From positions 186,001-250,000 of the forward strand of contig NZ_QNUM01000005.1 of assembly GCF_003574655.1 (NCBI RefSeq): a stretch of 64,000 nucleotides of DNA, read 5' to 3'. The notes below the pieces were generated by a model that ran no database searches, was not told where the DNA came from, and saw only the letters and a list, made by a program, of their open reading frames with translations. How positions within the stretch are numbered: the stretch's first letter is position 1; the number at the start of each line of letters is the position of its first letter. The translations under genes were made by a program, and so were the position numbers. Below are positions 1 to 64,000 of the stretch, piece after piece. This stretch comes from Cohaesibacter haloalkalitolerans (GTDB lineage Bacteria; Pseudomonadota; Alphaproteobacteria; Rhizobiales; Cohaesibacteraceae).

Positions 1-711
1 GCACAGGAGCGTCCTGTTCTGCCTGCACCGCATCAGGTGGCTGCGGAACTGTGGGACAGCACGGTGATGAAGAAGGTCAATTCCAAGCGCTCGCTGATCT
101 TTCACGGCTGGATCACGCTTGAGGCGACCCTGCTGGGCTTCGTGGTCGGCACACTGCTCGGAATCGTGCTGTCTGTCGGTATCATCTATATCCGCGCCAT
201 GGACATGAGCGTCATGCCATGGGCCATTGCTTCCCAGACGATTCCCATTCTGGCAATTGCGCCAATGATCATCGTGGTCTTGAACTCGGTCGGCATCCAG
301 GGGCTGATCCCCAAGGCGATCATCTCTGCCTATCTGAGCTTCTTCCCGGTTCTGGTCGGTATGGTGAAGGGGCTGAGGGCACCCGATCACATGCAGCTGG
401 ATCTGCTCAAAACCTACAACGCCTCCAGAAGCGACGCCTTCTACAAGTTGCGCCTGCCGTCCTCCGTGCCCTATCTCTTCACTTCGATGAAAGTGGGCAT
501 TGCCGCTTCGCTCGTCGGCACCATCGTTGGCGAGTTGCCAACCGGTGCCATTCGCGGGTTGGGTGCCCGGCTGCTGACCGGTTCCTACTATGGCCAGACC
601 ATCCAGATGTGGGCCGCTCTCTTTGCCGCCGCCCTGCTGGCCGCAGGCCTCGTGGCGCTCGTGGGACTTGCCGAAAAATCGGTTCTGAAGAAAATGGGGA
701 TGGTACGATGA
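1..711 (+). CDS. ABC transporter permease, 5' truncated by window edge
   Basis: Inner-membrane permease of an importer of the SsuC/TauC/ThiX type. The frame is open from base 1, so the true start lies before the window and 236 residues are visible. Hydrophobic segments alternate with loops, and the conserved cytoplasmic coupling loop (DLLKTYNASRSDAFYKLRLP) that docks on the ATPase is present. The stop codon overlaps the start of the next permease (ATGA), so the two are translationally coupled and probably form a heterodimeric channel. The ATPase gene is presumably upstream, outside the window. The substrate cannot be read from the sequence; the partner binding protein is of the NMT1/THI5 family, whose members bind pyrimidines, riboflavin or similar heterocycles. 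Confidence 0.85.
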   Translation, partial: AQERPVLPAPHQVAAELWDSTVMKKVNSKRSLIFHGWITLEATLLGFVVGTLLGIVLSVGIIYIRAMDMSVMPWAIASQTIPILAIAPMIIVVLNSVGIQGLIPKAIISAYLSFFPVLVGMVKGLRAPDHMQLDLLKTYNASRSDAFYKLRLPSSVPYLFTSMKVGIAASLVGTIVGELPTGAIRGLGARLLTGSYYGQTIQMWAALFAAALLAAGLVALVGLAEKSVLKKMGMVR

Positions 712-1553
712 CCCTTGTTCTTGCTGCACTTGTCATCTGGATTGTGGCCTCATGGGTCAACGTCAAACTCTCCCGGTCGAAGGCCCACAACACGCTGCTG
801 GTGCGCTTTCTGGTGCCATTCATTTTCGGGGTGACGATCCTTGTCGCCTGGGAGCTGCTGGTGCGCGGGCTGAATATTCCCGGCGTCATCCTGCCGCCGC
901 CGACCGCCATCGCAACGCGGTTTGCCGCGTCCACCGATATCCTCTGGCTCGACTTCCTGCAGACCTTCGCCAAAGGGGCGCTCAGCGGCTACATCATCGG
1001 CTGTGGTGCGGCCTTTCTGACGGCGATCCTCATCGACCGCGTGCCCTTCCTGCAACTGGGCCTGCTGCCGGTTGGCAACTTTGTCGCCGCGCTGCCCATC
1101 GTGGGCATTGCCCCGATCCTCGTGATGTGGTTCGGCTTTGACTGGCAATCCAAGGCCGCCGTTGTCGTGGTGATGGTTTTCTTCCCGATGCTGGTCAACT
1201 GCGTGCAGGGCCTGGCCGACACGGATCACATGCAGCGCGATCTGATGAAGACCTATGCGGCGAGCTATTCCGACACCTTGCTCAAGCTGCGGTTGCCTGC
1301 CGCGATGCCGTTCATTTTCAACGGTCTCAAGATTTCAACCACTTCGGCTCTGATCGGCGCGATCGTTGCCGAGTTCTTCGGCTCTCCCATCGTCGGCATG
1401 GGCTTCCGCATCTCCACTGAGGTCGGCAAGCTTGGGCTCGACATGGTCTGGGCGGAAATCACGGTTGCGGCAATTGCTGGCTCCCTGTTTTACGGGGCGG
1501 TGGCCGCAATCGAAAAAGGGGTGACCTTCTGGCACCCCTCACAAAGGGGCTAG
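708..1553 (+). CDS. ABC transporter permease, second subunit
   Basis: Second inner-membrane permease (281 residues) of the same importer. The ATG at 708 overlaps the upstream stop; a longer reading from 219 would run through the upstream gene in another frame and is not credible. It starts with a membrane anchor, followed by a soluble linker with the typical proline-rich 'ILPPPTAI' motif and the coupling loop DLMKTYAASYSDTLLKLRLP, nearly the same as in its partner. This motif places it in the SsuC/ThiX/RibX-like family. The binding-protein gene follows after 80 bases. Confidence 0.85.
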   Translation: MTLVLAALVIWIVASWVNVKLSRSKAHNTLLVRFLVPFIFGVTILVAWELLVRGLNIPGVILPPPTAIATRFAASTDILWLDFLQTFAKGALSGYIIGCGAAFLTAILIDRVPFLQLGLLPVGNFVAALPIVGIAPILVMWFGFDWQSKAAVVVVMVFFPMLVNCVQGLADTDHMQRDLMKTYAASYSDTLLKLRLPAAMPFIFNGLKISTTSALIGAIVAEFFGSPIVGMGFRISTEVGKLGLDMVWAEITVAAIAGSLFYGAVAAIEKGVTFWHPSQRG

Positions 1554-1633
1554 AAGACCCCATTCAATAACCAAAAGAAAACAAAGCAACACCTTAACCA
1601 TACTCCTTTACGGACTACCAAAGGGAATAGAAG

Positions 1634-2635
1634 ATGAGAGACACTTTCAAGAAAATTGCGATTGGCGCATGTGCAGCTGCCTCGATCTTTGCAGCCACCG
1701 GAGCCAACGCGGCAGATGACTTTACCCTTCAGCTGAAATGGGTGACGCAGGCCCAGTTCGCCGGCTATTATGTTGCTCTGGAAAAGGGCTATTACGAGGC
1801 AGAGGACCTCAATGTCACCATCAAGCCGGGCGGTCCGGATATTGCCCCGACCCAAATTCTGGCCGGTGGTGGCGCTGATGTGGTTGTCGACTGGATGCCT
1901 TCGGCTCTGGCTGCCCGTGAAAAGGGCCTGCCGCTCGTCAACATTGCCCAGCCTTACAAATCCTCGGGCATGATGCTGACGTGCCTCAAGGAAAGCGGCG
2001 TCAAGTCGCCTGAAGACTTCCCCGGCAAGACCCTTGGTGTCTGGTTCTTTGGCAACGAATATCCGTTCCTGAGCTGGATGAGCATTCTCGGTATTCCGAC
2101 CGAAGGCGGCGACAAGGGCGTGACCGTCCTCAAGCAGGGCTTCAATGTTGATCCGCTGCTTCAGAAACAGGCTGCCTGCATCTCCACCATGACCTACAAC
2201 GAATATTGGCAGGTCATCGACGCCGGTATCTCTGCCGACGATCTGATCACCTTCAAATATGAAGATCAGGGCGTGGCTACGCTGGAAGACGGCCTCTATG
2301 TGCTGGAAGACAAGCTGGCTGACGAGAAAGAAGTCGACAAGCTGGTCCGCTTTGTTCGTGCGTCCATGAAAGGCTGGAAATACGCTGAAGCCAACCCGGA
2401 TGAAGCCGCAGATATCGTGCTTGAATATGACGAAACCGGTGCCCAGACCGAAAAGCACCAGAAGCGCATGATGGCCGAAGTGGCAAAGCTGACCGCCGGT
2501 TCCAATGGCGCTCTGGATACGGCCGACTATGAGCGTACCGTCAAGACGCTGATGAGCGGCGGTTCTGCTCCGGTCATTTCCAAGGAACCGGAAGGCGCAT
2601 GGACCCACAAGATCACTGATCTGGCCCTGAAATAG
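1634..2635 (+). CDS. NMT1/THI5-like ABC transporter substrate-binding protein
   Basis: Periplasmic solute-binding protein of 333 residues. A Sec signal peptide is clear, with probable cleavage after the ANA at residues 24-26. The mature protein opens with 'LQLKWVTQAQFAGYYVALEKGYY', split here as LQLKWVTQAQFAGYY then VALEKGYY, which is characteristic of the NMT1/THI5 fold used for thiamine-pyrimidine (ThiY), riboflavin (RibY) and related ligands. A good ribosome site precedes the ATG (AAGGGAATAGAAG). It lies directly upstream of the F420 genes, so the ligand may be tied to that pathway or to the substrate of the downstream oxidoreductase; this is inference. Specificity cannot be assigned. Confidence 0.88.
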   Translation: MRDTFKKIAIGACAAASIFAATGANAADDFTLQLKWVTQAQFAGYYVALEKGYYEAEDLNVTIKPGGPDIAPTQILAGGGADVVVDWMPSALAAREKGLPLVNIAQPYKSSGMMLTCLKESGVKSPEDFPGKTLGVWFFGNEYPFLSWMSILGIPTEGGDKGVTVLKQGFNVDPLLQKQAACISTMTYNEYWQVIDAGISADDLITFKYEDQGVATLEDGLYVLEDKLADEKEVDKLVRFVRASMKGWKYAEANPDEAADIVLEYDETGAQTEKHQKRMMAEVAKLTAGSNGALDTADYERTVKTLMSGGSAPVISKEPEGAWTHKITDLALK

Positions 2636-2649
2636 GCCCGTCCCATTCT

Positions 2650-2677
2650 CCGCCTCCGGACATTGTGCCGGGGGCGG
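2650..2677 (+). terminator. Stem-loop between binding-protein gene and cofG
   Basis: A 10-bp stem (CCGCCTCCGG / CCGGGGGCGG, one G-U pair) encloses an 8-base loop just after the binding-protein stop. No run of T follows, so it is more likely a processing or attenuating hairpin that lowers read-through from the transporter into the F420 genes than a full terminator. Confidence 0.4.
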
Positions 2678-2878
2678 GGTGACGACCCTGGCCCGCCGGC
2701 CTGTTCGGCGGAGCCAACTCCGAGGCAACCGAACAATTCAAGGAAATGTCTTGCCCCGCGCAAACACCGTTTGGCGCGAACAGGGTTCCTTTGCGCCGAT
2801 TTTCCGTTGGGAATGCCATCAAATGCGCAAACGACAGCCCCGAATGGCAGGTGTTTTCATAACGCTAAAGGCAACAGG

Positions 2879-4090
2879 ATGCTGGTAGAAAGCGAACTCA
2901 ACAGTCGATCCGCCGATGTCATGTCGGATAGCGCTGCACGCTTGCCGTCCGGGGCGCGGGAGCTCAACGATCAGGCCCGCCACCTGCAGAAGGCGGATCT
3001 GGCAGGCCTGATGGCGCGGGCAAGCGTCATCCGCGATGCCCGCTGGGGCCGCACCGTGACTTATTCGCGCAAGGCCTTCGTGCCACTGACCAACATGTGC
3101 CGCGATACCTGCGCCTATTGCACCTTCGTCAAGCACCCCGATCACCCGGATGCCAACATCATGTCGCCCGATCAGGTTCTTGCCACTGCCCGCAAGGGCG
3201 AGGCTAAGGGCTGCAAGGAACTGTTGTTCAGCCTCGGGGAAAAGCCCGAACTGCGCTATGAGCGGGCAAGGGCTGCGCTGGCTTTGCTTGGCTATCAGAG
3301 CATGACGGACTATCTGGCCGACATGTGCGCGCTGGTTCTCGAAGAAACCACCATGCTGCCCCATGTCAACGCGGGCACACTCTGCGACGAGGAACTTGCA
3401 AGGCTCCGCCCCGTTTCCGTTTCCATGGGCATGATGCTCGAAACCGTTTCCCGCCGCCTGACCGGCAAGGGTGAGGCCCACCATGCCTGTCCGGACAAGG
3501 TGCCTTTGCAGCGGTTGCGCACGCTGGAACGGGCAGGGGAGCACAAGGTGCCGTTCACCACCGGCCTGCTGATTGGCATAGGCGAAACGTGGCAAGAGCG
3601 GATCGAGGCCCTCCACGCTATCAATGACAGCCACAAGCGCCACGGTCACATTCAGGAAGTCATCATCCAGAATTTCCAGACCAAGCCCGATATCGCCATG
3701 GCCAATCACCCCGAGCCGAGCCTTGAGGACATGCTGCGCACCATCGCGGCTGCGCGCATCATCCTTGCCCCGGAGATCAGCCTGCAGGCTCCGCCCAATC
3801 TCAGTGCCCGCCATATCGCCTATCTCGATGCTGGCATCAATGACTGGGGTGGGATTTCTCCGGTCACCATCGATTTCATCAACCCCCAGCATGCCTGGCC
3901 GCAGATTGATGCACTAGCCGCAAGCTGTGACAAGGCTGGCTTCTCGCTCAGGGAACGACTGCCCGTCTATCCGGCCTATCTTCGGTCGGGATCCGAATTT
4001 CTGAGCCCCCAGCTGCAGGACCGTGTTGCCCGTATGTCGGCCAGCAACGGCCTTGCCAGCGAACAGCGCCACTTGATGCAAGGAGAATAA
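2879..4090 (+). CDS. cofG: FO synthase subunit CofG (7,8-didemethyl-8-hydroxy-5-deazariboflavin synthase)
   Basis: Radical SAM enzyme (403 residues) that with CofH builds FO, the deazaflavin chromophore of F420, from tyrosine and 5-amino-6-ribitylamino-uracil. The [4Fe-4S]/SAM motif CX3CX2C is at Cys74, Cys78 and Cys81 (MCRDTCAYC). The ATG at 2879 follows AAAGGCAACAGG; a longer reading from a TTG at 2663 would cross the intercistronic hairpin and lacks family similarity. CofG and CofH are separate proteins, as in archaea, cyanobacteria and proteobacteria, rather than fused as in actinobacterial FbiC. cofH follows after 5 bases. Confidence 0.95.
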   Translation: MLVESELNSRSADVMSDSAARLPSGARELNDQARHLQKADLAGLMARASVIRDARWGRTVTYSRKAFVPLTNMCRDTCAYCTFVKHPDHPDANIMSPDQVLATARKGEAKGCKELLFSLGEKPELRYERARAALALLGYQSMTDYLADMCALVLEETTMLPHVNAGTLCDEELARLRPVSVSMGMMLETVSRRLTGKGEAHHACPDKVPLQRLRTLERAGEHKVPFTTGLLIGIGETWQERIEALHAINDSHKRHGHIQEVIIQNFQTKPDIAMANHPEPSLEDMLRTIAAARIILAPEISLQAPPNLSARHIAYLDAGINDWGGISPVTIDFINPQHAWPQIDALAASCDKAGFSLRERLPVYPAYLRSGSEFLSPQLQDRVARMSASNGLASEQRHLMQGE

Positions 4091-4095
4091 TCATC

Positions 4096-5373
4096 ATGTC
4101 CAATGAAACAGAGCCAACATTCGATAATCCCCTTGCTTTTGACGCTCAAAACGCCGCTGTTCCTGTTCGGAGAATTCTCGACAAGGCGCTTGAAGGACGT
4201 GAGATTTCACAAGCGGACGCCGTGCTGTTGTTCAAGGCCGAAGCGTCCGCCGACTTGCAGGCGATCTACTATACCGCCGACCTGCTGCGCCAGCGGGCCA
4301 ACGGGGATCTGGTGACCTTCACTGTCAACCGCAACATCAACTTCACCAATGTCTGCTACATGGGCTGCAAGTTCTGCAACTTCGCCAAGCGGGCCGAAGA
4401 GGAGGATGCTCATTGGCATTCTGTGGGCGAGGTGCTGCGCCGTTGCCACGAGGCATGGGACCGGGGCGCGACCGAGGTTTGCATTCAGGGCGGGCTGCAC
4501 CCCAAGTTGCCCGGTAGTTACTATGAGGAGCTTTGCCGCGCCATCAAGGCGGAGTTGCCCGACATGCACTTGCACGCCTTCTCACCTTTCGAGGTCTGGT
4601 ACGGTGCGTCCAAGACGCGGAAGTCCTACCGCGATTTCCTGCAAGGCCTCAAGGACGCCGGTCTTGGCACGATGCCGGGAACGGCTGCCGAAATCCTCGA
4701 TACCGACATTCGCAAACAACTGACAAAGGACAAGCTCAGCACCGAGAAGTGGGTCGAGATCATCCGCACCGCCCATGAGGTGGGGATCCGGACCACAGCG
4801 ACCATTATGTATGGCCATATCGATGCGCCGGAGCATTGGGCCGCTCACATTGACCTGCTGCGCTCGATCCAGAAGGATACCAGCGGCTTTACCGAATTTG
4901 TGCCGCTGTCCTACCAACATGTCGGCACGGCGCTTTATACGGAAAATCCGGGCAAAGTGCGCAAGGGGCCGAGCATCGATGAAATCGACAAGATGCATGC
5001 CGTCTCTCGCATCATGCTCCATGGGCTGATCGACAATATTCAGGTTTCCTGGACCAAGCTCGGCCCTGACCATGCCATGGCAATGCTCAATCGCGGTGCC
5101 AATGATCTGGGCGGCACGCTGATGGAAGAAAGCATTTCCCGTTCTGCCGGGGCAGATCATGGCCAGGAGATCACGGCCTATGAACTGACGCAGATCGTCC
5201 GCGCTTCTGGCCGCATGCCTGCGCGCCGGTCGAGCGATTATCGTATTCTCGACATCTATGATGACCATGATCCGCAGCCGCTTGCGCCATTGATCGATCG
5301 GGGCGGCAAGGACCCGCTCGACTTTCTCAAGCTGTTCTCGGCCACCTCTGCCAAGTTGGAGGCTGCCGAATGA
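4096..5373 (+). CDS. cofH: FO synthase subunit CofH
   Basis: Radical SAM enzyme (425 residues) that acts with CofG to make FO; CofH attaches the tyrosine-derived radical to the ribityl-uracil. The cluster motif CX3CX2C is at Cys87, Cys91 and Cys94 (VCYMGCKFC), preceded by NRNINFTN, a hallmark of the CofH/MqnE/MqnC group. MqnC or MqnE are ruled out by the adjacent cofG, cofD, cofC and cofE. An AGGAGAA ribosome site precedes the ATG. The stop overlaps the cofD start by 4 bases. Confidence 0.95.
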   Translation: MSNETEPTFDNPLAFDAQNAAVPVRRILDKALEGREISQADAVLLFKAEASADLQAIYYTADLLRQRANGDLVTFTVNRNINFTNVCYMGCKFCNFAKRAEEEDAHWHSVGEVLRRCHEAWDRGATEVCIQGGLHPKLPGSYYEELCRAIKAELPDMHLHAFSPFEVWYGASKTRKSYRDFLQGLKDAGLGTMPGTAAEILDTDIRKQLTKDKLSTEKWVEIIRTAHEVGIRTTATIMYGHIDAPEHWAAHIDLLRSIQKDTSGFTEFVPLSYQHVGTALYTENPGKVRKGPSIDEIDKMHAVSRIMLHGLIDNIQVSWTKLGPDHAMAMLNRGANDLGGTLMEESISRSAGADHGQEITAYELTQIVRASGRMPARRSSDYRILDIYDDHDPQPLAPLIDRGGKDPLDFLKLFSATSAKLEAAE

Positions 5374-6350
5374 GCGAACCACAGAAGCTGAAGGTTACCC
5401 TGCTGGCCGGCGGGGTTGGCGGCGCAAAGATGGCCGAAGGCCTCGCTGCGCTCAAGGATGTGGAGCTGACGATCATCGGCAATATCGCCGATGACGACGA
5501 CTTCCATGGCCTTTGGGTGTCGCCGGACATCGATACCATGACCTACACCCTGTCTGGCCGCATCAACCGTCAGCAGGGCTGGGGGCTGGCCGACGAGGGC
5601 ACCCGTGCGCTCGATATCCTGACGACCCTTGGTCAGGACACATGGATGATGCTCGGGGACAAGGATTTCGGCCTCCACATCTATCGTACCATGCGGCGGA
5701 CGAGAGGTGATCGCCCCACAGACATAGCAGCCGATGTGGCTGAAGCCTTTGGTGTCAAACCGCGCATTCTTTTGCCGACCGATGATCGGGTGCAGACCCG
5801 GGTCAAGACGGAAAAGGGCTGGCTGAGTTTTCAGGAATATTTCGTGCGCGAGAAATGCGCCCCCACCGTCGAGGCGCTTGAGCTCAAGGGCATAGAGGAC
5901 GCCACGGCAACCCCGGAAGCGCTTGCGGCCATCGCCAACGCCGACCTGCTCGTCATCGCCCCGTCCAATCCATTGGTCAGCATCGAGCCGATCCTTGCCG
6001 TCAAGGGCATCCGTGATGCGGTGAAAGAGGCTCGCGTGCCAAGGATCGCTGTCAGCCCGCTGATTGCTGGCAAGGTCGTCAAGGGCCCCGCCGACAGGAT
6101 GATGACGGCGCTAGGCATGCGCGCCGATGTCGTTGGCGTGGCCGCGCACTATGCCGGCTTGATCGATGCCCTGCTGATCGATCATCAAGACGGCGCGCTC
6201 GCCGAGGAGATCACCGGTCTGTCGATCCAGCCCCATTACGAAGATATCCTGATGAAGGACGCAGAAGACAAGGCGCGGCTCGCCCGTGCGGTTGTCGATC
6301 TTGGTGTGATGCTTGCGGCAGACAAAGGCCAAAACGGAGCTGCCGCATGA
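5370..6350 (+). CDS. cofD: 2-phospho-L-lactate transferase CofD
   Basis: Transfers the phospholactyl (or, in many bacteria, phosphoenolpyruvyl or phosphoglyceryl) group from the guanylylated donor to FO, giving F420-0 or dehydro-F420-0. The 326-residue protein begins with the glycine-rich GGVGGAKMAEGL nucleotide loop and contains the NIADDDDFHGL and DIDTMTYTL motifs typical of CofD. It overlaps cofH upstream and cofC downstream (ATGA each), so the genes are strictly co-translated. Which three-carbon donor is used cannot be told from sequence alone. Confidence 0.95.
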   Translation: MSEPQKLKVTLLAGGVGGAKMAEGLAALKDVELTIIGNIADDDDFHGLWVSPDIDTMTYTLSGRINRQQGWGLADEGTRALDILTTLGQDTWMMLGDKDFGLHIYRTMRRTRGDRPTDIAADVAEAFGVKPRILLPTDDRVQTRVKTEKGWLSFQEYFVREKCAPTVEALELKGIEDATATPEALAAIANADLLVIAPSNPLVSIEPILAVKGIRDAVKEARVPRIAVSPLIAGKVVKGPADRMMTALGMRADVVGVAAHYAGLIDALLIDHQDGALAEEITGLSIQPHYEDILMKDAEDKARLARAVVDLGVMLAADKGQNGAAA

Positions 6351-7009
6351 CTGAAAAGCTGCTGATCCTCATCCCGATGAAAGACCCGTCCCGGGCGAAA
6401 TCGCGGCTGGCATCCGGTCTTTCGGAAGGCGAACGGTCGACCCTCTCGCTGATGCTGTTCAAGGCTGTGGTCGAACGGATCAAAACCGCTCTTGCGAGTG
6501 CTGATCATTTGAAGGCCCAGATCGATGTGATTGATATCGCGGTGGTATCTTCCAGTGAGGTCATCCGGCAGGTGGCCGAAGAGCTGGACATCCTCTTTCT
6601 GCCGGAAGCTGGAGACACCGGCCTCAATGATGCCTTGCAGGCCGCCTCTGAATGCGCCCTCAAGCAGGGCTACGGACGGCTCTGCATCCTGCCTGGAGAT
6701 CTGGCCGATCCAACGGCGCAGGATATCGTCAGCCTGTTGTCCTATCCGGTCGACGTGCGGACAATCATTGTCTGCCCGTCAGAGGATCTGGGCACCAACG
6801 CCCTTGTCGTGCCTCTACCGAGCCCGATGCCATTTTCCTTCGGTCCGGACTCTTTTTCGCGGCATTTCAGTCAGGCCGCCGATCTTGGTTTGATGCCGGT
6901 CATTCTGCCGCTCAAGAGCCTGCGTCGCGATATCGATACGATGGCGGACCTGAGCTATCTCGATGCAGCCCAGACGGCCGTGATCGCCAATGGCGGGGAG
7001 GGTGCGTGA
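6347..7009 (+). CDS. cofC: 2-phospho-L-lactate guanylyltransferase CofC
   Basis: Small nucleotidyltransferase (220 residues) that activates the three-carbon phosphoacid with GTP for CofD. The N-terminus has the family signature IPMKDPSRAKSRL followed by LPGDLADPT, a metal/nucleotide-binding loop of the MobA-like fold. In proteobacteria the preferred acid may be phosphoenolpyruvate, 2-phospholactate or 3-phosphoglycerate. The stop shares a base with the cofE start (TGATG). Confidence 0.93.
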   Translation: MTEKLLILIPMKDPSRAKSRLASGLSEGERSTLSLMLFKAVVERIKTALASADHLKAQIDVIDIAVVSSSEVIRQVAEELDILFLPEAGDTGLNDALQAASECALKQGYGRLCILPGDLADPTAQDIVSLLSYPVDVRTIIVCPSEDLGTNALVVPLPSPMPFSFGPDSFSRHFSQAADLGLMPVILPLKSLRRDIDTMADLSYLDAAQTAVIANGGEGA

Positions 7010-7779
7010 TGGCCAGCCTGATGATCACGGCCATTCCCGGCGTTCCCGATATTGTGGCGGACGATGACCTTGCCGCCATTCTCGGCGATTGTCTGGTAGC
7101 GAGCGGCAATACGCCTATCGAGGGCGATATCCTCTGCGTGGCTCAGAAGGTCTTCTCCAAGGCTGAGGGCTGCATCTACCCTCTTGCCAGCATCACGCCG
7201 TCAGCAGAGGCGCTGCGCTATGCCGAAGAGCTGGGCAAGGACGCGCGCAAGGTCGAGATCGTGCTGCGAGAAAGTACCGAGGTTGTGCGAGCCTTCCGCC
7301 ATCCCGGCCAGAATGAGGGGACAATGATTTGCCGCCACCGGCTTGGGTTCATCTCGGCCAATGCTGCGGTTGATGAATCCAACATCGCGGAAACCGACGC
7401 CGCCATGACATTGCCACCGGACCCTGACGCCAGCGTTCGCGCCATGCGTAAGGCGCTCGAAGCGCGGTTCGGCTGCCGTATCGGCGTGGTGATGACAGAC
7501 ACCTTCGGCAGGCCCTGGCGTATTGCTCAGGTCAATGTGGCGATCGGACTTGCCGGGGTGCCAGCCACCATCCGCGAGCAAGGCAATCAGGACGCCTGGG
7601 GCCGCATCATGAAGGTGACCGAAGCCGCCTTCGCCGATGAACTGGCCGCCGCATCCGGACTGGTGGTCAAGAAGGCCGCCAAAACACCCCTCGTGCTGTT
7701 TCGCGGGCTCGACTGGTGCCCTACCGAAAGTCGGGCAGGAGATCTGTTGAGAGGAAAACAAGAGGACATGTTCAAATGA
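7009..7779 (+). CDS. cofE: Coenzyme F420:L-glutamate ligase CofE
   Basis: Adds gamma-linked L-glutamate residues to F420-0 in a GTP-dependent reaction, giving polyglutamylated F420. The 256-residue protein has the CofE hallmarks AVDESNI and DTFGRPWR. It is the stand-alone form, without the C-terminal FMN-binding nitroreductase-like domain fused in actinobacterial FbiB, so reduction of dehydro-F420, if needed, must be done elsewhere. The ATG at 7009 is set by overlap with cofC; longer readings run antiparallel to coding logic in the cofC region. It overlaps npdG by 4 bases. Confidence 0.94.
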
Positions 7780-8444
7780 CGATCGCAATCATTGGCGGTA
7801 CAGGACCGCAAGGACAGGGGCTGGCGCTGAGATTTGCCCGTGCCGGTGTGCCGGTCGCCCTCGGCTCGCGGGATGCAGCGCGCGCCGCCGAAATCGGGGT
7901 GGCGTTGCGGCAGCAGTTGGCGGACGACTGCGCCCCGATCACCGGCGTTGCCAACGAAGAGGCTGTGCGGATGGCTGACGAAATCGTCATTCTCGCGGTG
8001 CCGTTCTCTGGCCACAACGCAACACTCAGCGCGCTTAAACCACATCTTGAGGGCAAGATCCTCGTCGATATCGTCGTACCCCTGAAGGAGGGTGACCCCA
8101 AGAAGGTGGAAATGCCACCGGAGGGCTCGGCAACGGAAGCCGCGCAGGCGCTGCTCGGGCCGGACATCCCCGTTGTCGGTGCGCTGCACAATGTCTCTGC
8201 AACGACATTGAAGACCCTCGAATGGGATATCAACTGTGACATTCTGGTCTGTGGCAACTCGCTGGCAGCCCGCAAGACCGTCATGGATCTCATCGGGAAA
8301 CTCGGGGTCACGGCCTATAACGCTGGCGACGCCGAAGCGGCTCGCTGCATCGAGGCCATCACCCCCATTCTCATTCGCATCAACATATCCAAACAGGTGC
8401 CGTTCACCCACGCCGGGTTGAAGATCTGGGCGCCGGATCACTGA
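7776..8444 (+). CDS. npdG: F420-dependent NADP oxidoreductase (Fno/NpdG)
   Basis: Moves hydride between NADPH and F420, here probably forming F420H2 for the next gene product. The 222-residue protein has the dinucleotide motif [11 protein letters not shown] at its N-terminus, followed by GSRDAARA (the phosphate-binding loop for NADP) and LAVPF, all typical of Fno/NpdG (TIGR01915-type). It overlaps cofE by 4 bases, so it is in the same operon. The presence of this recycling enzyme argues that F420 is used as an NADPH-coupled redox carrier in this organism. Confidence 0.92.
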
Positions 8445-8515
8445 TCCAAGTGACCGACAAACGATCACCACCTGAACAACCGAGAAGACTTGAAGAACAA
8501 GGACAGGAGAGAGAG

Positions 8516-9520
8516 ATGGAATTCGCTATTTGCTTTAAGGGCTTTGTTGAGCCCAAACGCGCCCGCGCCCTTGTGCGACAGGCTGAAAATGCCGGCTTCA
8601 CCTATTGCTGGTTCTATGACAGCCACATTCTTTGGCGGGAAAGCTACATGGCCATGGCCATGTGCATGGAACACACCACTAAAATGCGCTTTGGCCCTTG
8701 CGTGACCAACCCGAACACCCGCGACTGGTCGCTGGCAGCCTCGATGTTCGGCTCGCTGGCCAAGCAGTCCGAAGGGCGCTTTGACATCGGCCTTGGCCGT
8801 GGCGACAGCGCGGTGCGGGTTATGGGCCTCAAGCCGGCGCCGCTGAGACGTCTGGAGGAATTCACTCATGTGGTTAAGGCACTGGTGCGTGGCGACGAGG
8901 CCCAATATGGCGAATGCCCCGAGCCGGTGAAATTTCCGTGGGCCGAGGGCTATGAGCTGCCGGTCTGGGTCGCTGCCTATGGCCCCAAGGCGCTTAGCTC
9001 TGCGGGGCGTGTCGGCGATGGCCTCATCCTGCAGATTGCCGAGCCGAGCATCGTCAAATGGCTCGCCAGTACCGCCATCGAAGAGGGCAAGAAGGCGGGT
9101 CGTGACATGTCCAACTACAAGGTTATGTCGGCTGCGCCTGCCTATTTTGGCTCCAAGGAAGAATGCATCGCCGCAACGCGCTGGTTCCCGGCCATGGTGG
9201 GCAACCACGTTGCTGACATCGTTGAAAAATACGGCACCGAGCGGGACGATATTCCGCCAGCGCTGACCGCCTATATCAAGGATCGCAAGGGCTACGACTA
9301 TTCCAAGCACGGCCAGAGCGACAACCCGTATCTTGATTTCATTACCGATGAAATCATTGAGGGTTTCAGCGTTCTTGGCCCGGCAGAGCAGCAGGTTGCC
9401 AAACTCAACGTCCTCAAGGACGCCGGTGTCACCCAGTTCAACATTTATCTGGACAACGGCAAGGAAGAACAGATCATCGCCGAATATGGCGAAAAGATCA
9501 TTCCGGCATTCACAGCCTGA
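8516..9520 (+). CDS. LLM-class F420-dependent oxidoreductase (CPS_4043-like)
   Basis: Luciferase-like TIM-barrel enzyme of 334 residues, the probable user of F420H2 made by the preceding genes. It resembles methylene-tetrahydromethanopterin reductase-type LLM proteins: ARALVRQAENAGF, a central RFDIGLGRGDSAVR motif for the deazaflavin, and YGPKALSSAGRVGDGLIL. I associate it with the TIGR03842 (CPS_4043) subfamily from memory. The ATG at 8516 follows GGACAGGAGAGAG; a longer reading from 8450 is unlikely. The substrate is unknown. Its position between the F420 genes and a terminator suggests it is the reason the module is kept. Confidence 0.85.
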   Translation: MEFAICFKGFVEPKRARALVRQAENAGFTYCWFYDSHILWRESYMAMAMCMEHTTKMRFGPCVTNPNTRDWSLAASMFGSLAKQSEGRFDIGLGRGDSAVRVMGLKPAPLRRLEEFTHVVKALVRGDEAQYGECPEPVKFPWAEGYELPVWVAAYGPKALSSAGRVGDGLILQIAEPSIVKWLASTAIEEGKKAGRDMSNYKVMSAAPAYFGSKEECIAATRWFPAMVGNHVADIVEKYGTERDDIPPALTAYIKDRKGYDYSKHGQSDNPYLDFITDEIIEGFSVLGPAEQQVAKLNVLKDAGVTQFNIYLDNGKEEQIIAEYGEKIIPAFTA

Positions 9521-9569
9521 GACCAATCATCAACGCGGACTGGTTCGGTAAGAGCTGGTTAAACTTGAT

Positions 9570-9602
9570 GGGGCGGATCCTTGCGATCCTGCCCCGTTTT
9601 TT
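9570..9602 (+). terminator. Rho-independent terminator of the F420 operon
   Basis: Stem GGGGCGGATC paired with GATCCTGCCCC (one bulge, one G-U) around the loop CTTGC, followed directly by GTTTTTTG. It lies 50 bases after the oxidoreductase stop and separates the F420 operon from the convergent thiolase gene. Confidence 0.85.
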
Positions 9603-9630
9603 GCCTGCTGGGAAGAAGCGAGACCGGGCG

Positions 9631-10815
9631 TTATTCAGGGAAAATTTCGAACAGCCCGGCTGCGCCTTGACCGCCGCCGATGCACATGCTGACGACGCCA
9701 TATTTTGCGCCACGTCTGCGCCCTTCGATGAGGATGTGCCCGGCCATCCTTGCTCCCGACATGCCGTAGGGGTGGCCGATGGAAATGGCCCCACCGTTCA
9801 CGTTAAGCTTGTCATTGTCGATGCCGAGCGCATCGCGGCAATAGAGCAGCTGTGCTGCGAAAGCCTCATTGATTTCCCAAAGATCGATATCGTCAACCTT
9901 GAGACCATTGCGGGCGAGCAGTTTGGGGATGGCCCGTACCGGACCGATTCCCATTTCCTCTGCGGCGCATCCGGCAACGGCGAAGCCGCGCATGGTGCCA
10001 AGCGGGCGAAGGCCGCGGCGGTTGGCCTCGTTCGCATCCATCAGAACGCAGGCCGAGGCCCCATCCGACAGTTGGCTGGCGTTGCCTGCGGTAACGCATT
10101 TGTCCGGTCCGAGCACCGGTTTGAGACGCGCCAGCCCCTCGGCTGTCGTTTGCGGCCTATTGCACTCGTCATGGCTGAGGGTGACCGTTTCCTCGCAGTT
10201 GGCTCCCGCTTCCTTGTCCCAGACCAGCTTCTGAGTCGTCACGGGAATGATCTCGGCATCGAAGCGACCGGCCTGCTGTGCCGCAGCCGTGCGCTGCTGG
10301 CTTTGCAGGGCATAAGCGTCCTGAGCGTCACGGCTGATGCCATAGTGTTCGGCGACCCGTTCGGCGGTTTCGATCATTGACATGTAGTAGCTGTCTCGCA
10401 CATTCGGATCGCGGTAACGATACTGGTTCCAGTATTGCTCCAGCTGCACCAGCGAAATGCTGTCAAGGCCGCCGCCGATAGCTACATCAACCCCTTCATT
10501 GGCAATCATGTGCGAGGCAATGGCAATGGCATTGAGTCCGGAGGCGCACTGCCGATCGATGGTCGACCCGGCAACCGTGTCCGGCAACCCGGAGGCCAGC
10601 ACGATGTGGCGTCCAACGTTGATGCCGGTGGAGCCCTGCGTCAAGGCCGAGCCGAAGGTGACCTCCTCGACGGCGTCCCCCTCCAGCGAAGCCCGTTCCA
10701 TTGCGGCGCGCACGGCATGGGCAGCAAGACTGGGGCCTTCGAGATTGTTAAAGGCGCCACGATAGGCCTTGCCGATGGGGGTGCGGGCAGTTGAAACGAT
10801 GACGGCCTTGCGCAT
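9631..10815 (-). CDS. Thiolase (acetyl-CoA C-acyltransferase)
   Basis: Thiolytic enzyme (394 residues) that splits a 3-oxoacyl-CoA into acetyl-CoA and a shortened acyl-CoA. The nucleophilic Cys90 sits in [10 protein letters not shown], the catalytic His in [19 protein letters not shown] and the C-terminal Cys in MCIGGGQG. The ATG at 10815 follows a GAGGAGGAGAAAG ribosome site; a longer reading to 10896 is not needed. It is the last gene of the minus-strand catabolic operon, 105 bases after the deacylase. Together with the CoA-transferase genes this implies that the pathway passes through a 3-oxo acid. Chain length cannot be deduced. Confidence 0.92.
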
Positions 10816-10920
10816 TTCTTTCTCCTCCTCGGTCGCTCGTCCTGCTTCAGCCTGTCGCACCCTGTTGTGCGGCAAGCGATGCTGCGTTCGAGCCATCCTG
10901 CAAGCGCGGATGCGGATCCC

Positions 10921-12213
10921 CTAAACGGGTTCCAGTCCGCACCAGTTTGCGATGAACAGGGCCGTGGCCTTAGTGACCCGATTGACGCTTTCCAGCGATA
11001 CCCGTTCGTTGAAGCCGTGAATGGCTTCGGCATGTGGTCCGTAGACAAGAGCCGGTGTATTGGCATAGAGGCCAAAGAAACGGGTGTCCGTCGTGCAGGT
11101 GATGGCCATCTGTTCCAGTTCCCTGTCGTTGACCACCCTGTGGGCGTCGCCCAGAGTCTTGATGGCGCTCAGCGCAGGTTCGCTCCTGTCGTCAGACAAG
11201 GCATACCCCTCAGCCATGAATCCGTGGTAAACAACCTTGGGTTTATTGGCCTTCAGGAAGCTGTTTTCCTCGGCGGCTTGCATAAGTGTGGCCTCGATGT
11301 CGGCGCGTGCCGCTGCCATGTCCTGACCGGGGAAGACCCCCATGCGCACGTCGAACACGCACCACGCCGGAACCGAGCTTGGCCAGTCGCCGCCGACGAT
11401 CTTACCGACATTGAGATTGAGCGCGTGCTCATGGTGGGCAAAGGCGTGGTGACGGTTCTCGGATGCGTTCCAGCGCTTCTCAAGACCGTGCAGGGCGTTG
11501 ATCAGCGGTACGGCGGCCTCAATGGCATTGGCCCCGTCACCTGCATAGGCCACATGAGTGGGCAGGCCCTGAAGATGCACCTGAAACCAGATCACGCCGG
11601 TCTGGGCCTTCACCAGCGTTTCATCGAACGGTTCGGGAATGAGCACGGCGTCCGCCTTGTAGCCGCGCTCAAGGCAGGCAAGGGCACCGTTGCCCGTGCA
11701 TTCTTCCTCGACAACCGACTGAAAGAACAGATCCGCCGCCGGGGCAAATCCGGCAGAGCGCAGGGCATCAAGCGCAAACAGGTTGGCTACCAGCCCGGCC
11801 TTCATGTCGCCAGCCCCCCGGCCATAGAGCCAGTCACCATCGACCTTGGGCGAGAAGGGCGGGGTCTCCCACATTTCCAGTGGTCCGGCGGGCACGACAT
11901 CGATGTGGCCATTGAGGATCAGCGAACGGCCCTTGTTCGAACGGCTCCTGTGTGTGCCGACCACATTGACCGCATCGGCATAGGAGCCGATGACCGGCGA
12001 AAAGCCCGGAAGATGGCGAATGGCGTCGACGTCGATCTGCCAGCGATCAACCGCATAACCACGCTCGGCAAGTGCGTCCGCCATGTGGGTCTGCGCAGAC
12101 TGTTCCTGCCCCCGTGTCGAGGGATGGCTGACGAGGTCTGCCAGAAAGGCGGTCTGCTGATCGGAATTGTCGTCTACAGCAGCAAGAATCCGGCGCTCAA
12201 TGCTCTTGTCCAT
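10921..12213 (-). CDS. M20-family deacylase (ArgE/DapE type)
   Basis: Zinc-dependent amidohydrolase of 430 residues that probably removes an N-acyl group from an amino acid. The M20 active site is intact: NGHIDVVP with His103 and Asp105, RGAGDMKAG with the bridging Asp136, and VVEEE (167-171) with the catalytic and ligand glutamates. The ATG at 12213 has GGAGAGAG upstream; the TTG at 12228 would overlap that site. N-carbamoyl amidases (HyuC/PydC) are also M20, but the motifs here look like ArgE/DapE. It lies between CoA-transferase B and thiolase, implying an acylated amino acid as pathway substrate. Confidence 0.85.
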   Translation of the reverse strand: MDKSIERRILAAVDDNSDQQTAFLADLVSHPSTRGQEQSAQTHMADALAERGYAVDRWQIDVDAIRHLPGFSPVIGSYADAVNVVGTHRSRSNKGRSLILNGHIDVVPAGPLEMWETPPFSPKVDGDWLYGRGAGDMKAGLVANLFALDALRSAGFAPAADLFFQSVVEEECTGNGALACLERGYKADAVLIPEPFDETLVKAQTGVIWFQVHLQGLPTHVAYAGDGANAIEAAVPLINALHGLEKRWNASENRHHAFAHHEHALNLNVGKIVGGDWPSSVPAWCVFDVRMGVFPGQDMAAARADIEATLMQAAEENSFLKANKPKVVYHGFMAEGYALSDDRSEPALSAIKTLGDAHRVVNDRELEQMAITCTTDTRFFGLYANTPALVYGPHAEAIHGFNERVSLESVNRVTKATALFIANWCGLEPV

Positions 12214-12242
12214 GATTGCTCTCTCCAAATAGTCCTGCTCGC

Positions 12243-12902
12243 TCAGAAGGTCGGGATATCACCATCCGGGATCATCAACGGTGCGCCGGTCGCGGATTTG
12301 ACCTCGGCAACGGATATCCCTTCGGCCAACTCGCGCAGGACAAAGCCTTGGGGTGTCACATCGACCACCGCCATGTCGGTGAAAATGCGCTCCACCGACC
12401 CTATTGCTGTCAGCGGCAGCGTGCAGCGCTCAAGCAGTTTGGGATTGCCTTTGCGGTCGGTGTGGGTCGTCAGCACCATCACATGGGCGGCCTTCTGCGC
12501 AAGCTCGATGCCGCCGCCGACGCCGGGGGAGAATTTGCCCGGAATCTTCCAGTTGGCGAGATCGCCATTCTGCGCCACCTCGAAGGCACCAAGCATCGTC
12601 AGATCCAGCCGTCCAGACCGGACGATGGCAAAGGACATGGCGCTGTCGATGAAGGCACCGCCGGGCAGGGCGCTGATATAGGCCCCGCCAGCGTCGATAA
12701 GATCGCAATCGGCGTGATCATAGTCCATGGTTGGGCCAACGCCGACGAGACCGTTTTCCGTATGAAGGCCAACCTCCATGCCGGTCGGCAGGAAATTGAC
12801 CACCCGGGTCGGAAGGCCGATCCCGAGATTGACCAGCATGCCCGGCTCGATGGCGCGGGCGGCGCGGGCGACCATTCTGTCTCTAGCGTCGGACAATGGC
12901 AT
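12243..12902 (-). CDS. 3-oxoacid CoA-transferase, subunit B
   Basis: Beta subunit (219 residues) of a class I CoA-transferase. The catalytic glutamate that forms the enzyme-CoA thioester is Glu49 in LHTENGLVG. The start at 12902 overlaps the A subunit by 20 bases, with the GTGCAAGG region of the A gene acting as leader; the longer reading to 13013 is only the A gene in another frame. Family members include AtoA, PcaJ and ScoB. The neighbouring thiolase suggests activation of a 3-oxo acid with succinyl-CoA or acetyl-CoA as CoA donor. Confidence 0.9.
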   Translation of the reverse strand: MPLSDARDRMVARAARAIEPGMLVNLGIGLPTRVVNFLPTGMEVGLHTENGLVGVGPTMDYDHADCDLIDAGGAYISALPGGAFIDSAMSFAIVRSGRLDLTMLGAFEVAQNGDLANWKIPGKFSPGVGGGIELAQKAAHVMVLTTHTDRKGNPKLLERCTLPLTAIGSVERIFTDMAVVDVTPQGFVLRELAEGISVAEVKSATGAPLMIPDGDIPTF

Positions 12903-13575
12903 ATTCCTTGTGCAACTGATCGAGGGCAACCACATGGTCGACAAACGGTCCGGGCGTGTGAATGGAGTCTGGATCAATATCGCCGATCGGCAGGCAATTG
13001 CGGCTCTGGACAATGACGCAATCGGCAGCCATTGCCATCAACGGGTTGAAATTGCGCGCAGTCTTGGCAAAGCAGAGGTTGCCAAACCCGTCGCACCGCT
13101 CCGCATGAATAAGCGCGGCATCGGTGCGCAGGGCGGTTTCCAGCACATAGTCACTGCCATCAACCGTAACCATCTGCTTGCCCTCGGCCAACTCGGTGCC
13201 GATGCCGATGTCCGAGATAAACCCGGCAAGACCGGCGCCCCCGGCTCTAATCCGTTCGGCCAGAATACCCTGAGCGCAGAATTCCACCTCGATGACACCC
13301 CGGTTCATCAGCTCGATGGCGTGGGCATTGAGGCCGAGATGGGTGACGATGAGCTTGCGCACCTGACCATTGGCGAGCAGATGGTCGATGCCCATGCCCG
13401 CCTCGTTGGCGTCATTCTTGATGATGGTCAGGTTCTTCTGGCCCTGCCGCACCAGTTCGGCAATCAGGTTGAACGGGGTTCCGGGCACCCCGAACCCGCC
13501 CACCATGATCGAGGCTCCGTCGCCGATATGGGCGACGGCTTCCTCGATGGTTCGGTTTTTCTGCGGCAGTCTCAT
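12883..13575 (-). CDS. 3-oxoacid CoA-transferase, subunit A
   Basis: Alpha subunit (230 residues) of the same CoA-transferase. The GGFGVPGTPFNLI motif near residue 27 is the family's CoA-binding signature, and the remaining sequence follows the AtoD/ScoA/PcaI pattern. It overlaps the upstream aminotransferase by 4 bases (ATGA) and the downstream B subunit by 20, so the three are produced together. The direct transaminase-to-CoA-transferase coupling suggests that the keto acid made by the aminotransferase is the CoA acceptor. Confidence 0.9.
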   Translation of the reverse strand: MRLPQKNRTIEEAVAHIGDGASIMVGGFGVPGTPFNLIAELVRQGQKNLTIIKNDANEAGMGIDHLLANGQVRKLIVTHLGLNAHAIELMNRGVIEVEFCAQGILAERIRAGGAGLAGFISDIGIGTELAEGKQMVTVDGSDYVLETALRTDAALIHAERCDGFGNLCFAKTARNFNPLMAMAADCVIVQSRNCLPIGDIDPDSIHTPGPFVDHVVALDQLHKEYAIVRR

Positions 13576-14921
13576 GAGGCATTCACGGGCAGATTGTATT
13601 TTGCCGCGAGGGCATCAAGGCTGTCGATGAGGATCGCCATGATTTCGTCGATCTGCGATTCCGTGACGATCATGGCCGGTGCCACGAGGAAATGATCGCC
13701 CTCGATGCCACCGCGTGTCCGCCGGGAATAGATAATCAGACCGCGCTCATAGGCCATTTCCACCAGTTCGAGATAGCAGTTGTACTCCTTGGGCAACGGC
13801 TTCATGGTTTCCTTGTCGCTGACAAGCTCGAAGGCCAGCAGCAGACCCTTGCCGCGGACATCGCCGATGAAGGGATAGCGCTCCATCAGCCCTTCCAGTC
13901 GTGCCTTGAGGAGATCGCCCATGGCGGCACAATTGCCGATGAGGTCGAGCCGGTCGATTTCCTTGAGAACGGCCACCCCGGCAGCGCAGGCAAGAGGGTT
14001 GCCGGCATAGGTGTAGCCATGCAGGAAGCCGCCGGCGTCCAGCAACGCTTCGACCATGGTTTCGCGGGCAACCACGGCCCCGAGCGGCGCATAGCCGGCG
14101 GCAAAGCCTTTGGACATCGCCACGATGTCCGGTTCGATATCCCAGTGATTGGCCGCAAGGAAGGAGCCGGTTCGCCCGACGCCGGTCATCACCTCGTCAT
14201 AGATGAGGAGAATGCCGAATTCCTTGCAGATCTCCGCAATGCGCCCGTAATAGCTGTCTGGGGCGACGAGCGCACCGGTGGAGGCGCCACCAATCGGTTC
14301 CATGATGAAGGCGAGGACGGTTTCCGGGCCTTGCTTGAGGATCTCGTCACGCAGCAGCTCGGCATATTTGAGGCCGCGCTGTTCGTCGGTAAGGTTGTCT
14401 CGGTCGAGGTAGCAGGCGGGAGCGGCGATCTTGGGCATATCGCGCATCATCGGGTCAAACGGCCGGGCGAGCGGATCATAGCCGGTGAGGGCCAGTGCCC
14501 CGAATGTGCTGCCGTGATAGGACGGAAAGCGAGAAATCACCTTCCAGCGGCTGGCTTGTCCTTGCGTGATCGCATATTGCCGCGCCAGTTTGATGGCGCT
14601 TTCCACAGCTTCGGAGCCACCGGAGACAAAGAACACCCGGTCAAGATTGCCCGGCATCCGCTCGGCCACCATCGTCGCAAGATCCTCGGAGGGCTCTGTG
14701 CGGAAATGCAGGCGATAGCCGAAGGTGGATTTGTCCATCTGGGCCTTCATGGCCGCCAGCACATTGGGGTTGGAATGACCAATGTTGGAAACCATCGCAC
14801 CGGAAGAGCCGTCGATATAGCGCTTGCCGGACTGGTCGTACATATAGATCCCTTCCGCGCGATCCAGAAACGGACGGGGGGCACGGGACTGATAGAAGAG
14901 GTGAGACGCTTCTTTTCTCAT
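13572..14921 (-). CDS. Class III (omega/beta) aminotransferase
   Basis: PLP-dependent aminotransferase of 449 residues in fold type I, class III. The PLP lysine is Lys271 in [14 protein letters not shown], preceded by [13 protein letters not shown] with the cofactor-binding aspartate. This class transfers amino groups away from the alpha position (beta-alanine, 4-aminobutyrate, diamines, beta-amino acids). It overlaps both the transporter ATPase gene and CoA-transferase A by 4 bases. Substrate identity is not determined by sequence; a beta-amino acid fits best with the downstream enzymes. Annotation as a generic 'aspartate aminotransferase family protein' would also be defensible. Confidence 0.9.
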
Positions 14922-15688
14922 TTTACGCCTTCAAGATGTTTTCTAAGGAAATTCTTTGTTCTTTCTTGTGTCGGGTTGCGGAAGATCACCTCGGGGGCGC
15001 CTTCCTCGACGACGACACCGCCGTCCATGAACAGGACCCGATCGCAGACGCTTTCGGCAAAGCCCATTTCATGGGTGACAATGATCATGGTCATGGCTTC
15101 CTCAGCCAGCATTTTCATGACCTGGTTGACCTCTTCGACGAGTTCCGGGTCAAGGGCCGATGTCGCTTCGTCAAACAGCATCAGCTTGGGTTTCATGGCC
15201 AGCGCCCGGGCGATGGCGACGCGTTGCTTCTGGCCACCGGAGAGCTGGGAAGGATGATAGTCGATCCGGTCGATCAGCCCGACATGCTCCAGTTGTTGTT
15301 CGGCCAGCACGTTGGCTTCATCATCCGAAATGCCCTTGAGCAGTTTGGGGGCCAGCGTGATGTTTTCCCTCACCGTCAGATGGGGGAACAGGTTGAAATG
15401 CTGGAACACCATGCCGATCTGTTGGCGGATCTGGTTGATATGCTTTTCGTATTGCGTGTGCGGCAACAGCTTGTTGACCTGTACGCCATCAAGCCACACC
15501 TCGCCCGAGGTGAGCGGGTCGAGATCGTTGATAGCGCGCAGCAGGGTCGATTTGCCCGAGCCGCTGGGGCCGATGATGGCCACGATCTGCTTCTGTTCGA
15601 CCTGAAGGCTGATGTCCTTGAGAACCTCCAGTTCGCCATAGCACTTCTGGGCGTGGCGGATATCGACAAAGGGACGGTGGTGCGTCAT
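14918..15688 (-). CDS. Polar amino acid ABC transporter ATP-binding protein
   Basis: Cytoplasmic ATPase (256 residues) of a GlnQ/HisP-type importer. Walker A is GPSGSGKST, the signature is LSGGQKQR, and Walker B with the D-loop reads [14 protein letters not shown], a form typical of amino acid importers. It lies 20 bases after the second permease and overlaps the aminotransferase gene by 4 bases, so uptake and first metabolic step are translationally coupled. Confidence 0.93.
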
Positions 15689-15708
15689 GGAATGATCCTT
15701 CGACAGGC

Positions 15709-16365
15709 TTAACGGGAGGCTTGAACGCGGCGTTCTAGGCGACGCAACACCGCTTCCATACCCAGATTGATGATGTAGTAGCAGACCGCAACGACCGCAT
15801 AGAATTCGAACGGGCGATAGGTCCGGCCAATGGCCAGCTGCGCCGACAGGGTCAACTCGCTCACGCCGATCACCGATACCAGCGCCGAGTCCTTCAACAG
15901 CGCGATCATGTTGTTGCCAATCGGCGGAATGACGTCGCGCACGGCTTGCGGGATGACGATGTGGCGAAGGGCCTGTCCGCGACTGAGTCCAAGGGTTCGC
16001 GCCGCTTCCATCTGTCCCTTGTCGACAGCCAGGATGGCGGTCTGGATCAGTTCGGAATTATACACCGCAAAATGCAATCCCAGACCGACAAAGCCTGCGA
16101 CAAATGCGGGCAGATCGATGCCGATCTGGATCAGCCCAAAATAAATGAGGAACAACTGCAACAGCAGCGGCGTGCCCATAAACAGCCATTCGAAGCCCTT
16201 CATCGGCCAACTGATGGCGCGCGGGGCATAAAGGGCGATCACGGCAAAGAAGATGCCGCCGAAGAAGCTGAGCACCGCCGCAGAAACGGTGATGGCGATG
16301 GTCCAGAAGACGCCTTGCAGGATGACGTCGAAAAAGCCGGGTACGACCGAGAAATCAAGACCCAT
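15709..16365 (-). CDS. Polar amino acid ABC transporter permease (second)
   Basis: HisM/GlnP-type permease (218 residues) with about five membrane segments and the EAA loop [22 protein letters not shown], split here as [12 protein letters not shown] and [10 protein letters not shown]. It pairs with the permease encoded 27 bases upstream to form the channel. The start ATG at 16365 follows GGACGTCGT, a modest ribosome site. Confidence 0.92.
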
Positions 16366-16392
16366 GACGACGTCCTTTCATAGCTGAGTTGG

Positions 16393-17040
16393 TCATTGGA
16401 TCCGCACCTTCCTGTCGAGCCAGCTGATGCCACGACCGGTGATATAGATGATGACCATGTAGAGAGCACCGGCGAGCAGGAACATCTCGAATGGCTTGTA
16501 GGTGGAGCCGATGTAGCGCTGCGCCGTGTAGGTGAGTTCGACAACCGAGATGGCAGCAACCAGTGCCGTGCCCTTGATGAGGGCGTTGATGTTGACCCCG
16601 AGCGGGCGCACCATCAGCCGAAAGGCCTGCGGCAGGATGACGTAGCGCATGGCCTGCCAGCTGCTCATGCCCAGCGTTCTGGCCGCTTCCGTCTGACCCT
16701 TGTGTACCGAGATGATTGCGCCACGGATGGTTTCGGTCATGTAGGCACCGATGTTGACGCCGAGCCCGATGACGCCGGCCTCGAAGGCATCAAGCTGAAT
16801 GCCGATCTGCGGTCCGCCAAAATAGAGCAGGAACAGCTGGATGAGGGCAGGGGTGCCCCGAAACAGACTGACATAGGCCGCCCCGAGAAAGTGCAGTGCC
16901 TGAAAGCGCGACAATCGTGCCGCAGCCCCCAGAGAGCCGCAGACAAGGCCCAATATCGCGGTCAGCACCGACAACTCGATGGTCAGTATCGCCGCCTTGA
17001 GAAAATGGGGATAGACCCGGAGGATGAGATCAATATCCAT
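16393..17040 (-). CDS. Polar amino acid ABC transporter permease (first)
   Basis: HisQ/GlnP-type permease (215 residues), with a conserved EAARTLGMSSWQAMRYVILPQA coupling loop (read as EAARTLGMSSWQ then AMRYVILPQA). Membrane segments and length match the family. It follows the binding-protein gene after 149 bases that contain a strong hairpin, so its expression is probably lower than that of the binding protein. Confidence 0.92.
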   Translation of the reverse strand: MDIDLILRVYPHFLKAAILTIELSVLTAILGLVCGSLGAAARLSRFQALHFLGAAYVSLFRGTPALIQLFLLYFGGPQIGIQLDAFEAGVIGLGVNIGAYMTETIRGAIISVHKGQTEAARTLGMSSWQAMRYVILPQAFRLMVRPLGVNINALIKGTALVAAISVVELTYTAQRYIGSTYKPFEMFLLAGALYMVIIYITGRGISWLDRKVRIQ

Positions 17041-17123
17041 AAAGAGCAGTCCTCAATGACGGGCTGGAAGAGCGGAACCAGGAGCTTTTCAGCAATCCGC
17101 AAAGAGTGGGAGAAAAGAGGGTC

Positions 17124-17171
17124 GAAAGGTCCACCACTCACAGCCATAAGGTGGGGGATGGTGGGCCTTTC
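17124..17171 (-). terminator. Intercistronic hairpin between binding protein and permease genes
   Basis: Arms GAAAGGTCCACC (17124-17135) and GGTGGGCCTTTC (17160-17171) form a 12-bp stem with one G-U pair. Read on the minus strand, the stem is followed by GACCCTCTTTTCTCCC, which is partly U-rich. Such hairpins after a binding-protein gene commonly cause partial termination or protect the 3' end, giving an excess of binding protein over membrane parts. Confidence 0.6.
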
Positions 17172-17189
17172 AAGCGACTGTTTCAGGGG

Positions 17190-17975
17190 TTAGCGGATGT
17201 CGCCGCCGACCCACTTGTTGGCAATCTCGAGATAGGTGCCGTCGGCCATAACCTCTTCAAGAGCCCTCTGCATGGCGGCTTTCAGCTCCGGGTTGCCCTT
17301 GCGGATGGCAATGCCCTGATCATATTTCTCGGCAGCAGGAACCGGCACTTCAACGAAGTCATAACCGTTTTCCTTCATCGCCAGCATGGCGGCAATGCGG
17401 TCGTTGACAATGGCATCGACGCGACCGCTCTTGAGTTCGAGCATCAGCTCCGGCAGGCCCTTGTAGGTGCGAATCTTGTAGCCTTCATCACGGGCCCACT
17501 GCTCATGGGTTTCGCCAAGGGTGACGCCGAGGGTGGCATCCTTGAGACCGGCCAGATCCTTGATCGGCGAGTCATTCTTGGTGAAGATTGCGCGCTGGGT
17601 GCTGTAGTATGGGCCAACGAAATCGACGACCTTTGCCCGCTCGTCGGTGATGGTCATCGAGCCGACAATGGCGTCATATTTGTTGGCCAACAGGCCGCCG
17701 ATGATGCCGTCCCATGCGGTGGTGATGATCTTGACATCCACGCCCATGCGCTTGGCGATTTCTGCACCAATCGAGGGGTCGAAGCCAACCACTTCGTTGG
17801 CGTCGTTGACGAAATTGAACGGAGGGTAGGCCCCGCTCATGGCAATGCGGATCTCGCCCTTTTCCTTGATTGTGTCGAGTTCGTCAGCAAGAACCGGAGC
17901 GGAAATGCTAAGGCTTGCCAGCACGAGAGTGCCGGTGGCCGCGACAAACTTCAACAAGCTGCGACGGTTGATCAT
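17190..17975 (-). CDS. Amino acid ABC transporter substrate-binding protein
   Basis: Periplasmic binding protein (261 residues) of the SBP_bac_3 family (HisJ/GlnH-like). The signal peptide runs to about residue 30 (SAPVLA) and starts MINRRSLLKF, which resembles a twin-arginine motif, so Tat export is possible though Sec is not excluded. The mature part has YPPFNFVND and GFDPSIGAEIAKRMG, the typical first lobe for amino acid ligands. It is the promoter-proximal gene of the minus-strand catabolic operon and lies back to back with the LysR gene. Confidence 0.92.
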   Translation of the reverse strand: MINRRSLLKFVAATGTLVLASLSISAPVLADELDTIKEKGEIRIAMSGAYPPFNFVNDANEVVGFDPSIGAEIAKRMGVDVKIITTAWDGIIGGLLANKYDAIVGSMTITDERAKVVDFVGPYYSTQRAIFTKNDSPIKDLAGLKDATLGVTLGETHEQWARDEGYKIRTYKGLPELMLELKSGRVDAIVNDRIAAMLAMKENGYDFVEVPVPAAEKYDQGIAIRKGNPELKAAMQRALEEVMADGTYLEIANKWVGGDIR

Positions 17976-18110
17976 GAATATCTCCTGTTTGAAGCGAAAA
18001 CTGTTCCCTGGCGTTTTGCCTAATTTTTAGCAGTGACTAATTTTTTGCCACCTTGTGTTGAAGGTTGCATGGGATGTATCATCAAGCAAATAAATAATTC
18101 CAATGTTTGA

Positions 18111-18127
18111 TATAGATTGGATCTATA
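18111..18127. promoter_or_regulatory. Probable LysR-type operator abutting the lysR start
   Basis: Perfect palindrome TATAGAT-TGG-ATCTATA, matching the T-N11-A shape of LysR-family boxes. It ends one base before the regulator's ATG and lies 136 bases upstream of the divergent binding-protein start, so it could serve autoregulation as well as control of the catabolic operon. Confidence 0.55.
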
Positions 18128-19081
18128 ATGAGGCCCTACGAACAGCGGTTTCCTTGGAATCTGGACTGGAACCTGCTCCGAACATTCATGGTTGTCGTTG
18201 AACAGAAAAGCATTACCAAGGCCGCCGACTTTCTTGGCCTGAAGCAACCGACGGTCAGTGCGGCGCTCAAGCGGCTTGAGGAAATAACAGGGCATAAGCT
18301 CATCGTCCGAAAGCCGAACCAGTTCCGCGTCACCCGCTCGGGCGAGATTCTCTATTATGAGTGCTCGACCATTTTCGGCAGCGTATCGCAACTGCCTTCA
18401 TTGCTGGACCGTGGGGAGGACGAGCTGCGCGGCCACATCACGCTTGTCGTGGCCAGTCATGTGGTCTGCCCGCAGTTTGATGACGTGCTTGCCGAGTATG
18501 CCCGGCTGCATGACAAGGTGACCTTCTCCATCGCAGTGGCTGATAGTGAGGAAATCGTTGGGCGCGTCGGGCAGAACCGGGCCAGCTTCGGCGTGTGTCT
18601 AGCCAACAAGCCGCTGAGCAATCTGAGTGCGGAAGTCATGTATCGGGAGTTCTTTGCGCTCTATTGCGGGCCGAGCCACAGGCTTTTCGGCAAGAAGGAT
18701 ATTGATGTGGCCGAATTGATCGGCGAGCCGAGCGTGTCATTCCAGACGGAAGTGGAGGGCGGTGCACTAGAGCCGGTCGCCAATCTCAGGGCTCGCGTTC
18801 AGGCGGCAACCCGATGGCATGGCGTATCATCCAATCTGGTGGAAGTGCGTCGAATGATCATGGCCAACATCGGCATCGGGGCCCTGCCGGTCCATGTGGC
18901 ACGCCGGGAAGTGGATCGCGGGTTGCTGTTCCAGTTGCCACCCTATGAAGGACTGCCGGCGGTGGATGTGCATCTTGTCTCCAACCCGAAACGGCGCTTC
19001 TCGGAGGCCGAGGTCGAGTTCTTGCGCCTTTGTCAGGAGCGCATCTTCAGTCTGCCTCTGTCTGAGCGGACGTTCCGTTAG
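18128..19081 (+). CDS. LysR-family transcriptional regulator
   Basis: DNA-binding regulator of 317 residues. The N-terminal winged helix-turn-helix is clear (LRTFMVVVEQKSITKAADFLGL then KQPTVSAALKRLEE), followed by a periplasmic-binding-protein-like effector domain. It is transcribed divergently from the amino acid importer and catabolic genes, the classical arrangement for a LysR activator of the neighbouring operon. The effector is presumably the transported compound or a pathway intermediate. GGA at 18119 is the only candidate ribosome site and lies inside the palindrome. Confidence 0.92.
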   Translation: MRPYEQRFPWNLDWNLLRTFMVVVEQKSITKAADFLGLKQPTVSAALKRLEEITGHKLIVRKPNQFRVTRSGEILYYECSTIFGSVSQLPSLLDRGEDELRGHITLVVASHVVCPQFDDVLAEYARLHDKVTFSIAVADSEEIVGRVGQNRASFGVCLANKPLSNLSAEVMYREFFALYCGPSHRLFGKKDIDVAELIGEPSVSFQTEVEGGALEPVANLRARVQAATRWHGVSSNLVEVRRMIMANIGIGALPVHVARREVDRGLLFQLPPYEGLPAVDVHLVSNPKRRFSEAEVEFLRLCQERIFSLPLSERTFR

Positions 19082-19123
19082 GGGCGGAGGGTGGAAAGCG
19101 AAGGTCGCGAGTGTGGAAGAGGG

Positions 19124-20140
19124 CTACGCCCGCTCCAATATGCTTAGCGCAGTCTGTTCGTCAGTGATCAACATGTTGATGTAATTGCCCCGCAGGGCCC
19201 CCAGCATCGCTGCGGTCTTGTCTGTTCCTCCAGCAACTGCAATGCGGGTCGGGATCTGTCTGACCTCGTCGAGGGTTATGCCGACCAGCCGGTCATCGAG
19301 CGGGCCTTGAATCCATGTTCCGTCTGCGTCATAGAAGCGACCGGCGATGACGCCGACTGCGCCCTTGGAAATATAGTATTTGCTCTCTTCGACATTGGTC
19401 AGCCCGCTGGCGAACACAAGGCTGTTGTCCTTGATTGAGCAGACACCGAACAGGATCTTGTTGCAGGAGCGAATGCGCGCGAACTGTTCCTGAATGATGG
19501 TCTCGCTGAGAAGAGCGTCGCGCAATTCCTTGTTGCTCAGGGCTGCCGGTGCGTGGAGATTGGCGGCTTTTGCGTGCAATTTCAGGGAAATGAGCGAAAC
19601 ACATTCCTCGGAGCTGAAACCGTCCGATGTGCTGCGCTGGCTCCCCACCACTTGAACCACATACATGTTCGAGAGATGTTGTTCCGTCAGATTGTTGGCA
19701 AGGGCCTGAATGGTGCGCCCCCAGGCGACCCCCACGACATCATCTGGATTCAGCGCTCCTTCAAGAAGGCTGGCGCCCGCCTTGCCGATTCGCTGGGTCG
19801 GGGTCAGCAGTCCGCCATCGTCCGGAATGACCATGCACTCCCTGAGACCGAATGTCTCCTTGAGCTTTTCGGCCAGCTTGATGCTGGTTAGCAGGTCACT
19901 GCGCACTGAGATTTTTATGTAGTGGTTTGCCCGTGCTTCTTGTAGGTAATTGACAACGGAAGCGCGGGACACACCTAATAGCGTGGCGATCTGATTTTGG
20001 TTCAGTTCATCGTGGTAGTAAAGCCATGCAGCCCACAGTCTGGGGTCGTTCTGATACATCGCCGGAGCTGTTACTCCGTTGGATGTAGACAGTTTTGCTG
20101 TCGATGACGCTTTGCCTGCCTGAGTCTTCGGAGATTTCAT
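19124..20140 (-). CDS. SorC/LsrR-family sugar-binding transcriptional regulator
   Basis: Regulator of 338 residues from the ATG at 20140 (a TTG at 20182 would add 14 residues). An N-terminal helix-turn-helix (NQNQIATLLGVSRASVVNYL) precedes a sugar-phosphate-binding SorC domain with the signature VVGVAWGRTIQALA. SorC proteins, including LsrR and DeoR of Bacillus, are usually repressors released by a phosphorylated sugar. It is divergent from the Lsr/Rbs-type importer and kinase genes and almost surely controls them. Effector is probably the kinase product. Confidence 0.9.
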   Translation of the reverse strand: MKSPKTQAGKASSTAKLSTSNGVTAPAMYQNDPRLWAAWLYYHDELNQNQIATLLGVSRASVVNYLQEARANHYIKISVRSDLLTSIKLAEKLKETFGLRECMVIPDDGGLLTPTQRIGKAGASLLEGALNPDDVVGVAWGRTIQALANNLTEQHLSNMYVVQVVGSQRSTSDGFSSEECVSLISLKLHAKAANLHAPAALSNKELRDALLSETIIQEQFARIRSCNKILFGVCSIKDNSLVFASGLTNVEESKYYISKGAVGVIAGRFYDADGTWIQGPLDDRLVGITLDEVRQIPTRIAVAGGTDKTAAMLGALRGNYINMLITDEQTALSILERA

Positions 20141-20558
20141 TGTTCCGACAGCCTTTCCATGACCTTTAAATTCAATTGTCAAATTATTATAGCAAATGTC
20201 ATTGGTCTTTCAATCGCCAAATATCGGCTATTTTTCGCTGTTTGCAAGGCACAATTTGACACTTGACAGAAAACGATGACAAATGTTAGTTTCTTCGCGA
20301 CGGAGGGAGGCTATTTCCTGACGTCAATTGTGCTTTCGTAATCCAGTCAGGTGTTTTACCCAAGTTTGGTCAAGAGAATTTCGGTTCCAGGTAGAGGTGC
20401 CTGCGAGCCAACGGGATCTTTTTGCCCAAATTGCAATCTGGGGTAGGGCGTTCTGGCGGTGGGCGGAGGCTGGTTCGATCAGGGTGAGGTCTGGTCGAAG
20501 CACATTATTGGGCCGCGGGCATGGTTGTTTTGTCTGCGACGCAATAAGGGAGGAATAT
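20141..20558. promoter_or_regulatory. Divergent control region of the sugar locus
   Basis: 418 bases without a convincing gene. It holds AT-rich sequence with repeated related words: TGTCAAAT at 20177-20184, AAATGTCAT at 20194-20202, ATTTGACA at 20254-20261 and TGACAAAT at 20277-20284; the last two form an imperfect inverted repeat with centre spacing of 15. TTGACA hexamers at 20256 and 20263 could be -35 elements for the importer. These words are candidate SorC operators. The stretch from about 20300 to 20540 would be a long untranslated leader in which I see nothing further. Confidence 0.5.
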
Positions 20559-21575
20559 ATGTCCAATACCGTGTCGAACGGGTCTCTGTGGCGTCGTGCC
20601 ACGTCCGACCGCCAGTTCAATTTTCTTGTTGTGGTCAATCTGCTGGTTCTTGCAGCCGCTGTCTCCATTTCTGGAATTGACTTTGTCAACGCCTACAACC
20701 TTCAATCGATGGCTATCCAGATCCCCGAGCTCGGGCTTCTCGCAATTGGCGTGACTCTGGCAATGATCTCGGGCAATGGCGGCATTGATCTGTCGGGCAT
20801 CGCGTTGGCCAACCTTTCGGGTATTTCGGCGGCCCTGCTGGTGCCGCAATATATCTCACCCGACGACAATCCGATGACCTATGTCTTTGTCTTTGCCTTT
20901 GTCTGCGTCTGCGTGGGCTTTGTCGGCGGCATCGTCAATGGTCTGCTGGTTTCACGCGCCAACCTTACGCCAATCATCGCCACCCTCGGGACTTCGCTCG
21001 CCTTTACCGGCGTGAGTGTGGTGTTGACCAATGGCTCCGGCGTTCGTCTGGGATATATCGAGCCACTGGATGCCTTCGGACATGCGCCCATTCTGGGTGT
21101 GCCGATGTGCTTTGCCCTGTTCCTGATCATTGCCGTGATCATCGGGGCGGTCCTGCGCTTCACCCCGTTTGGTACGCGTCTCTATCTCTTGGGAAGCAAC
21201 CCGAAAGCGGCTCGCTTTGCCGGATTTGATGAAAAGAGACTGTTTCTGACCGCCTACACCATTTCCGGTGTTCTGGCCTCGGTTGCAGGCTTCATCATCG
21301 CAGCGCGTATTTCCTCCGTGAAATGGGATTACGGGACATCCTATGTCCTCATCGCCATCCTGATTGTCGTGATGGCTGGCGTGAAGCCGGACGGCGGGTA
21401 TGGTCGCATTTCCTGCGTCCTCCTCTCGGCTGTTGCGCTGCAGGTTCTCTCGAGCATGTTCAACTTCTTGAATATCTCGAACTTTTTCCGGGACTTCGCC
21501 TGGGGTTTGCTTCTGCTGATCTTCTTGGCTGTATCCAAATTCGATCTTCGGGTTTGGCGTCTGACCAAGTCCTGA
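20559..21575 (+). CDS. Sugar ABC transporter permease (Rbs/Lsr type), first
   Basis: Inner-membrane permease (338 residues) of the RbsC/LsrC family. Multiple membrane helices are visible, with the family motifs MISGNGGIDLSG near residue 70 and FGTRLYLLGSNPKAARFAG for ATPase coupling. The ATG at 20559 follows AAGGGAGGA, a strong ribosome site; the longer reading from 20328 is not supported. It is the first gene of the plus-strand sugar operon and one of two permeases in it, as in LsrCD. Confidence 0.92.
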   Translation: MSNTVSNGSLWRRATSDRQFNFLVVVNLLVLAAAVSISGIDFVNAYNLQSMAIQIPELGLLAIGVTLAMISGNGGIDLSGIALANLSGISAALLVPQYISPDDNPMTYVFVFAFVCVCVGFVGGIVNGLLVSRANLTPIIATLGTSLAFTGVSVVLTNGSGVRLGYIEPLDAFGHAPILGVPMCFALFLIIAVIIGAVLRFTPFGTRLYLLGSNPKAARFAGFDEKRLFLTAYTISGVLASVAGFIIAARISSVKWDYGTSYVLIAILIVVMAGVKPDGGYGRISCVLLSAVALQVLSSMFNFLNISNFFRDFAWGLLLLIFLAVSKFDLRVWRLTKS

Positions 21576-21674
21576 CAGGGAAGGTCCGGTCCAGTCCGGC
21601 AGACACCCTCGATGCCGGACGTTTGATCCAGAGGGAGTTCTTTAAGGTTTTAGGGAGAGAAAGGAACTACCGCA

Positions 21675-22679
21675 ATGTCTAAGCTTAACAAAATCGCAAT
21701 GTGCGCCCTGATGGTTGGTACCATGTTCACGGGAAGCCAGGCTGTTGCACAGGACGACAAGGAAATCGTCACTGTCGTGAAACTGCTGGGTGAAACCTGG
21801 TTCCGCCGCATGGATGTGGGCGTCACGGAATATGGCAAGGTCACCGAAGGTGTAACCACCAAGGAAATCGGACCGGGCAAGGGCGACGCTGCCCAGCAGG
21901 TCCGTCTGGTTGAAGACCTTATCGCCAAGGGAGTTGACGCTATCGCGGTCGTTCCGTTCGACCCTCCGATGATGGAAGGTGCCCTGAAACGCGCCATGGA
22001 TCGTGGCATCACGGTCATCACCCATGAAGCTTCCAACCTGAAAAACACCCAGGTTGACATGGAAGCCTTCGACAACGACGCGTTCGGAGCTCACTTCAAC
22101 GACCAGATCGCCAAATGCATGGGCGAAGAAGGCACATGGACCTCTTTCGTCGGGTCTCTGGGCAGCTTGACCCATGTTCAGTGGGCTGATGCTTCCGCTG
22201 CCAACGCAGAAGCAAAATACCCGAAAATGAAACTCGTCTCCGCAAAGAATGAGTCGTTCAACGACGCAAACACCGCTTATAACAAAGCCAAGGAACTTCT
22301 GAAAAAGTATCCGGATATCAAAGGCTTCCAGGGTGGTTCTGCAGTTGACGTGATCGGTATCGGTCGCGCCATCGAAGAAGCTGGTCTGACTGGCAAGGTT
22401 TGCGTCTATGGTATCGGCATGCCAACCGATACCAGCCGTTACCTCAAGAGCGGCGCCGTTACCGGCATCAGCCTCTGGGATCCGAAAGACGCCGGCTTCA
22501 TCATGAACAAGATTGCCCACATGGTGCTCAATGGCGAAGAGCTTAAGGATGGTATGGATCTCGGCGTTCCCGGCTATACCAAAATGCAGCTGAAAAAAGG
22601 TCCGGGCAAGGGCGTCCTTCTTGTTGGTCAGGCATGGCTCGACATCAACAAGGACAATGTCGATCAGTATCAGTTCTAA
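21675..22679 (+). CDS. Sugar ABC transporter substrate-binding protein (LsrB/RbsB type)
   Basis: Periplasmic binding protein (334 residues, Peripla_BP_4 type) with a signal peptide ending near AVA (22-24). The mature sequence VVKLLGETWFRRMDVGVTEYG resembles autoinducer-2-binding LsrB and related small-sugar binders, read as VVKLLGETWF and RRMDVGVTEYG. A GGGAGAGAAAGGA ribosome site precedes it. LsrB-like annotation does not prove AI-2 transport: relatives bind tetritols, rhamnose or pentoses. No lsrK, lsrF or lsrG is present nearby, which argues against an AI-2 system. Confidence 0.9.
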   Translation: MSKLNKIAMCALMVGTMFTGSQAVAQDDKEIVTVVKLLGETWFRRMDVGVTEYGKVTEGVTTKEIGPGKGDAAQQVRLVEDLIAKGVDAIAVVPFDPPMMEGALKRAMDRGITVITHEASNLKNTQVDMEAFDNDAFGAHFNDQIAKCMGEEGTWTSFVGSLGSLTHVQWADASAANAEAKYPKMKLVSAKNESFNDANTAYNKAKELLKKYPDIKGFQGGSAVDVIGIGRAIEEAGLTGKVCVYGIGMPTDTSRYLKSGAVTGISLWDPKDAGFIMNKIAHMVLNGEELKDGMDLGVPGYTKMQLKKGPGKGVLLVGQAWLDINKDNVDQYQF

Positions 22680-23020
22680 GACACTGTCTTGAAGGTTGAA
22701 GGATTTTTTCCCTAGCGAACGGACGAAGTGCGTTTCCTTTGTGAAAATCTCCCGAGGAGGGCGGCATCCGGCAACGGATCTCGTCCTCCAGGCCAAGCGA
22801 TGCAGGCCCGATACCTGTCCTTGCGGATCATAATCTGACCACCAGGCTGACCGACGGTCTGCATCCCAATTGGCGCCCGCCCACAGGATCCGGCGCTAAG
22901 ATTCACTCATGGACACAAAACCCTCCTGGTCTGTGTCAAACGGTCATCACTCTGTTCAGAACCAGCCCCTTCGGGCAACGGGAGCTGAGCGAGGAGAACC
23001 GGGGGTTTGCGGGATATAGC
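22680..23020 (+). other. 341-base intercistronic gap in the sugar operon
   Basis: No credible gene lies here. Several short complementary stretches (for example GAGGAGGGCGG near 22756 and CGTCCTCC near 22784; GGATCATAATC near 22826) suggest structured RNA after the highly expressed binding-protein gene, but no clear terminator with a T run was found. Confidence 0.4.
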
Positions 23021-24616
23021 ATGAATAGCATAGGCACCATTCCCAAGTTTTCTCAAGCCGCTGATGAGGCATCCCAGAGCGATATCGATACGCCATTTCT
23101 GGAGGTGCGCGGGATCCACAAGCGCTTTGGTGGCGTGCACGCCCTGCGCGGTGTCGATCTCTGCATCAATCCGGGCCAGATCTATCACCTGATGGGTGAG
23201 AATGGCTGCGGCAAGAGTACGCTCATCAAAATCATTTCCGGCGCGCAGCCTGCGGATGAAGGCGAGATCAGGATCAACGGCGAACCGGTTACCTCGCTTG
23301 ACCCGCTGGGCGCACTGAGAGCCGGTATCGAAACCGTGTATCAGGATCTCTCGTTGTTGCCGAACCTTTCGGTGACAGAGAATATTGCCCTTTCCGAGCA
23401 GTTGGTGGCCGCTGATGGCAAGCTGGCGCGCAGCCTTGATCTTGGCAAACTGACCGAGACGGCAACGCGCGCCCTCAAGTCGGTCAACCTGCCAACTGAC
23501 AAGCGCTTCTGCTCCACTGAAGTTGCCAAGCTTCCGATTGCCACACGACAGCTTGTGGCGATTGCCCGTGCGATTGCCTCCGACGCCCGCCTCGTGATCA
23601 TGGACGAGCCGACCGCCGCTCTGACCAAGCGCGAGGTCGACAATCTGATCGAGATTGTGGATCAGTTGCGCAGTCGCGGTGTGGCCGTGCTGTTCGTGAC
23701 CCACAAGCTTGATGAAGTCATGTCGATCGGCGGTCATTTCATCATCATGCGCGATGGTGAAAAGGTTCAGGAAGGCGATGTCGCCGACTATCAGAAAACG
23801 GACCTCAGTTTCTGGATGACCGGCCGCAAGATCGATGTTGTCCGTTACCGCACGACCGAAATTGGCGCGGAGAACCTGCTCGTCGTCGAGGGGCTGAAGC
23901 GCAGGAATGCGTTTGCCGATGTATCCTTCTCGCTTGCCCATGGCGAGATTGTCGGTGTCACCGGGCTGCTCGATTCCGGCCGCAACGAACTGGCCCGTGC
24001 CCTAGCCGGGGTAGAGCCCGCCGATGGTGGATCCATCGTGCTTGACGGCAAGTCTCTGCATCTGCGCCGTCCGGTCGATGCCATCAACGAACAGATTGGC
24101 TATGTGCCCGAAGACCGCCTTTCCGAGGGTCTGTTCCTTGCCAAACCGATCCAGTCCAACATCGTTGCCCAGATCCTTGATGACCTGCGCGACAAGTTCG
24201 GCATGATCAGCAAGATCCGCAGCCGCAAGATGGCAGAGCGGTTGGTCAAGGACCTGCAGATCGTGGTCGCTGACCTCAACAACCCGGTTCAGTCGCTGTC
24301 CGGTGGCAACCAGCAACGGGTGCTGATCGGGCGCGGGCTGACCATCGCTCCCAAGGTGTTTGTGCTGCACGGCCCAACCGTCGGCGTGGACGTTGGCTCC
24401 AAGGATACGATCTTCCGCATCATCCAGAAGCTCTCCAGTCAGGGCATGGGCGTCATCATCGTCAGTGATGACCTGCCGGAACTGCTGCAGAACTGCGACC
24501 GGATCATCGTCATGCGCCGGGGTCGGATCGTTGAAACCTTCAACGCTGAAAATCTAGAAGAAAATACCCTTTACCAGGCAATGGTGGCGGAAAACTCGAC
24601 GGGGAAACAGTCATGA
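23021..24616 (+). CDS. Sugar ABC transporter ATP-binding protein, two domains (RbsA/LsrA type)
   Basis: Cytoplasmic ATPase of 531 residues with two nucleotide-binding domains. Domain 1 has Walker A GENGCGKST at 59-67 and Walker B IMDEPTAAL. Domain 2 has the degenerate P-loop GLLDSGRNEL usual for this family and a signature SGGNQQR, but its Walker B reads VFVLHGPTVGVD: the expected Asp-Glu are His450 and Gly451. Hydrolysis is thus expected at the first domain's Walker B only, which is more extreme than in RbsA. It overlaps the second permease by 4 bases. It couples to the two permeases in this operon. Confidence 0.92.
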   Translation: MNSIGTIPKFSQAADEASQSDIDTPFLEVRGIHKRFGGVHALRGVDLCINPGQIYHLMGENGCGKSTLIKIISGAQPADEGEIRINGEPVTSLDPLGALRAGIETVYQDLSLLPNLSVTENIALSEQLVAADGKLARSLDLGKLTETATRALKSVNLPTDKRFCSTEVAKLPIATRQLVAIARAIASDARLVIMDEPTAALTKREVDNLIEIVDQLRSRGVAVLFVTHKLDEVMSIGGHFIIMRDGEKVQEGDVADYQKTDLSFWMTGRKIDVVRYRTTEIGAENLLVVEGLKRRNAFADVSFSLAHGEIVGVTGLLDSGRNELARALAGVEPADGGSIVLDGKSLHLRRPVDAINEQIGYVPEDRLSEGLFLAKPIQSNIVAQILDDLRDKFGMISKIRSRKMAERLVKDLQIVVADLNNPVQSLSGGNQQRVLIGRGLTIAPKVFVLHGPTVGVDVGSKDTIFRIIQKLSSQGMGVIIVSDDLPELLQNCDRIIVMRRGRIVETFNAENLEENTLYQAMVAENSTGKQS

Positions 24617-25644
24617 GCGATTTTACACTGGACGGCATCAACGGGGGCAAGGGCGAAAGCCAGATCTCCCGGATCGCAAGCTGGATGATCCGTTATCCGC
24701 CGATTTTCACGCTGCTGCTGATCGTCATCGTCTGTGTGGTCATCGGCACGATCTCACCTGAGTTCTGGCAGATTTCCAACATCTTCGATATTGCCCGTGC
24801 CTCTGTGGTCACCGGACTGTTTGGCCTTGGTTTCCTTGTGGTGCTGGCTGCCGGTGGCATCGACATGTCCTTTGCGGCGATTGCCGGTCTGATGATGTAC
24901 TGGATCACAACAGCCGTCGCCGCCTATGCGCCGTGGATGCCTATCCCGGCCATCATCCTGTTGGCAGCGCTTGGAGGCATGGTCATCGGTATCGGCAACG
25001 GCCTGCTGGTTCATGCGCTCAAGGCGCCAGCCATGATCGTGACCATCGGCACGCAATATGTGATCCATGGCTTCTTGTTGACCTTTATTGGCACTGAGCT
25101 GTTCGTCAACATTCCGCTTTCCATGGAGAATTTCGGCAAGGTCGAGCTGATGCGGGTCGGCGCCCAGAGCGGGTCCATCGCCATCCTGCCCGCCTATGTG
25201 CTGGTGCTGGTTGTCGCGGCCGTCGTGACCTGGTGGATCCTCAACCGGACCCTGATGGGCCGCGCCATCTTCGCGGTTGGCGGCAGTGCAGACATCGCCG
25301 AGCGGCTTGGCTATGACCACCGCAAGGTTCAGATGTTCGTCTTCGCCTATGCCGGACTTCTGGCCGGTATCGCAGGTGTCATCCATGTCGCCAGCAACCG
25401 TCTTGCCAACCCCTTCGATCTGTCGGGCAACGAGTTGAACGTCATTGCGGCCGTGGTTCTGGGCGGCGCACGGATCACCGGCGGTGGCGGAACGGTCATC
25501 GGCGCGGTTCTGGGCGTCATCCTGATCACCCTGATCGACAATGTTCTCATCCTGGCTGGTATCCCCAGCACGTGGCAGACCTTTGTCATCGGCTGCTTCA
25601 TCATTCTGGCCGGCGCGCTTTTCGCCAACTCGTCCAACCGCTGA
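24613..25644 (+). CDS. Sugar ABC transporter permease (Rbs/Lsr type), second
   Basis: Second RbsC/LsrD-type permease (343 residues), with many membrane helices, VVLAAGGIDMSFAAIAGLMMY as the family's substrate-path motif (VVLAAGGIDMSFAA) and LMGRAIFAVGGSADIAERLGY as coupling region. It overlaps the ATPase gene (ATGA). With the permease at 20559 it forms a heterodimeric channel. Confidence 0.92.
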   Translation: MSDFTLDGINGGKGESQISRIASWMIRYPPIFTLLLIVIVCVVIGTISPEFWQISNIFDIARASVVTGLFGLGFLVVLAAGGIDMSFAAIAGLMMYWITTAVAAYAPWMPIPAIILLAALGGMVIGIGNGLLVHALKAPAMIVTIGTQYVIHGFLLTFIGTELFVNIPLSMENFGKVELMRVGAQSGSIAILPAYVLVLVVAAVVTWWILNRTLMGRAIFAVGGSADIAERLGYDHRKVQMFVFAYAGLLAGIAGVIHVASNRLANPFDLSGNELNVIAAVVLGGARITGGGGTVIGAVLGVILITLIDNVLILAGIPSTWQTFVIGCFIILAGALFANSSNR

Positions 25645-25816
25645 GGCGCTAGGGCAAACGCGCTGCGCCAGCACGCAAATCTACCCGGGTCCCGCCAGCT
25701 CAGTCGGCTGATGCGGTGACCCGGCCCCCCTGAAACAAGGATCAGGCCCGCAGTGCGGGAGGCTGAACAATTCGCCTGTGGCCTGTTCGATCAATATACT
25801 GCAAGGAGTGAGGATC

Positions 25817-26767
25817 ATGACTTTTGATGTAAGTGTGGTTGGGCTGTATATTCTGGACATTCTGGGACGCCCCGTTGATGAAATTCCGCCGGGAGGACAG
25901 CTTCGCTTCATCGATGAGATCCGTCTGACGGTTGCCGGTACGGCCGGTGGGTCTGCCATTGACTGCGCCAAACTTGGCCTCAAGACCCGCGCTGTCGGGG
26001 CCATTGGTGACGACGAGAAGGGGGATTTCATCCTGCACACGCTCACCGGCTTTGGCGTTGATACCGCCGAGATGCGCAAGCTTGAGGGCGTGCCAACCTC
26101 TTCGACCATCCTCAACGTCCGCCCGAACGGCGAACGCCCGGCCTTGCATCGCCGCGGTGCATCCGATGAACTGACCCTTGGCGACAAGGACTATCCGGCC
26201 ATTCTGGATGCTAGATTCGTGCATGTTGGCGGCATGCCGCTGCTGGCCAAACTCGATGGTGCTCCGACAACCGCTCTGCTCAAGGCTGCCAAGGCCGCCG
26301 GTTGCCAGACGACATTCGACCTTCTGTCGGCAACGGCAGAAACCCTTGCTGTCCTGAAGCCTTCGCTGCCGTTTGTCGACTATTTCGTGCCCAGCATCGA
26401 AGACGCCGAAGCCATGTCCGGCCTCAGTGTGCCGGAAGACGCTGCCAAATTCTTCCTCGACGCAGGGGCAACCAACTGCCTGCTGACCATGGGCGGCGAT
26501 GGCTGCATCGTGGCAACGCAGGACACCATGTTCCGGCTGCCGGCATTCAAGATTGATGTCAAGGACACGACCGGCTGCGGCGATGCCTTCACGGCAGGTC
26601 TCATCGCCGGTCTCAACCATGGGTGGGATATCGAGAAATCAGCACGATTTGCGTCCGCTTGTGGCGCACTGGTGTCCACGGGTCTGGGCTCTGATGCCGG
26701 TATCGTCAATTTCGAGGAAACCGAAAAACTGATGAACACCGCGCCAACTCTGCCGATGGCTGGCTAG
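25817..26767 (+). CDS. PfkB-family carbohydrate kinase
   Basis: ATP-dependent sugar kinase (316 residues) of the ribokinase/PfkB family. The anion-hole motif with catalytic base is DTTGCGDAF, Asp250 to Asp256; the Cys replaces the usual Ala/Gly without harming the fold. The N-terminal VAGTAGGSAIDCAKLG is the PfkB substrate signature. ATG at 25817 follows GCAAGGAGTGAGG. The substrate should be the imported sugar, giving the phosphate cleaved by the next gene's aldolase and probably sensed by the SorC regulator. Exact sugar unknown. Confidence 0.9.
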   Translation: MTFDVSVVGLYILDILGRPVDEIPPGGQLRFIDEIRLTVAGTAGGSAIDCAKLGLKTRAVGAIGDDEKGDFILHTLTGFGVDTAEMRKLEGVPTSSTILNVRPNGERPALHRRGASDELTLGDKDYPAILDARFVHVGGMPLLAKLDGAPTTALLKAAKAAGCQTTFDLLSATAETLAVLKPSLPFVDYFVPSIEDAEAMSGLSVPEDAAKFFLDAGATNCLLTMGGDGCIVATQDTMFRLPAFKIDVKDTTGCGDAFTAGLIAGLNHGWDIEKSARFASACGALVSTGLGSDAGIVNFEETEKLMNTAPTLPMAG

Positions 26768-26928
26768 ATCGCCACCTGAGAAGAGCGGACAGAACCGACT
26801 TCGAACCAAAAAGACTTGAACCAATCAATCTGGCGCACGGGGCAAGGGATTGCCTCGCGCCGGACCCGGGAGAATTGTGCTGATTTTCTTGAAGACCAGC
26901 CGCTCCGTCCAAACTGGAGGAAGGGACG

Positions 26929-27582
26929 ATGGAAGAACTAGAGCTGCGGCGTGAGATGGTTGCGGCCTGCCGTCGAATGAATGACATAGGCCTCAATCAG
27001 GGAACTTCGGGAAATGTGTCGGCACGCTGTGGTGACAGGATCCTGGTAACGCCGACTTCGTTGCCATATGACGAGATGCAGCCCGAAGACATCGTCGCAA
27101 TGGATGCTGACGGGCATTTTGAGGGCCAGCGCAAGCCGTCGTCGGAGTGGCGCTTCCATCACGACATCCTCTCCAATCGGCGGGATGTCAACGCTGTTCT
27201 GCATTGCCACTCGACCCATGCTGCCGCAATGGCCTGTCACCAGCTCGACATCAACAGCTTCCACTACATGGTAGCCGTCGCAGGCGGAACCAATATTCGT
27301 TGCGCCCCTTACGCAACCTTCGGCACGCAGGCTCTGTCTGACTCCGCGCTCAAGGCGCTCGAAGGGCGCAAGGCCTGTCTGCTCGGCCAGCACGGTCAGA
27401 TCGCCCTTGGCTCGACATTGAAGCAGGCGCTGGCGTTGGCCATCGAGGTCGAGACCTTGGCCAAGATGTATATCATTGCCCGCCAGATGGGCGAGCCGCC
27501 TGTTCTTAGCGAAGAGGAAATGGGGCGTGTCATGAACCAGATGAACCAGATGCATTACGGGGTCACCCGAAGCCCATCCTGA
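26929..27582 (+). CDS. Class II aldolase (FucA/AraD family)
   Basis: Zinc-dependent aldolase/epimerase-fold protein of 217 residues. GTSGN at 25-29, Glu73, His92, His94 and His155 sit at the same positions as the phosphate loop, catalytic acid/base and zinc ligands of E. coli L-fuculose-1-phosphate aldolase, so aldolase rather than epimerase chemistry is likely. Typical products are dihydroxyacetone phosphate and an aldehyde. It follows the PfkB kinase by 161 bases and precedes dhaK, so the three together would convert a ketose to triose phosphates. Confidence 0.88.
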   Translation: MEELELRREMVAACRRMNDIGLNQGTSGNVSARCGDRILVTPTSLPYDEMQPEDIVAMDADGHFEGQRKPSSEWRFHHDILSNRRDVNAVLHCHSTHAAAMACHQLDINSFHYMVAVAGGTNIRCAPYATFGTQALSDSALKALEGRKACLLGQHGQIALGSTLKQALALAIEVETLAKMYIIARQMGEPPVLSEEEMGRVMNQMNQMHYGVTRSPS

Positions 27583-27596
27583 ATGATGAACGCGCA

Positions 27597-27671
27597 GGCC
27601 ATCACGCCCTTGGTGATGGCCCGGCGACGTTGAACTCCCCCGAAGGTGAGACACCTTGGAAGGTGCCTCAC
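27597..27671 (+). promoter_or_regulatory. Two tandem hairpins before dhaK
   Basis: First stem GGCCATCAC/GTGATGGCC (27597-27605 with 27613-27621) is perfect with a 7-base loop. Second stem GTGAGACACCTT/AAGGTGCCTCAC (27646-27657 with 27660-27671) has one mismatch and a 2-base loop. They lie between the aldolase stop and the dhaK ribosome site, without T runs, so RNA processing or stabilising roles are more likely than termination. Confidence 0.5.
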
Positions 27672-27697
27672 AAGACACAGTCCGATGGAGAAAGACA

Positions 27698-28696
27698 ATG
27701 AACCGGATCTTTAACAACCCCGATTTTATCGTCGAAGATGCCGTCCGCGGCTATCTCAAGGCACACCCGGATATTCTTGCTGCAACCGACAATCCGCGCG
27801 TTCTGCGCCGTCCTGCCGCACCGCAGAAGGACAAGGTGGGCATTGTCACCGGCGGCGGCTCGGGGCATGAACCGGCATTTCTCGGTTATGTCGGCAACGG
27901 CATGCTCGATGCTGTGGCCATCGGCGAAATCTTCTCCTCGCCATCGGCCAAGGCCTTCCATGATGCCTTCATTGCCGCCGATGGTGGGCGCGGTGTTGCC
28001 TGTCTCTATGGCAACTATGCCGGTGACAACATGAACGTCAAGCTGGCCGCCAAACAGGCCGCAAAGCACGGACTGACCGTCAAGACTGTCGTTGCCAACG
28101 ACGATGTTCCGTCCGCTTCGAAGGACGACCGGTCCAAACGGCGCGGCGTTGCCGGGGAAATCCTGATGTGGAAGGTTGGTGGCGCGCGTGCCGAAGAGGG
28201 GGCTGATCTGGATGAGGTGATCGCTTCCGCACAGAAGGCAATCGATGCGACCCGCAGCATCGGCATCGGTCTTTCGGCCTGCACCATTCCCGCAGTCGGC
28301 AAGCCCAATTTCCACATCGAAGACGGCCACATGGAAGTCGGCATCGGCCATCACGGCGAACCGGGGGTTGCTGTCATGCCCGTCAAGCCCGCCCGGGAGA
28401 TGGCTGATTTGATGCTCGACCATATCCTGCCGGATCTGCCGTTTGAAAAGGACGACGACGTGGCGATCCTGGTTTCCGGTCTTGGTGCTACGCCGGTCAT
28501 GGAACTCTATGTTCTCTATGATCGGCTGGCCGAAGTGATCGAGGCCCGCGGCATGAAGACCCGCCATCTCTTTATCGGCAACTATTTCACGTCCCTTGAA
28601 ATGCAGGGTGTCACCCTGACCATGATGCGTCTCGACAGCGAGCTTGATCGTCTACTCGCCGCGCCTGCCCATTCCATCGGCCTGACGAGGGTTTGA
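27698..28696 (+). CDS. dhaK: Dihydroxyacetone kinase subunit DhaK
   Basis: Substrate-binding subunit (332 residues) of a dihydroxyacetone-type kinase. GGGSGHEP at 52-59 binds substrate and the GHHGEPG motif (His219) carries the histidine that forms a hemiaminal with the keto group. It may act on dihydroxyacetone or on a tetrulose such as erythrulose, as known for DerK/LerK-type homologues. ATG at 27698 has GATGGAGAAAG upstream. dhaL follows at once. Confidence 0.92.
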   Translation: MNRIFNNPDFIVEDAVRGYLKAHPDILAATDNPRVLRRPAAPQKDKVGIVTGGGSGHEPAFLGYVGNGMLDAVAIGEIFSSPSAKAFHDAFIAADGGRGVACLYGNYAGDNMNVKLAAKQAAKHGLTVKTVVANDDVPSASKDDRSKRRGVAGEILMWKVGGARAEEGADLDEVIASAQKAIDATRSIGIGLSACTIPAVGKPNFHIEDGHMEVGIGHHGEPGVAVMPVKPAREMADLMLDHILPDLPFEKDDDVAILVSGLGATPVMELYVLYDRLAEVIEARGMKTRHLFIGNYFTSLEMQGVTLTMMRLDSELDRLLAAPAHSIGLTRV

Positions 28697-28698
28697 CC

Positions 28699-29346
28699 AT
28701 GCTTTCATCCATTTCCATCAAGGATTCCGGCGGTCTTGTGGTCGAGCTCATCGACGTGATCCGGGAAAACCGCGCCTGGCTTTCCAAGATCGACGGAGCC
28801 ATCGGCGATGGCGACCACGGCATCAACATGAGCAAGGGCTTCACCTTGGCTGGTGGCAAGCTGGGCGAGCCGATTCCTCCTCTGCCTGACGCCCTCAACA
28901 TCCTGAGTGAGACTCTGATCGAGGATCTGGGCGGCTCCATGGGGCCACTCTATGGCTATCTCTTCTCGAGCATGGCCGACGAACTGGAAGGGCAGGAAAA
29001 GCTCGATGGCGACGTGTTCGGCAAGATGCTGCATGCGGCACTGGAAGGGGTTCAGGAAATCGGCTCGGCCAATGTTGGCGACAAGACCTTGCTTGATACC
29101 CTGTCTCCGGCGAGTGAGGCTTTTGATGAGGCATGGCGGTCTGGCAAGGGCTTTGCCGAGTGCCTCGAAGTCATGTCTTTGGCCGCTGAAAAGGGGCGGG
29201 ATGCCACCATAGACATGGTCGCAAAGGTTGGCCGGGCCTCACGCCTTGGTGAGCGGTCTCGCGGAGTGCTTGATGCCGGTGCCACGTCCTGTTGCCTCAT
29301 CCTGCAGACCCTTGCCAAGGGTATCAGGCAGCGCATGGGCGCCTGA
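28699..29346 (+). CDS. dhaL: Dihydroxyacetone kinase subunit DhaL
   Basis: Nucleotide-binding subunit (215 residues) of the kinase. GDGDHGINM, which coordinates the two Mg ions and nucleotide, is near residue 35, and GGSMGPLYG near residue 76. No DhaM phosphotransferase subunit is encoded here and no PTS gene is visible in the window, so the phosphate source (ATP directly, or a DhaM elsewhere) is open. ATG at 28699 lies 2 bases after the dhaK stop. Last gene of the plus-strand sugar operon. Confidence 0.92.
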   Translation: MLSSISIKDSGGLVVELIDVIRENRAWLSKIDGAIGDGDHGINMSKGFTLAGGKLGEPIPPLPDALNILSETLIEDLGGSMGPLYGYLFSSMADELEGQEKLDGDVFGKMLHAALEGVQEIGSANVGDKTLLDTLSPASEAFDEAWRSGKGFAECLEVMSLAAEKGRDATIDMVAKVGRASRLGERSRGVLDAGATSCCLILQTLAKGIRQRMGA

Positions 29347-29400
29347 GCGCCTGAGTAATCCTCTTCTCCATGAAGAAATCTGTTAGCCATGGCAGATTGA

Positions 29401-29442
29401 AAAGCCGGTGGGTTCCTGTTTGAGGAGCTCACCGGCTTTTTC
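29401..29442 (+). terminator. Terminator of the sugar operon (after dhaL)
   Basis: Arms AAAGCCGGTG (29401-29410) and CACCGGCTTT (29430-29439) form a 10-bp stem, followed by TTCTTT. It lies 55 bases after the dhaL stop and is a standard Rho-independent terminator. Confidence 0.8.
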
Positions 29443-29521
29443 TTTGCCTTTTGCCGCTGAGGGGCGCGCAGCCGTCGAACGGCTGCGTCCATTGCCGATC
29501 CTCCGGCTCAGGTGTGCTCGC

Positions 29522-29560
29522 AAAAAAAAAGCCCAATTGCCGTACGGGACGACAATTGGG
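29522..29560 (-). terminator. Terminator of the transaldolase gene
   Basis: On the minus strand, stem CCCAATTG/CAATTGGG (29553-29560 with 29532-29539), extended inside by ACG/CGT pairing, is followed by a run of nine T. It lies 146 bases after the transaldolase stop. Confidence 0.8.
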
Positions 29561-29705
29561 TTGGTTGCTTATGAGGAGAGGTGGGGCTCTGCTGGATAGG
29601 ATTGAAGGAGCCCGAATTTGAAAAGTGGGGGAAGAGGCTGCTTTCCTCCGCTTTCACTCTTCTTTTTGGAGGATTTCCATGAATGCCCGGATCGGAGATG
29701 ACCGA

Positions 29706-30359
29706 TTAGAGGATTGATTGTCCGGTGGCTGCCCAATCCTTGGCAAACTGGTCAAGACCCTTGTCGGTCAGAGCGTGGTTTACCAGGCTCTTGATGACAG
29801 ACGGAGGAATGGTGGCAACATCGGCACCGGCAAGAGCGGCTTCCTTGACGTGGTTGGCAGAACGGATGGAGGCTGCCAGAATTTCGGTCTTGAAGTCGTA
29901 GTTGTCATAGATGTCGCGAATGTCGCGGATCAGATCCATGCCATCAAGGTTGAGATCGTCGAGACGGCCGATGAACGGAGAAATATAGGTGGCACCAGCC
30001 TTGGCAGCCAGCAGCGCCTGATTGGCGGCAAAGCACAGGGTGACGTTGGTCTTGATGCCCTTGTCGGTGAGGCTGCGGCAGGCTTTGAGGCCATTGAGCG
30101 TAAGCGGCAGCTTGATGACCACGTTGGAAGCGATCTTGCTCAGGCAATCGGCTTCAGCCATCATCGTGTCATAGTCCATCGAAGCGACTTCGGCGGAAAC
30201 CGGACCGGTCACGACGGCGCAGATTTCTGCGATGACTTCCTTGAAATCACGTCCGGACTTGGCGATCAGGCTGGGGTTGGTGGTCACACCGTCCAGAAGA
30301 CCGTAGTCGTTCAGTTCAACAATGTCTTTGATGATGGCGGTATCGACGAAAAATTTCAT
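29706..30359 (-). CDS. tal: Transaldolase, small TalC-type
   Basis: Class I aldolase-fold enzyme of 217 residues that moves a dihydroxyacetone unit between sugar phosphates. The Schiff-base lysine lies in VVIKLPLT (about residue 83). The SPFIGRLDD motif has Phe where fructose-6-phosphate aldolase has Tyr, which favours transaldolase activity. GGGAGAGAAAAATG gives a strong start at 30359. It lies 115 bases downstream of transketolase on the same strand, so the pair runs the non-oxidative pentose phosphate exchange that would consume erythrose 4-phosphate. Confidence 0.92.
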
Positions 30360-30474
30360 TTTTTCTCTCCCTTGCGCATGTCTCCCATTGGTGAAATGTC
30401 TTTCGGGGGACTGGACATGCATTCATTACAATATTGGGGCGGGTCGAGTGGAAGGTCCACTCGACCGTTGGCTC

Positions 30475-32505
30475 CTAGAGTTTGAGAAGATGACAGGCGC
30501 GTGCAATGATTGCGTCGCTCGTGATGCCGAATTTCTCATAGAGCTCTTCAGCCGGAGCGGATGCGCCAAACCCATCCATGCCGATGACATTGTCTTCATC
30601 ACCAACAAAGGTAGCCCAGCCGAACTTCGAGGCCGCTTCCACGGCAATCCGTGGGCAGTCACCAAGAACGGACATACGATAGTCCCGATCCTGCTCTTTG
30701 AAAAGCTCCCAGCTTGGCATTGATACAACAGCGACGGAAATACCCTTTTCCGTGGCCAGCTTTTCCGCCGCTTCCATGGCGAGGCTGACCTCTGTGCCGG
30801 TGGACAGCAACGTCAGGGCACGATCGCCCTTGCCAAAGCTGCGCAGCACATAGGCACCGCGGGCCGAGAGATTCTCGCCGGTTTCTTCCAGTCGCAACTG
30901 CGGCACAGCCTGTCTGGACAGCGCCAGCAGCGAAGGCCGGTTGCGCGAGCGGATTGCCAGTTCCCAACATTCCAGCGTTTCCAGCGCGTCAGCCGGGCGG
31001 AAGGTGAGAAGATTGGGGATGGCGCGCAGGGAGGCCAGATGTTCGACCGGCTGGTGGGTCGGTCCGTCTTCGCCAAGGCCGATGGAGTCGTGGGTCATCA
31101 CGTAGATGGTGCCAATCCCCATCAGGGCCGACAGGCGGATACCGTTGCGGGCGTAGTCGGAGAAGACCATGAAGGTGCCGCCATAAGGAATGATGCCGCC
31201 GTGGGTCATCATGCCGTTCATCGCGGCTGCCATGGCAAACTCGCGCACGCCGTAACCGATATAGCGTCCCGGTTGGCCTTTCTTATACTGGCTGTCAACG
31301 GCTGCCACGCGGGTTAGGTTGGAGCCGGTGAGGTCAGCTGAGCCACCAATCATTTCAGGCAGGGCAGGGGCGAGAGCCTCAAGTGCCATCTGGCTGGCCT
31401 TGCGGGTGGCCACTTTCTGCGGCTTGGCAAACAGGGCCTTGCGAGCCTCGGCGACAGCACCCTTGAATTCTGCAGGCAGGGTATGGGCGACGCGGCGCAG
31501 GAACTCGGCCTGCAGGGCCTCGTCCGACTTGGCCAGACGGCTTTCCCATGCGCTCCGGTCAGCCTTGCCCTTGCTGCCAATGGCTCGCCACTGGGCGAGA
31601 AGGTCGGCGGGAATTTCAAACGGTGCGGCAGTCCAGCCAAGAGCGGCCTTTGCGCCAGCGGCCTCTTCCTTGCCAAGCGGCGAGCCGTGGGAGGATTCCT
31701 TGCCAGCCTTCGTTGGTGCGCCAAGACCGATCACGGTTTTCATGGCGATCAGCGACGGTTTGTCGGTGACGGACTTGGCTGCGGTCAGCGCAGCGTCCAG
31801 AGCAGCGGCGTCGTGGCCGTCGCAGGACTGGACATGCCAGCCGCAGGCCGAAAGGCGCTGCGGGATGTTGTCCGAGAAGGAAACTGAAGTTGGGCCATCG
31901 ATGGTGATGGCGTTGTCATCATACAGCACGATCAGCTTGCCAAGGCCAAGGTGACCGGCGAGCGAGATGGCTTCCTGACCGATACCTTCCTCAAGGCAAC
32001 CGTCACCCATGAAGACATAGGTGTGATGGTCGACGAGGTCGGTGCCAAAGTCCTTTGCCATGATCTGTTCGGCAAGGGCCATGCCGACGGCAGTGGCGAT
32101 GCCCTGGCCAAGCGGGCCGGTTGTTGTCTCGATGCCCTTGGCATGACCATATTCCGGGTGACCGGCTGTAATGGAACCCATCTGGCGGAAATTGCGCAAC
32201 TGGTCGATCGTCATGTCGGCGTAACCGGTCAGATGCAGCAGGCTGTAAAGCATCGCAGAGGCGTGGCCGTTGGACAGGACAACGCGGTCCCTGTCTGGCC
32301 AATCAGGTGCGGAGGCATCAAATTTCAGGTGATTTTTGAAAAGAACCGTAGCAGCGTCGGCCATGCCCATCGGGGCGCCGGGATGGCCGGAATTGGCTGC
32401 TTCCACGGCATCGATGCTCAAGGCGCGGATGCAATTGGCAAGAGAGAAGTTGGTGGCATCACGCTTGGCGTGCTCAAGGGCGGTTTCTGAAGAATAGTCT
32501 GACAT
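30475..32505 (-). CDS. tkt: Transketolase
   Basis: Thiamine-diphosphate enzyme of 676 residues, full family length, transferring two-carbon ketol units. The N-terminal domain has SGHPGAPMGMAD and GDGCLEEG, the latter starting the ThDP-binding motif; the central domain has TGSNLT and THDSIGLGEDGPTHQPVE, typical of bacterial TktA. The ATG at 32505 has GGAGGAG upstream. It faces the DeoR gene divergently across an AT-rich region, so it is probably controlled by it. Confidence 0.95.
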   Translation of the reverse strand: MSDYSSETALEHAKRDATNFSLANCIRALSIDAVEAANSGHPGAPMGMADAATVLFKNHLKFDASAPDWPDRDRVVLSNGHASAMLYSLLHLTGYADMTIDQLRNFRQMGSITAGHPEYGHAKGIETTTGPLGQGIATAVGMALAEQIMAKDFGTDLVDHHTYVFMGDGCLEEGIGQEAISLAGHLGLGKLIVLYDDNAITIDGPTSVSFSDNIPQRLSACGWHVQSCDGHDAAALDAALTAAKSVTDKPSLIAMKTVIGLGAPTKAGKESSHGSPLGKEEAAGAKAALGWTAAPFEIPADLLAQWRAIGSKGKADRSAWESRLAKSDEALQAEFLRRVAHTLPAEFKGAVAEARKALFAKPQKVATRKASQMALEALAPALPEMIGGSADLTGSNLTRVAAVDSQYKKGQPGRYIGYGVREFAMAAAMNGMMTHGGIIPYGGTFMVFSDYARNGIRLSALMGIGTIYVMTHDSIGLGEDGPTHQPVEHLASLRAIPNLLTFRPADALETLECWELAIRSRNRPSLLALSRQAVPQLRLEETGENLSARGAYVLRSFGKGDRALTLLSTGTEVSLAMEAAEKLATEKGISVAVVSMPSWELFKEQDRDYRMSVLGDCPRIAVEAASKFGWATFVGDEDNVIGMDGFGASAPAEELYEKFGITSDAIIARACHLLKL

Positions 32506-32684
32506 GTTTACTCCTCCATGTTGGCTTTGAGGTACACCTTTGCAACAGAAAACGCAACGGAAAATCACAAAATAACACTTGTTATGTTATAAATGTTGTG
32601 AAATATATGTGATATTGAAATTTTATCGAGCCTGTCCGATGGCGTAGCGTTGTCGGAAGAGGGGCAGGATCGAAAGGAGACTTC
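32506..32684. promoter_or_regulatory. Divergent promoter region tkt / deoR with operator-like repeats
   Basis: AT-rich region between the two starts. ATAACA-CT-TGTTAT (32572-32585) is a perfect palindrome followed by a direct GTTAT repeat (GTTATGTTAT at 32581-32590), and TGTGAAATATATGTGATATTG (32597 onwards; read as TGTGAAATAT and ATGTGATATTG) repeats TGTGA. Direct and inverted repeats of this kind are typical binding sites of DeoR-family repressors. Confidence 0.5.
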
Positions 32685-33467
32685 ATGAAGCGCGAGGACC
32701 GCCAAAAGGCGATCATGGACCTTCTGGTTACCCATGGAGAGGTTGAGGTCGATAATCTGGCAGAGCAGTTTGCCGTATCGAAAATGACCATTCACCGGGA
32801 CCTTGATGATCTGGAAACAGAAGGCGTGATCCGCAAGATTCGCGGTGGGGCGACGATCGAGTCGGGTACCCGCTTCGAGAGTGATTTCCGCTTTCGTGAA
32901 CGCCAGAGTCAGGATGCCAAGGTGGCGATGGCTGAAGCTGCCCTGAAGCTGATCGATCCGGGTATGAGTGTCATCATCAACGATGGCTCCATGGCAGCCT
33001 TTCTGGGCAAGTCCCTGATCAAGAAACGCCCGCTCACTGTCATCACCAACAATGCCGCGATCATGGATGCGCTGCGCAATGAGTCCGGCATCACGTTGAT
33101 CTCGCTCGGCGGGTGCTATTCCAGCAAGTTTAATGCCTATTTCGGTAGCGTTACAGAAGTGGGGCTGGCCAATCTGCGCGCCGACATCTCCTTCATCTCG
33201 ACACCGGCCATTTCAGGGCTTGAGGTCTTCCATATGGATGACATGGTGGTCAAAACCAAGCGCGCGATGATGCCATGTGGCACCAGATGCTGCCTGCTGG
33301 TGAACCATACCCGGTTTGATCACACGGCCTTGCACAAGCTCGCAACACTCGATGAGTTCGACTATATCATCACCGACAAGGCGCCCTCCAAAGACGCGCT
33401 CGCGATTATCGAGAATGCCGGTCTGACCCTGACCATCGCCCAGAAGGACAGTGAGGAGCCGTCATGA
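32685..33467 (+). CDS. DeoR-family transcriptional regulator
   Basis: Regulator of 260 residues: N-terminal helix-turn-helix (VDNLAEQFAVSKMTIHRDL then DDLETEGVIRKIRGGA, the DeoR signature) and C-terminal sugar-phosphate sensor domain of the ISOCOT fold (NDGSMAAFLGK, TNNAAIM). It is divergent from tkt-tal and upstream of the isomerase gene. Relatives (EryR/EryD-like, GlpR-like) respond to phosphorylated polyols or sugars. GAAAGGAGACTTC precedes the ATG. Confidence 0.92.
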   Translation: MKREDRQKAIMDLLVTHGEVEVDNLAEQFAVSKMTIHRDLDDLETEGVIRKIRGGATIESGTRFESDFRFRERQSQDAKVAMAEAALKLIDPGMSVIINDGSMAAFLGKSLIKKRPLTVITNNAAIMDALRNESGITLISLGGCYSSKFNAYFGSVTEVGLANLRADISFISTPAISGLEVFHMDDMVVKTKRAMMPCGTRCCLLVNHTRFDHTALHKLATLDEFDYIITDKAPSKDALAIIENAGLTLTIAQKDSEEPS

Positions 33468-33492
33468 GGGCAGCCTGTTCATCTCTTGCGGC

Positions 33493-33564
33493 CATTTGTC
33501 GACGAGGCGTCGAAACGGGCGGGGCTGGGCTTTGCTCCAGCGCGCTCACTGGTGTCGACAAATG
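33493..33564. repeat. Long-span perfect inverted repeat between deoR and rpiB
   Basis: Arms CATTTGTCGAC (33493-33503) and GTCGACAAATG (33554-33564) are perfect over 11 bases with 50 bases between them; the interior contains a second stem GCTGG...CCAGC. It could be one cruciform/RNA hairpin, a pair of operator half-sites, or a mobile palindromic repeat of the kind common in rhizobial genomes. Confidence 0.6.
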
Positions 33565-33699
33565 CCAATTTTCAATTCAGCGTTCACATATTGACGGGCC
33601 CCTGATGGACCTTGCCATCCTTTTCGGTTTCGGAGATATCCGGGCCGCAACAGGAATGTGCCGCTTATCTTAACCACGGTTGCAATAGGGAGTAGAAAC

Positions 33700-34161
33700 A
33701 TGAAAATTGCAGTAGCTGGTGACAGTGCAGGCGAAGGCCTGGCTCACATTTTGGCTGAATATCTTGCCGGCAAGGGATCCATGGAAGTCCATGAGGTTTC
33801 CCGGGTAGAAGGCAAGGCCGATGACTTCTATGCCAACATGGCCGAACGCGTCGCCACGGGCGTCGTAAAGGGTGACTATGATCGCGCGATTCTGTGCTGC
33901 GGCACCGGTATCGGCGTTGCCATGTCCGCCAACAAGGTTCATGGCATCCGGGCAGCACAGTGCCACGACACCTATTCTGCCGAACGCGCAGCGCTTTCCA
34001 ACAACGCGCAGATCATCACCATGGGTGCTCGCGTCATTGGTACCGAGCTGGCAAAGGCCATCGCTGACACCTTCTTTGCCAACACCGAGAATTTTGACGA
34101 AAACGGCCGCTCAGCAGGCAACGTCAAGGCAATCGACGACCTCGACGCCCGCAACAGTTAG
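33700..34161 (+). CDS. RpiB/LacAB-family sugar-phosphate isomerase (EryI/DerI-like)
   Basis: Isomerase of 153 residues in the RpiB family. The active-site loop CCGTGIG with Cys67 is intact and the [14 protein letters not shown] motif matches the family. The N-terminus is GDSAGEG where classical RpiB has a (G/S)xDH(A/V)G(F/Y) motif, so the usual substrate-contacting His is Ser9. I recall this variant from tetrulose-phosphate isomerases (EryI, DerI) that make erythrose 4-phosphate. The ATG at 33700 has AGGGAGT upstream. Together with DhaKL, tkt and tal it suggests a tetrulose route; ribose 5-phosphate isomerase is the alternative. Confidence 0.85.
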
Positions 34162-34223
34162 GCTGATGCTGAGCCATGGCGGGCGAGGGCTGCGGCTGTC
34201 GTCCACCAGAATTTCATAACCCG

Positions 34224-34262
34224 AAAGAGGCCCGGTCCCCCTTGTGGTCCGGGCCTCTTTTG
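34224..34262 (+). terminator. Terminator after rpiB
   Basis: Arms AAAGAGGCCCGG (34224-34235) and CCGGGCCTCTTT (34249-34260) form a perfect 12-bp stem followed by TT; a strong Rho-independent terminator that isolates the sugar locus from the cobalamin region. Confidence 0.85.
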
Positions 34263-34331
34263 TCGGTTGGCAGTTTGAAATCATTTTGAACAAGATTGAC
34301 AACGACCGGCCAATCACGCAAAACACTCAAC

Positions 34332-34515
34332 GGATGGTTCTTTCCACGATCGTATCTGGAAAGATGAAAAGGGAACATGGTGCGGACGACCCAACTCGGG
34401 GCCAATGCCATGGCTGCCCCCGCAACTGTAAGCGGATTGCCTTGTTTGTGAACCACTGAACCAACGGGTTTGGGAAGGGAACAGGGCGCAATACCGTGAG
34501 CCAGGAGACCTGCCA
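34332..34515 (+). promoter_or_regulatory. Cobalamin (adenosylcobalamin) riboswitch 1
   Basis: The conserved core elements occur in order: AAAAGGGAACATGGTG (34367-34382), the B12-box region ATGGCTGCCCCCGCAACTGT (ending 34429) with AAGCGG, and the closing GAGCCAGGAGACCTGCC (34498-34514). It precedes the DUF1636-cobW-cobN-cobO operon, so high adenosylcobalamin should turn that operon off. Boundaries are approximate. Confidence 0.93.
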
Positions 34516-34641
34516 GCCGCACTGAATCTCACTAACCGGTCGGGGTGTATCGGAGATGAGGCAAATCTGATTTGCTTCCCTGCCTGTTTCTCCCTGCTAT
34601 CGGCGTTTTGACGAATGCAACCCTTTGGGCGTAGCTAGGAA

Positions 34642-35064
34642 ATGGCGTTGAAAAACAAGGCGATCTTGCAGATCTGCAGCACCTGCAACAGTGCTGCTGT
34701 CAAGAAAAATCCCGAAAGACTGGCAACCGAACGCCCCGAAGGCGAGCAGCTTCTCAAGGCCGTCGAAGCTCTTGTGGTCGCTGACGAAGCCCTTTGCGGC
34801 AAGCTGTCCGTTCAGCCCGCTCGCTGCATGAGCGGCTGTACGCGCAGCTGCGTAGCCGCCCTGATGGATGCCAGCAAGTATCAGTTCGTCATTGGCGAAC
34901 TCGACAGCAGCGCCGAGCGGGTGGACGATCTTGTCGCCTTTGCCAGAAGCTATGTCGAGGCCGAGGACGGTCTGCCTGAATGGCGCCTGCGGCCGCAGCA
35001 TATCCGCAAGAACACCTTGGCGCGTCTGCATCCGGTTCCCTCCATCCCTTCAACTGAAAGCTAG
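34642..35064 (+). CDS. DUF1636 family metal-binding protein
   Basis: Protein of 140 residues with a thioredoxin-like ferredoxin pattern: QICSTCNSA at the N-terminus and ARCMSGCTRSCVAAL in the middle give five cysteines placed to bind a metal or [2Fe-2S] cluster. DUF1636 proteins recur beside cobalamin riboswitches, cobW and cobN in proteobacteria but have no proven function; a role in cobalt handling or electron delivery for corrin reduction is inference. AGGAA lies just before the ATG. cobW follows after 9 bases. Confidence 0.85.
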   Translation: MALKNKAILQICSTCNSAAVKKNPERLATERPEGEQLLKAVEALVVADEALCGKLSVQPARCMSGCTRSCVAALMDASKYQFVIGELDSSAERVDDLVAFARSYVEAEDGLPEWRLRPQHIRKNTLARLHPVPSIPSTES

Positions 35065-35073
35065 AGGCACATC

Positions 35074-36171
35074 ATGTCTTTTCAGCCCCCCGTGATGACG
35101 AAAAAAATTCCCGCCACTGTCGTGACCGGCTTTCTCGGCTCGGGAAAAACCACCCTTATCCGTCACCTGATCGAAGGGGCCGGGGACAGGAAGATCGCGC
35201 TCATCGTCAATGAGTTCGGCGATATGGGGTTTGATGGCGAACTGCTTGCCAGTTGCGGCAATCCCAACTGCACCGAAGACGATGTGGTCGAACTCAAGAA
35301 TGGCTGCATCTGCTGCACGGTGGCGGACGAGTTCCTACCAACAATGGAGATGCTTCTGAAGCGCGAGCCTCGCCCGGATCACATCGTCATCGAGACCTCG
35401 GGCCTTGCCTTGCCGCAGCCTCTGGTCCAGGCCTTCCAGTGGCCAAGCGTCCGCGCATCCGTTACGGTGGATGGAGTGATCACCATTGCTGACGCCGCCG
35501 CCCTCAGCGAAGGCCACTATAGTGCCGATGAGGAGGCCATTGCCCGCCAGCGCCAGATGGACGAGACCATCGACCACGACAGCCCGATTGACGAGCTGTT
35601 CACCGACCAGCTCAAATGCGCCGACATGATCGTGATTTCCAAGGCCGATCTGGTCGATGACGAGGCGATGGCGCGCGTCGAGACCCTCATTGCCGAGCAT
35701 ATGCGTGAGGGGGTCAAGATCATCCATTCTGCCAAAGGCAATGTCTCTGCCGCCGTTCTGCTGGGTCTTGAGGCCGGGGTGGAGGACAATCTCGATGGTC
35801 GTGAAGCCGCCCATGGTCATCACCACCACCACGATGATGATGACGACCATGACCACGATGATGACAATGATGACGGGCATCACCACCATCATCACGATCA
35901 TGATGACTTCCATTCCGCGGTCGTCCCACCGCGCACCTTTGCATCGGTCGAGGCATTAAAGGACGCAGTCGCCGACGTTTTGGCGCAGCCCGGTGTGTTG
36001 CGCGTGAAGGGCTATGCCGCCGTCGAGGGCAAAAAGGCGCGTGTCGTCGTGCAGGCCGTGGGCCGTCGCGTCGAAAGCTGGTTCGATACGGGAGCCGATG
36101 TCAAGACCGGTCTGGTCGTCATCGGCCTCAAGGACTTCGATCTGGCGAGCGCCAACGAAAAGCTGGCCTGA
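35074..36171 (+). CDS. cobW: CobW-type metal chaperone GTPase
   Basis: G3E/COG0523 P-loop GTPase (365 residues) thought to deliver cobalt for cobalamin synthesis. Walker A is GFLGSGKTT at 19-27; the metal site GCICC is at 77-81; the GTP specificity motif appears as SKADLV. Between the GTPase and CobW-C domains (about 247-277) lies a His/Asp-rich stretch that probably binds or buffers metal ions. It sits between DUF1636 and cobN under a cobalamin riboswitch. Confidence 0.93.
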   Translation: MSFQPPVMTKKIPATVVTGFLGSGKTTLIRHLIEGAGDRKIALIVNEFGDMGFDGELLASCGNPNCTEDDVVELKNGCICCTVADEFLPTMEMLLKREPRPDHIVIETSGLALPQPLVQAFQWPSVRASVTVDGVITIADAAALSEGHYSADEEAIARQRQMDETIDHDSPIDELFTDQLKCADMIVISKADLVDDEAMARVETLIAEHMREGVKIIHSAKGNVSAAVLLGLEAGVEDNLDGREAAHGHHHHHDDDDDHDHDDDNDDGHHHHHHDHDDFHSAVVPPRTFASVEALKDAVADVLAQPGVLRVKGYAAVEGKKARVVVQAVGRRVESWFDTGADVKTGLVVIGLKDFDLASANEKLA

Positions 36172-36205
36172 AGCGGCCCAAGAGACGAACGGGGATAGGG
36201 ACGAC

Positions 36206-39200
36206 ATGCATATTCTGGCGCCCGATGCGGGGCGGATCGATAATGGACAGGAGGCCGTGGATCTGGGGCAGAGCGCCGGAGACATCCTCATCCTGTCGTC
36301 CGCCGACAGCGAGCTGTCCGCCTTTGCCCTGTCGGCCCGTGGCCGCTCAGACGATGCTCCCTCGCTGCGCCTTGCCAATCTCATGGCGCTTGGTCATCCC
36401 TATTCGGTTGATCTCTATGTCGACCAGACAGCCAGCCACGCCCACCTCATCATTCTGAGGCTGTTGGGTGGCGTTGAATATTGGCGATACGGGCTTGAGC
36501 AACTCAGAAAGCTGTCCCGTGGTTATGGCGTCAAACTGCTGGTCATGCCGGGCGACGACAAGTGGGATGAAAGCCTTGCTGACTGGTCCAGTGAACCGGT
36601 TGCCATCGTCCGTCAGTTCTGGCGTTATTGCGTCGAGGGTGGTGCCGAGAACATGGCACTGGCCTTGCGCTTTGCCGATGCCTTGCTGTCGGGGGATAGC
36701 GCCTCAGTGCCCCATCCGCTGCCATTGCCCCGCGTCGGCATTCTGAAGGGCTGCGAAAGCTTCAGTGGTGGGGATGGGCTTGAGAGATATCTTGCCACCA
36801 TTGCCAATGAAACGACCCAAAAGGTGGTGCCGATCCTTTTCTATCGCTCCTATGTCCAGAGCGCCATGACGGCGCCGGTCGAGGCATTGGCCGAGGCTCT
36901 GGCTGCAAAGGGACTTCATGCCCTGCCTATATTTGTGCCCAGTCTCAAGGACCTGGAGGCGCAGGAATTCCTTGCTGCTGCACTGACGGCGCTTCCGCCG
37001 TCCGTCATCCTCAATTGCACCGCCTTTGCTCTGTCGAAAGCTGGGCAGGCCCATGAGCCAACCATTCTTGACCGCTATGACTGCCCGGTGTTGCAGGTGA
37101 TCCTGTCCGGATCCAGTTGCAAGGCATGGGAAGACAGCCCGCGTGGACTGTCGGCCCGGGATCTGGCGATGCATGTGGTGTTGCCGGAACTCGACGGTCG
37201 TATACTGAGCCGCGCCGTCGCCTTTAAGGAAGAGGGCGCGCTCGACGAGCGGACGCAATACCGGCCTGTGGAACTCGTGCCCCATGCGGACCGGATCGCC
37301 TTTGTTGCCGATCTGGCAAACGGTTGGGCCATGCTGCGCCACACAGAGGCCAGTGACCGCAAGGTCGCTGTCATTCTCGCCAACTACCCCAACAAGGATA
37401 GCCGTATCGCCAATGGCGTCGGTCTTGACAGCCCTCGGTCCGTCATCGGCCTGATGCAGGCGATGCAGGCAGAAGGATACTGTGTCGAGGGCATTCCCGC
37501 CGACTCGGACGCCCTGATGCAGCAGATCCTCTCCGGCCCGACCAATGCGCTGGGCGCAGCCATCCGGCAAAGCGATCACCGGTTGGACCTGAGCCTCTAC
37601 AAGCAGATGTTCTCGGCGCTGCCAGAGGCAGTTCGGGCAGGTGTCGAAGCCCGCTGGGGTGCTCCGGAAACGGATCCGAAGGTCCGGGAGGATGCCTTCC
37701 AGCTCGCCATCCTCGGTTTCGGCAACTTGGTGGTCGGCGTACAGCCAGCCCGCGGCTACAATATCGACCCCAAGGATACCTACCACGATCCGGATCTGGT
37801 GCCGCCGCATAACTATTTCGCCTTCTATTTCTGGCTCCGGCAGGTCCATGGTGTGCATGCCGTCATACATGCGGGCAAGCATGGCAATCTGGAATGGTTG
37901 CCGGGCAAGGCGCTGGCGCTGAGCGAGGCCTGCTATCCTGAGGCCGTGCTTGGCCCTGTGCCCCATCTCTATCCGTTCATAGTCAATGATCCGGGCGAGG
38001 GATGTCAGGCCAAGCGCCGTACTAGCGCCGTGATCATTGATCACCTGACGCCGCCATTGACTCGGGCCGAGAGCCACGGAGCAGGGGAAGAGCTTGAGGC
38101 GCTGGTGGATGAATTCTACACCGCGCAAGGGGTCGATCCGCGCCGCTCGGACAAGCTGATGGAGGAAATCCGATTTCTCGCCAGCCGGACCGGCCTTGAC
38201 AAGGACGCTGGCGTCAGCAGTGACGACGATAACCGGGCGGCGCTCCAGCAGCTCGACGCGCATCTGTGTGACATCAAGGAGCTGCAGATCCGCGATGGCC
38301 TGCATGTGCTTGGCACTTCTCCGCAAGGCGGCTATCGGACCGATCTGCTTGTGGCCATTGCCCGCGTGCCACGAGGCTCTTTGCCCGCCCAGCAGTCACT
38401 GCACCGTGCCATCAGTCAGGATCTTGGCTTGACAGTGGCAGGAGAGGTGTTTGACCCACTGGATTGCCTCTTTGCGCAAGCGTGGGATGGTGCGCGGCCA
38501 GACCTGCTTGCCGAACAGTCGGAGGCTCTCTGGCGGCATTGTGGCGATACCGTCGAGCGGATTGAGCTGTTGGCCAAGGCATTGGTGGCAGGAGACTTGG
38601 GTTGCCCATCCAGCATGGAGGCAACCCGGGCCGTGCTGGACTGGATCGGTTCCGATCTGACTGCGGCAATCGATGCCTGCGGGCCGCAGGAAATGCACCA
38701 TCTTCTTGCCGGACTTGCAGGGCGCTTCGTGCCGCCCGGCCCGTCGGGCGCGCCGACCAGAGGGCGTCCCGATGTTCTGCCCACCGGACGTAATTTCTTC
38801 GCAGTCGATGTGCGCTCCGTGCCATCAAAGACGGCCTGGGCTATCGGTGAACTGTCTGCCCGGCGGCTGATGGAGCGCCATTTTCAGGATGAGGGCGAAT
38901 GGCTGCAGGCCATCGTGCTGACCTGTTGGGGCACCTCCAACATGCGCACTGGTGGCGACGATATCGCTCAGGCACTGGCGTTGCTTGGCGCGCGCCCCGT
39001 CTGGGAGGCCGCGTCGGGTCGTGTGACGGGGGTGGAAATCCTGCGCCTTGAAGAGCTGCGCCGCCCGCGTGTAGATGTGACGCTGCGCATTTCTGGCTTC
39101 TTCCGCGATGCCTTCCCGCATCAGATCGATCTTTTTGACAGCGCTGTCCGGCAGGTGTCCGAGCTTGATGAGGACGAAGATGCCAACCCATTGGCCGCGA

Positions 39201-39994
39201 AGGTGCGCCGCGAACGGGCCGAGGCGGAAGCCAAAGGGATTGATTCCGAGCTTGCCAGACGGCAATCCACCTTTCGCGTCTTCGGTTCCATGCCGGGCGC
39301 CTACGGGGCCGGGTTACAGGCGCTGATCGATGAAAAGATCTGGGACAGGCGTTCCGATTTCGCCGAGGCCTTCGTTGCATGGGGCGGCTTCGCCTATGGC
39401 GCGGGTGACTATGGCAATCGCGCAGCCGACAGTCTCAAGCGCAGGCTCTCGCAGGTGGATGCCGTGATCCAGAATCAGGATAACCGCGAACATGATCTGC
39501 TGGACTCCGACGACTATTACCAGTTTGAGGGCGGTCTGGCGGCCAGCGTTGAGACCTTCCGGGGAAGTGCCCCCAAGGTTTATCACAACGATCATTCCCG
39601 TGCCGAGCGCCCCGTCATTCGCACACTCGACGAAGAGATTGCCCGCGTCGTGCGAGGTCGGGCGGCGAACCCCAAGTGGATTGCCGGCGTCATGCGCCAC
39701 GGCTACAAGGGAGCATTTGAAATGGCGGCAACGCTCGACTATCTGTTTGCCTTTGCGGCAACGACCAATGCGGTTGGTGATCACCATTTCGACCAGCTCT
39801 ATGAAGCCTATATCGAGGATCAAGCGGTGGCGGATTTCCTCAAGGACAAGAACCGTCCCGCCTATGACGACATGATCGACAGGTTTCTCGAAGCGCTGGA
39901 TAGAGGGCTCTGGACGCCCCGGTCAAACAGCGCCCGTTTCAATCTTTTAGACAACAAGACCAAGGCCACTCACAAGGAAGGGGAGTTCCTATGA
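36206..39994 (+). CDS. cobN: Cobaltochelatase large subunit CobN
   Basis: CobN/BchH/ChlH-family protein of 1262 residues, full family length. In the aerobic pathway it inserts Co2+ into hydrogenobyrinate a,c-diamide together with the AAA+ subunits CobS and CobT (chelatase CobT). The family motifs around YNIDPKDTYHDPDLVPPHNY (residues ~515-535), HAGKHGNLEWLPGKALALSE (as HAGKHGNLEWLPGK) and GAYGAGLQALI are present. ATG at 36206 follows GGGGATAGGGAC. It overlaps cobO by 4 bases. CobS and CobT are not in the window, and the other genes follow the early-cobalt route, so its role here deserves attention. Confidence 0.94.
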   Translation: MHILAPDAGRIDNGQEAVDLGQSAGDILILSSADSELSAFALSARGRSDDAPSLRLANLMALGHPYSVDLYVDQTASHAHLIILRLLGGVEYWRYGLEQLRKLSRGYGVKLLVMPGDDKWDESLADWSSEPVAIVRQFWRYCVEGGAENMALALRFADALLSGDSASVPHPLPLPRVGILKGCESFSGGDGLERYLATIANETTQKVVPILFYRSYVQSAMTAPVEALAEALAAKGLHALPIFVPSLKDLEAQEFLAAALTALPPSVILNCTAFALSKAGQAHEPTILDRYDCPVLQVILSGSSCKAWEDSPRGLSARDLAMHVVLPELDGRILSRAVAFKEEGALDERTQYRPVELVPHADRIAFVADLANGWAMLRHTEASDRKVAVILANYPNKDSRIANGVGLDSPRSVIGLMQAMQAEGYCVEGIPADSDALMQQILSGPTNALGAAIRQSDHRLDLSLYKQMFSALPEAVRAGVEARWGAPETDPKVREDAFQLAILGFGNLVVGVQPARGYNIDPKDTYHDPDLVPPHNYFAFYFWLRQVHGVHAVIHAGKHGNLEWLPGKALALSEACYPEAVLGPVPHLYPFIVNDPGEGCQAKRRTSAVIIDHLTPPLTRAESHGAGEELEALVDEFYTAQGVDPRRSDKLMEEIRFLASRTGLDKDAGVSSDDDNRAALQQLDAHLCDIKELQIRDGLHVLGTSPQGGYRTDLLVAIARVPRGSLPAQQSLHRAISQDLGLTVAGEVFDPLDCLFAQAWDGARPDLLAEQSEALWRHCGDTVERIELLAKALVAGDLGCPSSMEATRAVLDWIGSDLTAAIDACGPQEMHHLLAGLAGRFVPPGPSGAPTRGRPDVLPTGRNFFAVDVRSVPSKTAWAIGELSARRLMERHFQDEGEWLQAIVLTCWGTSNMRTGGDDIAQALALLGARPVWEAASGRVTGVEILRLEELRRPRVDVTLRISGFFRDAFPHQIDLFDSAVRQVSELDEDEDANPLAAKVRRERAEAEAKGIDSELARRQSTFRVFGSMPGAYGAGLQALIDEKIWDRRSDFAEAFVAWGGFAYGAGDYGNRAADSLKRRLSQVDAVIQNQDNREHDLLDSDDYYQFEGGLAASVETFRGSAPKVYHNDHSRAERPVIRTLDEEIARVVRGRAANPKWIAGVMRHGYKGAFEMAATLDYLFAFAATTNAVGDHHFDQLYEAYIEDQAVADFLKDKNRPAYDDMIDRFLEALDRGLWTPRSNSARFNLLDNKTKATHKEGEFL

Positions 39995-40620
39995 AGAAGA
40001 CCGAAGGCATGACAGAAGAAGAGCAGAATGCCTACCACGCCGAGAAGATGAAGAAGAAGAAGGCGGCGCGCGACAAGATTCTGGCGACCAAGACCGAAGA
40101 GAAGGGGCTGATCATCGTCCATACCGGCAAGGGCAAGGGCAAATCCACCGCCGCCTTTGGCATGGCCTTCCGTTCCATAGGTCATGGTCACAGGATCGCC
40201 GTCATCCAGTTCGTCAAGGGCGCATGGGATTCGGGCGAGAAGCGCATGCTGGAGAAATTCCCCGAGCTGGTGACCATCAAGGCGATGGGCGAGGGCTTTA
40301 CATGGGAAACCCAGGACCGCAACAAGGACATTGCCAATGCCCGTGCGGCATGGGAGGCGGCCAAGGAAGCCATCCTTGACCCGGAGGTCCGGCTCGTTCT
40401 GCTCGATGAACTCAACATCGTTCTGCGCTATGACTATCTGCCCATCGACGAGGTCGTTGCCTTCCTCAGGGATCAGAAGCCGGACCAGACACATGTCGTC
40501 ATCACAGGTCGTAATGCCAAGGACGAACTGATCGAGATTGCCGATCTGGTCACCGAGATGACGCTCGTCAAGCATCCGTTCCGGTCCGGCATCAAGGCTC
40601 AGGAAGGTATTGAATATTAG
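39991..40620 (+). CDS. cobO: Corrinoid adenosyltransferase CobO (CobA/BtuR type)
   Basis: Transfers the adenosyl group of ATP to the cobalt of cob(I)yrinic acid a,c-diamide or other corrinoids. The 209-residue protein has the P-loop TGKGKGKS at 45-52 and ends with the conserved HPFRSGIKAQEGIEY, both diagnostic for this type. A lysine-rich N-terminal helix precedes the P-loop. It overlaps cobN and is the last gene of the riboswitch-1 operon. Confidence 0.95.
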   Translation: MKKTEGMTEEEQNAYHAEKMKKKKAARDKILATKTEEKGLIIVHTGKGKGKSTAAFGMAFRSIGHGHRIAVIQFVKGAWDSGEKRMLEKFPELVTIKAMGEGFTWETQDRNKDIANARAAWEAAKEAILDPEVRLVLLDELNIVLRYDYLPIDEVVAFLRDQKPDQTHVVITGRNAKDELIEIADLVTEMTLVKHPFRSGIKAQEGIEY

Positions 40621-40681
40621 AAGAAATGCGGAGGCACAGTCGCTTTTCTGTGCCCAAGGGTCGATGGGTCTTTGAGCCGAG

Positions 40682-40710
40682 TTGACATGGCATCAAGACA
40701 CCCATAGACA
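40682..40710 (+). promoter_or_regulatory. Putative sigma-70 promoter of the cobalt uptake operon
   Basis: TTGACA at 40682-40687 and TAGACA at 40705-40710 with a 17-base spacer. The expected transcript start near 40717 is just before the riboswitch. Confidence 0.45.
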
Positions 40711-40721
40711 GAATATGTTCG

Positions 40722-40912
40722 ATGGTTTTTCTCGTCCTGACGTGACGCGAAAATGAAAAAGGGAACATGGTGAGGTTGACCAAACAGGGACCAAAACCAT
40801 GGCTGCCCCCGCAACTGTGAGCGGTGAGCTTCCACCCGAAATATGCCACTGGCGCGATGCGCTGGGAAGGTTCGGATGGACAGCCAAGACCCGCAAGCCA
40901 GGAGACCTGCCA
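40722..40912 (+). promoter_or_regulatory. Cobalamin (adenosylcobalamin) riboswitch 2
   Basis: Core elements in order: AAAAAGGGAACATGGTGAGG (from 40756), CCATGGCTGCCCCCGCAACTG (box 40797-40817, read as GCCCCCGCAACTGTGAGCGG) and AAGCCAGGAGACCTGCC (40895-40911). It precedes the cobalt uptake operon, so cobalamin sufficiency should shut cobalt import. Boundaries are approximate. Confidence 0.93.
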
Positions 40913-41076
40913 TCAGACAGGCGCGTGCTGAATGTGTCAGCCGTCGCTGCTCTTAACAAGACGCCGGGGTGTGCGTTTGGTGGAGATGGTCTGGTGGTTC
41001 TCTTTATGCCCCAGCAAATCCCTTGCCTCCATTCCCAAAGCGTCTCCAACCAGGCTTTGCCTGAGGGAGATGATTT

Positions 41077-41868
41077 ATGAAACAATTTCTGTCCGGGGCC
41101 GTTCTGGCTGTAGCGCTTGTGGCATCAACTGCCGCCAGCGCCCACTTTCAATTGGTCTATACACCTGAAGTAAATCTCGCCAAGGCAGGCGATGTTCCTT
41201 TCAAGCTGATTTTCTGGCACCCGTTCGAAAACGGTCATGTCATGGACATGGGCGCGCCTGCTGCATTCTATGCGCTCTACAAGGGTGAGAAGATCGACCT
41301 GATGGACAGCCTCAAGCCCATCCGCTTCAAGGGCGCCAGCAACGAGGCCGATGCCTTCGAGGGCGCGCTGAAGGTAAAGCGCAATGGCGACTACACGGTG
41401 GTGCTGGAGCCTGCGCCCTATTACGAGGGCAGCGAGGATATCTATATCCAGCAGATCACCAAAAGCTACATCAACAAGGGCATGGTGCCGACGGATTGGC
41501 ATGAGCCAGCGGGCCTCAAAACCGAAATCGTGCCGCTCAACAAGCCGACAAACATTTTGACCGGCTCCACCTTCACCGGACGAGTGCTGTCCGAGGGCAA
41601 GCCTGTTGCCGGAACCGAGCTGGAAATCGAATACATGTCCGCGGAGCCCGACATGGTCGCCAATGCGGCTGGCAAGGTGACGGCAGAGCCAGCTGAAGGC
41701 GGCACTCTCTCGGCTATCACTGATGATAATGGCGTCTTCACCTTCGGTATTCCCAAAGCCGGTTTCTGGGGCTTTGCCGCCCTCGGTTCCGGGCCGGACA
41801 CCGAATATGAAGGCAAGGACCTCTCGCAGGATGCAGTGATCTGGATCCGGGCCTACGACCTCAGGTAA
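41077..41868 (+). CDS. DUF4198 periplasmic protein of the cobalt importer (NikK/CbiK-like)
   Basis: Exported protein of 263 residues with a clear signal peptide (cleavage after ASA at 20-22), so that the mature chain begins AHFQ with a His near its N-terminus. The DUF4198 fold of beta-rich domains follows, including a carboxypeptidase-regulatory-like segment near the end (DDNGVFTFGIPKAGFWGF). Such proteins accompany NikMNQO/CbiMNQO importers and are thought to help capture nickel or cobalt in the periplasm. The cobalamin riboswitch upstream points to cobalt. Confidence 0.85.
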   Translation: MKQFLSGAVLAVALVASTAASAHFQLVYTPEVNLAKAGDVPFKLIFWHPFENGHVMDMGAPAAFYALYKGEKIDLMDSLKPIRFKGASNEADAFEGALKVKRNGDYTVVLEPAPYYEGSEDIYIQQITKSYINKGMVPTDWHEPAGLKTEIVPLNKPTNILTGSTFTGRVLSEGKPVAGTELEIEYMSAEPDMVANAAGKVTAEPAEGGTLSAITDDNGVFTFGIPKAGFWGFAALGSGPDTEYEGKDLSQDAVIWIRAYDLR

Positions 41869-41894
41869 CCCCTTGAAGGTCGGGAGGACCTAAC

Positions 41895-42530
41895 ATGCAT
41901 ATTGTCGATGGAGCCTTGTCCAGTGAGGTCGTGATAGCGGGGGCTGTGCTCAGTGCCTGCGGCCTCGTCATGGGCTTGCGCAAGCTGGAAATGGAGCTGA
42001 TCCCCGCTGCGGGTGTGCTCAGCGCAACATTCTTTGTCGCGTCTCTCATTCATGTGCCGCTGGGCTTTTCCAGTGTGCATCTCATTCTCAATGGCCTTGC
42101 CGGGATTATTCTCGGCTGGGCTGCCTTTCCTGCCCTGTTTGTCGGGTTGCTGCTGCAGGCGGTCTTCTTCGCCTTTGGCGGCATCTCTGTGCTGGGCGTC
42201 AATACCTTCAACATCGCGGCACCTGCGGTGCTGGTTGGCCTGATGGTCCACCCCCTCATCGTAAGGGCCTGCGGCGCACGCTCAGCGGCTCTTGCCGGTG
42301 GCGTTGCGGGAGCCATGGCCATTGCCCTGACAACGCTTTGTGTGGCGCTGTCGCTGGCCTTGTCGGGCTACAATTTCGTTGCTCAGGCCAAGCTGGTATT
42401 TCTGGCGCATATCCCGGTCATGATCATCGAGGGGCTGCTGTCGGCAGCCGCGATCTATCTGATTTTCAAGGTGAAGCCCGAGTTGCTCCATGTCATGAGC
42501 CAGACGAGCAGGGAAAGGAACGTGAAATGA
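41895..42530 (+). CDS. cbiM: Energy-coupling factor cobalt transporter substrate-binding membrane protein CbiM
   Basis: Integral membrane S-component (211 residues) that captures Co2+. The protein begins MHIVDG, the conserved N-terminal metal loop in which the amino group and His2 bind the ion, and the segment HVPLGFSSVHLILNGLAG supplies further ligands (HVPLGFSSVH). Several membrane helices follow. It overlaps cbiL by 4 bases. Nickel (NikM) is the alternative, but cobalamin control supports cobalt. Confidence 0.93.
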   Translation: MHIVDGALSSEVVIAGAVLSACGLVMGLRKLEMELIPAAGVLSATFFVASLIHVPLGFSSVHLILNGLAGIILGWAAFPALFVGLLLQAVFFAFGGISVLGVNTFNIAAPAVLVGLMVHPLIVRACGARSAALAGGVAGAMAIALTTLCVALSLALSGYNFVAQAKLVFLAHIPVMIIEGLLSAAAIYLIFKVKPELLHVMSQTSRERNVK

Positions 42531-43237
42531 GACAGTTTGGAAAAACTCTGGCAGGCTTGATGCTCGTGGTTGCCTGCGCCTTTGCCGCTCCGGCATCGGC
42601 CCACAAGGTGATCGTATCCGCCTATGCCGACGGGGCTGACATCGAAGGCGAGATCGGCTTCTCCAACGGCGACATGGCCATCGAGACCGACGTCGACATC
42701 CTTGACGACGATGGCAACATTCTGGCTTCGACCAAAACCGATGACGATGGCATCTTCCGTTACACGCCGACCAAAAGGATACCGCTGACGTTTCGGGCCA
42801 ATCTCGGGGCAGGGCATGTTGCCACCTATCACATGGGATTGGATGAACTGCCTGAGGGCATCGGTGGCGACGAAAGGAGCGCTGCGGCGGCTGATGCCGT
42901 CAACGACGTGGTGGCGCAAATGGCTCCCACCAATGTTGGTACGCCGGAAGGCTCAGCCTCGTCTGTCGCCGTGGGACTTGACCCGGCGATGTTGCAGAAG
43001 CTGATCGCGGCCGAGGTGGGCCAGCAGCTTGAAGCCTTCAAACCGGAAATCGCAACGCAAATGCGCAACGAGATCAAGCCACTGCGCAAGGTCGTCTCCG
43101 AATATATGGAGAAGAATGACCTGCAGGCAATTCTCGGCGGTATCGGATATATTTGTGGTCTGTTCGGCATCGGTTTCTATGTTGCTGCGGTAAGGGATCG
43201 CAAGAAACACGTGGGTCAGGAAAAGGAAGCTGCATGA
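42527..43237 (+). CDS. cbiL: Cobalt transporter accessory membrane protein CbiL (NikL-like)
   Basis: Accessory component (236 residues) that replaces CbiN in many proteobacterial importers. It has a signal peptide (cleavage near ASA, mature start HKV), a beta-rich extracellular domain (ILDDDGNILASTKTDDDGIF, read as ILDDDGNILAST and KTDDDGIF) and one C-terminal membrane helix (GGIGYICGLFGIGFYVAAV). The ATG at 42527 overlaps cbiM; the stop overlaps cbiQ. It should not be confused with the methyltransferase also named CbiL. Confidence 0.85.
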   Translation: MRQFGKTLAGLMLVVACAFAAPASAHKVIVSAYADGADIEGEIGFSNGDMAIETDVDILDDDGNILASTKTDDDGIFRYTPTKRIPLTFRANLGAGHVATYHMGLDELPEGIGGDERSAAAADAVNDVVAQMAPTNVGTPEGSASSVAVGLDPAMLQKLIAAEVGQQLEAFKPEIATQMRNEIKPLRKVVSEYMEKNDLQAILGGIGYICGLFGIGFYVAAVRDRKKHVGQEKEAA

Positions 43238-44055
43238 GTGATCTGCTGGAAGAAGCAGGCAGAGCTCGCACTCTGACCTCGGATGCTGAACAGGCGGAAA
43301 CGGTGCTGTTCTCGCGGCGCATGTGGATCCGCGAGCTGGATCCCCGCGTCCGGATCATCACGGTTCTGGTCTTCTCGATCTGTGTGGTGCAACTGGACCA
43401 ACTGCCTCTTTTGGTCGCCTCTCTTTGTGCGTCTCTGTTTCTGCTGCTACAGGCACAGCTTCCCTTTCTGCCGACAATCAAGCGCGTGATGACGGTTGAC
43501 AGCTTCATAATCCTGCTGCTCGTCATGCTGCCTTTCACGACGTCGGGCACCGAGCTGTTCAGCCTGTTCGGTTGGCCCGCCAGCTATGAAGGGTTGTTGC
43601 AGGCGGTTGTCATCCTGCTGAGGGCCAATGCCATTGTCATGGCGACCCTGCCGCTGATCGCGACCATCGATGCGGTTACCTTTGGTCACGCTCTGGCAAG
43701 CCTCAGGGTGCCCGAGCGTCTGGTGCATCTGCTGCTGTTCACTGTGCGCTATATCGAAGTGCTGCACACCGAATACAAGCGTTTGCGGACCGCCATGAAA
43801 TGCCGCGCCTTTGCGCCAAGCAACAGCCTGCACACCTACAAGAGTGTCGGCTATCTGGTGGGCATGCTGCTCATCCGTTCCTTCGAACGCTCCGAGCGCA
43901 TTCTGATGGCGATGAAATGCCGGGGTTTCAACGGCCAGTTCCATCTGCTGAAGGAGTTTTCGCTGACGCGGAAGGATTGTGCCTTCGCGCTGTTGTCCTT
44001 CCTGTTCATCCTGTCTCTCATGGCACTGGAGGTTATGCATGTCGGTGCTGCTTGA
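43234..44055 (+). CDS. cbiQ: Energy-coupling factor transporter transmembrane protein CbiQ
   Basis: T-component (273 residues) linking CbiM to the ATPase. It has several membrane helices and two cytoplasmic Ala-Arg-Gly-like coupling motifs, seen as MKCRAF and MKCRGF. The ATG at 43234 overlaps cbiL by 4 bases, and the 3' end overlaps cbiO by 17 bases. Confidence 0.92.
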   Translation: MSDLLEEAGRARTLTSDAEQAETVLFSRRMWIRELDPRVRIITVLVFSICVVQLDQLPLLVASLCASLFLLLQAQLPFLPTIKRVMTVDSFIILLLVMLPFTTSGTELFSLFGWPASYEGLLQAVVILLRANAIVMATLPLIATIDAVTFGHALASLRVPERLVHLLLFTVRYIEVLHTEYKRLRTAMKCRAFAPSNSLHTYKSVGYLVGMLLIRSFERSERILMAMKCRGFNGQFHLLKEFSLTRKDCAFALLSFLFILSLMALEVMHVGAA

Positions 44056-44686
44056 GACAAACGAACTGGGATATGCCTATCTTGGCCGGGAGCGCTGCCT
44101 TGATGGCGTCTCGCTGACCCTGAGGGCCGACGAACGGTTGGGGCTGGTGGGGGTGAACGGCGCAGGCAAAAGCACGCTGTTACACCTGCTCGTTGGTCTC
44201 TACAAGGCCGAGGCTGGAACCATCTCTGCTTTCGGGCGCGGCTTCGAGACCGAAGAGGATTTCCGCCTGTTGCGGCGGCGGGTGGGGCTGGTGTTTCAGG
44301 ATCCGGATGATCAGCTGTTCTGCCCGACGGTGGAGGAAGACGTTGCCTTCGGTCCGCTCAACCTGGGCTACAGTCGGGCTGATGCGCGCACGATTGTCGA
44401 GGAAACGCTGGCACTGCTCAATCTGACGGCGCTCAAGGACAGCATCACCCATCGCCTGTCCGGCGGCCAGAAAAGGCTGGTGGCGCTGGCCACCGTGATG
44501 GCCATGAAGCCGGATATCCTGCTGTTGGATGAGCCGACCAATGATCTCGATGAAGACACGCGGAACCGCCTTGTGACGATCTTGCAGTCCCTGCCACAGG
44601 CCATGATCATTGTCAGCCACGACAGGGCCTTCCGTGAGCAGGTCGTGACAAGGACCATAACCATGGAGAGTGGCCGGATCAGTTGA
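44039..44686 (+). CDS. cbiO: Energy-coupling factor transporter ATP-binding protein CbiO
   Basis: ATPase of the cobalt importer, 215 residues and so slightly shorter than many CbiO proteins. Walker A GVNGAGKST, Q-loop VFQDPDDQLF (the CbiO/EcfA hallmark), signature LSGGQKRL and Walker B ILLLDEPTNDLD are all intact. The ATG at 44039 lies inside the end of cbiQ. It closes the riboswitch-2 operon. Confidence 0.94.
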   Translation: MSVLLETNELGYAYLGRERCLDGVSLTLRADERLGLVGVNGAGKSTLLHLLVGLYKAEAGTISAFGRGFETEEDFRLLRRRVGLVFQDPDDQLFCPTVEEDVAFGPLNLGYSRADARTIVEETLALLNLTALKDSITHRLSGGQKRLVALATVMAMKPDILLLDEPTNDLDEDTRNRLVTILQSLPQAMIIVSHDRAFREQVVTRTITMESGRIS

Positions 44687-44918
44687 CCGACCATTCCCGA
44701 CCGGTGGCTTTGACGCGGCCGGATAAGACAGACTATGCAGCGCTTCCCCATGACGGAAGCTGAAAACCACGTCAGTGCGGCAGATCCAATCCGGAGGCCA
44801 AGACTGACCTGCAGGACGAAAAGAGACTTCCGGCTTCCATGGCCATGGTCTTTTGCCCTGCTGATGATCAACCAGCGAGCCCGAGCGGCTCCAGATGAAA
44901 GAACCACAGGGGACCAGA

Positions 44919-46118
44919 ATGACCAGTTCCGACAAGCAAGAAAAACTAGGCCTGATGATTTGCGGCCATGGCAGCCGCAACAAGGAGGCTGTGGACCAGT
45001 TTGCAAAGCTGGCGGAACGGCTGCGGCCACGGTTCCCCGATTGGCCCGTCGACTATGGCTATCTCGAATTCGCCAACCCGGTGCTGTCCCGAGGGCTCGA
45101 TAATCTCGTGGCTCAGGGCTGCACCCGCATTCTGGCCGTGCCGGGCATGTTGTTTGCAGCCGGTCATGCCAAAAATGACATTCCCTCCGTTCTGAATGCC
45201 TATCAGGCCAAGACACCGGGTATAACCATCGAATATGGCCGCGAACTCGGCCTTGACCTCAAGATGATCAAGGCCGCCGGTGCCCGCATCAGGGAAGCAA
45301 TGGATGCCGCCGACGCCGAGCAAGGCGAGGTTGCCATCACCGATACGCTGCTGATGGTCGTTGGCCGCGGTGCCTCCGATCCGGATGCCAACTCCAACGT
45401 CAACAAGCTGATGCGGATGCTCTGGGAAGGCATGGGCTTTGGCTGGGGTGAAGTCTGCTATTCGGGCGTCACTTTCCCGCTGGTCGAGCCGGGCCTCGAA
45501 CATGCCGCCAAGCTTGGCTACAAGCGCATCATCGTGTTCCCGTATTTCCTCTTCACCGGCATTCTTGTCCGCCGCATCTACAATTTCACCGATGAAGTTG
45601 CCGCACGCCATCCCGACATCCAGTTCGCCAAGGCCGGTTACCTCAACGATCAGGACTACGTTATTGAAACCTTTGAGGATCGCGTTGCCGAAATCCTTGA
45701 GGGAACCAACAACATGAACTGCCAGATGTGCAAATACCGTGCGCAGGTTCTGGGGTTCGAGGCCGAGGTCGGCCTCAGGCAGGAAAGCCACCACCACCAT
45801 GTGGAAGGGGTGGACACCAAGGACTGCGAATATTGCGAAGATAACAAATGCACCAACGAATGTCTCAAGCATCACCCTTCGTCGGAGCATTCCCACCATG
45901 ATCATGGCCACGGCCAGGTTCACTCCCATGGTCACGGCCATGATCATGGACACTCTCACGATCATGATCACGACCATCACCACCACGATCATGAGCACGA
46001 CCATCATCACGGTCACGACCATGGTCACTCTCATGGGGATGGACACGATCATCATCACCATCCATATCCGCAGGCCGATCATCCGCTTGGTCCCAAGAGC
46101 ATGTACAAAAAGGACTGA
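44919..46118 (+). CDS. cbiX: Sirohydrochlorin cobaltochelatase CbiX, long form with His-rich tail
   Basis: Inserts Co2+ into sirohydrochlorin, the first committed step of the early-cobalt pathway. The 399-residue protein has two chelatase halves (ICGHGSRN with the active-site His near residue 15; a second lobe with VGRGASDPDAN), then MNCQMC at 266-271, an exact MXCXXC iron-sulfur motif as in long CbiX proteins, a second cysteine group Cys303, Cys306, Cys311 and Cys315, and a very His-rich tail from about residue 318 to 390. ATG at 44919 has AGGGGACC upstream; 44895 is an alternative. It lies 232 bases after cbiO. Confidence 0.93.
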   Translation: MTSSDKQEKLGLMICGHGSRNKEAVDQFAKLAERLRPRFPDWPVDYGYLEFANPVLSRGLDNLVAQGCTRILAVPGMLFAAGHAKNDIPSVLNAYQAKTPGITIEYGRELGLDLKMIKAAGARIREAMDAADAEQGEVAITDTLLMVVGRGASDPDANSNVNKLMRMLWEGMGFGWGEVCYSGVTFPLVEPGLEHAAKLGYKRIIVFPYFLFTGILVRRIYNFTDEVAARHPDIQFAKAGYLNDQDYVIETFEDRVAEILEGTNNMNCQMCKYRAQVLGFEAEVGLRQESHHHHVEGVDTKDCEYCEDNKCTNECLKHHPSSEHSHHDHGHGQVHSHGHGHDHGHSHDHDHDHHHHDHEHDHHHGHDHGHSHGDGHDHHHHPYPQADHPLGPKSMYKKD

Positions 46119-46177
46119 TCCTTCCGCGAGCCGAGGCCCGGTCCTTGGCGCGCCCGGATCAGGGTGGATGGAAACAG

Positions 46178-46858
46178 ATGACCTTCTATAACTACGAGAA
46201 GGATCCGGCGGCGATCTATGCCAGTTCCTTCAATATCATCCGGCAGGAGGCTGGCGATGCGCTGGCCACCTTGCCTCAGGCAATGGAACCCGTCGCGGTC
46301 CGTCTCATGCACTCTGTCGGCATGACCGATCTCGTCGCCGACATGCGCTTTTCGCCGGATGCGGCCGATGCGGGCATTGCTGCGTTGAGGCGGGGAACGA
46401 CCATTCTTGTGGATACGAGAATGGTAGCGGGTGGCATTTCGCAGCGCTTCTTTGCCGAAGGGGAAACCCTCGCTGCCAACCGGATTTTGGTGACCCTCAC
46501 CGACCCTGAAGTCGCGCTCATCGCGGAGAAGATGGAGACGACGCGCTCCGCCGCTGCCATGGAACTCTGGCGGCCGCATCTGGAAGGCGCAATCGTCGCC
46601 ATTGGCAATGCACCCACGGCGTTGTTCCGTCTTTTGGAGATGGTACGGGAGGGCGCAGGCCGTCCGGCGCTGGTGCTGGGTTTCCCGGTCGGCTTTGTCG
46701 GTGCTGCAGAGTCAAAACAGGCGCTTGTCGATGAGGCGACCGAGTTGGGTCTTGACTATATCGCCATGCTTGGTCGCCGGGGCGGAACGCCGATGGCCAG
46801 CGCTGCGGTCAACGCTCTGGCCATCGCCGCGCTCGGCCAGAGCGACAGACCGATGTAG
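46178..46858 (+). CDS. cobH: Precorrin-8X / cobalt-precorrin-8 methylmutase (CobH/CbiC)
   Basis: Moves the C11 methyl group to C12, forming (hydrogeno/cob)yrinate. The 226-residue protein has the catalytic His in LMHSVGM and the family's C-terminal LGRRGGTPMASAAVNAL. The ATG at 46178 is preceded by AGGGTGG. CobH and CbiC are the same family, so the name does not decide between the two routes; neighbours suggest a cobalt-containing substrate. cobL follows after 17 bases. Confidence 0.94.
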   Translation: MTFYNYEKDPAAIYASSFNIIRQEAGDALATLPQAMEPVAVRLMHSVGMTDLVADMRFSPDAADAGIAALRRGTTILVDTRMVAGGISQRFFAEGETLAANRILVTLTDPEVALIAEKMETTRSAAAMELWRPHLEGAIVAIGNAPTALFRLLEMVREGAGRPALVLGFPVGFVGAAESKQALVDEATELGLDYIAMLGRRGGTPMASAAVNALAIAALGQSDRPM

Positions 46859-46875
46859 CGGGGAGGAAAGGACAC

Positions 46876-48141
46876 ATGAACACAGAACAGACAAGCCCAT
46901 GGCTCAGCGTGATCGGCATCGGTGCCAACGGGGTTGATGACCTTGGCGATCTGGCGTGGCAACTCCTCGCCGAGGCTGATGTGATCTATGGTGGCCGACG
47001 GCATCTGGCTATGCTGCCCGATGACCTCACGGCCAACGCGCTCCGCAAGGGCTGGCCGAAGCCCTTTGCCCATACCTTCGAAGAACTGGAATCCTTGCGC
47101 GGTCAGAATGTCGTTGTGCTGGCCAGCGGTGATCCGATGTATTTCGGCATTGGCGGCACGCTGGCGCAACGCTTCTCCCGTGCAGACATGCGCATCCTGC
47201 CTTATCCTGGGTCGTTCAGCCTTGCCGCCAGCCGGTTAGGCTGGGCACTCGACAAGACGGCCAAGCTGACCATTCATGGTCGCAGCATCCAGACGCTGAT
47301 GCCCCACTATCTGCCCGGAGCGCGGCTCTTGGTGCTTTCCCGCGATGGAGCCTCACCCAGAGAGGCGGCAGAGCATCTCTGCGCCCGTGGTATCCATGAC
47401 GCGGAGCTGACTGTGCTGGAGCGTCTGGGCTGCGACAAGGAACGCATCGTGGCCATGGATGCCCAGACATTGGCAATCGGCAGGGAAGATCATTATTTCG
47501 CCGATCTCAACGTGCTGGCGATTGCGCTGCCAGATCATCTCGACCGCTGGTTCTCGCAGCAGCCGGGCCTGCCTGACGATGCTTTCGAGCATGACGGCAA
47601 GATGACCAAACAGGACATCCGCGCCAGTGCCCTGGCCAAGCTGATGCCCCATCCCGGCGCGCTCTTGTGGGATGTCGGAACCGGTTGCGGCTCTGTCGCC
47701 ATCGAATGGCTGCGCTGCCATCGTTCCTGTCGCGCCATCGGCATCGAGCCGCAGGAAAAGCGTCGGGCGCTTGCCAAACACAACGCTGCCTTCCTCGGGG
47801 TTCCGTCCCTCAAGCTCATCGCCGCCACGGCACCGGAAGGGCTTGAAGGCGAGGAGGCACCGGACGCTGTCTTCATTGGCGGCGGCCTGTCCCCGCAGGT
47901 TGTTGACTTTTGCCTTGCGCGCCTCAAACCCGGCGGCCGACTGGTCGCCCATGCCGTCACCCTTGGTTCCGAACGCCTGCTCATGGAGTGCTTCGAGGCC
48001 CATGGTGGCGAGCTGACCAGACTGGCGATCTCCAAGGCCGCCCCCGTCGGACCCTATTTCGGCTGGAAATCTTCCATGCCGGTTACGCAATGGGCTTTCA
48101 CCAAAGCCGCCAAAGACAAGAACGAGACCAAGAGCCAATGA
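46876..48141 (+). CDS. cobL: Precorrin-6Y C5,15-methyltransferase (decarboxylating), CbiE-CbiT fusion
   Basis: Bifunctional enzyme of 421 residues. The N-terminal CbiE domain (about 1-205) methylates C5 and C15 and shows SVIGIGANG and LASGDPMYFGIGG; the C-terminal CbiT domain (about 235-400) has the SAM motif LLWDVGTGCGSVAIEW and carries out decarboxylation with C15 methylation. The fusion is the usual CobL arrangement of proteobacteria. GGGAGGAAAGG precedes the ATG, and the stop overlaps the next start. Confidence 0.95.
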   Translation: MNTEQTSPWLSVIGIGANGVDDLGDLAWQLLAEADVIYGGRRHLAMLPDDLTANALRKGWPKPFAHTFEELESLRGQNVVVLASGDPMYFGIGGTLAQRFSRADMRILPYPGSFSLAASRLGWALDKTAKLTIHGRSIQTLMPHYLPGARLLVLSRDGASPREAAEHLCARGIHDAELTVLERLGCDKERIVAMDAQTLAIGREDHYFADLNVLAIALPDHLDRWFSQQPGLPDDAFEHDGKMTKQDIRASALAKLMPHPGALLWDVGTGCGSVAIEWLRCHRSCRAIGIEPQEKRRALAKHNAAFLGVPSLKLIAATAPEGLEGEEAPDAVFIGGGLSPQVVDFCLARLKPGGRLVAHAVTLGSERLLMECFEAHGGELTRLAISKAAPVGPYFGWKSSMPVTQWAFTKAAKDKNETKSQ

Positions 48142-48869
48142 AAGAGCCAATGAACAAGACGACAAAAGGCACCCTTTACGGGGTTGGCGTCGGCCCCGGC
48201 GATCCCGAGCTGCTGACCCTGAAGGCCGCCCGACTGATCCGCAATGCAGCCGTCATCGCCTATCCGGCGCCGGAAGGCGGCGACAGCTTTGCCCGCGACA
48301 TTGCCCGTGAGCATATCGCCGAAGGCACGAGGGAAATCCCCATTGCCGTTCCCATGCGCCCCGAGCGCAAGGCCGCACAGGACGCCTATGATATTGGCGC
48401 TGTGGACGTCCGCGCCGAGCTGGAGGCGGGTCACGACGTGGTGTTCCTCTGCGAGGGCGACCCTTTCTTCTATGGCACCTTCATGTATCTCTATGACCGG
48501 CTGGCCGGTGAGTTCGCAACGGAGATCATCCCCGGGGTTACCTCCATTGTAGCCTGCGCCTGTCGCCTCAAACAGCCGCTCGTGAGCCGCAATGACGTGT
48601 TGACGGTGCTGGCCGGGCCGATGTCTGACGAAGAACTGGAAGCGCGCCTGTCGCTTGGCGGTTCCTTTGCCATCATGAAGGTCGGGCGTCATTTGCCGCG
48701 CCTGCGGGCTCTCATTGATCGGCTCGGCCTGATGGCACGCGCAGGCTATGTCGAGCGGGCAACTCTTGCCAATGAAAAGGCCCTGCCGCTGGCCGAACTG
48801 GTCGAAGCCACAGCACCCTATTTCTCGATGATCCTGATCTATGACGGAGATGAAGCATGGAAAAACTGA
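48138..48869 (+). CDS. cobI: Precorrin-2 C20-methyltransferase (CobI/CbiL)
   Basis: SAM-dependent methyltransferase (243 residues) that methylates C20 of (cobalt-)precorrin-2. GVGVGPGDPELLTLKA at the N-terminus and CEGDPFFYGTF in the middle are class III corrin methyltransferase signatures, with IIPGVTSI after them. The ATG at 48138 overlaps the cobL stop; ATG at 48150 is possible. The 3' end overlaps the CbiG-CobJ start by 13 bases. Confidence 0.94.
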   Translation: MKEPMNKTTKGTLYGVGVGPGDPELLTLKAARLIRNAAVIAYPAPEGGDSFARDIAREHIAEGTREIPIAVPMRPERKAAQDAYDIGAVDVRAELEAGHDVVFLCEGDPFFYGTFMYLYDRLAGEFATEIIPGVTSIVACACRLKQPLVSRNDVLTVLAGPMSDEELEARLSLGGSFAIMKVGRHLPRLRALIDRLGLMARAGYVERATLANEKALPLAELVEATAPYFSMILIYDGDEAWKN

Positions 48870-50719
48870 TCCCCGTTACGGTTGTCTGCCCGAGCGCAGC
48901 TGCCAGCGGGCTGGCTGTCTCCATCAGGGAAGTCCTCAAACGCGCCGGACACCCTGTAGAGCTGCACGGCAAGGGCGAAATCGAGGGCTTCGATGTCGCG
49001 TTTGCCGACAGTCTTGCCCATCTCAAGGGGCTTTTTGCCGAGCGGCGGGCAATCGTCGCGCTCTACGCCAGCGGCATCATCATTCGTGCTCTGGCACCGC
49101 TGCTCGATAGCAAGTTCGACGAGCCACCGGTGCTGGCCGTTGCCCGAGATGGCTCCTCCGTTGTGCCGCTTTTGGGCGGTCATCACGGCGCCAATGATCT
49201 GGCCCGTCTGCTGGCCGAAGCCCTCAAGGCGCATGCGGCCGTGACCACTGCCGGGGATTGCCGCTATCAGCTGGCGCTCGATAATCCACCCAAGGGCTGG
49301 AAGCTGCAACATGCCAGAAAGGCCGCTGCCGTCATGGCGCGGATCGTGGACGGGGAGGCGGTGTCGGTTTCCTCCGATCTGGGCTGGCTTGATGGCAGCG
49401 ATCTGGCACGCGCCGACCAGGCTCCCATCAGCCTTCAGGCAAGCTTTGCTCCTGTGCCGGAGGAAAGCGCCGCAACAAGCCTTACCTATAGTCCGCAAAA
49501 GCTGGTGGTCGGCGTCGGCTGTGAACGTGGCATCGCGGCGGCTGATCTCATCGGCCATATAGAGACGGTTCTTGCCAACAACAGCCTTGCCCCGGAAGCC
49601 ATCGGTCTTTTGGCATCCATTGATGTAAAGATGGACGAAGCTGCCATTCACGCCGCAGCGGCCCACTTCGGGGTTCCCGCCCGGTTCTTTACGGCAGAAG
49701 ACCTTGAAGCCCAGAAGGGTCGTTTGAAGACACCGTCCGAAGTGGTCTTTGCCGAAGTCGGCTGCCATGGTGTGGCCGAAGGGGCGGCTCTTGCTGCGGT
49801 GGGCGCTGAAGGGGCGCTGCTGGTGGCCAAGGTCAAATCCGACAAGGCCACCTGCGCCATTGGGCTTTCTCCACGCCCGTTCACAGCTCAGCTGCCGGGC
49901 AAGAAACGTGGCTCGCTGGCTGTCATCGGCATTGGTCCCGGTACGCCTTATTGGCGCACACCGCAGGCGACGAACTTCATCGCGCAGGCTGAAAAGCTGG
50001 TCGGCTATAAATTCTATCTCGATCTGCTCGGTCCGATGGCCGACGACGAACGCCGGTGCGATTTCCCCATGGGCAGCGAGAAGGATCGTTGCCGCTATGC
50101 GCTGGAAGAAGCTGGCAAGGGCCATGACGTGGCGCTGATCTGCTCGGGCGATGGTGGCATCTATGCCATGGGCGCGCTGGTCATGGAATTGCTGGACCGC
50201 GATGCAGACAATGGCGGCGTATCCGATGCTGCCAAGCGGGCGGCGCTCACCCATGTGCCGGGAATCTCGGCGTTGCAGGCCGCTTCCGCCCGGTTCGGGG
50301 CCTTGCTGGGCCACGATTTCTGCACCATCTCGTTGTCGGATCTGCTGACGCCATGGGAAACCATCGAACAGCGGGTGCGGTCGGCAACAGACGGTGACTT
50401 CGTCATTGCCTTCTACAACCCTGTATCGATGAAACGCCGGACCCAGCTGCTGCGGGCAAAGGAAATCCTGCTTACTCAGCGCCCGGGCACAACGCCGGTT
50501 CTGCTGGCCTCCAACCTTGGCCGCCCTGATGAAGAGCTGAAAATTCGGACCCTCGAAACACTGGACATCGAGGAAGTCGACATGCTGACGGTGGTGTTAG
50601 TCGGGTCTTCCCAGTCACGGGCTTTGCGGTCGGGTGATCGCACGGTTGGCGATGACGGCTGGATGGCCTACACCCCGCGCGGATATGCAAAGAGAATTGA
50701 CGGAGAGAACAGGGAATGA
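48857..50719 (+). CDS. CbiG-CobJ fusion: cobalt-precorrin-5A hydrolase and precorrin-3B C17-methyltransferase
   Basis: Fused enzyme of 620 residues. Residues 1-345 are a full CbiG: N-terminal domain ([35 protein letters not shown]), linker and C-terminal CobE-like domain ([13 protein letters not shown]). Residues about 355-610 are CobJ/CbiH ([22 protein letters not shown]). CbiH/CobJ closes the ring with C17 methylation to a lactone; CbiG opens the lactone and releases acetaldehyde, so the fusion joins successive steps. CbiG belongs to the oxygen-independent route, replacing CobG/CobZ chemistry. ATGA link to cobM. Confidence 0.93.
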
Positions 50720-51492
50720 CTGTCTATTTTATCGGAGCCGGCCCGGGAGCGCCGGACCTTATCACCGTACGCGGGCTGAAACTCATCCAGCGCTGCCCGG
50801 TCTGTCTCTACGCAGGCTCGCTTGTGCCCGAGGCAACGGTCGCCGAAGCCCCCGAAGGTGCGCTGGTCAAGGACACCGCCGCAATGAACCTTGATGAAAT
50901 TATCGAGGACATCAAACAGGCTCATGCCGAAGGCAAGGACGTGGCACGGGTGCATTCGGGTGACCCGTCGATCTATGGCGCTATTGCCGAACAGATGCGG
51001 CGGCTCAATGCGCTGGCCATTCCCTATGAGGTCGTGCCCGGCGTTCCGGCCTTTGCTGCGGCAGCGGCAGCGCTTGGCACCGAGTTGACCATCCCCGGCA
51101 TTGCCCAGAGCATCATCCTCACCCGCACCGCCATGAAGTCCTCCTCTATGCCGGAACGGGAAAGCCTTGATATTCTCGGCCAGTCCGGCGCGACCATGGC
51201 AATCCATCTCTCGGTCCGCAATGCTGCCCATATCGAGCGGGAACTGATCCCGCATTATGGTGAGGACTGCCCGGCCATCATCGCCTACCGGGTCGGTTGG
51301 CCGGACCAGATGTTCATCCGGGCAACGCTTGGCACGCTCAAGGAGAAGATCCGCGCGTCCAAGCTGACCCGTACCGCGCTCATTCTGGTGGGACCGGCGC
51401 TCGGGGCTCAGGACTTCGAGGAGTCAAAGCTCTATGACGCGGACTTCGAACACATCCTGCGTCTGCCGAAAAAGGCAAGCAAGAAGGGCTGA
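50716..51492 (+). CDS. cobM: Precorrin-4 / cobalt-precorrin-4 C11-methyltransferase (CobM/CbiF)
   Basis: Methylates C11 of the ring-contracted macrocycle. The 258-residue protein has [27 protein letters not shown] and [11 protein letters not shown], which together are diagnostic for CobM/CbiF. It overlaps the CbiG-CobJ gene by 4 bases and is the last gene of this plus-strand block, convergent with cobB. Confidence 0.95.
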
Positions 51493-51511
51493 GAGGCAAA
51501 CGCCTCTCTCC

Positions 51512-52843
51512 TCAATAAGTGGTTTTCAATGGGGCGATGATATGGGCAAAGGAGCCGTGAACGGATCCGACCCGTTGCCCCATTGATGGCAGCTCCCTGT
51601 CAGCGGCGGTCCGGGCTGCAAAAAGCGGCTCGGCCTCGTCCATCGACTGGATGGTGGCATAGTGGAACTCATGGGCGGCAAGCTCGCCCCCCCATGGCAA
51701 AGCCGATCGATGCGAGAGCTTGCGATAGCCAAGCGACAGTTTGGTATTGGCAAAGCTGGTGGTGACCGGCAACAGACCAAGCATCGGCACTTCGACCCCA
51801 TCAGCGGAAATGAGCGAGCGCCCAAGGGTCATATAGCCACCGCATTCCCCGAACATCAGCACGCTTTTTGCGGCAGCCGTTTGCATGGCGTCCCGGAAAG
51901 CATGGGCAGAGGCAAGCCGCTCAAGATGCAATTCCGGATAGCCGCCCGGAAGATAGATGGCATCGGCCTCTTCGGCGGGAGCCTCATCCGCAAGGGGAGA
52001 GAAGAATGACAACTCAGCCCCCTGATCTCGCCAGTCATTGAGGAGATGGGGATAGATGAAACTGAAGGCCTCGTCGCGGGCAATGGCAATGCGCTGGCCG
52101 AGGGGAGCCAGACGCTGGAGCGGAGCTGCTCCGTCTTGATTGGGTGTGACCTCTGACGCAATGCCGAGAATGCCATCGAGGTCAACATCCGGTGCCATAT
52201 GATCAGCGATCCGGTCGATCATGCCATCAAGCGCATCGTGTTCGGCCGCCTGGACAAGCCCGAGATGGCGGGAAGGCAGCTGCAACTGGTCGGACCCGCG
52301 CACGGCGCCGACAATCGGCAGATCAAGAGAAGCAAATGCCTCGCGGAGCAAATGTTCGTGCGCCGCTGAGCCGACACGGTTGAGCAGAACGCCGCCAATC
52401 GTGACATTCGGGTCGTAGGAACTGATGCCCTTGGCAATAGCCGCTGCGGTCTGGGCCTGTCCCTTGACGTCAAGGACAAGGATAACCGGCAGCCCGAGAG
52501 CCTGTGCGAGCGTCGCAGTGGACCCCTGCCCATTGACGGTCCCATCGAACAACCCCATCACGCCTTCGACAAACAGCAGGTCCGCCGTCAGCGCTTGGGT
52601 GGTCGCCCGCGTGGTGAGGTCTTCGGTGGTCATGGCCCATGGGTCTAGATTGATCGAGGCGCGACCGGACGCCACTGCATGAAAAGCCGGGTCGATATAA
52701 TCCGGGCCGCATTTTGCCGGGGCAATGGCCAGCCCGCGCCGCACGAGGAGACGTTGCAGCCCCAGAGAAAGGGTGGTCTTGCCTGCATTGGAGCTGCTGG
52801 CCGCAAGAATCAGGCCTCTGGGCTTGTCGGTGGCAATGGACAT
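51512..52843 (-). CDS. cobB: Cobyrinate / hydrogenobyrinate a,c-diamide synthase (CobB/CbiA)
   Basis: Glutamine-dependent amidase (443 residues) that amidates the a and c carboxylates. The N-terminal P-loop SSNAGKTTLSLGL and FVEGVMGLFDG belong to the dethiobiotin synthetase-like domain, and the C-terminal class I glutaminase domain has the nucleophile in MFGECGGYM. It lies 13 bases after cobA on the minus strand. Confidence 0.94.
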   Translation of the reverse strand: MSIATDKPRGLILAASSSNAGKTTLSLGLQRLLVRRGLAIAPAKCGPDYIDPAFHAVASGRASINLDPWAMTTEDLTTRATTQALTADLLFVEGVMGLFDGTVNGQGSTATLAQALGLPVILVLDVKGQAQTAAAIAKGISSYDPNVTIGGVLLNRVGSAAHEHLLREAFASLDLPIVGAVRGSDQLQLPSRHLGLVQAAEHDALDGMIDRIADHMAPDVDLDGILGIASEVTPNQDGAAPLQRLAPLGQRIAIARDEAFSFIYPHLLNDWRDQGAELSFFSPLADEAPAEEADAIYLPGGYPELHLERLASAHAFRDAMQTAAAKSVLMFGECGGYMTLGRSLISADGVEVPMLGLLPVTTSFANTKLSLGYRKLSHRSALPWGGELAAHEFHYATIQSMDEAEPLFAARTAADRELPSMGQRVGSVHGSFAHIIAPLKTTY

Positions 52844-52856
52844 CAGGCGTCACGCA

Positions 52857-53714
52857 TCAGGATTTGCTGTGAAGAGGGTCGGAGACAAGACGCTTGCCCT
52901 CGGTGGCAAAGCCGAGCCAGTCGAGACCATCGCGCAACTTGACCACATTGCCGATCACGACAATCGCCGGAGGCTTCATGCTCGAGTTGAGTGCATCGTC
53001 CGCAATATGGGCAAGCGTCGAGGTCAGCACTTCCTGTTGCGGAGTGGTCGCATTGCAGATGACCGCAGCGCCTTCTTCCGGGTCGCGTCCTGCGTCGAGC
53101 AGTTTCTTGGTAATGCCGTGCAGATGCTTCATGGCCATATACATGACAATCACCTGCGAGCCCTTGGCGATGCCATCCCAGTTGAGGGCGGTTGGCATTT
53201 CGCCGGTATGATCATGGCCGGTAAGGAAGGTGACGGACTGGTTGATGTCCCGGTGGGTGGCCGGAATGCCTGCATAGCACAGCCCGCCGATTCCCGCCGT
53301 GATGCCGGGAACCACACGGAAAGGGACACCTGCCTCGACCAGCTGCAGGGCTTCCTCGCCGCCGCGCCCGAAAATGAATGGATCGCCACCCTTGAAGCGC
53401 AACACCCGCTTGCCTTCCTTTGCCAGTTCGATCAGGCGCAGGTTGATATCCTTCTGCTTGGAGGAGGGGCGACCACCACGCTTGCCTGCAAACTCGACAA
53501 TCACGTCGGGACGCGCAAAGGACAATAGCGCCTCATCGACCAGAGCGTCATAAACAATCGCATCGGCCTGTCGCAAGGCATTGACCGCATGAAGGGTGAG
53601 AAGACCGCGATCTCCCGGCCCGCCACCAACCAGCCAGACCCAGCCCGGTTCGAACGCGGGCAGTCCATCAAAGAGGATTTGGCTGTAGGGATCCGGGGTC
53701 GTGGAATTCTGCAT
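52857..53714 (-). CDS. cobA: Uroporphyrinogen-III C-methyltransferase (SUMT, CobA)
   Basis: Methylates uroporphyrinogen III at C2 and C7 to precorrin-2, the branch point to sirohydrochlorin and corrins. The 285-residue protein shows LVGGGPGDRGLLTLHAV, RFKGGDPFIFGRGGEEA and VVPGITAGIG, as in CobA/CysG-A. It is a stand-alone SUMT with no dehydrogenase/ferrochelatase domain; the precorrin-2 oxidase needed to supply CbiX must be elsewhere. No good ribosome site is visible before the ATG. Confidence 0.95.
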   Translation of the reverse strand: MQNSTTPDPYSQILFDGLPAFEPGWVWLVGGGPGDRGLLTLHAVNALRQADAIVYDALVDEALLSFARPDVIVEFAGKRGGRPSSKQKDINLRLIELAKEGKRVLRFKGGDPFIFGRGGEEALQLVEAGVPFRVVPGITAGIGGLCYAGIPATHRDINQSVTFLTGHDHTGEMPTALNWDGIAKGSQVIVMYMAMKHLHGITKKLLDAGRDPEEGAAVICNATTPQQEVLTSTLAHIADDALNSSMKPPAIVVIGNVVKLRDGLDWLGFATEGKRLVSDPLHSKS

Positions 53715-53778
53715 TTAACTGAAGTCTCTGGCTGTTTTGATGTAGCGTCTGGATGTGCTCCACTATATACCTAAGTAC

Positions 53779-54912
53779 ATGACAGATTACACTGAAAAAG
53801 CACCGAATGAGGGAAATTTGAGGCGCGGTTGGACAACTGGAGCCTGTGCAACTGCCGCAACGAAAGCGGCGTTGAACGCTCTGGTTACATCGCACTTCCC
53901 GGACCCCGTTTCGATTGTTTTGCCCAAGGGTCAGGAGCCTTCATTCGTGCTCGATTGCGAGACGCTGGCGGAAGATTATGCGGAGGCCGGAATCATCAAG
54001 GATGCCGGTGACGATCCCGATGTGACTCACGGTGCACTCATTCTGTCCAGGGTTTGTTTTGGCCCGGAAGGGGCTGGCGTGCGCTTCTTTGCCGGTGAGG
54101 GCGTGGGTATGGTGACCCGGCCCGGACTGCCCGTTGCTGTTGGTGAGCCTGCCATCAACCCCGTGCCGCGCCAATTGATGCGCGAAGTAGTGCAGACGTT
54201 GGCCGCCGAACATGGCTTTGCACCTGATGTCGACATTACCATCTCTGTGCGCAATGGCGAGAAGCTGGCCAAACACACATGGAACCCGCGGCTCGGGATC
54301 GTCGGTGGCCTGTCCATACTGGGGACCACGGGGATTGTCGTGCCCTTTTCCTGTTCGGCCTGGATCCATTCCATCCAGCGCGGCATCGATGTAGCCCGCG
54401 CCGAAGGGCAGGGGCATGTGGCAGGCTGTACTGGTTCCACGTCGGAAAAGACCGTGCGCAGCCTCTTTGATCTGCCGGACTATGCCATGATCGACATGGG
54501 CGATTTTGTCGGTGGCATGCTGAAATATCTGCGCCGCAATCCGGTGGCGCGTGTGACCATCGGCGGCGGTTTTGCCAAGCTGACAAAGCTGGCGCAAGGT
54601 CACATGGATTTGCACTCGGGCCGCAGTCAGGTCGACTTCGACTGGCTGGCCGACAGGATTGCCTCGCTCGGTGGCGATGTGGAGCTGGTGGCACAGGCAA
54701 GACAGGCCAACACGGCTCTCGCCGTCCTGCAGCTTTGCGATGCCGTCGGGATCAGCATCGTTCCCCTTGTGGCATCCGAAGCACAACGCGCTGCTTTCGG
54801 AATTCTCGGGCCTTGCACCATTGCTCTCGATATTGTCGTAATTGCGAGGGATGGTACACTGCTCGGGCAGTCCGAGATTCTCACCTACGACCAACTGGAG
54901 CCTGCTCCATGA
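53779..54912 (+). CDS. cbiD: Cobalt-precorrin-5B C1-methyltransferase CbiD
   Basis: Methylates C1 in the early-cobalt pathway, where CobF acts in the aerobic route. The 377-residue protein has RRGWTTGACATAA near its N-terminus and GTTGIVVPFSCSAW and GCTGSTSEK further in, all typical of CbiD. The ATG at 53779 has no evident ribosome site; a GTG at 53755 is an alternative. A TATATA at about 53762 could be a -10 element, so a leaderless message is possible. Divergent from cobA with 64 bases between; overlaps cobK by 4 bases. Confidence 0.93.
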   Translation: MTDYTEKAPNEGNLRRGWTTGACATAATKAALNALVTSHFPDPVSIVLPKGQEPSFVLDCETLAEDYAEAGIIKDAGDDPDVTHGALILSRVCFGPEGAGVRFFAGEGVGMVTRPGLPVAVGEPAINPVPRQLMREVVQTLAAEHGFAPDVDITISVRNGEKLAKHTWNPRLGIVGGLSILGTTGIVVPFSCSAWIHSIQRGIDVARAEGQGHVAGCTGSTSEKTVRSLFDLPDYAMIDMGDFVGGMLKYLRRNPVARVTIGGGFAKLTKLAQGHMDLHSGRSQVDFDWLADRIASLGGDVELVAQARQANTALAVLQLCDAVGISIVPLVASEAQRAAFGILGPCTIALDIVVIARDGTLLGQSEILTYDQLEPAP

Positions 54913-55694
54913 CGAAACCGCGCCATATTCTCCTTCTGGGTGGCACAGCCGAGGCCAGAGAGTTGCTGGAAACCCTGATCAAGTCGACGGAGCACGACGT
55001 CACCTATTCGCTGGCCGGTGTGCTCGGCAGCAAGGCCGAGGAAGTGCTGCGCAGTCGCATGGGGTTTGACAGCGACCATTTCCAGTTTCGCATGGGGGGC
55101 TTTGGTGGCCCCGAAGGGTTGCGGCACTATATGGAAGAGCATGACATCGATTTGCTGATCGATGCGACCCACCCCTATGCAACAGTCATTTCGCGCAACG
55201 CCATCGAAGCGTCGAAAGCGGGTGCCGTTCCGCTGGCCCGCTATGTTCGGCATGAATGGACCGAAACTCCCGATGACAGCTGGACGGTCGTTGACCGGCT
55301 TTCCGATGCTGCCGCTGCCTTGCCTTCGGGCGTGACCGTGTTCCTGTCCGTCGGTCGCCAATCCATCGCGCCCTTTGCGAGCCGTAAGGATTGCAGGTTT
55401 GTGATCCGCTCCATCGCCGAGGCCGAGGAGCATCTGTTCCATTCCGCAACTTTCATTCAGGGCATGCCCGGACGGTCGATGGAAGAGGAAATGACCCTGT
55501 TTCAGGAATATGACATCGACTATCTGGTGACCAAGAACTCCGGCTCCGGCAAGGCATCCTACAAGATTCTCGCTGCACGGGAGCTGCACATACCCGTCAT
55601 CATGGTCAAGCGCCCGACGCTTCCCGATTGCCCTGAATTCAGCGAGCTGGAAGCCGTTCTGACCTGGATCGATCACGCACCGGAAGCGCACTGA
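54909..55694 (+). CDS. cobK: Precorrin-6A / cobalt-precorrin-6A reductase (CobK/CbiJ)
   Basis: NADPH-dependent reductase (261 residues) of the macrocycle after C1 methylation. The N-terminal ILLLGGTAEARELLE, DATHPYA and the C-terminal TKNSGSGKASYKI (the nicotinamide-binding part) are diagnostic. Start overlaps the cbiD stop. CobK and CbiJ are one family. Confidence 0.95.
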   Translation: MTKPRHILLLGGTAEARELLETLIKSTEHDVTYSLAGVLGSKAEEVLRSRMGFDSDHFQFRMGGFGGPEGLRHYMEEHDIDLLIDATHPYATVISRNAIEASKAGAVPLARYVRHEWTETPDDSWTVVDRLSDAAAALPSGVTVFLSVGRQSIAPFASRKDCRFVIRSIAEAEEHLFHSATFIQGMPGRSMEEEMTLFQEYDIDYLVTKNSGSGKASYKILAARELHIPVIMVKRPTLPDCPEFSELEAVLTWIDHAPEAH

Positions 55695-55733
55695 CCCGCC
55701 GCCCGCCCAAACATACTTTCAGGAAGACCCTCA

Positions 55734-57203
55734 ATGCCAGCCATCATGTTTCAGGGAACCGGGTCCAACGTCGGCAAATCGATGTTGGTCGCAGGCTTCT
55801 GTCGCTATCTCAAACGGCAGGGTTACAAGGTGGCCCCGTTCAAGCCGCAGAACATGTCCAACAATGCGGCCGTGACGGCGGAAGGCGGCGAGATCGGCCG
55901 GGCTCAGGCTTTGCAGGCGCTGGCTTGTGGGCTGGAGCCGAGCGTGCACATGAACCCGGTGCTGCTCAAGCCACAGAGCAATGTTGGCAGTCAGGTGGTG
56001 GTGCAGGGCAAGGTGGTCGGCCAGATGCAGGCCCGCAACTACAGCCAGAGCAAGCATTCCTTGTTGCAATCGGTCATGGAATCCTATCGCATTCTTAGCG
56101 ATAGCGCCGATTTTGTCGTGGTGGAGGGCGCGGGCAGCGCCTCCGAGGTCAATCTGCGAGCGGGCGACATTGCCAACATGGGATTTGCCGAAGCGGCAAG
56201 GCTGCCGGTGATCCTGATTGGCGACATCGACCGGGGCGGCGTCATCGCTTCCCTCGTTGGCACGCAGCAGATGCTTTCCGCTTCCGACAATGCACTCATC
56301 AAGGGCTATGTGATCAACAAGTTCCGCGGCGACGCCTCGCTTTTCACCTCGGGCCTTGACATCATCACCAAGCAGACCGGCTGGCCGGATTTTGGCATTC
56401 TGCCGTGGTTTGACAATGCCGTGCGCCTGCCTGCCGAGGATAGCGAGGATCTGGGTCGCGAAGGGCCTGCCAATCGGTCGGACAGGGCTTTGAAAGTCGC
56501 CGTGCCCGTCTTGCCACGCATCGCCAATTTCGACGATCTCGATGCTCTCAAATCCGAACCCGGCATTGCGCTCACCATGGTCAAGCGCGGCGAAACAATC
56601 CCGCTCGACAGTGATCTGGTCATTCTGCCAGGATCGAAGTCGACCATTGGTGACTTGTTGGCCTTGCAGAGCGAAGGCTGGGACATCGATATAAAGGCCA
56701 TAGCAAGGCGTGGCGGCTCTGTGCTTGGGCTATGCGGTGGCTATCAGATGCTGGGCAAGCGTATCATGGACCCGGAAGGGGTAGAGACCGAAAAGGGCGC
56801 AATCTGCGAAGGGCTGGGGCTGCTTGATATTGAAACCGTCATGGCGGGCGAAAAGCGGACGGTTCAGGTTTCCGGTGCGCATATCGCAAGCGGTGCGCCG
56901 ATGCATGGCTATGAGATCCATGTCGGGCGCAGCGATGGCCCCGACCGGACCCGGCCAATCTTAATGATCGAGGGCAAGGAGGAGGGGGCTACCTCTCCGG
57001 ATGGACGGATCATGGGCAGCTATATCCACGGGCTGTTCAACGACGACGGATTCCGCGCGGCCTTCCTTGGCTCCCTCGGCCACAAGGCTTCCGGCCACAG
57101 CTACCAGCAGGGCGTCGAACAGACCCTTGACGCACTGGCAGATCATTTTGCCGAGCATATGGACGTTGAAGGACTTATCCGGGTGGCTAGCAAAGGCGTC
57201 TGA
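55734..57203 (+). CDS. cobQ: Cobyric acid synthase CobQ/CbiP
   Basis: Glutamine-dependent amidase (489 residues) that amidates positions b, d, e and g of adenosylcobyrinate diamide. The ATP domain begins MFQGTGSNVGKSMLV followed by FKPQNMSNNA, both specific to CobQ; the glutaminase domain has the Cys in VLGLCGGYQMLG and the His in SYIHGLF. It follows cobK after 39 bases with a CAGGAAG ribosome site. Confidence 0.96.
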   Translation: MPAIMFQGTGSNVGKSMLVAGFCRYLKRQGYKVAPFKPQNMSNNAAVTAEGGEIGRAQALQALACGLEPSVHMNPVLLKPQSNVGSQVVVQGKVVGQMQARNYSQSKHSLLQSVMESYRILSDSADFVVVEGAGSASEVNLRAGDIANMGFAEAARLPVILIGDIDRGGVIASLVGTQQMLSASDNALIKGYVINKFRGDASLFTSGLDIITKQTGWPDFGILPWFDNAVRLPAEDSEDLGREGPANRSDRALKVAVPVLPRIANFDDLDALKSEPGIALTMVKRGETIPLDSDLVILPGSKSTIGDLLALQSEGWDIDIKAIARRGGSVLGLCGGYQMLGKRIMDPEGVETEKGAICEGLGLLDIETVMAGEKRTVQVSGAHIASGAPMHGYEIHVGRSDGPDRTRPILMIEGKEEGATSPDGRIMGSYIHGLFNDDGFRAAFLGSLGHKASGHSYQQGVEQTLDALADHFAEHMDVEGLIRVASKGV

Positions 57204-57349
57204 CAACCGGCTTTGCGCTCATTTCGTCCCGAGCCACAAAGGCGATATGCTTCTGCTCTTCGGCCTTCGCTGTCTTCTGCCATCCTCGTGTTCCTGGCCT
57301 TGTGTAATATTTGTGCAACATAATTGTGAAAAACATAGCAAGTATCACG

Positions 57350-58135
57350 TTACACGGAATAGCCGAATTTCTCCCAAATTCCATGCCCGTACAAGATGCC
57401 ATCATGTTGCTTGATGTATTTGTCGTTTGAATTTGCTATTTGTGAAAAGCGAGTTTCTATAGTCTCGGTGCTTTGACGTTTGGAAAGTGAGAAGAAATTT
57501 CCGATTTTATTTAACGCTCCGATGTAATCGTTTGTCAGATCTTCGTATCGAACGATGATGCAGTCCTTTTCGTCAAAATTTTCAAGCGCCTGTGAGTAAG
57601 CCGAGTTCCAATGGGCCATCAGCTCTGGCAATGATGTTCCACTCCATTTCTGCGTAGCTGCAGATACGGCACGAGGATCTCTGGACAATATTACGAATTT
57701 GCTTCCGGGGAAGACATGACGCAACCACCATATCTTCGTCAGGTTTGGTGGTGACTTTTCAATAAGTGTCGGATAGTTCCCAACAATATACTTGTTCCAA
57801 CCATGCATGATTCTGGAACGGCAAGCCTCGTAGTCATCGATAGACTTCAGTTCATCCTGCATCGCTTGACTAAACGCAAATTTGCCCGGGCCTCCGAAAT
57901 TGACTGCTGGGGAATAAACGTCCTGCATGTGCTGGCCTTCGCTTTCAGGCACAGCCGCCCGAAGACATGAAATCTCAAAACATGAGACCAATAACCTTTC
58001 CAGTAACGTAGTACCGCTGCGATGAAGACCGCAGATGAATAGCAACGACGAAATCTGCGGATCACTATTGTATTGTTCCGATGGGATACGAACGGCTGGA
58101 GAGCTTTGTTGGTGAGTTTTCGTTTCCGATTCCAT
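57350..58135 (-). CDS. Sulfotransferase-family protein
   Basis: Probable PAPS-dependent sulfotransferase of 261 residues. GLHRSGTTLLERLL (36-49) is the 5'-phosphosulfate-binding loop and LSRDPRAVSAATQKW the 3'-phosphate-binding region; both are intact. The ATG at 58135 has GCGAGG upstream; a longer reading to 58258 lacks support. No membrane segment is seen, so a cytosolic enzyme acting on a small molecule, or part of a glycan/lipid sulfation path, is possible. Base composition is visibly AT-richer than both neighbours, and the gene sits alone inside the cobalamin region, suggesting acquisition. Acceptor unknown. Confidence 0.8.
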   Translation of the reverse strand: MESETKTHQQSSPAVRIPSEQYNSDPQISSLLFICGLHRSGTTLLERLLVSCFEISCLRAAVPESEGQHMQDVYSPAVNFGGPGKFAFSQAMQDELKSIDDYEACRSRIMHGWNKYIVGNYPTLIEKSPPNLTKIWWLRHVFPGSKFVILSRDPRAVSAATQKWSGTSLPELMAHWNSAYSQALENFDEKDCIIVRYEDLTNDYIGALNKIGNFFSLSKRQSTETIETRFSQIANSNDKYIKQHDGILYGHGIWEKFGYSV

Positions 58136-58731
58136 AAAAACCTCGCTATTCCATAAACATAACAACTTGAAGTTTGGTCTCCAAAAGAAATCCGCAGAAT
58201 TTGGGTGCAAAGAGAGTTTCTTATAACAACAAATTAGTGGATTGTTACGGAATGGCAACTGGAGGTGGTAAAAGCTGTCGCGAAAAGCCGAGTGACGCCC
58301 ATACCATGCGTGTTTCTTAGCTGCTGACCGGATCCATGACAGGTCTGCATGGGAAGCCGCAGGCTAGGCGCTCATGGTCCTAAGGCATGCCAGCAGTGCA
58401 GTCTCCAAGCTGGCTTGGCAATTGAAAAGATGGCTTCCATATGGGCATGGTGTAATGGGCTGTTTGAGGGGAGACCCGAGTGTTCAGCCCCTTGTTTGTG
58501 GCCAGATGCATTTCTCTCTCGATGGACAAACCTGCCATCACGTCTCATGAATCTCCGGGTGCAACAGCCCACAGTTCCATTTTATCCGCTTGGTTTTGAC
58601 AAAGCCCCCTGCAGCACGAATCCGCCGTTTTCAACACGCGTAATTCGTGCTAGATACGCAAAAATGCGCGAAATAGTCAGAAATCAGCAGGAATATGCGA
58701 CAATGAGAAGAGATCTAAGTCATTGGAAAAT
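58136..58731. other. 596-base gap between sulfotransferase and dusA
   Basis: No convincing gene. The first 130 bases are AT-rich upstream sequence of the sulfotransferase gene. A perfect inverted repeat, AGCACGAAT (58613-58621) and ATTCGTGCT (58643-58651), lies about 80 bases before dusA and may be an operator or hairpin. An open frame at 58349-58735 has composition unlike a protein gene and no ribosome site. Confidence 0.5.
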
Positions 58732-59709
58732 ATGAAGGAACAATATAAATCAATGACCAAGGTGTTCTCTGTTGCACCCATGATGGAGTGGACGGATCGG
58801 CATTGCCGGTATTTTCATCGGCTGCTCTCGAAGAAGGCGTTGCTCTATACAGAGATGGTGACGGCGCAGGCGGTCATTCATGGTGATCGCGATCATCTGC
58901 TTGGGTTTGATGCCGAGGAGCATCCGGTTGCGCAGCAGCTGGGCGGGTCCGACCCGGATGATCTGGCGGAGGCTACGCGCATTTGCGCTGACTATGGCTA
59001 TGACGAGATCAATCTCAACGTCGGCTGTCCGTCAGACCGGGTGCAGTCCGGCCGCTTCGGGGCTTGCCTCATGGCGGAACCGGATCTTGTTGCCCGCTGT
59101 GTCGAGGCAATGAAGAAGGTGACCGAGGTGCCGATAACGGTCAAATGCCGGATCGGTATCGACGAGCAGAATGAAGAGGAAGCGCTGGACCTTCTGGTCG
59201 ATCAGGTTCTCGCTGCGGGATGCGACGGGCTCACCGTTCATGCGCGCAAGGCCTGGCTGCAAGGGTTGAGTCCGAAGGAAAACAGGGACATCCCGCCGCT
59301 TAACTATGACCGGGTCTATCGTCTGAAACAGCGCTTGCCCAATGTCCACATCGCCATAAATGGCGGTATCAAGACCATTGAAGAGAGCCTTGATCATCTG
59401 CAACATGTCGATGGGGTGATGCTGGGCCGTGCCGCTTATCAGACCCCGGCCTTGCTTGCCAAGGTCGACTCGCAGGTCTTCGGGCTAGGGGAGCCGGTTG
59501 ATCCGTTTGCCGCCGCCGAGGCTATGATCCCGTATATCGATGCCCATGTGGCGAGGGGAGGGCGCGTCAGTCAGGTGACGAGGCATATGATCGGCCTGTT
59601 TCAGGGGCGACCGGGAGCCAAGCGCTGGCGTCAGATCCTGACCGTGGAAGCCGTCAAGCCGGGGGCAAGTTCGGCTCTGGTGCATGAGGCCCTTGCCGCG
59701 TTGCGATAA
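58732..59709 (+). CDS. dusA: tRNA-dihydrouridine(20/20a) synthase DusA
   Basis: Flavoenzyme (325 residues from ATG 58732; ATG 58753 is an alternative start) that reduces uridine 20/20a in the tRNA D-loop. VAPMMEWTDRHCRYFHRLL at the N-terminus and NVGCPSDRVQSGRFGACLM with the catalytic Cys are DusA-specific, and GGIKTIEE binds the FMN phosphate. It is monocistronic and unrelated to its cobalamin neighbours. Confidence 0.95.
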   Translation: MKEQYKSMTKVFSVAPMMEWTDRHCRYFHRLLSKKALLYTEMVTAQAVIHGDRDHLLGFDAEEHPVAQQLGGSDPDDLAEATRICADYGYDEINLNVGCPSDRVQSGRFGACLMAEPDLVARCVEAMKKVTEVPITVKCRIGIDEQNEEEALDLLVDQVLAAGCDGLTVHARKAWLQGLSPKENRDIPPLNYDRVYRLKQRLPNVHIAINGGIKTIEESLDHLQHVDGVMLGRAAYQTPALLAKVDSQVFGLGEPVDPFAAAEAMIPYIDAHVARGGRVSQVTRHMIGLFQGRPGAKRWRQILTVEAVKPGASSALVHEALAALR

Positions 59710-59744
59710 TGAATCTGAGCCGATTTTGCCTTAGGGCAGAGCCT

Positions 59745-60431
59745 TCAGGGTGTCAGCGTCAGGCGATCGCCTGCTACCGACCAACTGCCAAGACGGTTCA
59801 GATAGGTCATGCCCAGAAGGCTCTCTCTTAGAGCGCCTTCCTGCGCCACCATGGCGCTGACATTGCGGGCCTCGATTCCACCAACCGAAATGCGAGAGAG
59901 CGTGATGGGGGCCGTGAAGGCCTGCCCGTTGGCGGTGTTGACCGGCGACAGATAGGCCAGACTTGATGTGTCGATGCCTATGGCTTCCGCGTCGGAACGG
60001 GTCAGAACCACAGCGCTCGCTCCACTGTCCAGCAACATCGGAACCGTGGTGCCGTCGATGTCAGCCCTCACCTGAAAATGCCCATCTGCTGCACGCCGGA
60101 AGAAGACTTCGCCACTGTTGGTGACAACCGCCGCGCCCGGCATGAGTTCCCCGGCCACTCGCTCAAACAGCATCCGACCGGTATCCTTGAAGCTGTAGCC
60201 AAGCACGATGACAAAGCCGATGCCTGCCCAGACAAGGAAGTATTTGAGTGACTGCAAGGGGGCAGACCGGCGTCCGCTGCCGCGCTGGGAGAGCAGAAAC
60301 AGCAACAGCGTGGAGAGCAGGGCCACGCTGCCCACAGCCTCGATCGGGTAGCCAAACAGTTCGCCTGACTGATGGTTGACCATCAGCACGACAACCGAAG
60401 TGACGACAATTCCTAGCAAGACATAGAGCAT
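59745..60431 (-). CDS. Membrane-anchored retropepsin-like aspartic protease (TIGR02281-type)
   Basis: Protein of 228 residues with two or three N-terminal membrane helices (about 1-20, 31-48, 63-80) and a C-terminal single-domain aspartic protease module. The active site is LLDSGAS with Asp135, followed by VVLTRSDAEAIGI and LLGMTYLNRLGSW as in dimeric retropepsin-like bacterial proteases. The catalytic domain probably lies in the periplasm. Substrates are unknown for most of the family. Confidence 0.85.
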   Translation of the reverse strand: MLYVLLGIVVTSVVVLMVNHQSGELFGYPIEAVGSVALLSTLLLFLLSQRGSGRRSAPLQSLKYFLVWAGIGFVIVLGYSFKDTGRMLFERVAGELMPGAAVVTNSGEVFFRRAADGHFQVRADIDGTTVPMLLDSGASAVVLTRSDAEAIGIDTSSLAYLSPVNTANGQAFTAPITLSRISVGGIEARNVSAMVAQEGALRESLLGMTYLNRLGSWSVAGDRLTLTP

Positions 60432-60594
60432 GGCACCTCTCCCGTTTGATCAGGCTGCCTTTCATATAGGGCACACATTATGTCAAATCCATGGATGACA
60501 AAATTGACATGAAACGGCCCCATGCAAGAAGAGCAAACAGGGGGGGGCTGAGAGGAAATGAGGCAGAAAGACGCCGCCGGATTGGGGCGCAGCC

Positions 60595-61458
60595 TTATCC
60601 GACAGAGGCAAACAGAAGCAGGCCGATGCCGAAAAAGATTTCCCCGACCTGTTGCGAAGCACCAAGGACATCGCCAGTCTGGCCTTTGATATGATGATTG
60701 GCCAGCCTTGCCATCATCAGGCTGGCCAGAATGATCATCACGAAAGAGGAAACCCCGGCGGCCAGCCCGAATACGGGGACGACCATCAGCGCAGTGGCAA
60801 GCCCGCCCAGCGCGATGGCTATGGTGTAGGAGGTGGTGGAGGGTCGCCCGAGGCTGGCGGAAAGCCCGCTCAAACGCGCCGCCGGAAGGGTGTGCCAGAC
60901 ATGCATCAACGGAACGCGAGAGACTGCCCCGGCAGCCAGATAGGCGATCCCGCCTTTGGTGACGCCATAATTCTCGAACAAGTAGTAAACGATGCTGATC
61001 CGCATCAGCAGCGACATGCACAGAGCCGTTGCGCCATAGCTGCCAAGGCGACTGTCCTTCATAATTTCCAGCTTGCGAGCGATGGTGTGCCCACCCCAGA
61101 AGCCATCCGCCACATCGGCAAGGCCATCTTCATGCAGCCCGCCGGTAACAATCGACATGGTGACGATGGTCATGCATGCCAGCAGGAAAGATGGCAACGG
61201 TGCCGTCCATGCGATGGCGTCAAACAGGGTTGCCGGAATAAGGGCCAGAAAGGCGAGAATCAGGCCGATGATCGGCATTGCCCGCGAGGTGCGCCGCATC
61301 TTGGGCAGATCCTGACTGGCCTTGCCAAGAAAGGACGGGACCGGCAGACGCGTGAAGAAAGCCAGCGAATCCAGTATGTCCTGCCGCCACAACATCAGAT
61401 ATCTGATAATCTGTTTGACAGGAGACGGCTTTCCATTTGGCGTGGACATTTCGGACAT
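60595..61458 (-). CDS. cobV: Adenosylcobinamide-GDP ribazoletransferase (cobalamin synthase) CobV/CobS
   Basis: Integral membrane enzyme (287 residues) that joins adenosylcobinamide-GDP and alpha-ribazole. GGLHEDGLADVADGFWGG is the family's metal-binding signature and DSRLGSYG follows it; several membrane helices surround them. The start at 61458 has CCAGGGGATC upstream; a longer reading to 61566 is not supported. It is divergent from cobT, which makes its co-substrate. Confidence 0.94.
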   Translation of the reverse strand: MSEMSTPNGKPSPVKQIIRYLMLWRQDILDSLAFFTRLPVPSFLGKASQDLPKMRRTSRAMPIIGLILAFLALIPATLFDAIAWTAPLPSFLLACMTIVTMSIVTGGLHEDGLADVADGFWGGHTIARKLEIMKDSRLGSYGATALCMSLLMRISIVYYLFENYGVTKGGIAYLAAGAVSRVPLMHVWHTLPAARLSGLSASLGRPSTTSYTIAIALGGLATALMVVPVFGLAAGVSSFVMIILASLMMARLANHHIKGQTGDVLGASQQVGEIFFGIGLLLFASVG

Positions 61459-61717
61459 TTGATCCCCCTGGGGAGCTTTGGTGGCAATTGCGTATTGCTC
61501 AGCGTCTGGACGCTCAGTATACCTCGTTGCGAGATTGATCTGAAATGAGCAAATTCGGCAAGGCAAGGCAAGTGCTTTTCACGGCTGTGTGCCATTCAGC
61601 TGAGTCCGCTGTGCACTTCATTGCAACAGCGGCTGTGAATTCGGATTGGCATTATTTCTGCAGCTTTGCCAAAGCTGGGCGACTGCAGTCCAGACAGAGA
61701 AATGAAGGTAGTCCAAA
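61459..61717. promoter_or_regulatory. Divergent cobV / cobT control region
   Basis: 259 bases between the two starts. It contains the near-perfect palindrome CAGCTTTG-C-CAAAGCTG (61661-61677), 57 bases before cobT, which may be a hairpin in the cobT leader or an operator. No cobalamin riboswitch core is present. Confidence 0.45.
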
Positions 61718-62731
61718 ATGATTTCCACTTCTTCCGCCCTTCCTTTTGACGATATCCTTGCGTTGCTGGAAAAGATGCCGGCTGCAGATGAAGAGCTGCG
61801 CGCCAAGGTGCGTGCCCGCGACGCACAGCTGACCAAACCTGCCGGATCGCTCGGCAAGCTTGAAGAACTGGCCGAATGGGTCGCTGTCTGGCAGCACAAT
61901 GAAAAGCCGCAGATCCTGCGTCCGCTTGTTGCTGTTTTCGCTTGCCAGCACGGCATCGCCAAGCACGGCGTCTCGGCGTTCCCCAATGAGCTGAACCAGA
62001 TCATGGTCGATAATTTCTCTCAGGGCGGTGCTGCCATCAACCAGCTCTGCACGGCCTTCGATCTGGGGCTGAAGGTTTTCGATCTGGCGATCGAACATCC
62101 GACCGGCGACATCACGGTTGAGCCAGCCATGTCCGAGAAGGACTGTGTGGCAACCATGGCCTACGGCATGGAAGCCATCGCAGGTGGAACCGATCTGCTC
62201 TGCCTTGGTGAAATGGGCATCGGCAATACGACGATTTCCGCAGCTCTTTTCTGTGCCCTGTTTGGCGGCACCGCTGAGGACTGGTGCGGTCGCGGTTCAG
62301 GGGTTGACGACAAGGGCTTGCAGCTCAAGATCGACCTCGTCAACAAGGCACTCGACACTCACAAGGACTATCTGGACAAGCCTCTGGAAGTGCTGGCACG
62401 CCTCGGTGGTCGCGAATTTGCCGCCATGTGTGGCGCTGTGCTCGCTGCCCGCATCAACAATGTGCCGGTGATCGTTGATGGTTTCAACACCACCGCCGCT
62501 GTTGCTGTGCTGCACAAGCTTGATCCACGCACCCTTGACCATTGTGTCTTCTCTCATTGCTCTGCTGAAGGTGCTCACCGTCGCGCTCTTGATGCAATGG
62601 GCAAAACCGCGATTGTCGACCTTGGCTTCCGTCTCGGCGAGGGCACCGGTGCTGCCGTTGTGGCTGGCCTTGCCAAAGCCGCCTGCCAGATGCACAACGG
62701 GATGGCAACCTTCGCCGACGTCGGGCTCTGA
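61718..62731 (+). CDS. cobT: Nicotinate-nucleotide--dimethylbenzimidazole phosphoribosyltransferase CobT
   Basis: Makes alpha-ribazole phosphate from nicotinate mononucleotide and the lower base 5,6-dimethylbenzimidazole. The 337-residue protein shows KPAGSLGKLEELA, EMGIGNTT and GRGSGVDD, and the C-terminal RLGEGTGAA carries the catalytic glutamate. Not to be confused with the chelatase subunit of the same name. Divergent from cobV. Confidence 0.95.
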   Translation: MISTSSALPFDDILALLEKMPAADEELRAKVRARDAQLTKPAGSLGKLEELAEWVAVWQHNEKPQILRPLVAVFACQHGIAKHGVSAFPNELNQIMVDNFSQGGAAINQLCTAFDLGLKVFDLAIEHPTGDITVEPAMSEKDCVATMAYGMEAIAGGTDLLCLGEMGIGNTTISAALFCALFGGTAEDWCGRGSGVDDKGLQLKIDLVNKALDTHKDYLDKPLEVLARLGGREFAAMCGAVLAARINNVPVIVDGFNTTAAVAVLHKLDPRTLDHCVFSHCSAEGAHRRALDAMGKTAIVDLGFRLGEGTGAAVVAGLAKAACQMHNGMATFADVGL

Positions 62732-63048
62732 GCCACTTCGTCTGGGATTGCCCCGGATAATCAAATCCATGCAAAGCCGGCTTCATGCCGGCTTTGTCTT
62801 TTTTGTCTGTGAATGCTCATCTCGGGCCTTCCTGTGTACTTTGTCGCGCTTCGATATTTACAGGTCGGAAGCTGGCTGATAGCTTTCAAAGGCTTATCCA
62901 TGTTCAGCTAGGGTTCCGCTGCTTGTGCAGGTCTGGACCGAGCGCTGCTATGAGCCCGAGTGGGCAGACACCTGAAAGACGAAAAATCTAGGGGGGATGG
63001 ACAAGGCACGTAACTCGTGTGTCCAAACCAATCGTTTAAAGGTATTCC
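62732..63048 (+). other. 317-base gap after cobT
   Basis: Contains the cobT terminator; the rest (about 62805-63048) shows no gene and no clear structure besides the promoter and leader of the following transporter gene. Confidence 0.6.
62772..62804 (+). terminator. Terminator after cobT
   Basis: Perfect 10-bp stem CAAAGCCGGC/GCCGGCTTTG around TTCAT, followed by TCTTTTTT. Confidence 0.9.
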
Positions 63049-63903
63049 ATGTCACTCCTCGGATTTATGCTCGTTCTGGCCGCTGCTGTCTGTCACGCCA
63101 CCTGGAACTTCTTTGTCAAACGCATCAACGCCGGACCGGAACTGGTCTGGCTGTTCTCCCTGATCACCGTTGTCATCTACAGCCCGTTGGCGATCTATTT
63201 TGCCCTGACAATGGAGACAATTGATCTCGTCGGGATCAGTTTCATTGTCGGCAGCTGCATCATTCATCTGGGCTATTTCCTGCTGTTGCAAAAGGGCTAT
63301 CGCACCGGCGATCTGTCCGTGGTCTACCCGACTGCGCGGGCGACGGGCCCCATGCTGTCGACTATCTTCGCCATAGTTCTGCTCGGTGAACACGCCACGC
63401 TTCAGGGCGGGCTTGGCGCTCTGGTCATCATCTTTGGCGTTATGATGCTGGCTGGCGGTCTCAAGGTGCGCTCGGCCGAGCAAATCACGTCGCTGTTGTT
63501 CGGTGTCGGGGCTGGAACCCTGATCGGCAGCTATACGGTCTGGGATGCCTATGCCGTCTCGGTTCTTGCTTTGCCGCCGCTACTGCTTGATTACAGCTCT
63601 TCATTCGGTCGGATGCTGTTGCTGGCACCGGTCGCTGCCAAGCGAAAAAGCTCGGTAGCCGAACTATGGCGCAAGCACAAGCCGGGGCTTTTCGTCATCG
63701 CACTCTTCAACCCGCTTGCCTACATTCTGGCCCTAGTTGCCATGACCTTCACGCCCGTGACCTACATCGCCCCTATCCGCGAAGTCAGCGTCGTGCTGAC
63801 AGTGCTGCTGGGTAGCCTTGTGCTGGGAGAGGGGAACCTCAGGAGCCGGCTTACCTGGTCCTGCGTCATTCTGGCAGGCGTCTCGATCCTGGCTTCGGCC
63901 TGA
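63049..63903 (+). CDS. EamA/DMT-family transporter
   Basis: Integral membrane protein of 284 residues with about ten hydrophobic segments in two repeats (EamA domains about 1-135 and 145-284), as in RhaT/YdcZ-like drug/metabolite transporters. The motif VCHATWNFFVKR near the N-terminus and VTYIAPIREVSVVLTVLLGSLVLGE (as TYIAPIREVSVV and LLGSLVLGE) near the end are typical. Substrate is unknown; proximity to cobT is not enough to link it to cobalamin. Confidence 0.88.
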   Translation: MSLLGFMLVLAAAVCHATWNFFVKRINAGPELVWLFSLITVVIYSPLAIYFALTMETIDLVGISFIVGSCIIHLGYFLLLQKGYRTGDLSVVYPTARATGPMLSTIFAIVLLGEHATLQGGLGALVIIFGVMMLAGGLKVRSAEQITSLLFGVGAGTLIGSYTVWDAYAVSVLALPPLLLDYSSSFGRMLLLAPVAAKRKSSVAELWRKHKPGLFVIALFNPLAYILALVAMTFTPVTYIAPIREVSVVLTVLLGSLVLGEGNLRSRLTWSCVILAGVSILASA

Positions 63904-64000
63904 GCCTTGTTGAGCATAAAAAAAGCTGGTCGCGGAGTCCCTGGACCTGCCTTATGTGTTTCTGCGATACGCGGGAAGGGGGGGCTATCCAGCTCTCTTG

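Follow-up and report, generated by a model that had tools for sequence, protein, structure and literature searches.

A candidate F420H2-dependent dihydropyrimidine dehydrogenase in a pyrimidine-degradation gene block of Cohaesibacter haloalkalitolerans

Cohaesibacter haloalkalitolerans carries a gene block for a reductive pyrimidine pathway without the usual uracil reductase (PreTA/PydA), in place of which it encodes an LLM-class enzyme of the family TIGR03842. Judged from sequence and gene context, this enzyme is very probably an F420H2-dependent dihydropyrimidine dehydrogenase, with electrons passing from NADPH through NpdG and F420H2 to uracil or thymine. Among the openly accessible papers covered by our search, none was seen to state a role for TIGR03842 or F420 in pyrimidine reduction.

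In the pathway that we propose, a RutR-type repressor sensing uracil or thymine would control the block, and an ABC importer of the NMT1 type would bring these pyrimidines into the cell, a task that an NCS1 symporter would take on in other genera. F420 would be made by CofGHDCE, the genes for which are present, and NpdG, by its family function, would pass hydride from NADPH to F420. In the new step, the LLM enzyme would deliver the hydride of F420H2 to the pyrimidine C5=C6 bond, giving dihydrouracil or dihydrothymine. Family functions predict that dihydropyrimidinase then opens the ring, that beta-ureidopropionase releases beta-alanine or 3-aminoisobutyrate and that an omega-aminotransferase and a CoA-acylating methylmalonate-semialdehyde dehydrogenase (MMSDH) finish the path. 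Given these steps, the LLM enzyme would stand in for the iron–sulfur flavoenzyme PreTA/PydA.

As in the Pyd pathway, dihydropyrimidinase, beta-ureidopropionase and MMSDH follow (in other genera the aminotransferase too), and the first reaction would be the same. However, PreTA/PydA is a PyrD-like FMN/Fe-S protein, whereas the protein here is a luciferase-fold F420 protein, electrons would flow from NADPH to F420, and cofactor synthesis is encoded within the same block. If the proposal is correct, TIGR03842 gains a function, and F420H2 joins NAD(P)H and ferredoxin as an electron source for pyrimidine reduction; the accessible part of PMC7332683 describes a ferredoxin-dependent variant. The enzymes of the F420H2-dependent step could also inactivate 5-fluorouracil.

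Composition of the gene block

The window, by which we mean the whole stretch of 64,000 nucleotides analysed, contains the end of a collinear block whose start lies upstream of it. A RutR-like TetR gene is divergent from the rest, which runs from MMSDH through ureidopropionase, dihydropyrimidinase and the ABC importer to a cofGHDCE-npdG-LLM operon. The F420 module, initially annotated as self-contained, is thus the first step of a larger pyrimidine-degradation block begun upstream. The two upstream genes that the annotation proposed to look for, coding for an ATPase and a hydantoinase, are present there. MMSDH scores 693.7 bits against TIGR01722 (cut-off 448.5), and dihydropyrimidinase 605.1 bits against TIGR02033 (cut-off 393.25), with 3dc8 as its top PDB match (938.7 bits). 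The beta-ureidopropionase is assigned at family level, as a hydantase-family amidase (TIGR01879, 383.7 bits, cut-off 204); it matches the N-carbamoyl-beta-alanine amidohydrolase 8c46 at 743.4 bits, and two N-carbamoyl-L-amino-acid hydrolase entries outscore this match (777.8 and 770 bits). No omega-aminotransferase was assigned in this block; the loci of other genera contain one.

Within the window, two ABC permease genes (1–711, starting upstream of the window, and 708–1,553) match PF00528 at 75.5 bits and, translated from 858, 83.4 bits. They precede the gene for an NMT1/THI5-type substrate-binding protein (1,634–2,635), part of what we infer to be a pyrimidine nucleobase importer. The operon comprises cofG (2,879–4,090; TIGR03550, 463.7 bits, cut-off 213.35), cofH (4,096–5,373; TIGR03551, 481.8 bits, cut-off 374.1), cofD (5,370–6,350; TIGR01819, 285.6 bits, cut-off 257.45), cofC (6,347–7,009; TIGR03552, 124.5 bits, cut-off 105), cofE (7,009–7,779; TIGR01916, 218.6 bits, cut-off 180.65), npdG for an NADPH-dependent F420 reductase (7,776–8,444; TIGR01915, 189.1 bits, cut-off 149.8) and the LLM gene (8,516–9,520; TIGR03842 'F420_CPS_4043', 494.6 bits, cut-off 295.45). 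All lie on the plus strand, as do the importer genes, and all exceed the curated NCBIfam cut-offs against which they were judged (Pfam served for the importer genes). The initial annotation was right that one block, running in one direction, encodes the synthesis of F420, its NADPH-type reduction and an LLM enzyme that consumes it.

The start/stop overlaps that it described hold for cofH/cofD, cofD/cofC, cofC/cofE and cofE/npdG, but not for cofG/cofH, which are 5 nt apart, or for npdG/LLM. The LLM start is probably at 8,516, because the methionine there is invariant in alignments of 49 and 51 rows (cut at the match); this start is 71 nt after npdG, and therefore those two genes do not overlap. 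For cofG, a start at 2,879 is probable, rather than one at 2,663. Given the 243 bp between the binding-protein gene and cofG, transcription of the importer and cof genes as one unit is only a possibility. A scan of this gap for terminators and promoters found none on the plus strand, and its RNA fold has a z of −1.51, with 15 of 200 shuffles equally good. Not counted as part of the block are aminotransferase, CoA-transferase, deacylase and thiolase genes on the minus strand at 9,631–14,921.

Across the genome, the PreA model NF006183 returned nothing over its cut-off (best 134.2 bits of 335), and no RutA was found at E 1e-100. Against our main explanation stands another pyrimidine-like cluster in the genome, which encodes PyrD/PyrK-type proteins. 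Besides the LLM enzyme of the block there is only one PF00296 protein, of TIGR03571, and F420 apparently serves a single LLM-type enzyme in this genome, that of TIGR03842.

Family, fold and cofactor of the LLM enzyme

PF00296 is the sole Pfam family found in the LLM protein. TIGR03842 is of the hypoth_equivalog kind and is presumably described with function unknown. The initial annotation likewise called the reaction undescribed; this was incomplete, in that the position of the enzyme in a pyrimidine-degradation block allows a reaction, uracil or thymine to dihydropyrimidine, to be proposed. F420 is its predicted cofactor, and its nearest relatives bind F420. Among ten PDB sequence matches, the top eight are F420 enzymes. 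With a structure model of mean pLDDT 90.3, the top 16 Foldseek rows are all F420 enzymes, as are the top 15 rows of VIA (Z 28.9–36.8), ahead of the first FMN enzyme at 27.6. These lists argue against binding of FMN rather than F420, an outcome that would have undone the initial reading.

The LLM protein is closest to Mer (methylene-tetrahydromethanopterin reductase), both in sequence (8qq8, 101.4 bits) and in predicted fold (Z 36.8); Mer likewise uses F420 and a TIM barrel. The LLM enzyme could accordingly be a Mer-like F420-dependent methylene-tetrahydrofolate reductase without a tie to pyrimidines, a reading that we regard as very improbable. Identity to Mer is about 24–28%, the Mer models TIGR03555 (cut-off 348.7) and NF002619 (cut-off 276) give 120.2 and 124.3 bits, and at residue 6, the site of the E6Q mutant named in the title of 8qq8, eight relatives carry C, T, A or V. 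The genome also encodes MetF over cut-off, and a Mer role would leave the Pyd-type neighbours and RutR boxes described below unexplained. We rejected a Mer/MetF role on the low Mer scores and the presence of MetF.

The E. coli Rut system offers a different comparison, combining a RutR-type regulator and operator with an LLM-fold enzyme that acts on uracil. In that system the ring is opened by oxidation, through the FMN oxygenase RutA, unlike the reduction proposed here. That the importer and F420 module are chance neighbours, and the LLM protein an FMN oxygenase like RutA, gains some plausibility from the fold match to RutA (Z 25.8), but we give this hardly any credence. The RutA model TIGR03612 (cut-off 498.3) has no match to the LLM protein at E 0.001, where 21 families are listed; F420 enzymes head the PDB lists; and CofD occurs in 48 of 54 LLM-positive genomes, while for the six genomes without it the single locus inspected has a predicted F420-0 importer next to its LLM gene. 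A RutA-like role was rejected, there being neither a RutA-model match for this protein at E 0.001 nor a RutA in the genome at E 1e-100. Among the 54 LLM-positive genomes, one has rutA over cut-off. Genome G300 has three RutA-like proteins over cut-off, and G215 one below it.

Co-occurrence with pyrimidine-degradation genes

To compare genomes we took 50 of the best 80 of 588 confirmed loci and searched 49 LLM-positive genomes (L085 was left out). Dihydropyrimidinase is encoded in 48 of these 49, versus 91 of 284 LLM-negative class genomes, a comparison that sets several proteobacterial classes against a sample of one class and whose p-values ignore relatedness. Two LLM-positive genomes, G303 and G215, have no dihydropyrimidinase over cut-off. 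PreA is absent from 38 of the 49, and 37 of these 38 have dihydropyrimidinase. At least two dihydropyrimidinases are encoded in 10 of the 11 genomes with PreA versus 8 of the 38 without, a contrast that we count for the main explanation. The genome of Paracoccus denitrificans DSM 413 (locus L053) has no PreA over cut-off. In the class sample, 52 genomes have a dihydropyrimidinase of at least 580 bits (a cut picked after the data were seen): 47 have PreA, three have the LLM enzyme, none has both and two have neither. With the family cut-off instead, 95 class genomes are dihydropyrimidinase-positive, of which 40 encode neither PreA nor the LLM enzyme; the dihydropyrimidinase family is therefore broader than pyrimidine work.

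The 80 loci were picked by similarity to the LLM alignment rather than at random, and gene calls were ORF-based. In 51 of these best 80 of 588, a pathway, nucleobase-symporter or RutR gene (six Pyd-type genes in all) is in reach. Ureidopropionase is near the LLM gene in 34 of the 80, RutR in 36, dihydropyrimidinase in 24 and NCS1 in 19, and at least two of these four in 35; 11 have neither a Pyd-type gene nor a RutR box, some of the stretches being short and L043 having its dihydropyrimidinase at the edge of the available stretch. In the annotated Leisingera locus, NCS1-hydA-Zn hydrolase-AT-pntBA is divergent to cofGHDCE-npdG-LLM-TetR, and locus L103 has thymidine phosphorylase, NCS1, dihydropyrimidinase, LLM and aminotransferase genes. 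Dihydropyrimidinase also adjoins the LLM gene in two Chloroflexota loci and in Streptomyces. On a tree of 51 LLM rows (four unlabelled), Pyd linkage needs nine changes versus a shuffled mean of 14.6, and none of 500 shuffles is as low. The linkage is clustered, near relatives not being independent, yet it is found in most main branches.

Dihydropyrimidinases frequently act on hydantoins. The LLM enzyme might thus reduce some other unsaturated cyclic ureide (a 5-substituted or modified pyrimidine, a hydantoin-like compound or a purine-derived ring) whose reduced form passes to the same hydrolases, with PreA taking uracil where both occur. We consider this unlikely, though less so than the readings above. 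In its favour, PreA is kept in 11 of the 49 genomes from the best 80 loci, 10 of which have at least two dihydropyrimidinases. Further, the accessible part of PMC12507026 proposes for Chloroflexota a 'yanthine reductase', an F420 LLM protein that would replace a YgfK/PydA-type reductase and act on a pyrimidine-like ring. Those clusters are uric-acid clusters of anaerobes, according to the same part of that paper, whereas the clusters here concern pyrimidines and include an importer, RutR and the genes for making F420. Counter to the ureide reading are the 37 PreA-less genomes with dihydropyrimidinase, the uracil contacts retained by the RutR homologues, and the MMSDH, omega-aminotransferase AptA and thymidine phosphorylase neighbours, which point to uracil and thymine.

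Uptake, regulation and the role of F420

The binding protein matches only PF09084 (NMT1; 136 bits, gathering 20.5), and its nearest solved structure is 3ix1, which binds FAMP (ThiY-type test; 75.7 bits). Relatives of the binding protein (72–77% identity) and of permease 1 (65–71%) lie beside dihydropyrimidinase, ureidopropionase and LLM genes in the same seven loci (L056, L059–L061 and L063–L065), and other loci have an NCS1 nucleobase symporter in place of the importer. The importer therefore probably carries nucleobases. Of the two ligands initially suggested, the oxidoreductase substrate would fit a pyrimidine-degradation block, but a deazaflavin precursor (FO) is unsupported, given the NCS1 swap and the fact that predicted F420-0 importers are another family (TIGR03868/TIGR03869, Pfam PF01497/PF01032). 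As a PF09084-only protein, the binding protein was rejected as an F420-0 importer of the PF01497 type. CofD is absent from six Devosia-type LLM-positive genomes, and the predicted F420-0 importer noted above lies in a Devosia-type locus; if our proposal holds, some bacteria may take up the precursor of a cofactor so that they can feed on nucleobases.

The uracil contacts of RutR are W77, Y97, W167, Q171 and Q179 (accessible part of PMC10891134). The RutR-like protein of our block has WYWQQ at these sites, and scores 194.2 of 368 and 167.9 of 230 bits, below the curated RutR cut-offs. The contacts are complete in 39 of 40 RutR homologues, four sites being conserved in all 40, with one Y97F. RutR-type boxes give 61 matches, intergenic as far as ORF-based calls can tell, in 38 of the best 80 of 588 loci, including 18 of the 29 without a Pyd-type gene in reach. 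By comparison, 300 permuted palindromes average 0.67 hits and reach at most six loci, and none equals the real box.

On balance we favour, with some reserve, a broader reading for Proteobacteria with TIGR03842. F420 would be an inducible catabolic cofactor under a RutR uracil/thymine signal, serving mainly a new class of dihydropyrimidine dehydrogenase and either made or, in the Devosia type, scavenged as F420-0, and PreTA would have been replaced many times by module transfer. Driving pyrimidine reduction would be a definite function for this rare cofactor in some proteobacteria in which none was evident, and induction by uracil or thymine could explain trace F420 amounts in uninduced cells. 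Not every proteobacterial occurrence of F420 would be accounted for in this way: of 46 CofD-positive class genomes, 41 are without TIGR03842 over cut-off, so that F420 must do something else in the majority.

Counting against the proposal, the canonical 16-bp RutR operator was not found in four upstream stretches of our own block (best, four mismatches), nor upstream in Paracoccus denitrificans L053 (four), Leisingera L042 (four) or L056 (five). Upstream of MMSDH, our block has only the direct repeat TGACCGATCGTGC, shared with Cohaesibacter. Its locus holds five operator matches with at most three mismatches, all within genes, where 0.60 were expected and none of 200 shuffles reaches five. In the window, nine such matches begin at 29,740, outside the block.

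The F420 genes and their upstream neighbours

All of the genes named in the initial annotation (cofG, cofH, cofD, cofC, cofE, npdG, the gene for a luciferase-like F420 protein, LLM, and those of an NMT1-type importer) were recovered with scores above curated cut-offs. The window spans positions 186001-250000 of contig C20 in a genome of 5.01 Mb and 24 contigs, and the nearest named relative for the block is Cohaesibacter marisflavi (LLM 96%, RutR homologue 96.6%). The LLM protein (window 8516-9520, plus strand) scores 494.6 bits against TIGR03842; its start is probably at 8516, 71 nt past npdG.

The annotation had pointed upstream of the window for an ATPase gene and hydantoinase/dihydropyrimidinase genes, and both are present in L002, the stretch overlapping the window's 5' edge (C20:174001-188000; window position plus 12000 gives L002 position). 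There, the minus strand carries a TetR gene of RutR-like type (L002 5412-6038), and the plus strand then encodes a CoA-acylating methylmalonate-semialdehyde dehydrogenase (MMSDH, about 6383-7879), an amidase of the hydantoinase/carbamoylase family (8006-9247), a dihydropyrimidinase (about 9494-10948; 938.7 bits to 3dc8 over its length) and an ABC ATPase (11055-11855), after which permeases and a substrate-binding protein run into the window. The amidase matches the N-carbamoyl-beta-alanine amidohydrolase 8c46 with 743.4 bits, and two entries named N-carbamoyl-L-amino-acid hydrolase rank higher. Judged by sequence, the upstream and F420 genes together look like a reductive pyrimidine pathway without the usual reductase. 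No aminotransferase was assigned within the block. Adjoining it on the minus strand (window 9631-14921) is a separate-looking catabolic cluster of a thiolase, an ArgE/DapE-type deacylase, a CoA-transferase pair and a class III aminotransferase.

A candidate F420H2-dependent pyrimidine reductase

We propose that LLM acts as a dihydropyrimidine dehydrogenase on uracil and thymine, using F420H2 that NpdG would supply from NADPH. In this action it would resemble PreA/PydA, although it lies outside that family. The genome encodes no PreA above cut-off (best, a PyrD1B-type protein, 134.2 of 335 bits) and no RutA at E 1e-100; MetF is found. Apart from LLM, the only PF00296 protein is TIGR03571, so TIGR03842 is the sole apparent LLM-type F420 user. 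A second pyrimidine-like cluster (L134, C24:84001-103000) encodes a phosphorylase-superfamily protein, a binding protein of the NMT1 type, proteins resembling PyrD1B and PyrK, and an amidase of the carbamoylase family; it could be an orotate or other pyrimidine route.

The fold of LLM is of the F420 type. Its AlphaFold2 model (mean pLDDT 90.3, pTM 0.90) matches Mer best (Z 36.8, 318 aligned, rmsd 2.4). Next come an F420 alcohol dehydrogenase, then FGD1, FGD2 and related proteins, the lowest with Z 28.9; FMN enzymes begin at Z 27.6, and RutA stands at Z 25.8. In a PDB sequence search, F420 enzymes take places 1-8 of 10, and the ninth is an alkanal monooxygenase (30.3 bits). LLM falls short of the Mer family cut-offs.

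Across 49 named genomes with LLM above cut-off, which cover several classes, dihydropyrimidinase is above cut-off in 48, CofD is found in 43 and PreA is above cut-off in 11. The comparison sample covers a single class: LLM is above cut-off in 5 of its 289 genomes, CofD in 46 (including all five with LLM), PreA in 54 (none of the five) and dihydropyrimidinase in 95 (four of the five). Adding these five genomes gives CofD in 48/54 and RutA above cut-off in 1/54. The 41 other CofD-bearing genomes, with no LLM above cut-off, show that F420 serves different purposes across most of the class. At the family cut-off, the class genomes with dihydropyrimidinase comprise 51 with PreA, 4 with LLM, none with both and 40 with neither (Fisher p 0.043, relatedness ignored); at a post hoc cut of at least 580 bits they comprise 47, 3, 0 and 2 (p 0.0005, relatedness likewise ignored). 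At least two dihydropyrimidinases are encoded by 10/11 named genomes with both PreA and LLM versus 8/38 without PreA (p 5e-5, ignoring relatedness).

Neighbourhoods and importers in relatives

From an alignment of eight relatives we took the best 80 of 588 confirmed loci, named ones, with flanks of up to 10 kb, and classed ORFs by BLAST against reference proteins. Among these best 80, dihydropyrimidinase occurs in 24, ureidopropionase in 34, an NCS1 nucleobase symporter in 19 and RutR in 36, with at least two of these four in 35; aminotransferase, MMSDH and PntAB occur in 10 each. Including aminotransferase and MMSDH with the four, at least one gene is present in 51/80 loci, and in 36/55 of those of at least 19 kb. 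Gene order varies across Leisingera, Paracoccus, Pseudovibrio, Halomonas, Marinomonas, Vibrio, Colwellia, Trinickia, alphaproteobacterial AG- records and Chloroflexota, which suggests that the link between LLM and the pathway was kept or remade repeatedly.

On an annotated Leisingera caerulea plasmid, cofGHDCE-npdG-LLM and a TetR gene diverge from genes for NCS1, hydA, a Zn-hydrolase, an aminotransferase (748.4 bits against the AptA model, cut-off 500) and transhydrogenase, and this last enzyme might supply NADPH for NpdG. The Paracoccus alcaliphilus operon adjoins an ABC importer, and dihydropyrimidinase is absent within 20 kb. A record titled Nocardioides marinus has an F420/LLM locus resembling that of Leisingera (92% for TetR and 91% for Lrp), and the assembly is probably mislabelled or contaminated. 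Caballeronia plasmid pSBC2-6 (L041 10001-10384) matches the C-terminal part of LLM only (query residues 227-354), probably a decayed copy; its neighbours are genes for a Zn hydrolase, ald and transhydrogenase. Genome G164 carries several TIGR03842-like genes on contigs C100, C239 and C305 (L011), two above cut-off and some beside partial ones.

The binding protein in the window belongs to the NMT1/THI5 family, its nearest match being a FAMP-binding protein (75.7 bits). In seven AG- loci (L056, L059-L061, L063-L065; probably single-cell genomes, judged by name), a single run holds cofD, cofE, npdG and LLM together with genes for ureidopropionase, dihydropyrimidinase and an importer of this type; no cofG, cofH or cofC was seen inside the flank. 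Right after LLM come ureidopropionase, dihydropyrimidinase, ATPase, permeases and a binding protein related at 72-77%, two of the seven having been read gene by gene. NCS1 occupies the importer's place in other loci. The simplest reading is that the ligand would be a nucleobase.

Predicted RutR-type regulation and a likely F420-0 salvage variant

The best 80 of 588 loci were searched, at up to 2 mismatches, with a consensus for the E. coli RutR operator. This gave 61 intergenic boxes, spread over 38/80 loci, and 16 coding ones; 300 permuted palindromes averaged 0.67 intergenic hits, and none reached more than 6 loci. In 22/45 cofG-bearing loci a box lies near the start of that gene, and 14 of the best 80 have one in the 150 bp that precede the LLM start. 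A box is also present in 18/29 loci without a pyrimidine-type gene in reach.

PMC10891134 describes the operator as a palindrome of about 16 bp and gives W77, Y97, W167, Q171 and Q179 as uracil contacts of RutR. Among 40 homologues (37 from the 80 loci, that of our genome and two from plasmid loci), Y97 is kept in 39 and the other four residues in all. Upstream of our block, Paracoccus denitrificans L053 and Leisingera L042, the best matches have 4 mismatches each; the best has 5 in L056 and 3 in the Pseudovibrio stretches (L047/L048). Two TGACCGATCGTGC repeats stand ahead of MMSDH in our block, as they do in Cohaesibacter. Uracil may induce the pathway in C. haloalkalitolerans. Five weak operator matches, more than in shuffled sequences, lie inside genes (L002 78, 489, 5543, 8372, 11254).

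CofD at E 1e-40 is absent from all six Devosia/Pelagibacterium LLM genomes searched. In L105 (5310-11002), the one such locus examined with family models, an operon ahead of the LLM gene encodes FGD (TIGR03554, 495.7 of 420 bits), CofE (222.9 of 180.65 bits) and a predicted F420-0 importer comprising a putative binding protein (TIGR03868, 440.2 of 392.4 bits), a permease (TIGR03869, 449.1 of 437.35 bits) and an ATPase. A perfect RutR palindrome precedes the operon and a second, with 2 mismatches, precedes the LLM gene. Such an operon, with CofD absent, likely reflects salvage of F420-0 for pyrimidine use in Devosia. CofE-like and ABC ATPase matches also lie close to LLM in L106, L109-L113 and L115-L119.
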